A stretch of 21,453 nt of DNA, taken from a virus. A program made the translations under genes and the position numbers. The notes beneath the pieces are model-generated. The model worked only from the letters and a program-made list of their open reading frames with translations, had not been told where the DNA came from and ran no database searches. The stretch lies in the IMG/VR virus record IMGVR_UViG_3300017613_002795, positions 1 through 21,453 of that record. One strand, 5' to 3'. Every line of letters begins with the position of its first letter. Positions within the stretch are counted from its first letter, which is position 1. Below are positions 1 to 21,453 of the stretch, in pieces.

Positions 1-2
1 AG

Positions 3-1484
3 GGAATCCAACCAGGGTTCCAAACAATAGACGTACAGAATTTGTTCCCTGCGACTGATTGTGGCCCTGATGTTCGGCAGGGCTCCTATTGTTTTGAGCG
101 TGCTGTTATATCCAGGCGGAAGTTACTGCAAAAACGGGTGCCGAAAGCCGTTCTGGACGGTTGGCTCATTAAAAATGTAGAAAAGGTATTGCGAGAGGGG
201 CCAAAGGGGATTGAAGGTGTAATGTCGGTAACAACGAGTTCTCAGGAATTTGAACTTTGGTACTACTACGGGTTAGTCCCTAAGGCCACCTTTGATTTGG
301 TTGGAATATCAGTGGAAGATAATCTAGAATCAGTCTGGGCTAATGTAGTTTTAATAAATGATGAGATTGTTAAAATTGGTCCGGCTCCTTTGGAAGATGA
401 GATCCCATACCATTTACTGAAGTGGCGAAAACGTTGGATTGGGGGTAAAGAACACTGGGCAGGTCGTGGAATTGCGGAGGAAGGTGAGTATATTCAGCGA
501 AGTGCAACAGCACATTTACGAAATCTAAATGATAACTCTGCACTTGCAGCAGTACCTCAACGAATTCATTGGAAGGGGATTGTTACTCCAATGAATAAAA
601 TCTATGAGTGGGCACCCGGAAAAGACTGGGTTGTTGAGAATAAGGAATTCTCGCTTGATAATATTAAGGCAGTGGCGAATGCTTTTCAATTCATTGATAT
701 TCCAGCACATTTACCAGAGCTTCGTAATAATATTGAGATGGATCTTCGACTGTTTCAGAAGGTGACTGGAATTGATGATATGGTAATGGGACATGCACAA
801 GTGTCATCGGTAGGCGGAGGGCAAATGCAACTTAATGCTGCTGCACATCTTCCTCGACGAGTAAAGGCATACTATGATGCAAGTATTCTACGGCCAGTGG
901 TTTCACTTGCATTAGCTTGGATTCGTCGGTATAAGAAAGAGGAACTTCCGTTGGGTGATGTTACAGTCACTATTGAGGGGAGTGCAACAGAGATTAAGCG
1001 CGATGTGCAGGCGGCCTCACTTGTTCAATCAATCAATTTGTCAACAAATCCAGTATTTGGGCATGATCCTGCCCTTTTGATGGATAAGTATCTGGAGGGG
1101 AACGAATTTGACCCAGAAACTACGAAGTTGACGCCAGAGCGCCAGCAAGAGCTAGCATCCCTACTCCAGCCCGGTCCTGATGAAAAGGCCCAGGCGGCCG
1201 TGAAGAGTGCAGAACTTCGAGCGGGTGCATTGACGGAACAGGGGCGAATGAAAGCCGAGGGGCATCAGCTTGATACAATTTTGTCGGCTGAAGATGCCGC
1301 TAGAGGCCGAAAGCATGATAAGGAAATGTTGAGTATGAAGATGAAAATGGAGTTGGTTCAGTATGCACAAAAACGGGGAATTGATCTCCAAATAGCAGAG
1401 CAGGAATTGGAAGCCATAAAAATTCCTGAAATGGCTGTTAGTGCCAATTTAGATGCAAAAGGTAATACTAATGAAGATACTTGA
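3..1484 (+). CDS. Portal protein, 5'-truncated by the window edge
   Basis: This is probably the portal, the dodecameric ring at one capsid vertex through which DNA is packaged and ejected. The frame is open from base 3, so the true start lies outside the window. The TTG at 42 is only an internal codon. About 493 residues are visible. Podovirus portal hallmarks are an early strand followed by a basic helix (ISRRKLLQ), a central aromatic strand around YEWAPGKDW, a helical stretch ending in VTGIDDMVMG, and an IRPVVSLALAWIRR helix. The last ~110 residues are Gln/Glu/Lys/Met-rich and strongly helical, as in C-terminal portal barrels or crowns. It is followed by small-protein, scaffold and capsid genes, the classic order, so a terminase large subunit gene is expected just upstream. 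The family call comes from pattern recognition without a search. Confidence 0.82.
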   Translation, partial: GIQPGFQTIDVQNLFPATDCGPDVRQGSYCFERAVISRRKLLQKRVPKAVLDGWLIKNVEKVLREGPKGIEGVMSVTTSSQEFELWYYYGLVPKATFDLVGISVEDNLESVWANVVLINDEIVKIGPAPLEDEIPYHLLKWRKRWIGGKEHWAGRGIAEEGEYIQRSATAHLRNLNDNSALAAVPQRIHWKGIVTPMNKIYEWAPGKDWVVENKEFSLDNIKAVANAFQFIDIPAHLPELRNNIEMDLRLFQKVTGIDDMVMGHAQVSSVGGGQMQLNAAAHLPRRVKAYYDASILRPVVSLALAWIRRYKKEELPLGDVTVTIEGSATEIKRDVQAASLVQSINLSTNPVFGHDPALLMDKYLEGNEFDPETTKLTPERQQELASLLQPGPDEKAQAAVKSAELRAGALTEQGRMKAEGHQLDTILSAEDAARGRKHDKEMLSMKMKMELVQYAQKRGIDLQIAEQELEAIKIPEMAVSANLDAKGNTNEDT

Positions 1485-1734
1485 AGACCACGAGCGGCAG
1501 CAATCGGGTGTGCGAACCATCTTGGCTGAATTGCAAAAGAGCCAGGAGGCTGTGAAAATGGAATGTATTCAATCTAAGGTGGAAGATTTAATGCAGGAAG
1601 CACTCAGGACGCAATGGTATCGAGGACAATTTGCCATTCTTTCCCATTTTATTGACAAAATAGAGAATTCGGAGTATGCTAATAGAAGCGAGGAAGGAAT
1701 CGGCGAGGCGGCATTGCCCCCAAGCCAGCAATAA
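1471..1734 (+). CDS. Small helical phage protein of unknown function (87 aa)
   Basis: I do not recognise a named family. The ATG at 1471 is preferred over the ATG at 1453 because an AAAGG-like ribosome binding site (about 1458-1461) sits just before it, and because it gives a 14-base overlap with the portal end instead of 32. The product is charged and almost entirely helical in composition. The middle (KVEDLMQEALRTQWYRGQF) reads as an amphipathic helix, and the C-terminus is loose and acidic (EEGIGEAALPPSQQ). Small helical proteins in this portal-to-scaffold gap are common in podoviruses and generally uncharacterised. A role in head assembly is inferred only from position. Confidence 0.7.
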   Translation: MKILEDHERQQSGVRTILAELQKSQEAVKMECIQSKVEDLMQEALRTQWYRGQFAILSHFIDKIENSEYANRSEEGIGEAALPPSQQ

Positions 1735-1793
1735 CCAGCACTCTGCGGACCAGTTCCCTTCCAATTGGCCCCCAGAAGAGAGCGAACTACGAA

Positions 1794-2741
1794 ATGACTG
1801 ACGAAACGACAGCGCCTGTAGAACCCAATGAGGCCCCGACATCAGAAACACCTGCGTCTGGACCTCAACTCAATATTGCAGAGAATGGTCTATATGCTGG
1901 AATGGATACTCCAGATCTGGATCTTCTTGATGGCACTGAGGAGCCTGAAGCTCCTGGAGCACCTGCTGAGAAAGAGCTTGAGCCAGAACCACCGCCGGAT
2001 CCAGTTCCTACACATTTCATTGGGGAATTGGATGAAACTGAGGTTTTGGCAGCTATCAAATTGGCTCAACAAGTTCCTGATATCCGGGCCAATGTGGAAC
2101 GGTCTGTTATGGGAAGGCTTGGTCCGATTGCAAAAGAGCTGAAGGATTTGCGAGCCTCTGGATTACGCGAATTTTCATTTGATCCAGAAACAAGCCCGGG
2201 GCTAAAAGAACTTATTGCGTTGGATTCTGGTATTGGAACTGCAATGCAAAAGGTATTGGCTGAGTTAAAGGTTAACTCTTTGGATGTTAAGGCTGCTGTG
2301 CAGCCTTTGCTGAATGAGAGTTTACCTCGTGCTCAGGCTGAAATGCACGATAGATTTCAAGATGATCTGCTACTCCAATTTGTTCCTGATGCATTTGATG
2401 TTGGCCCAACGCCGGAATTTGCCACTTTTATGCGGACCCAACCCCTAGATGTACAAGATGTGTTGCAAGGATGGGGACAGGAAGGGGCACAAGTGGGGCA
2501 AAAAAATGCTAGGACTGCAATTGGTGCGTTTCTGGCCTTTAAAGCAGAGCAAAAAGCAGTAGCTGATGCAAAAACTGTATCAGATCAGAAAAAGAAAGTG
2601 CAGACTAAAAACTTGCAGCGATCAGTTGAAGATGGGCAGTCCGGGAATGGTGGTGCTGGCACCACTTCTGGATTGAGCGAGCAAGAAGCACTGGATACTC
2701 GCATGAAAGACCAGGGCCTCCCCTTTTATCTGAATCCATAG
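1794..2741 (+). CDS. Putative capsid scaffolding protein (315 aa)
   Basis: This probably acts as the internal scaffold that guides coat assembly and then leaves or is degraded. Evidence is position, directly between portal and major capsid genes, and composition. Residues 1-75 are acidic, Pro/Ala/Glu-rich and probably disordered. Residues ~75-260 are helical with few aromatics. The tail from ~245 has a basic coiled stretch (AEQKAVADAKTVSDQKKK), then a Gly/Ser linker and a short conserved-looking end (GLPFYLNP). Scaffold proteins typically bind coat through a basic helical C-terminal region, which fits loosely. A GAAGAGAG site (1775-1782) lies about 11 bases before the ATG. No protease domain is visible. 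Sequence alone does not prove scaffolding. Confidence 0.65.
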   Translation: MTDETTAPVEPNEAPTSETPASGPQLNIAENGLYAGMDTPDLDLLDGTEEPEAPGAPAEKELEPEPPPDPVPTHFIGELDETEVLAAIKLAQQVPDIRANVERSVMGRLGPIAKELKDLRASGLREFSFDPETSPGLKELIALDSGIGTAMQKVLAELKVNSLDVKAAVQPLLNESLPRAQAEMHDRFQDDLLLQFVPDAFDVGPTPEFATFMRTQPLDVQDVLQGWGQEGAQVGQKNARTAIGAFLAFKAEQKAVADAKTVSDQKKKVQTKNLQRSVEDGQSGNGGAGTTSGLSEQEALDTRMKDQGLPFYLNP

Positions 2742-2774
2742 GGTGCTTGGCCTTCTTAAACGATTCCTTCTGAT

Positions 2775-2778
2775 GGAG
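2775..2778 (+). promoter_or_regulatory. Ribosome binding site of the major capsid gene
   Basis: GGAG lies seven bases before the ATG at 2786. It is the clearest Shine-Dalgarno match near the head genes and fixes the capsid start. The 44-base gap it sits in has no convincing promoter or terminator. Confidence 0.7.
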
Positions 2779-2785
2779 ATATAAG

Positions 2786-3844
2786 ATGACAATTTATTAT
2801 GGTACGGTTACCCAGCGAATCGGTATGTGGAAAGCCGATATCCTTTTGCAGGCATCCTACGTTCAAACCTTGCCGGTAACTGGGCCGCAGATGAAAAAAT
2901 TGCCCAAAAATGAGAGCAAAAGCTTGACGTTTCGTCGGTGGCTCCCATTCGGTGATGTTGATAACGAGTTTATACAAGCAGCCACGTCTGATGCGGCAAC
3001 GGCGTTTGCAACGGCACATTTGATTGCAGAGGGGCAAACGCCTAGTCCAGATCAGATTTCACCAGTTGATACTGCGGCTACCCTGCGTTCGTATGGAATG
3101 CTATATTCATTCACCGATGAAACATTTGAATTTCATGAGGATGATATTCCAGATGAAATTATAAATCAATTAGGCAAACGGCGAGGCTCGCTGGAAGAGC
3201 AGATCAATTTTGCAGCTTTGCAAAGTGCTACGTCTGTTCTGTATGCGGGGGGAGGTTCAACCCGAGTCAGTGTGAATGGTACTATCAAATTGCCCGGCCT
3301 TCGATTAGTAACGAGGCGTCTTTCGGATCGTAGTGCCAATATGATGACCAAGAGCACGAAGCCGGGGCCTGGAGAAGGAAGCGCACCAGTCGAATCGGGT
3401 TGGGTGGTTATTACCAATACTGACAACATCAGTACATTTCGTGATATGGACGGGTGGGTAAAAAAGGAGCATTATGCGGGTGCAACGCCACTTCATCCAT
3501 TTGAGCGGGGTAGTGTGGAGGAGTATCGTATTATTGCAACACCCCATCTGAAACCCATTGTAGGTGCAGGTGCCTCTGGAACGAGTGGCTTGAAAACCAC
3601 TGGTGGTTCTGTGGATGTTTATCAGACAATGGTCTTTGGTGAAAAAGCTTGGGGCTGTGTGAATCCGACTCAAGCAAATACTATGAAACCCATTTTGATC
3701 CCGACGGGAAAGGTTGATAAATCGGACCCATTGGGACAGATTGGACTGTATGGCATGAAATTTTGGACCGTTGCTTTAATCCTCAACAATGGTTGGCTTT
3801 ACAAGTATGAGCACGGTGCTGATGCTTTGACTGGTTCGTACTAA
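2786..3844 (+). CDS. Major capsid protein, N4 gp56-like family (352 aa)
   Basis: This is the shell-forming coat protein. The sequence matches the pattern of the N4-gp56 family of HK97-fold coat proteins. There is an N-terminal QTLP segment near 27-30, then a basic RRWLPF turn at 50-55. LIAEGQTP at 79-86 leads into RSYGMLYSFTDETFEF at 101-116. A mid-protein receptor-like strand TNTDNISTFRDMDGW lies at 210-224. The closing DPLGQIGLYGMKFWT at 314-328 is followed by a hydrophobic strand with NNGWLYKYEHGA. Length is normal for the family. It follows the scaffold and precedes two small genes likely to encode shell-bound proteins. The start is set by GGAG at 2775-2778. This is one of the most secure calls in the window. 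HK97-like maturation cleavage is not evident. Confidence 0.9.
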   Translation: MTIYYGTVTQRIGMWKADILLQASYVQTLPVTGPQMKKLPKNESKSLTFRRWLPFGDVDNEFIQAATSDAATAFATAHLIAEGQTPSPDQISPVDTAATLRSYGMLYSFTDETFEFHEDDIPDEIINQLGKRRGSLEEQINFAALQSATSVLYAGGGSTRVSVNGTIKLPGLRLVTRRLSDRSANMMTKSTKPGPGEGSAPVESGWVVITNTDNISTFRDMDGWVKKEHYAGATPLHPFERGSVEEYRIIATPHLKPIVGAGASGTSGLKTTGGSVDVYQTMVFGEKAWGCVNPTQANTMKPILIPTGKVDKSDPLGQIGLYGMKFWTVALILNNGWLYKYEHGADALTGSY

Positions 3845-3859
3845 GAGGGAGATGCAATA

Positions 3860-4372
3860 ATGCGGAATGAAATTGATATTGGGTCCGCGCTAGGCGGAAT
3901 GACCCCAGGCCGTGATTTGCGGCATCTTCGACGCCTGATGGAAGCCGCCTTAGTTCCAATGCAAACGCAGCTTCTTACAACGACTGCTCTGGGGATCAAG
4001 GTTGCTGGATCGGCACTGGCTGCATCTTCAGCGACTGTTACGTATCAAGTAGGGGGGCAATTAGCGACAAAAGCATCCTCTGATATGGCGGCGCTTTCGG
4101 GAACTGTGACTAACGCAGCCTTTAACGTGTATGTTTTCTCAATCACGTTGGGTGGAACTCTGGTGACTAGGATGGGACTGGAAGGTGCCACACTGGTGAC
4201 GGTGAAGTTTCCTTCCATTCCCGAGGAGGAAGCTGTTCTGGGCTTCGTTATCATTAATCCGACCGGAACCGGAAACTTCGTAGGTGGAACGACTGAACTG
4301 GATGATGCGACTGTCGTTCCAACTGCCTCCTTCGTTAACACTCCATTCCCCTTCAACCCCTATTTGAGGTAA
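3860..4372 (+). CDS. Probable head-associated virion protein (170 aa)
   Basis: The gene starts 15 bases after the capsid stop with AGGGAG (3846-3851) eight bases before the ATG. The N-terminal ~40 residues form a basic helix beginning RNEIDIGSALGGMTPGRDLR. From ~45 to the end it is Thr/Val/Ala/Gly-rich with alternating hydrophobics, which suggests beta-sandwich or fibre-like structure. The end is aromatic/proline-rich (FVNTPFPFNPYLR). That layout, a helical anchor followed by a beta domain, would suit a capsid decoration or head-fibre protein, and the position directly after the coat gene supports it. I do not recognise a characterised homologue. Its 3' end uses many C-ending codons, like the next gene, consistent with high expression. 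Confidence 0.7.
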   Translation: MRNEIDIGSALGGMTPGRDLRHLRRLMEAALVPMQTQLLTTTALGIKVAGSALAASSATVTYQVGGQLATKASSDMAALSGTVTNAAFNVYVFSITLGGTLVTRMGLEGATLVTVKFPSIPEEEAVLGFVIINPTGTGNFVGGTTELDDATVVPTASFVNTPFPFNPYLR

Positions 4373-4378
4373 GCAATT

Positions 4379-4747
4379 ATGGCACTTCCTTCTGGAATGA
4401 CTTTGACCAAAATCAGTGAAAACATCGGTCCGACTGGCATCCGTGTGATGTTCTCTGGTACTGGTACCTACACTAGCGCTGACTTCCCTGTTAGCGTAGC
4501 TGAGGGCCTGGGTTTTACTCCAGCCTACGTGAGGTTCACCAACTTGACTGACCGGGTTACGATGGAGCAGTTTGTTGACACTCTATTGGATGGCGGCTCT
4601 AATGCTAAGGGGCTGAAGCAGGTGGCCGCTGGTACTGGGACGTATGAGGCTACAGGGCTGACCGTTACTGCGAAGACCGTTACACTGGATGTTGACGTCT
4701 GTCTGCTGACGGACAATGACGACTTCATCCTGGTTTGTGGTCGATAA
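4379..4747 (+). CDS. Putative abundant capsid-decoration-type protein (122 aa)
   Basis: The family is not recognised. The protein is small, Thr/Val/Gly/Asp-rich and beta-like, with no membrane segment or coiled coil. GAGG at 4366-4369 lies within the end of the previous gene, nine bases before the ATG. Codon use stands out from most of the window: Ile codons are all ATC (4 of 4), Asp is mainly GAC (7 of 9) and Phe mainly TTC (4 of 6), whereas for example the LSD-repeat gene downstream favours GAT. In phages such bias often marks a protein made in large amounts. With its place at the end of the capsid cluster, just before a hairpin, this suggests a multi-copy shell protein. The role is inference. 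Confidence 0.68.
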   Translation: MALPSGMTLTKISENIGPTGIRVMFSGTGTYTSADFPVSVAEGLGFTPAYVRFTNLTDRVTMEQFVDTLLDGGSNAKGLKQVAAGTGTYEATGLTVTAKTVTLDVDVCLLTDNDDFILVCGR

Positions 4748-4761
4748 CGGCGGCATTTATA

Positions 4762-4792
4762 GGGGGCAATGATGATGAATGTTGTTGCCCCC
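4762..4792 (+). terminator. Strong hairpin closing the capsid gene cluster
   Basis: The arms GGGGGCAA (4762-4769) and TTGCCCCC (4785-4792) pair perfectly over eight bases, six of them G-C. Further G-T and A-T pairs can extend the stem into the loop. It sits 15 bases after the 122-aa gene stop and 25 bases before the next start. No U-rich tract follows on the + strand (next bases CAATAATG), so it is not a textbook intrinsic terminator. It could be a leaky terminator or a 3'-end stabiliser that keeps capsid mRNA abundant. Confidence 0.55.
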
Positions 4793-4804
4793 CAATAATG
4801 AATT

Positions 4805-4810
4805 GAGGAA
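4805..4810 (+). promoter_or_regulatory. Ribosome binding site after the hairpin
   Basis: GAGGAA lies six bases before the ATG at 4817. It supports that start and shows that translation restarts independently after the hairpin rather than by overlap with the preceding gene. Confidence 0.6.
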
Positions 4811-4816
4811 ATACGA

Positions 4817-5299
4817 ATGAGAGCAAATGAGGGTAGACTTGATACCGATAACACCCAGGTTGGTGTTGAGACGAAAATTAGGCAGGGATCACAGATCTCT
4901 GATCCCATTATCGAGCAACCGGCACACTCGGTAATACAAACTGAGGTTCCACCCATGGACCAAATGGAATTGGAGCAATTCATGAATGAGGAATTACGTG
5001 TATTGATTCATGAACCCCAGTTAGACGGAGAACCCCCAGTTGTAGAACTGGAGGTTGGTGGAATCCCTTGTTATGCAATGCGGGGAATTCCACAGATGTT
5101 GAGGCGTAAATATGTGGAGGTTCTGGCGCGGGCTCGCAGTGCTCGTGTTCGACACTGGTATAAACAGCAAGGAGACGAATCAAAGAATTTTCAAACGTTT
5201 TCCAGTCGAGCATTAACTTATCCATTTATTGTAGAAAAAGACCCAAGTGGCGGAAAGGGTGGGGCTTGGTTAGCAAGTATGCTGGCTGCTGCGGCATAG
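4817..5299 (+). CDS. Conserved-looking phage virion-module protein (160 aa)
   Basis: Function is unknown. The first ~45 residues are polar and likely disordered. An acidic helix (MDQMELEQFMNEELRVLI) follows. A small beta segment around residues 70-90 ends in GGIPCYAMRGIPQMLRRKYV, which leads into a basic helix rich in Arg/Ala (ARARSARVRHW). The end is Gly/Ala-rich. The pattern of a short beta turn with an RG motif followed by RRKYVE is one I associate with small uncharacterised proteins in phage structural regions, but I cannot name the family. It starts from a good ribosome binding site and is followed 13 bases later by another small gene. A structural or assembly role is inferred from context. 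Confidence 0.65.
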   Translation: MRANEGRLDTDNTQVGVETKIRQGSQISDPIIEQPAHSVIQTEVPPMDQMELEQFMNEELRVLIHEPQLDGEPPVVELEVGGIPCYAMRGIPQMLRRKYVEVLARARSARVRHWYKQQGDESKNFQTFSSRALTYPFIVEKDPSGGKGGAWLASMLAAAA

Positions 5300-5312
5300 A
5301 GGACGAAAGGTA

Positions 5313-5606
5313 ATGGCAATTCCAATTATTGCGGCAACAACGGCGGCTGCTTCCCGTGTTATAGCTGTTGTGGGAGTGCAGGGATTGCTGATGGCAACAG
5401 GGCTTGGTGCAGCAGAAACAATTACAATTGAATTTACTCCTGATGATGGAGCGACCTGGGAGGCATTGGGGATCGGGGGAACTGTACAGACCTTAACTGA
5501 TGATGGAAATGTTAAAACCATCACAGGTCCTATAACCCTTGGAATTTCTAAAGGTTCGACTACGGCAGCTGTAGGTGTTTGGTTAGCAACTCGAGATAGG
5601 CCCTGA
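5313..5606 (+). CDS. Small beta-rich virion candidate (97 aa)
   Basis: Residues 1-33 are Ala/Ile/Val-rich and hydrophobic, which could be a buried beta/alpha stretch or a weak membrane-like segment. The remainder alternates Thr, Gly and hydrophobics with an acidic FTPDDGATWEALG stretch, reading as a compact beta domain. An AAAGG-like ribosome binding site (5306-5310) lies just before the ATG. The stop TGA shares its last base with the ATG of the next gene, so the two are probably translationally coupled. The family is not recognised. A small virion or tail accessory protein is the best guess from position, and a secreted or membrane protein is possible because of the hydrophobic N-terminus. 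Confidence 0.6.
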   Translation: MAIPIIAATTAAASRVIAVVGVQGLLMATGLGAAETITIEFTPDDGATWEALGIGGTVQTLTDDGNVKTITGPITLGISKGSTTAAVGVWLATRDRP

Positions 5607-5776
5607 TGCCGGTTATTCTGAGACGACTTGAAGAACCATCTACTTGGTCTGCCTTTGGTGGAATTGCTCTTATGTTGGGTATTGCCTCTGAAGATTGGAT
5701 ACAATACCCTTCTCTGGGCACTGTACTAGCGAGTTTTGCTCTTGGTATTATATTGCAAGAAAGCGGAGAAGCTTAG
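5606..5776 (+). CDS. Two-segment small membrane protein, holin-like (56 aa)
   Basis: This ORF translates cleanly from an ATG that overlaps the previous stop by one base (TGATG). The product begins MPVILRRLEEPSTWSAFGG, then has a first hydrophobic segment at about 16-27, a short polar turn with ED and W, and a second at about 36-50. It ends with QESGEA. Small phage proteins with an RRL.EPSTW start and one or two hydrophobic helices are often annotated as holins or unknown membrane proteins. A holin would open the inner membrane for lysis. No endolysin is visible in the window, so the role is inferred. It could also be a virion membrane-interacting factor. It is followed by another membrane micro-ORF with a one-base overlap. 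Confidence 0.6.
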   Translation: MPVILRRLEEPSTWSAFGGIALMLGIASEDWIQYPSLGTVLASFALGIILQESGEA

Positions 5777-5874
5777 TGAATATGATTATATTAGTTCCTG
5801 TTATAATTGTTGCTCTCTGGGGCCACGTTCTGAGGAAGAGATGCAGAAGGCATACAACGTTGCATAACTTCTAG
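5776..5874 (+). CDS. Micro-ORF with one membrane segment and basic tail (32 aa)
   Basis: The GTG at 5776 shares a base with the preceding TAG, and GGAGAA (5765-5770) lies five bases upstream. An ATG two codons later (5782) is the alternative start. The product is a hydrophobic stretch (IILVPVIIVALWG) followed by a strongly basic tail with LRKRCRR. This predicts a single-span protein with the basic end in the cytoplasm. It resembles the layout of small lysis or membrane accessory proteins, but at this length chance ORFs are common. The overlap with the 56-aa membrane gene, the ribosome binding site and the coherent hydrophobic-then-basic pattern are the reasons to list it. Confidence 0.4.
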   Translation: MNMIILVPVIIVALWGHVLRKRCRRHTTLHNF

Positions 5875-5910
5875 TGGTTTAATGTTGACAATAATAGTGA
5901 AGAGGCAATA

Positions 5911-6228
5911 ATGGTTGATATAACTGATGCGAATGCGATCAAATTCATCAATGAGCAGATTCGGCCCATTGCTGAAGCTATGCGAAACCTGAATGTCGAA
6001 ATTGACGCCATGACAGTCGATTGGTTCAGCGGTACCAATACTGTGGTTGGTAGTTCTGCTTCCGATGATATTGCCGATGGGCGAGCAGATGAGGGAATAA
6101 GCCGCCTTACTGCATCCGATGTCTCATTACTGGTGACGCAAGCAATAACGTTTCAGACTCAGATGAATGGAGGTGGAGTTGATGGCATCATAGCGAAGCC
6201 ATGTGTGAGGCCGGTGAAAGTTAGTTAA
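5911..6228 (+). CDS. Conserved-looking phage protein of unknown function (105 aa)
   Basis: AGAGG (5901-5905) sits five bases before the ATG. The N-terminal half is helical (AIKFINEQIRPIAEAMRNLN and following), then WFSGTN, an acidic GRADEGISRLTASD segment, another helix, and a short conserved-looking end with GGGVDGIIAKPCVRPVKV. I recognise this arrangement (FVNEQIRP near the start, DGR-x-x-EG-x-S-x-L-T in the middle, KPCVRP at the end) as recurrent in phage structural clusters, without an assigned function. Position suggests a virion or tail-assembly protein. The KPCVRP end and the compact size argue that it is complete. No membrane segment is seen. Confidence 0.72.
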   Translation: MVDITDANAIKFINEQIRPIAEAMRNLNVEIDAMTVDWFSGTNTVVGSSASDDIADGRADEGISRLTASDVSLLVTQAITFQTQMNGGGVDGIIAKPCVRPVKVS

Positions 6229-6246
6229 CTTTCGGGCATAATTACC

Positions 6247-7368
6247 ATGGCTATAACAGAACGATACTGTGATTGCGATCTCGCTACCGGGCTGAATGAC
6301 GGCACAAGTGAGGCGAATGCCTGGCAAACATTGGCTGCTGCTTCAAATACAACCACTGGGATTCAGCCGGGAGAAAGATGTAATATAAAACGTACATCGT
6401 CACCCCATGACCCTGGGGCACATGTCACGTTCAGTAAGGCCGCGACTGTTACAGCCCCGGTCCATCTACGCGGATATACGTCCACTATCGGGGATGGTGG
6501 ACTTTTTCAGTGTCATTTCTCCAGCGCCACATATAAGTTTGCTATCTCGGGCCATCAAATAATAGCCGAAGGATTGGATATTAAGGGATCACGTGCAGCG
6601 GTATTATTGGATATAACGGGGAAGAATGCCACTGTATATAGATCAATAATAACAACAGATAGCTCTACAGGGCAAGCGGTGAATATGCTATATGCCAACA
6701 TTTTAAATAGCCATATAGTTGGAGAGGGAAGCTCTTCAACGCATACAGTACGATCAGCAGGTGGCTGTGTTAGCAATTGCCTTATAGAAAGTAATGGAGC
6801 GGATAAGGCAATTGAGATGAAATCCGCATATGCATGCATAATCTCAAATAATGTTATTATAGGGGCGGGGACTGATATTGGTATCGAGATGAATGGTACG
6901 ACTACTCTGATAAATGCAGCTACTGGCAATAGGATATATAACTTTAACGATGGTATTAAGATCGTGCAGATGCCTGGAGTGAGTGGCTACCCGTATATTA
7001 TTCAAGCTAACAGTATTTATGATGTAGCCACAGGGATAAATAATGCAGATACAGAACAAACAACCATGAGGTTGATTGGGAATGGTATAGGCGGAGCGAC
7101 AACAGCACGATATAGTGGTTTTGGTGATGCGCCGATTCTACAGGATATTGTTTTAACGGCTGATCCTTATGTTGATGCAGCAAATGACGATTTAACACTA
7201 AATAATACTGCAGGAGGTGGAGCACTTCTCCGAGCCGCTGGCTTTCCAATTAACATGCCATATGATTGGGCTAATATGACAGAAAAAGAAACTTATGAGG
7301 GTGCTGGCGGTGGTGGCGTACTTGTTCCACAAGGGCTTCATCCGATCGGTGCGGGGATTATCGCATGA
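6247..7368 (+). CDS. Pectate-lyase-like beta-helix virion protein (373 aa)
   Basis: This is likely a right-handed parallel beta-helix protein, the fold used by many tailspikes and some polysaccharide depolymerases. The start has the typical entry motif of such proteins, a Y-x-D-x-D-L-A-T-G-L-N-D-G-T-x-x-x-A-W pattern followed by an LAAA helix cap. Residues ~50-310 then show irregular coils of short beta strands separated by Gly/Asn/Ser turns, with several NxI and GNxI rungs (e.g. SNNVIIGAG, GNRIYNF, ANSIYDV). The end is Gly-rich (EGAGGGG) with a short GLHPIGAGII tail that may be an attachment or oligomerisation piece. No catalytic residues can be assigned. The Shine-Dalgarno signal is weak. 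The last four bases overlap the next gene (ATGA), so the two are coupled and may form one appendage. Confidence 0.72.
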   Translation: MAITERYCDCDLATGLNDGTSEANAWQTLAAASNTTTGIQPGERCNIKRTSSPHDPGAHVTFSKAATVTAPVHLRGYTSTIGDGGLFQCHFSSATYKFAISGHQIIAEGLDIKGSRAAVLLDITGKNATVYRSIITTDSSTGQAVNMLYANILNSHIVGEGSSSTHTVRSAGGCVSNCLIESNGADKAIEMKSAYACIISNNVIIGAGTDIGIEMNGTTTLINAATGNRIYNFNDGIKIVQMPGVSGYPYIIQANSIYDVATGINNADTEQTTMRLIGNGIGGATTARYSGFGDAPILQDIVLTADPYVDAANDDLTLNNTAGGGALLRAAGFPINMPYDWANMTEKETYEGAGGGGVLVPQGLHPIGAGIIA

Positions 7369-9650
7369 GAGTTCCTTCAGGTGTAACAGACCAATATATC
7401 TATCTTGTTGCAGTAGACGCAACGGATCTCAAGACGCGTGAAACAGGTCTTACCGGATTTACAGTGTATCGGTCACGGGATGGCGCTGCTGCCGCTGCGA
7501 TGACTACGCCGACAGTAAATGAAACGGATGCCACCAACATGCCGGGCGTCTATGAGTTGTTGCTGGATGAGGATACAACTATTGCCGCTGGAAACGATAG
7601 TGAAGAATTTGTTCTGCATATAACTCAAGCGAGTATGGCTCCAGTTACTCGGGTGATCGAACTCTATCGTCCGAAGATTACACAGGGATATACGCTTGGC
7701 GTGGAAAGCGATGGTGATTTGACTAAAGTAAATGCGCTGGATGGGCATACTGCACAAACAGGAGACAATTATGTAAGGATTGGAGCAAATGGCGCTGGTC
7801 TATCTGCGTTGCCGTGGAATTCGTCCTGGGATTCCGAAGTACAAAGTGAGTGTACAGATGCGCTGAATGTCTATGACGGCCCAACCAACTCCGAATTGGT
7901 TGCGGCTTTTACTGAGATAAAGGGTGCAACATGGGCAAGTGCCACAGATACATTGGAAGAAATTCGAGCCCGAGGAGATACCGCATGGAGGACTGCAACG
8001 AGTGTAACGGTTAGCGATAAGACGGGATTTTCACTTGTGGCGGACCAATCCGGCGTAACAGTCGGAACGATTAATTTAATAGCTGGGACGATTGGAACGC
8101 TTGATGCACTTGATACGGCACAAGATTCGCAACACACTACCACACAGGCCAATCAAACTACAATATTAAATCGTATTGGGGCTTTTACTGGGTCTGGAGT
8201 TAACACTGTTCTTGGCTTCTTAAAAGCGTCTCTGTCAAAAGTAGCAACGAATCCTAGTGATTTGGGTGGTACTTATGATGCTGCTACGGATGCGAACGAA
8301 GCCATTCGTGATGAAGGAGATACCAGTTGGGGTTCGAGCGGCACAAATCCTAACGTGTTGCTTACGGCTGAGATTGCAGTTGTTACAGATCAAACACACT
8401 TCACATTAGCCACTGGGAGCACAGAAGACGATGCGTACAAAGATCAGTCAGTTGTGCTCTACGATGATACCAACTCCGATTATCCAAGTATTCGCAAAGC
8501 AACGGCATATACGGGAGCGACGAAAACGCTCACTATCGACAGTGCTCCAGACTTCACTCTCGGGGCAGATGATTCTATTCGTATATTCGTAACAGCTCCG
8601 GGTGCTACTGCACCTACCACATCAGAAAATGCTGCTGCGGTTTGGGGGCTGGCTCGATCTGGAAATTCCAGCGCGGGTTCGTTTGGAGAGGGTGTAGCTA
8701 GCGTGCAGGGTAATGTTACGGGCTCTGTAGGTTCTGTAACGGGGGCAGCTGGCTCTGTTACTGGCAATGTGGGGGGTAATGTAACTGGTTCGGTTGGAAG
8801 TGTAGTAGGTGCTGTTGGTTCTGTAACAGGGGCTGTTGGGAGTGTGACGGGTGCTGTTGGCTCTGTAACGGGTTCAGTTGGTTCAATTGCTGGTGTGTCC
8901 TTTCCAACGAATTTTTCAGACCTTTCAATTACTCTAACTACTGGGCGAGTTGATGTAGCTGCTATTGCAGGAATAGCCCAGACTGCAAATGATAATGGAT
9001 TAGATATTAATACATTAATTACCCAGATTGGTACTGCGGGAAATGGTCTTACTGCGGTTCCATGGAATGCTGCATGGGATTCAGAAGTACAGAGTGAGTG
9101 TAATGATGCTTTAACGACAATTCACTTGGATCATTTGTTTGCGGTAGACTACGATCCCGCAGCTAAACCTGGTGTTGCTACAGCACTATTAAATGAACTG
9201 ATAGAAAACGATGGAGGAATATCTCGCTATACCGCAAATGCCTTGGAGCAGGCACCCTCTGAGGCAGCAGCATTAGCAACAATTGATACCGTAGTGGATG
9301 CAATTAAAGTTGTTACTGACAATTTACCTGATTCCGGGGCTCTTACTAGTTTGGCAACTGCGGCATCCATTACTACATTGAATAATGTATCGACGTTAGA
9401 TATTAATAGTGAAATAGTTGATGCTTTGACTGTAGACACTGTAACACAACCGGGGCAGGGAAGCCCATCTGCCAATCAAACACTAGCTCTGATGGTTGCT
9501 TATCTATACAAAGAATGGAGAAACAAAAAGGATTATAATGGCACTACGAGACAGCTTTATAATGATGGCAGTACTACCGTGGATCAAAAACGAACTACCA
9601 CTGAATCAGGTGGTACTGTGGTGAGTACTGAAGTTACCACCGGGCCATAA
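7365..9650 (+). CDS. Modular repeat-rich appendage protein (761 aa)
   Basis: This is probably a fibre or tail/head appendage subunit. Modules in order are: residues 1-105, a beta domain (DQYIYLVAVDATD to IELYRP) resembling N-terminal domains of other phage appendage proteins; 143-163, a GAGLSALPWNSSWDSEVQSE block; ~200-208, an IRARGDTAW block followed by a beta hairpin domain; 314-322, a second IRDEGDTSW block and another beta domain (to ~420); 449-507, a Gly/Ser/Val/Thr heptad tract; 561-579, a second PWNAAWDSEVQSEC block; then Thr/Asp/Ala-rich helices to ~725, and a polar end containing an RNKKDYNGTTRQLYNDG segment. The doubled blocks show that it grew by internal duplication. It is translationally coupled to the beta-helix gene upstream (ATGA). 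Host binding is plausible but not shown. Confidence 0.72.
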   Translation: MRVPSGVTDQYIYLVAVDATDLKTRETGLTGFTVYRSRDGAAAAAMTTPTVNETDATNMPGVYELLLDEDTTIAAGNDSEEFVLHITQASMAPVTRVIELYRPKITQGYTLGVESDGDLTKVNALDGHTAQTGDNYVRIGANGAGLSALPWNSSWDSEVQSECTDALNVYDGPTNSELVAAFTEIKGATWASATDTLEEIRARGDTAWRTATSVTVSDKTGFSLVADQSGVTVGTINLIAGTIGTLDALDTAQDSQHTTTQANQTTILNRIGAFTGSGVNTVLGFLKASLSKVATNPSDLGGTYDAATDANEAIRDEGDTSWGSSGTNPNVLLTAEIAVVTDQTHFTLATGSTEDDAYKDQSVVLYDDTNSDYPSIRKATAYTGATKTLTIDSAPDFTLGADDSIRIFVTAPGATAPTTSENAAAVWGLARSGNSSAGSFGEGVASVQGNVTGSVGSVTGAAGSVTGNVGGNVTGSVGSVVGAVGSVTGAVGSVTGAVGSVTGSVGSIAGVSFPTNFSDLSITLTTGRVDVAAIAGIAQTANDNGLDINTLITQIGTAGNGLTAVPWNAAWDSEVQSECNDALTTIHLDHLFAVDYDPAAKPGVATALLNELIENDGGISRYTANALEQAPSEAAALATIDTVVDAIKVVTDNLPDSGALTSLATAASITTLNNVSTLDINSEIVDALTVDTVTQPGQGSPSANQTLALMVAYLYKEWRNKKDYNGTTRQLYNDGSTTVDQKRTTTESGGTVVSTEVTTGP
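8709..8885 (+). repeat. Heptad G-S-V-T-G-x-V coding repeat
   Basis: Within the 761-aa gene, residues 449-507 consist of about eight copies of a seven-residue unit G-S-V-T-G-x-V (x = A, S or N), with one extra Gly in the fourth copy. The 21-base units use different synonymous codons (for example GGT TCT GTA ACA, GGG AGT GTG ACG, GGC TCT GTA ACG). The amino-acid pattern is therefore conserved while the DNA has drifted, which suggests protein-level selection rather than a fresh slippage product. Confidence 0.9.
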
Positions 9651-9652
9651 TA

Positions 9653-9868
9653 ATGGCTGTCGACACTGCAGAAAAATTACTATCTCTGCTTGACCATGAT
9701 CTTTGGTTATGCCAATTACCAATTCCAAATGGCGGGTTGGATCAGGGTGATAAACAGCATGTGCTTGGCTTCTATTCGGGGTTATTAGCCAGTGAGGCTA
9801 TTGAACTTGCAAGTGGCTTGCATGTTGTATTTATGTCACAACAGCGTTGTGTGCTGTTATCAGGATAA
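9653..9868 (+). CDS. Small protein of unknown function (71 aa)
   Basis: The gene starts two bases after the stop of the large repeat protein and ends nine bases before the next start. The product has an N-terminal amphipathic helix (TAEKLLSLLDHDLWLCQLPI), a Gly/Asp turn, and a second helical stretch, closing with a hydrophobic strand (HVVFMSQQRCVLLSG). No domain is recognised. The start codon ATG is good but the Shine-Dalgarno signal is weak, so it may depend on coupling to the upstream gene. A chaperone or connector for the neighbouring appendage is one possibility, unsupported beyond position. Confidence 0.6.
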   Translation: MAVDTAEKLLSLLDHDLWLCQLPIPNGGLDQGDKQHVLGFYSGLLASEAIELASGLHVVFMSQQRCVLLSG

Positions 9869-9877
9869 TTACTCTCA

Positions 9878-10198
9878 GTGAACAAAGAAATTACTGCTGG
9901 TAGTGCAAGTACACGAGTATACTTTAGTCTTTACGATTTTGATGAAGCACTGATAGATAGCAGTGCAATTACCACTCTTTCGTATAAGATAACGAATATA
10001 ACTGAAGATGTTACTGTTAGGGCTGAAACTGGAATAATCCCTGTGGTAGCTTCGGGTTATATTTTACTGGAAGCAACCGATACGACTTTGCAAGGGACAG
10101 GTAATAGGGAAACATGTCGATTATGCCTTTTGGTAGATAGTCTCCTCTGGGAAGGTAACACATACTATTTCGATATTGTACAGAGGGGGTGTGTATGA
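9878..10198 (+). CDS. Beta-rich small virion candidate with GTG start (106 aa)
   Basis: There is no ATG in the usable part of this frame, so GTG at 9878 is the likely start, with a weak AGGA (9862-9865) upstream. The sequence alternates strands: ITAGSASTRVYFSLYDFD, a TTLSYKITNI strand, then a loop and an EGNTYYFDIVQRG ending. It reads as a small immunoglobulin-like or beta-sandwich domain, as in phage tail and fibre accessory proteins. The 719-aa protein that starts at 10863 has a similar-looking EGNTYYMDSG segment, which may reflect a shared domain. Its stop overlaps the next start as ATGA. No specific function is recognised. Confidence 0.6.
   Translation: MNKEITAGSASTRVYFSLYDFDEALIDSSAITTLSYKITNITEDVTVRAETGIIPVVASGYILLEATDTTLQGTGNRETCRLCLLVDSLLWEGNTYYFDIVQRGCV
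10182..10189 (+). promoter_or_regulatory. Ribosome binding site of the adaptor-like gene
   Basis: AGAGGGGG lies five bases before the ATG at 10195. This purine-rich site supports the ATG over the GTG at 10189, which would fall at the edge of the site itself. Confidence 0.5.
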
Positions 10199-10863
10199 AT
10201 TTGTTGGAATTGGCTAACGCCTTGCTGCAAGAGGGTGAGAGTTATAGTCAAAGTGATTTTATTCATGCCATTCCTCTTCCCCTCAATGCGCCGAAAGCGC
10301 ATCAGCGTGCAATTGCTTGGATACGGGAAGCATATGAAAAAATTCAACAAAAAAATCAGAATTGGGACTTCCATTGGAATACAGGGGTTTTAATTACGAC
10401 AGAAACAGATACATCAGACTATACTAAAAGTGCAGTGCGAGTAGTCTTGAATAACTCAACTCTTTGCCGAAAGCAGGGGGAAACCGCAGTCTGGCCTATT
10501 ATTCTTCTTGAGTATCAGGTGTGGTTGTCCATGTTTAAAACGACTTGGCCTCAGCTGGCTACTGGAAATCCTCAGTGGCTTTGTCAGTTGCCTAATGGAG
10601 ATTGGCGATTAACGCCATCCCCAGAAAACACCCAAGTATTTGAAGTATTGGGAGATTGGTTTCAGTCTAACCATCAACTGCTGCGAGGAGAGGATGAACC
10701 CCTTTGGCATAAAGACTGGCATAGGCTGATAGTGTGGGAAGCGGCCAAATCTTATTTGGAAGAATACGATGTACCAGCATTGGCTGTACGAATTCAGGAT
10801 AACCTCCCTCCATTAGAGCGGTCATTTTATAATCGGTATTTGCCGGACTTTTGGTGTGCGTAA
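10195..10863 (+). CDS. Putative head-to-tail adaptor, gp4/gp6-like (222 aa)
   Basis: This probably binds under the portal ring and receives the tail. It has the layout of phage head-to-tail adaptors and tail accessory factors: an N-terminal helix, then AHQRAIAWIREAYEKIQQKN leading to WDFHW, a beta part with a conserved-looking QLPNGDWRLTPSPEN stretch, and a final helical region with PLWHKDWHRLIVWEAAKSYLEEYDVP. In such families the D-x-P..W-H..I-V-x-x-A segment precedes the last helix. Length is close to usual. It starts inside the previous stop (ATGA) and ends sharing a base with the next start (TAATG). It could instead be a tail-completion protein of another family. The call is by pattern only. 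Confidence 0.6.
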   Translation: MNLLELANALLQEGESYSQSDFIHAIPLPLNAPKAHQRAIAWIREAYEKIQQKNQNWDFHWNTGVLITTETDTSDYTKSAVRVVLNNSTLCRKQGETAVWPIILLEYQVWLSMFKTTWPQLATGNPQWLCQLPNGDWRLTPSPENTQVFEVLGDWFQSNHQLLRGEDEPLWHKDWHRLIVWEAAKSYLEEYDVPALAVRIQDNLPPLERSFYNRYLPDFWCA

Positions 10864-13022
10864 TGGATCGGTGGCGGGGGCCAATTTTTGGTAAACAGGG
10901 AAAGGGGGCATCAGGACAGGATCTAAATACTGTTATCCGTTTGGAACTTGGTAAATTAGTCAATTTTATGAGGCTGGGCAATGTCAAAGTACATGTTTGG
11001 AAAAAGGAATTGTTTGATGGTACAATTATTCAAGTGGCTGGAAATCTAAATGGCCGAGTTCCAATCCTTAGTGCAGACGTAGAAGTAGGTCAATTGCCAT
11101 TAGAGGGAAATACTTACTACATGGATTCCGGCTTTGTCCAATTATTATCTCCAGATGGTATCATTTGGCAAAATAGTGCAACACGAAGTCTCTATGGAAC
11201 TTATACGACGAATGATTATTTTTCACGATTAAGACCTGAAATTGGTGTGGATAATGGAACAACTCCGCCAAGTTTTGAGGGTGCTAGTAAACAAACAGTG
11301 GTTGAAAGTCAGAAACCTGGAAATTATACAGGAAAATTAAAATGGCTGATTGCTGGACAATATGGATTGAAGGTTAGAGACTCCAGTTTTACTCAACGTA
11401 GTGTGTTTGAACGTGGGTTTCCAGCAAATGCTCGACTGAATGGGGAGGGAATTTACACGGATTCGGATGGATCTTATTGGTATATGGATATAGATGATGG
11501 TGGATTTTCTGGTACTGCAACCCAGCTTTCTACTGAATTACAATCGTTGGTAACGGATGCACGTGCTAATGGGGTGTCTGGAGATACTTTAATCCAGCTT
11601 GAAACCCATGCATTAGCAATTGCAATAAAAACCAATATTACAATACCAATGGTTTTTAGCGGTTTTTCTCCTGTAGGTTTGCCTCTTGGTTATGGATGGC
11701 ATTTTAATGAAACTGGGTCAGAAGCTGTCATTGTTACTCACCAGTCGCAGGGAGGTGATGATAACCTCTATTTGGGACAGAAATATATTGCAGCAATAGT
11801 AAAGACCGGAGACCAATTATCATTTACAATTAGCAAAGCTTCCTCTGTTCTTTGGAAGCCGTCCCCACACGCAGTATTCTGGCAATCAGTGGAAACTTCT
11901 GAAGAAAGAACACATTGCCCCCTGCTTGGAGACGGTGGGGTAGAAGAAGTAGCAGATGTGATTATATATGCTTATTATGATGCAGATGATATTATAGTAG
12001 ATGTTTTATACTCCACTTCGACTGATACTGGTGCAAAAGATCTCGATATGTGTGGAGCTTGGGGGCATAACACTCCAGTAGAGGGTTATAGTGCGGGAGC
12101 TAGAAATTGGGCTTCATGGAGCGGAAATCGAGAAATCAATTCAATTAAAATAAATGGTGAAGAAATAGAATCAAAAGATGGTCTTCGCAGTTATCTGAAA
12201 GTTAGTAGTATTGGCACTTCGACAACAACATGGACTCTTAATGCTCGTAATACTGTCTGTTGCTGGGGGGGCGCTGATCTTATTTATTATACTGGTCCCT
12301 GTTCCACAAGCACCGATGTTTGGCCGGGTTTGTCAGTGGCTCCATGTTATCTGAAAGGTCCCTGCCCCACAGGAGGCAATCTATTTGAGCGCTGTCAAGT
12401 AAGTTATGATCGTATAGATACGACTATGTATTTGACAGCGCAATGGGTAAAAACAAATGGGTTTGAAGGTACGGCTTCATCTATCGCTGTCATTATTCCA
12501 TTTGATTGTGCTAATGGTGTTATAGTAATAAAAGGTGATACGTCTGTTGTTAATCGTTATCAATATGATGGTACTGGACCATCTGGTGGGGTAGTTAGGA
12601 GTAGGCGACTTACTCAATGGGATGCTCTTTGTCATAACATGATTGGAGTCCCCTGTGTTGAATGCGCCAGTACAAGATACCAAGACTCTGGTACTCGCAT
12701 TGTTGGCCTTGTTACGATAGATAATATAACGAATACTACATGGCTGCAAGGATATGAGGCTAATTCTGAGCGCACATTTTTTCATATGCATGGGCACTTT
12801 AAAGAAACTGTTCATGTAGACAGTGCGACCGATGCTTTTATTGGAACAGATTGGGATAGTTGGCTGGCAAAATGGGTGTCTCCTGAGGAATGCGGTGGGT
12901 CTGGGGCTGTAATTTGGCAGGGAATTGGGACGCCCGCAAAGTGTAGTGCCAATCTTGCACTTGCATACGATATTGATGGTGATTTTCCTGAAAGCGCTGA
13001 GGTTGTCATCGGCTGGGCTTAA
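10863..13022 (+). CDS. Large virion protein with Cys-rich C-terminal half (719 aa)
   Basis: The ATG at 10863 overlaps the previous TAA by one base and is preferred to the TTG at 10851. Residues 1-60 hold a basic helical start and a long amphipathic region. Residues 60-340 are beta-rich with EGNTYYMDSGFVQLLSPDG and several Gly/Asp turns, and contain no cysteine. From 352 to the end there are 14 cysteines (352, 397, 466, 467, 480, 495, 501, 511, 549, 590, 598, 601, 677, 694), together with many Trp and Tyr. HMHGH occurs at 641-645. This suggests an extracellular, disulfide- or metal-stabilised host-contact domain. It lies beside the adaptor-like gene. A spike or fibre is the best guess, and no family is recognised. 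Confidence 0.65.
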   Translation: MDRWRGPIFGKQGKGASGQDLNTVIRLELGKLVNFMRLGNVKVHVWKKELFDGTIIQVAGNLNGRVPILSADVEVGQLPLEGNTYYMDSGFVQLLSPDGIIWQNSATRSLYGTYTTNDYFSRLRPEIGVDNGTTPPSFEGASKQTVVESQKPGNYTGKLKWLIAGQYGLKVRDSSFTQRSVFERGFPANARLNGEGIYTDSDGSYWYMDIDDGGFSGTATQLSTELQSLVTDARANGVSGDTLIQLETHALAIAIKTNITIPMVFSGFSPVGLPLGYGWHFNETGSEAVIVTHQSQGGDDNLYLGQKYIAAIVKTGDQLSFTISKASSVLWKPSPHAVFWQSVETSEERTHCPLLGDGGVEEVADVIIYAYYDADDIIVDVLYSTSTDTGAKDLDMCGAWGHNTPVEGYSAGARNWASWSGNREINSIKINGEEIESKDGLRSYLKVSSIGTSTTTWTLNARNTVCCWGGADLIYYTGPCSTSTDVWPGLSVAPCYLKGPCPTGGNLFERCQVSYDRIDTTMYLTAQWVKTNGFEGTASSIAVIIPFDCANGVIVIKGDTSVVNRYQYDGTGPSGGVVRSRRLTQWDALCHNMIGVPCVECASTRYQDSGTRIVGLVTIDNITNTTWLQGYEANSERTFFHMHGHFKETVHVDSATDAFIGTDWDSWLAKWVSPEECGGSGAVIWQGIGTPAKCSANLALAYDIDGDFPESAEVVIGWA

Positions 13023-13046
13023 TGTACCAACTTGAGGATGGGATAG

Positions 13047-13499
13047 ATGTCATCTAAATACACAACTCTGGGGCTTCTACTTAGTGCAGCTACAACTGAG
13101 CTTAATGCATTAGCGGATGATACGGCTGCTGCTGGGTCCATTTATGATAATTCTACTGGTATCCCTCTCGGTAGGGTTGAAGTTTCCTTAGCAGCACAAG
13201 CAACAGCAAGAGACGCTACAGCTCAAGTGTCTTTGTTAATTATTCCAGAGGGAACATCAACTCTGTACGGAGATATTTCAACTCTTCGTACAGCACAAAG
13301 TAATATTGCTGAAACTGTAACTGGGAAGGCCGCTACGTGGCTATTGGATGCAGCTGTTACTGCGAGAGTGTTAGGAATCGATGGAATTCGAGTTCCACAC
13401 GGTAACTTCAAATGGGGATTGCTGAATGAGAGTGGCCAAGCATTAGCTGCTACAGGCAGTACAATTAAAGCAATTCTCTATGGAATCGAAGATGCCTAG
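13047..13499 (+). CDS. Small virion-module protein (150 aa)
   Basis: GAGG (13034-13037) and further purines lie before the ATG. The first half is Ala/Thr-rich and helical (LSAATTELNALADDTAAAG). The second half has beta character, with a strand of LLIIPEGTSTLYGD, then GIDGIRVPHGNFKWGLLNESGQALAATGS and a short end. The VPHGNFKWGLLNESGQA stretch looks like a conserved core that I associate with uncharacterised proteins beside phage tail genes, possibly a tail-fibre connector or decoration protein. Its stop TAG is directly followed by the ATG of the LSD-repeat gene (no gap), so coupling is likely. A named function cannot be given. Confidence 0.62.
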   Translation: MSSKYTTLGLLLSAATTELNALADDTAAAGSIYDNSTGIPLGRVEVSLAAQATARDATAQVSLLIIPEGTSTLYGDISTLRTAQSNIAETVTGKAATWLLDAAVTARVLGIDGIRVPHGNFKWGLLNESGQALAATGSTIKAILYGIEDA

Positions 13500-14690
13500 A
13501 TGTTAGTACTTACTGACAATTTACTGGGCATCGGGATCCCCGATGCAGTACTCACTAATGCTAAGAGAGATTTGGTGGATGGTCTTAGTATATCCGATTC
13601 TCTACCATTTCCAGCTATCAGCCTTGAGGCGGTTGATGGGTTTACTATTTCGGACTCCCTAGCTTTCCCTATCCGGGTTATTGCCTGGGCGGAGCAACTT
13701 GAATTAACTGATGAAGTGTCTCAAGTATTTCTGGGCAGTGCGGAATTCCTAGAGGAGTTAGAGCTATCTGAAAGTTTGGGGTTTGGAAGTCTTCTAGAAT
13801 TTATTGAAACGCTGACATTGAGTGATACAAGTTTTGACAGTATCATAACTGCTGTTATCTTTAGTGATATTATACAATTGTCAGGGACTCTTACTGAATT
13901 ACCAAACTTTGCTCCTACATTTGTATCCGCATTAACTTTATCGGATATTGTTAATTCTAGTAGGGATTTGACACTAGTTGATGGTATTGTGGTAAGTGAC
14001 GTTTTTACTGATATTCTACGGACAATAACAGAAACAGTTGAGAGTTTAATATTATCAGATACTCTCTCAAATGTTCTTGCAATTTTCACATCATTTTCCG
14101 ATGGAGTGGAGTTAAGTGAAGCAGTTACAGTACAGGCTGCATTCAATATCCTATTGAATGACTCTTTACTATGTGGAATGGAAATCACGCTGAATGGTGA
14201 GGAGTATGTAGCTTGGGTATTGAATCCACAGAACAAGGCATTTACTAAATACACTAATTGGCCATTCAATTCTTTTGTTTCATTGGCTCAAAATACTTAT
14301 GGATTATCAGATGAGGGAGTTTCCATACTGGAGGGAAATAATGATGCGGGGCAGAATATCCCTTTCCAGTTATCTTCAGGCTTAATGGATTTTGGTAGCC
14401 CAGAACAAAGTAACCTTCGCCATGCTTATATGGGAGTTGTTTCCGGTGGTGATTTAGTTTTGAAGGTTATTTCAACTGCTGTAGGACAACGGACTGAGGA
14501 CTACTATAGGCTTCGAGGGATGGAGGGCTCTTCAATATTTGAAACGGTTCAATCATTTTCCAATGCTGTACAGGCTCGATTTTGGCGTTTTGAAGTAGAG
14601 AATTTGCGGGGAGCTGATTTGCAATTAGATGGAATTCATTGGCGTGTTGTTAAGCTGAGGCGTAAGGTTGGAGGTAAGGGGAAAGGATAA
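13500..14690 (+). CDS. LSD-repeat protein with phage tail-type C-terminal domain (396 aa)
   Basis: The N-terminal ~220 residues are built from about ten degenerate repeats centred on [LIV]-[ST]-[DEG] at residues 31, 50, 69, 89, 107, 127, 147, 165, 185 and 205 (spacing 18-20). The consensus is roughly [FV]-x-[DE]-x-[LI]-x-[LI]-S-D-[ST]-[LV]. The C-terminal ~170 residues form a separate domain, beginning near GMEITLNGEEYVAWVLNP, with NWPFNSFVSL, Gly-rich turns, YYRLRG, and a terminal ARFWRFEVENLRGAD strand leading to a basic end (KLRRKVGGKGKG). This type of C-terminal domain is one I associate with phage tail structural proteins. The protein sits directly before the nozzle-like gene. An elongated tail or neck appendage is likely, and function is otherwise unknown. 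Confidence 0.7.
   Translation: MLVLTDNLLGIGIPDAVLTNAKRDLVDGLSISDSLPFPAISLEAVDGFTISDSLAFPIRVIAWAEQLELTDEVSQVFLGSAEFLEELELSESLGFGSLLEFIETLTLSDTSFDSIITAVIFSDIIQLSGTLTELPNFAPTFVSALTLSDIVNSSRDLTLVDGIVVSDVFTDILRTITETVESLILSDTLSNVLAIFTSFSDGVELSEAVTVQAAFNILLNDSLLCGMEITLNGEEYVAWVLNPQNKAFTKYTNWPFNSFVSLAQNTYGLSDEGVSILEGNNDAGQNIPFQLSSGLMDFGSPEQSNLRHAYMGVVSGGDLVLKVISTAVGQRTEDYYRLRGMEGSSIFETVQSFSNAVQARFWRFEVENLRGADLQLDGIHWRVVKLRRKVGGKGKG
13572..14159 (+). repeat. Coding LSD repeat array (about ten units)
   Basis: Residues 25-220 of the protein starting at 13500 carry about ten units of 18-20 residues with an alternating hydrophobic strand, then [ST]-[DEG], then a variable loop. DNA copies are divergent, so repeat-finding at nucleotide level would underestimate it. 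The regular period suggests a beta-solenoid or extended fibre rather than a globular fold. Confidence 0.85.
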
Positions 14691-16021
14691 TGGCCAGGGC
14701 TCGAAATGAATTTGTATTGGCAGTTAATCGCTTCCTTGGTGTTAATATGAGAGCTAAGGAGTCAGATTTAATTCAACCTACTATTGGACAAGAGCAACCG
14801 GGTGCATTAGAGCAACGAGTAGCAAATAATGTAGATATTACCGATACGACTGGGCAAGGTAAGAATACAGTACAACGGAGGGTTGGATATCAATTAGCTG
14901 TTGCGTTGGTTGGAGCACATTCAGGTGTGCGGGCGGTTGATGGGGAGCGTATTCTCTGTGGGTCTGCTTCTGGAATTGCCTTAGTGCAACCGAAAAATGG
15001 TACATACGAAATCCTATTCACACCAAATGCGCCAATGTCTCCCATCTCATGGACTAGATTTACTAATCGAGTATATTGGACAAATGGGGAAGAACATGGT
15101 GTAATTATAGAAGAGCAGGCAAAAACTTGGGGTGTTCCTAGGGCAGGTCGTGTGACAACGACGGCTGCAGTGACTGGTAACCTTCTAGCTGGAGACTACC
15201 AAGTTTTGTGTACTTTTCTTCGAGATGGCGAAGAGGGTGGTACTGGAATTGGTGTTAGTTGTACTGTAGAAGCAGGCGGAGGTATTATTGTAGATCTTCC
15301 ACAAGCAACTGATGCTGATATTATTCGTGTTTATATGACGGAACAAAATGGGGATGTATTTTTTCGACATTCTGATTTACCAATGGGAACAGCCCAATTC
15401 TTACTGACAAAAAAGTCGCCATTGGGTAAAGAGTTACAAACTCAATGGACAGCACCACCTCCAATAGGAACTCTGCTTTGTAAACATAATAGTCGGATCC
15501 TAATTGCTAAAGGCAATCTTCTATACTACACAATGCCCCAACTTCCAGGACTTTATCAACCATCAATTGATATCTTACCGCCACTGGCTGGCCAAATTCG
15601 GATGGTGCAATCGGTAGAGGATGGTATCTGGGTAGATGATGGTCGCCTATTGTTTATTCCATTTCAGAAGGCTGAAGATCCTGAATTACATAATATGCTA
15701 GATTTCGATTACTCAACTATTCCAGGAACAGCTCAAAGTTGTCCTCCATTTTGGTTTGGTCTCCAGGGGATTAAACAAAATGTTATTTTCTTCTGGACTC
15801 GACGCGGATTTCCTATGGTGGCGGGCCCAGGGGGGATGCTGGTACCAATTGGTGAGGATAAAATGGCAATTTCGGATTATTCCGATGGGGCCTCATTGTT
15901 GCGAGAGCAGGGGGGTTTTCGACAAATTCTGACCTCTTTTGGTACAAATGCGCCAAAATCGAAATTTGGTGCTTCCGATTCATTGGAAGTTACTGTTCAC
16001 ATGCGGGGAGAGATTGAATGA
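14690..16021 (+). CDS. Tail nozzle-like protein (P22 gp10 / T7 gp12 type, 443 aa)
   Basis: This probably forms the lower part of the short tail tube and closes it until ejection. Evidence: an N-terminal NRFLGVNMRAKE segment followed by VANNVDITDTTGQGKNTVQR and RVGYQLA, the usual 'NF-x-G-x-N ... NVDI ... R-x-G' opening of tail nozzle proteins. Repeated beta-propeller-like strands follow (AVDGERILCGSASG, FTNRVYWTNGEEHG, KTWGVPRAGR). Later comes HNSRILIAKGNLLYYTMP, then an IRMVQSVEDGIWVDDGRLLFI blade. It starts from a one-base overlap with the previous TAA. Length is shorter than T7 gp12 but close to the P22 gp10-like range. It neighbours an LSD-repeat tail protein and, 4.5 kb away, the adaptor. 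The call is by sequence pattern without a search. Confidence 0.75.
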   Translation: MARARNEFVLAVNRFLGVNMRAKESDLIQPTIGQEQPGALEQRVANNVDITDTTGQGKNTVQRRVGYQLAVALVGAHSGVRAVDGERILCGSASGIALVQPKNGTYEILFTPNAPMSPISWTRFTNRVYWTNGEEHGVIIEEQAKTWGVPRAGRVTTTAAVTGNLLAGDYQVLCTFLRDGEEGGTGIGVSCTVEAGGGIIVDLPQATDADIIRVYMTEQNGDVFFRHSDLPMGTAQFLLTKKSPLGKELQTQWTAPPPIGTLLCKHNSRILIAKGNLLYYTMPQLPGLYQPSIDILPPLAGQIRMVQSVEDGIWVDDGRLLFIPFQKAEDPELHNMLDFDYSTIPGTAQSCPPFWFGLQGIKQNVIFFWTRRGFPMVAGPGGMLVPIGEDKMAISDYSDGASLLREQGGFRQILTSFGTNAPKSKFGASDSLEVTVHMRGEIE

Positions 16022-16743
16022 ATACATTACATAAGTTGGTAAAGCACAGAAGAGAGGTTTTAGCTTCTGTCAAGAAGTTAGGTGTGCGTCAAGACGGAGA
16101 GTTTCTTGTTGTAAATGGGTTAGATTTGGGTCTGGCTGGGCGCCTTTCCGTTTCCTGTTGGGTAGATCGTAGAATTGCAAAAGCGCTTGGAGAGAAGGAT
16201 TCTGAGCAGCATCAAGTAGCTATCTCACTGGTAGAGAGGGAGATACGAGGTGGAAAATTACCCCATCTTGTGCCTATTACGGAAATTTCTCAACCAAATA
16301 CCTGGTTTAACGAAGGCATTACAGAAATGCTGGACGTAAATTTCCGGTATCAAACTCAGCATCAAAATGGATACTTTCTAATTGGTATTAATGACGTGAC
16401 GCCCGTTGTTGGATGGACTTCTGGTTCGGGTGGTACCAATATCCGTACTACATTTGGTGAGTTTACTGCTTATACGGCTTCGGGCAGCGCCGTAAATCGG
16501 CAAGTATGGACCCCGGATGCTGCAGCAAGTCAAGCAATTAAGAACGATACAACGGGGGCTACTATTGTTTGTACGGGAACTGGCACAATTCGGGGCGCTT
16601 GCCTCATGACGGCTCAAGCAAAGGATGGTACCAGTGATTCAACTGGATATGCGTGGGCAGGATCTCGTACAACTACAGATTTACCTGCGGCAAGTACTTA
16701 TGAATTCACATTCAAACACCAACTAACTGGTTCTGCCAGTTAA
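16018..16743 (+). CDS. Tail-associated protein with beta C-terminal domain (241 aa)
   Basis: The ATG overlaps the nozzle stop (ATGA), with GGGGAGAG (about 16005-16012) upstream. Residues 1-90 are basic and helical (VKHRREVLASVKKLG ... QVAISLVEREIRGGK). From ~95 a second domain starts at NTWFNEGITEMLDVNFRY and continues with NGYFLIGINDVTPVVGWT. It then has a Thr/Ser/Gly-rich beta region with RQVWTPDAAASQAIKN and a final strand. The second domain's order, 'N-x-G-[IL]...LDV ... tyr-rich strand ... R-x-x-WT ... A-x-x-x-I-x-N', is one I associate with virion or tail-fibre proteins in phages. Coupling to the nozzle gene suggests the product joins the tail tip. The exact role is unknown. Confidence 0.65.
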   Translation: MNTLHKLVKHRREVLASVKKLGVRQDGEFLVVNGLDLGLAGRLSVSCWVDRRIAKALGEKDSEQHQVAISLVEREIRGGKLPHLVPITEISQPNTWFNEGITEMLDVNFRYQTQHQNGYFLIGINDVTPVVGWTSGSGGTNIRTTFGEFTAYTASGSAVNRQVWTPDAAASQAIKNDTTGATIVCTGTGTIRGACLMTAQAKDGTSDSTGYAWAGSRTTTDLPAASTYEFTFKHQLTGSAS

Positions 16744-16758
16744 ATTGGGGGTCCTAAA

Positions 16759-18618
16759 ATGCCTTGTACTAGCCTCGGTTCTGGTGGTGCGTCTCAAACT
16801 GTTGATACTGTTTTTGCCGCTCAGAGACAGTATGCACATGATAATTTCACGGCTTTGCAGACGGATATTTCTGCCTATCTTAGTGCTATACAAGCCCTGG
16901 GAAACTTGAACCTTAATACTAATATTACGTGGAATGCTCCCACGGGTGTTGGTTATGGTTTTCAGCATGCGACTCCAGTATCTCCGTTTACAGATACTGT
17001 TACTGTCCCGGCTACTCCACAAGCACGTATAGTAGGAACGCCTCAAGTTCCCACATTAGATACTGTTGGGAGCGCACCCACGAAGCCAAGTTTGCCTGTT
17101 TTGAACTCCCCTTCACCTTGGGTGGGCGAGGTTCCTTCAGATGTTCCTGTTATCCCTGATGCTGATGATATAGCCAGGCCGCTTTATACAATTCCGAAGG
17201 CTCCTACATTATCAAACATACCATCTGTTGCACTTCCATTATTATCCTTGCCTGAATTCAGTGGAGTTGCACCCGATACCAATGTAGCGGTTCCTATTTT
17301 ACTGTCCCCGGAGGACGAAGTTGCCTATACGTCAACGATGTTAGATTCCTTGCAAAGTCAGATTCTTACAGTTTTACAGGGAAATCGCGGATATTTGGAT
17401 GAGATATTTGATGCTATTTGGGCACGAGAGCAGCGAAATGAGTTTGCTACTGCACAACGAGCACGGGAGTCGGTGCAAGAGCTATGGGGATCTCGTAATT
17501 GGGATTCCCCTGGAGGAGTGGAAAGTGAGCAACTTTTGCGAATCGATCAAGACCTAATGCAGCAACAAACAGGCCGTGCCCGAGATTTGGCAATTGAGCA
17601 AAATAAGGTAGAAGTTGAGCGGTTTATGCAGCATTTAACGCAAGGAATCGCGCTTGAAAGTAGGCTGATTCAGTATGAAGAGGGACGCGCGCAACGGAGC
17701 TTGCAAGCTAGAGAACTCTTTAATGCCGCTGCGGTTCAATTGTTTTCTGCAACAATAGAACGGATCAATTTGGATCTACAAGCATATCAAATTGAGGCGC
17801 AGGTATATGGAGAATTAATTAAAGCGGAGGTATTGAAGTTAGAGAAAACAGAAAAAGAATTACAAATTGCATCTCTGCAGAATGAAATTGATCAGAGTCG
17901 TGTTCAATTGTATGTAGCTCAATTGGAGGGAGTTCAGAAAATCCTGGATGTTTATGTTGCAGAATTGCAAGGCGTGGAAGCAAAAGTCAAGATTGGGCAG
18001 ACGCAGGTGGCAGCTTTCGCAGAAAAGGTAAAAGCTGTTGGCTTGGAAATTCAGGCCAAGGAGTTGGAATTTAAGGGATTTAGTGCACAGGTGCAAGGGC
18101 AATTAGGGCAGGTACAGATTTTTGGCGCTGAAACGCAGGCATTTGCTTCCCGAGCGCAAGCTATTAATAGCACGAACAATAGCCGAACGACGTTGTATCA
18201 GGGAGAGATTGAGGGCCAACGATTGGTACTTAATCAGATTGAGCAAGATACGCGGTTATTTTCCGCTCTACTGGATGGGGAAGTGAAACGGTTCGATGGG
18301 ACTGCTCGGGTTCATGGACAAGATATTCAGGCATTTGTTAGTCGTAATCAGGCCGAAGCAAATAGAGTTCAAGCCGATGCAGATCAATTTCGGGCGCTTG
18401 TGGAACGGGCGAGAGCAGAGGAGAGTTTGAAGTTGCAGCAGGGACAGATAAATGCCAATAATGTATTACGAATTGCAGAGCTAGAAGTGGGGGGCTTGGA
18501 TAGTATAATGAATGTCCATGCGCAAATCGGTTCGGCAGCGATGTCAGCATTGAATGCTAGTGCTGGTATTCAAGGATCCGATATTGCTAACTGGAATTTT
18601 AACCACGATTGTTCTTGA
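16759..18618 (+). CDS. Pro-rich plus coiled-coil virion protein (619 aa)
   Basis: No enzyme motif is seen. Residues 1-70 are a short helical/beta entry. Residues ~70-185 are a proline-rich linker with P every 4-8 residues. From ~190 onward the protein is almost wholly helical, Gln/Glu/Ala-rich, with long stretches suited to a coiled coil or helical bundle. A WAREQRNEFATAQRARESV segment near 221-239 is followed by a SPGG turn at 250-253. An IGSAAMSALNASAG near the end is a second Ala-rich helix. Candidate roles are an ejected internal virion protein or a tail-needle/spacer. The position, after the tail genes and before two more charged proteins, favours an internal protein. GGGGG (16747-16751) is the likely ribosome binding site. 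Confidence 0.65.
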   Translation: MPCTSLGSGGASQTVDTVFAAQRQYAHDNFTALQTDISAYLSAIQALGNLNLNTNITWNAPTGVGYGFQHATPVSPFTDTVTVPATPQARIVGTPQVPTLDTVGSAPTKPSLPVLNSPSPWVGEVPSDVPVIPDADDIARPLYTIPKAPTLSNIPSVALPLLSLPEFSGVAPDTNVAVPILLSPEDEVAYTSTMLDSLQSQILTVLQGNRGYLDEIFDAIWAREQRNEFATAQRARESVQELWGSRNWDSPGGVESEQLLRIDQDLMQQQTGRARDLAIEQNKVEVERFMQHLTQGIALESRLIQYEEGRAQRSLQARELFNAAAVQLFSATIERINLDLQAYQIEAQVYGELIKAEVLKLEKTEKELQIASLQNEIDQSRVQLYVAQLEGVQKILDVYVAELQGVEAKVKIGQTQVAAFAEKVKAVGLEIQAKELEFKGFSAQVQGQLGQVQIFGAETQAFASRAQAINSTNNSRTTLYQGEIEGQRLVLNQIEQDTRLFSALLDGEVKRFDGTARVHGQDIQAFVSRNQAEANRVQADADQFRALVERARAEESLKLQQGQINANNVLRIAELEVGGLDSIMNVHAQIGSAAMSALNASAGIQGSDIANWNFNHDCS

Positions 18619-18620
18619 TT

Positions 18621-18626
18621 GGAGAT
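18621..18626 (+). promoter_or_regulatory. Ribosome binding site that decides the start at 18632
   Basis: GGAGAT lies five bases before the ATG at 18632. It supports this start over the in-frame ATG at 18554, which would overlap the previous gene by 65 bases, and over the out-of-frame ATG at 18627. Confidence 0.65.
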
Positions 18627-18631
18627 ATGAT

Positions 18632-19717
18632 ATGTCGGATTATGGTGGTAAAGACACAGGGAAGAAGCTGACGGAACAAGCTAGATCTGGTGAGGCTGGA
18701 TGGCTACAATTTATAGAGGATTACCAGGCAGGGAAACCCCAGGCAGGGAAACAGCTCCGGGACTGGGGAGGACGCTGGCTGAACGAACAACAATTCCGCC
18801 GGTACGTGAAAGAACAGGCACTTACCGGAAAGACATCTGAGAAACCACTTAAATCAGCTAAGAGACCACCTACGAAAACTATAGTGGCTAGACAAGATGC
18901 TGAGCATCGCCTCCCTCCATTGGTAATTGGGGGGCCTAGAGCTGGTAGTTACGAACAGAAAACGCATGCAATATCGGGACCGGGCGCGGATAATTATACA
19001 GCAGAGCAGTGGGATAAGATGTCGGGGGCTCAACGAACTCAAGCTAATGTAGATGCGTATAAGACACAAACTGCGGACATTCGAGCTTCAAAGGCACGAA
19101 TTGCGGACATTCGAGCTTCAAAGCGTAAGCCGGAGCAAACGCGACTTGTCGCTGCTACCATAAATCAAATGTCTCAGGGAGATCGAGAGCGGGCACTGCA
19201 GGGATACAGGATGGCTGTTGGGGGACTGCAAAATGATTTACGCCGAGGGCGACTTACAGAAAAAAAGGGAAAGATAATTGGTGAAATGCTGCAGGATCAT
19301 TATAATAAAGCTTTGGGCGGAGATTTATCGGGACTGATGGAAGAGGAGGCGAGGCAAAAGGGGGGACTGATGCAAGAAAAGGCGAAACAAAGGGGGGAAT
19401 TGATGACCCAGCGTGTACGAAATGAGGGAGGATTGGCAGTAGCGCAAGAGCAGCAGGCAAATGTTAAAAAACCGGAAAGAGCCAAAACTTATAAGCTGAC
19501 AAATATTGGATCTCCTATTGAGCCTAAATGGGTTCAAGAGGATAGCGCTGGAGGAATTACTCCATATAGCCCTACAGAGAGTTCGGCTCCCCTAACTCCA
19601 GAACAACGAGAGACTGCAATGAGGCTGCTCCGAATAAGAATTGAGGGATTACCACCAGAGAAGAGAGAGGCGGGTATTGCAGAATTCAAGCGGCGTTTTC
19701 CTGGTGTAGATTATTAA
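18632..19717 (+). CDS. Charged basic protein, putative internal virion protein (361 aa)
   Basis: I do not recognise the family. The start is chosen from GGAGAT at 18621-18626. The product is rich in Lys, Arg, Glu and Gln, has no membrane segment, and is probably part disordered and part helical. Features in order: an AGKPQAGKQ duplication near residues 33-41, a basic linker (KSAKRPPTKT), two identical ADIRASK units at 148-154 and 158-164, a long helix with DNA-like basic content, a GGLMQEKAKQRGELM repeat-like stretch around 240-255, and a C-terminal region ending GVDY. Its place between the coiled-coil protein and the giant gene and its charge suggest a packaged, DNA-associated or ejected protein. 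This is inference only. Confidence 0.6.
   Translation: MSDYGGKDTGKKLTEQARSGEAGWLQFIEDYQAGKPQAGKQLRDWGGRWLNEQQFRRYVKEQALTGKTSEKPLKSAKRPPTKTIVARQDAEHRLPPLVIGGPRAGSYEQKTHAISGPGADNYTAEQWDKMSGAQRTQANVDAYKTQTADIRASKARIADIRASKRKPEQTRLVAATINQMSQGDRERALQGYRMAVGGLQNDLRRGRLTEKKGKIIGEMLQDHYNKALGGDLSGLMEEEARQKGGLMQEKAKQRGELMTQRVRNEGGLAVAQEQQANVKKPERAKTYKLTNIGSPIEPKWVQEDSAGGITPYSPTESSAPLTPEQRETAMRLLRIRIEGLPPEKREAGIAEFKRRFPGVDY
19072..19123 (+). repeat. Exact 22-base direct repeat (period 30)
   Basis: Two identical 22-base copies (19072-19093 and 19102-19123) lie in frame within the 361-aa gene and give two ADIRASK units ten residues apart. The exact DNA match marks a recent in-frame duplication, unlike the diverged repeats elsewhere in the window. 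A second short duplication (AGKPQAGK) sits near 18726-18752. Confidence 0.9.
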
Positions 19718-19718
19718 A

Positions 19719-21453
19719 ATGAGCACATTAATCCTGCCTTCAAATGAAGAACTTCTTGCGCAACACCAACAAGTGTTGCCGAGTAATGAAGAGTTACTGG
19801 CGGCACATGCCCCAGAGCCTGAAGAGCCGCCTGAGCAAGCTACAGGTGTTGTTTCTTCTTTCACTGGTGGAGTTGGCAGGGGTTGGGATCAGGTAGAAGC
19901 CTTGATGGGCGGGGCTGCTGGGTTAGTTGGGACTGGATTGGGATTGGAGGGGTTGGAGTCCTGGGGGCAAGAAACGTATCATGAAAATATGCAGGAAGCT
20001 CAGCGATATATTCCAAAGGAGGGAGCAGCTACCTTTGCTGAATCAGATTCGGTATCAGATTATGCAAATTGGGCAGCCAGCACGCTTGGTTCGTTGATAC
20101 CAACTATGGCTGTTTCGATGGCTGGTGGTGGGGTTGGTGGTCTTGTTGGAAAGGCGCTGTTGAAAAATGCCGTTAAGAGTGCAATCGCAAAGAAGGTAAC
20201 TGCCAAGGTGGCCCAAGGTGTAGGTGCTGGAGTTGCTGGAACTGCAATGGCCTCAGGGGGCATTTATGGAACTCAAGTTTTTGGTGAAGGGTTAGATGAG
20301 CGAAACGAACCGGATGTTGGAACGGCCTTGCTGTATGGTATTCCATCTGGAGCGTTTGATGCAATTGTACCTACGCGCTTATTGGGAAAATTGGGAGTTG
20401 GCCGTGGAACTGCGCAGACTGCAGGAGATGTTCTGGGAGATCGAAAGAAACGAGCGGCGTTGGCAAATGCATTAAGGGAAGCGGTGAAAACGGCGCCAAT
20501 GGAAGGGCTGACAGAAGTGGGACAGGGCATTCTAGAACGGGCTGCCCAACAAGATTTCAAGGGGATACTGAATACACCAGAGGGATTGGATAAGGTCTTT
20601 GATTCTAAACAAGCTGTAGAAGAATTTATGGCTGGGTTGCTAGGAGGTGGAACCGCTGGTGGTATTGTTGGGGCCGTACAGGGAAAACGCCAGATTGCTG
20701 CGAGGGATGCAGAAGAACGGAAACTGATGGGGGAGTTAGAGACTCGGAGACAGGCGCAACAGGGAGAGCAAGCGCAAGAGGCGCAACTTCGAGAGCTAGA
20801 AGAAGAGAGACAGCAGGAAATTGATCGGACTCCTGAAGGAACTTTTGATCCTGGCTTTGAGGGATTGGCTCCAATGAGGACAGCTCAGGAAAGAGAGCGT
20901 CAAATTGAGCTAATGTCTCCTAAAGAAATTCCAACTAAAGGTCCGACTCTTACAGGAGTTCAGGTAGATGAGGAAGTTGGAGAGGATATTACCCTAACAG
21001 GCCCAGCGCCAAAGCCTCCAGTAACTGTAGAAGAGTTTGGGATTCCTGAAGAAACAACAATTCCGCCGGTACGACCGACTCCACAAGAGCTTGTTCAGGA
21101 GACTGAGCGAGGTGTGGCACTTGAACCAGCAAAGCGGGAGGAACAGGAGCAATTTAGGGCTGAATCTGATTGGCAGATAGCTAAGACTGAGAGAGACCGA
21201 AAACGAGAAGACTTGCGCCAACAAGTTGAACAAGGTCGAGTAGAACAAGTTGTTAAGGAATCGCAGCCACCTTCTAATACTCTAATGGCTACACCCGAAA
21301 TGCGGAATTTGCGTGGACAGCTAACAGAGGAAAGAGTGAATCGGCAGATCGAAACAAGAGAGAGTGAGGCTGAATATGTTGGTGGAATTGAGGATGAGTT
21401 ACAAGATCTTCATGGAGAGGATGTACAACGGAAGAGGCAGGTTGCAGCTGAAG
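19719..21453 (+). CDS. Giant internal virion/polyvalent protein, N-terminal part (3'-truncated)
   Basis: The frame is open from the ATG to the window end (at least 578 residues). A one-base gap follows the previous stop. The very start has a duplicated LPSNEELLA-x-H motif (residues 6-15 and 20-29). Residues ~42-100 are helical with a GVGRGWDQVEALMGGAAG segment. Three Gly/Ala-rich hydrophobic segments follow (~119-147, ~163-185 and ~302-320). Residues 258-280 hold an amphipathic TAPMEGLTEVGQGILE helix. From ~325 on it is a highly charged Glu/Gln/Arg coiled coil with Pro/Thr linkers. This resembles N-terminal parts of very long phage internal or polyvalent proteins that are ejected with the DNA. 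A virion RNA polymerase (as in N4) or a murein-cutting domain could lie beyond the window, but none is visible here. Confidence 0.65.
   Translation, partial: MSTLILPSNEELLAQHQQVLPSNEELLAAHAPEPEEPPEQATGVVSSFTGGVGRGWDQVEALMGGAAGLVGTGLGLEGLESWGQETYHENMQEAQRYIPKEGAATFAESDSVSDYANWAASTLGSLIPTMAVSMAGGGVGGLVGKALLKNAVKSAIAKKVTAKVAQGVGAGVAGTAMASGGIYGTQVFGEGLDERNEPDVGTALLYGIPSGAFDAIVPTRLLGKLGVGRGTAQTAGDVLGDRKKRAALANALREAVKTAPMEGLTEVGQGILERAAQQDFKGILNTPEGLDKVFDSKQAVEEFMAGLLGGGTAGGIVGAVQGKRQIAARDAEERKLMGELETRRQAQQGEQAQEAQLRELEEERQQEIDRTPEGTFDPGFEGLAPMRTAQERERQIELMSPKEIPTKGPTLTGVQVDEEVGEDITLTGPAPKPPVTVEEFGIPEETTIPPVRPTPQELVQETERGVALEPAKREEQEQFRAESDWQIAKTERDRKREDLRQQVEQGRVEQVVKESQPPSNTLMATPEMRNLRGQLTEERVNRQIETRESEAEYVGGIEDELQDLHGEDVQRKRQVAAE

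Follow-up and report, generated by a model that had tools for sequence, protein, structure and literature searches.

The last gene of an uncultured virus contig probably encodes the front part of a large phage ejection protein with a conserved Gly/Ala-rich module

What kind of protein is encoded by a gene that is still open when the virus record carrying it comes to an end? The window analysed here is a whole IMG/VR virus record of 21,453 bases, and its last gene is cut by the record end. The open reading frame (ORF) at 19719-21452 starts with ATG and continues for 578 codons with no stop codon up to the window edge. An earlier note, made from the letters of this DNA, had claimed that the frame continues past the window, and this is borne out by the end of the record itself. 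The same note had taken the product for an ejection protein, and we come to the same reading: the last gene probably encodes the N-terminal part of a very large protein of the kind that is carried in the head and shot into the bacterium by short-tailed phages. Scans of the ORF with Pfam, NCBIfam and PADLOC gave no usable domain, and a thylakoid match in NCBIfam (E 0.002, 18.7 bits against a cut-off of 58) was rejected as Gly-rich similarity. Neither a tRNA, nor an Rfam family, nor a strong promoter or terminator bearing on the gene was found. The features discussed below are collected in Table 1.

Table 1. Position of the features in the window; residue numbers refer to the protein encoded by the last gene.
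Feature	Coordinates	Strand	Evidence or remark
Portal protein, 5' truncated	3..1484	+	phrog_1216; SU10_portal just under cut-off
N4-gp56-family major capsid protein	2786..3844	+	TIGR04387, E 7e-48
Head-closure Hc3-like protein (phrog_8040)	14690..16021	+	PHROG
619-aa virion-associated protein, phrog_10969, two genes 5' of the giant gene	16759..18618	+	PHROG, homologues
Gene directly 5' of the giant gene, ~361 codons	18632..19717	+	ORF listed from 18554; likely start 18632
Probable large ejection-protein gene, 5' part (578 codons)	19719..21452	+	ORF list, record end, homologues; 3' end beyond contig
Duplicated peptide, copy 1 (ILPSNEELLAQH, residues 5-16)	19731..19766	+	0/300 shuffles reach the repeat score
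Duplicated peptide, copy 2 (VLPSNEELLAAH, residues 19-30)	19773..19808	+	Repeat score
Putative injection module, helical and Gly/Ala-rich, residues ~43-330	19845..20708	+	Family alignments, blastp; no Pfam family
Segment 1, residues 58-79, signature GxxxGxDQxxALxGG	19890..19955	+	Hydropathy, alignment; absent from the earlier note
Segment 2, residues 119-147	20073..20159	+	Hydropathy
Segment 3, residues 163-185	20205..20273	+	Hydropathy
Segment 4, residues 200-222	20316..20384	+	Hydropathy; absent from the earlier note
Conserved motif EGLTEVGQ, residues 262-269	20502..20525	+	Family alignment; E262, E266 and Q269 conserved across the family
Segment 5, residues 302-322, Gly-rich, last part of the module	20622..20684	+	Hydropathy, alignment
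Low-complexity charged/Pro-rich linker with helical stretches, residues 345-578	20751..21452	+	No recognised domain

The gene sits among late virion genes, with a portal, an N4-gp56 capsid protein, an Hc3-like protein, a probable scaffold gene and connector-type genes upstream. The window follows the order of the N4 gp50 type, that is, portal, capsid, connectors, two smaller genes and giant; in N4 itself the genes run 59-57-56-55-54-53-52-51-50, where 59 is the portal, 56 the capsid protein and gp50 comes last. Phage DEV expresses its giant polymerase gp71 together with the adjacent gp72 and gp73 from co-transcribed genes, and all three are ejection proteins (PMC10925440). Hollowayvirus H66 and phage 8P are laid out in the same manner, their last gene ahead of holin/endolysin being very large, and a giant gene occupies the corresponding place in phage 8P (5,145 aa), Shewanella phage Y11 (3,372 aa) and ctwe8250 (2,166 aa). 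According to its annotation, the positional counterpart in H66, H66_0060 (3,787 aa), has been verified as a virion component by mass spectrometry. Hollowayvirus, phage 8P and ctwe8250 also encode a homologue of the phrog_10969 protein ahead of their giant gene. For the gene directly 5' of the giant the likely start is at 18632; the listed ORF, from 18554, overlaps the preceding gene. This gene sits where a periplasmic-tunnel ejection protein would be, a putative function read from position only; ORF 18554-19717 has no sequence similarity to the neighbours of giant genes in the relatives described below.

The cluster is also mosaic. Its portal, capsid and adaptor genes (1-4000) match ctsTn925/G001-type phages, and ORFs 13500, 14690 and 16759 (13500-18618) match Hollowayvirus and Acidovorax phage AP1. 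ORFs 13500 and 14690, though not 16759, are in the match set of Methanosarcina virus MetMV (L013, MK170447.1), which encodes homologues of the Hc3-like protein and of ORF 13500 and has a last gene of ~9 kb. Tandem repeats were also noted. Within ORF 7365-9650, which probably encodes a tail or fibre protein, a 21/42-base repeat at 8780-8881 gives a Gly/Val-rich (GSVTGAV)n array, and ORF 18632-19717 contains in-frame repeats of 30 and 33 bases at 19061-19123 and 19330-19405. Many relatives (L047-L061) share a conserved set directly 5' of the giant gene, consisting of a ~190-aa protein with an MCGGGGD-like start, two proteins of 145-240 aa and a ~500-aa coil protein.

The encoded protein had been described as carrying three Gly-rich, membrane-like segments, at residues 119-147, 163-185 and 302-320 (20622-20678). 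All three are correctly placed, Gly/Ala-rich and adjoined by K/R residues, but the count was too low, as segments at residues ~58-79 and ~200-222 bring the total to five. The GxxxG-like spacing also holds: residues 1-345 contain 16 GxxxG, compared with 7.9 +/- 2.4 in composition-preserving shuffles (P ~0.001), and 5 hydrophobic 19-residue windows, compared with 2.4 in shuffles (P ~0.03). The most consistently hydrophobic segment in the family is the second (mean best Kyte-Doolittle (KD) value 1.34, 17 members). The best KD window of the window protein is 1.40 and no segment reaches the usual transmembrane threshold of 1.6; 'membrane-like' is hence the right wording, and 'transmembrane' would be unproven. 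The N-terminal domain (NTD) of N4 gp50 falls in the same range, with best windows of 1.47, 1.39 and 1.29. This domain inserts into nanodiscs and is joined to the remainder of gp50 by a low-complexity linker of ~100 aa (PMC12633501). Marginal hydrophobicity fits, without proving it, a protein that is stored soluble in the head and enters a membrane later. By analogy with N4 gp50 and T7 gp16, the Gly-rich segments of the window protein would likely insert into the inner membrane.

Structure prediction added little to this picture. Two AlphaFold models were all-helical and of low confidence (pLDDT 53 and 55), and fold claims from both were dropped as too weak; such as they are, they do not suggest an enzyme fold in residues 1-578. 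The 'long charged coiled coil' of the earlier note survives in part: a helix is predicted at residues 297-370, but a Pro/Glu-rich stretch and separate helices at 455-514 and 526-563 follow, so that the coil is not continuous. A profile search of the PDB returned coiled-coil noise only. Comparison of the weak model with BFVD by Foldseek retrieved mostly first pieces of giant phage proteins (polyvalent, RelA/SpoT, helicase and one RNA polymerase fragment), a tally which hints that similar modules may front many cargos.

We now turn to the homologues. A scan of IMG/VR with an alignment of a capsid pair opened the family and gave 24 loci, and two of these records encode homologues of the N-terminus. 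A three-sequence alignment of the window protein, G001 and G005 gave 18 IMG/VR loci, all 18 confirmed at E<=0.01. In total, homologues of residues ~45-330 were found in 18 IMG/VR records and one Desulfobacula MAG, at 25-38% identity. The protein of G001 (IMGVR_UViG_3300032260_000005) is 30% identical over residues 48-290 (blastp, E 1e-24) and complete at 915 aa, and that of G005 (IMGVR_UViG_3300038466_000035) is 27% identical (blastp, E 5e-15), has at least 4,790 aa and is open at its own contig end. Both resemble the window in their head genes (portal and capsid protein), in the module (27-30% identity) and in a duplicated N-terminal peptide; they differ from each other in what follows, a ParB-like motif within 915 aa in G001 and an Acb1-like/methylase/helicase/ART (ADP-ribosyltransferase) cargo in the longer G005 protein. 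Among the complete relatives, 14 of 15 measure 2,080-3,409 aa and the remaining one 915 aa. The window protein very probably exceeds 2,000 aa at full length, and the word 'giant' is likely but not certain to apply to it, one homologue having only 915 aa.

Several motifs stand in register across the alignments (GxxxGxDQ.QAL.GG, L..P....GG.GG, EG.xE..Q and AAG..GG). The window protein has the motif set of the module family (GxxxGxDQxxAL, LxP...GGxGG and EGxxExxQ), in which single positions vary in some members, and the Gly/Ala pattern is kept by alignment in 17-19 of them. No Pfam family covers the module in the scan of the window protein. The window matches phrog_6958 (8e-9), which PHROG names 'virion structural protein', and so do 8 of 15 N-termini of the family. 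Of these 15, one matches the DarB-like phrog_10089 and two the virion RNA polymerase phrog_2206, at best with 3e-5; a search of nine phage records with phrog_6958 gave no match, but its controls were silent too. Profile comparison with the N-termini of Hollowayvirus giants gave E 2e-5, compared with 0.17-0.91 for five shuffled controls, and hhalign gave no significant match between the window family and the N4 gp50 NTD (E 0.36). Searches with single proteins were negative: tblastn of the ORF against 50,697 phage records gave nothing at E<=0.01, IMG/VR yielded no match to the ORF or to three neighbours, and phmmer/HMM comparisons of the window with single Hollowayvirus, N4 and other giants were not significant, the bias filter stripping the Gly/Ala signal.

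Ahead of the module, LPSNEELLA occurs twice in tandem at the N-terminus of the window protein. Such a tandem duplication of a short peptide precedes the module in 8 of 23 giants, namely the window, G001 (L043), G005 (L042), H66, 8P, L056, L063 and L065, and in each case 0 of ~300 shuffles reached it. In comparison, 4 of 160 control phage ORFs show one at p<=0.01 (Fisher 7e-6, an approximate value since cut-offs differ slightly between giants and controls, and H66 and 8P are related). The peptide is lineage-specific, with KPWEEF, YSPEDxxxIxxG, DPFAE and WWxDxxQxAAY among its forms, and no further copy of the duplicated motif is present in the window or in the H66 and 8P stretches. This feature has apparently not been described before. 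We propose from sequence that it may serve as a docking or packaging tag. More speculatively, the ~330-residue module could be a cargo-independent injection domain of many uncultured podoviruses, and the peptide a lineage-private tag pairing each giant with its own core or tunnel proteins.

Past the common front end, the cargo differs among relatives, being LPD38, an ADP-ribosyltransferase, or a DarB-like methylase-helicase with an Acb1-like phosphoesterase. LPD38 was found in 6 of 13 relatives, and LPD37 together with ART in one (L063). The G005 protein carries an Acb1/2H domain, an Eco57I-type methylase, a DarB-like SNF2 helicase (phrog_10089, 1,418 bits) and ART-PolyVal. Along its sequence (L042:5631-20000), the Acb1-like 2H domain lies at residues 576-677, with the DarB-like methylase-helicase and the ADP-ribosyltransferase behind it. 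This 2H phosphoesterase resembles the anti-CBASS protein Acb1, with Pfam PF23474 just over cut-off, PDB Acb1 entries at E 0.004-0.012 and two HVT motifs read by eye, and an injected anti-CBASS activity is possible. The tail of the G001 protein shows a ParB-like DGRHRAIAAKELG motif, seen by eye only and with no Pfam match. As to the window protein itself, PHROG, Pfam and NCBIfam revealed no cargo domain in its 578 residues. None of the enzymes that the earlier note had suggested looking for was detected in this part of the protein, and there was no match to a lytic enzyme (Pfam, NCBIfam and PHROG, residues 1-578); of those enzymes, ADP-ribosyltransferase and helicase do appear in the relatives, whereas the relatives scanned all lacked a match to an RNA polymerase family. 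Likewise, Pfam detects no LPD or known polyvalent enzyme domain in residues 1-578, and such domains are present in relatives. It looks as if the contig ends inside an apparent low-complexity linker, ahead of the enzyme part of the window protein. Judged from the relatives, its most likely cargo would be antirestriction or host-modifying (methylase-helicase, ParB-like, ART or LPD) rather than an RNA polymerase.

The window protein joins a known class, the large phage ejection or polyvalent proteins, with a front-end module that lies outside Pfam. As with polyvalent proteins (Iyer et al. 2017, PMC5512222; P1 DarB-like, H66_0060), the gene ends the virion cluster and the relatives bear LPD38, LPD37, ART-PolyVal, a DarB-like methylase-helicase and a 2H domain. 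These relatives have the two or more unrelated domains by which polyvalent proteins are recognised, whereas the window protein is cut by the contig end at codon 578 and shows no cargo up to there; its family also differs in having an N-terminal module with no Pfam family. N4 gp50 and DEV gp71 are similar in closing the gene order, behind the portal, the N4-gp56 capsid protein, the connectors and a pair of smaller genes, and in having a helical NTD with marginally hydrophobic Gly/Ala segments and a low-complexity linker next to it; in contrast to gp50, no RNA polymerase was seen in the window family, and its match to the gp50 NTD is not significant. In T7 and P22, gp16 is likewise the largest ejection protein and the last of its set, a helical protein stored in the head, with putative membrane-entering regions. 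The window protein differs in showing no N-terminal transglycosylase, a feature of the T7 branch that P22 gp16 also lacks (PMC8954989), in its other cargo and in having no detectable sequence relation to these proteins.

With high confidence, then, we regard the gene as the 5' part of a gene for a large third ejection protein of an N4-capsid-type podovirus, a reading supported by the homologues, the lengths and enzymes of the relatives, the N4/DEV gene order and the annotated presence of the H66 counterpart in the virion. The best reading of its action, by analogy with N4 gp50, DEV gp71 and T7 gp16, is an injection front end followed by a low-complexity linker and a cargo. On the model of T7, N4 and DEV, the protein would be packaged in the head, pass the tail partly unfolded and dock on a tunnel made by the products of the preceding genes. 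Its Gly-rich helices would then insert into the inner membrane, and the C-terminal enzyme cargo would be held in the cytoplasm on the linker, as proposed for N4 gp50.

The foremost alternative is a smaller, non-enzymatic protein of module, linker and short tail, forming the inner-membrane part of a DNA channel in the style of P22 gp16. The G001 protein, complete at 915 aa, among the closest matches and with only the ParB-like motif in its tail, is built in this way; as the other 14 complete relatives exceed 2,000 aa and the low-complexity region of the window protein already spans 230 residues without an end, we consider this improbable. Less probable still is an N4-like (Schitoviridae) giant virion RNA polymerase. 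The N4-gp56 capsid protein, the N4-like gene order and the two phrog_2206 matches among module relatives speak for it, and the capsid identity to N4 of only ~23%, the non-significant NTD comparison and the failure to find this polymerase in any relative scanned speak against it. A structural or tape-measure-like protein retained in the particle, with the Gly-rich segments as assembly or packing elements, has a slimmer chance again: the C-terminal part is charged and coil-like and phrog_6958 is named merely for virion structure, but the DNA methylase, helicase, ART and phosphoesterase domains of the relatives need the cytoplasm, and the connectors are those of a podovirus, with a tape-measure context absent. 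Finally, chance Gly/Ala low complexity in an ordinary cytoplasmic protein, to which the marginal hydrophobicity and low-confidence models might point, is already contradicted by the aligned pattern of 17-19 members, by GxxxG counts above shuffles and by the place of the gene in a late virion cluster, and is hardly credible.

The means by which phages move proteins of several thousand residues along a tail too narrow for the folded chain, and then over two membranes, have so far been studied mainly in T7 and N4. The family described here offers a compact front end (~330 residues) that can be aligned and that comes with natural cargo swaps, from 915 aa to at least 4,790 aa, so that the question of the minimal injection domain becomes directly testable. 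The lineage-specific duplicated peptide is, in addition, a concrete candidate for an addressing signal.
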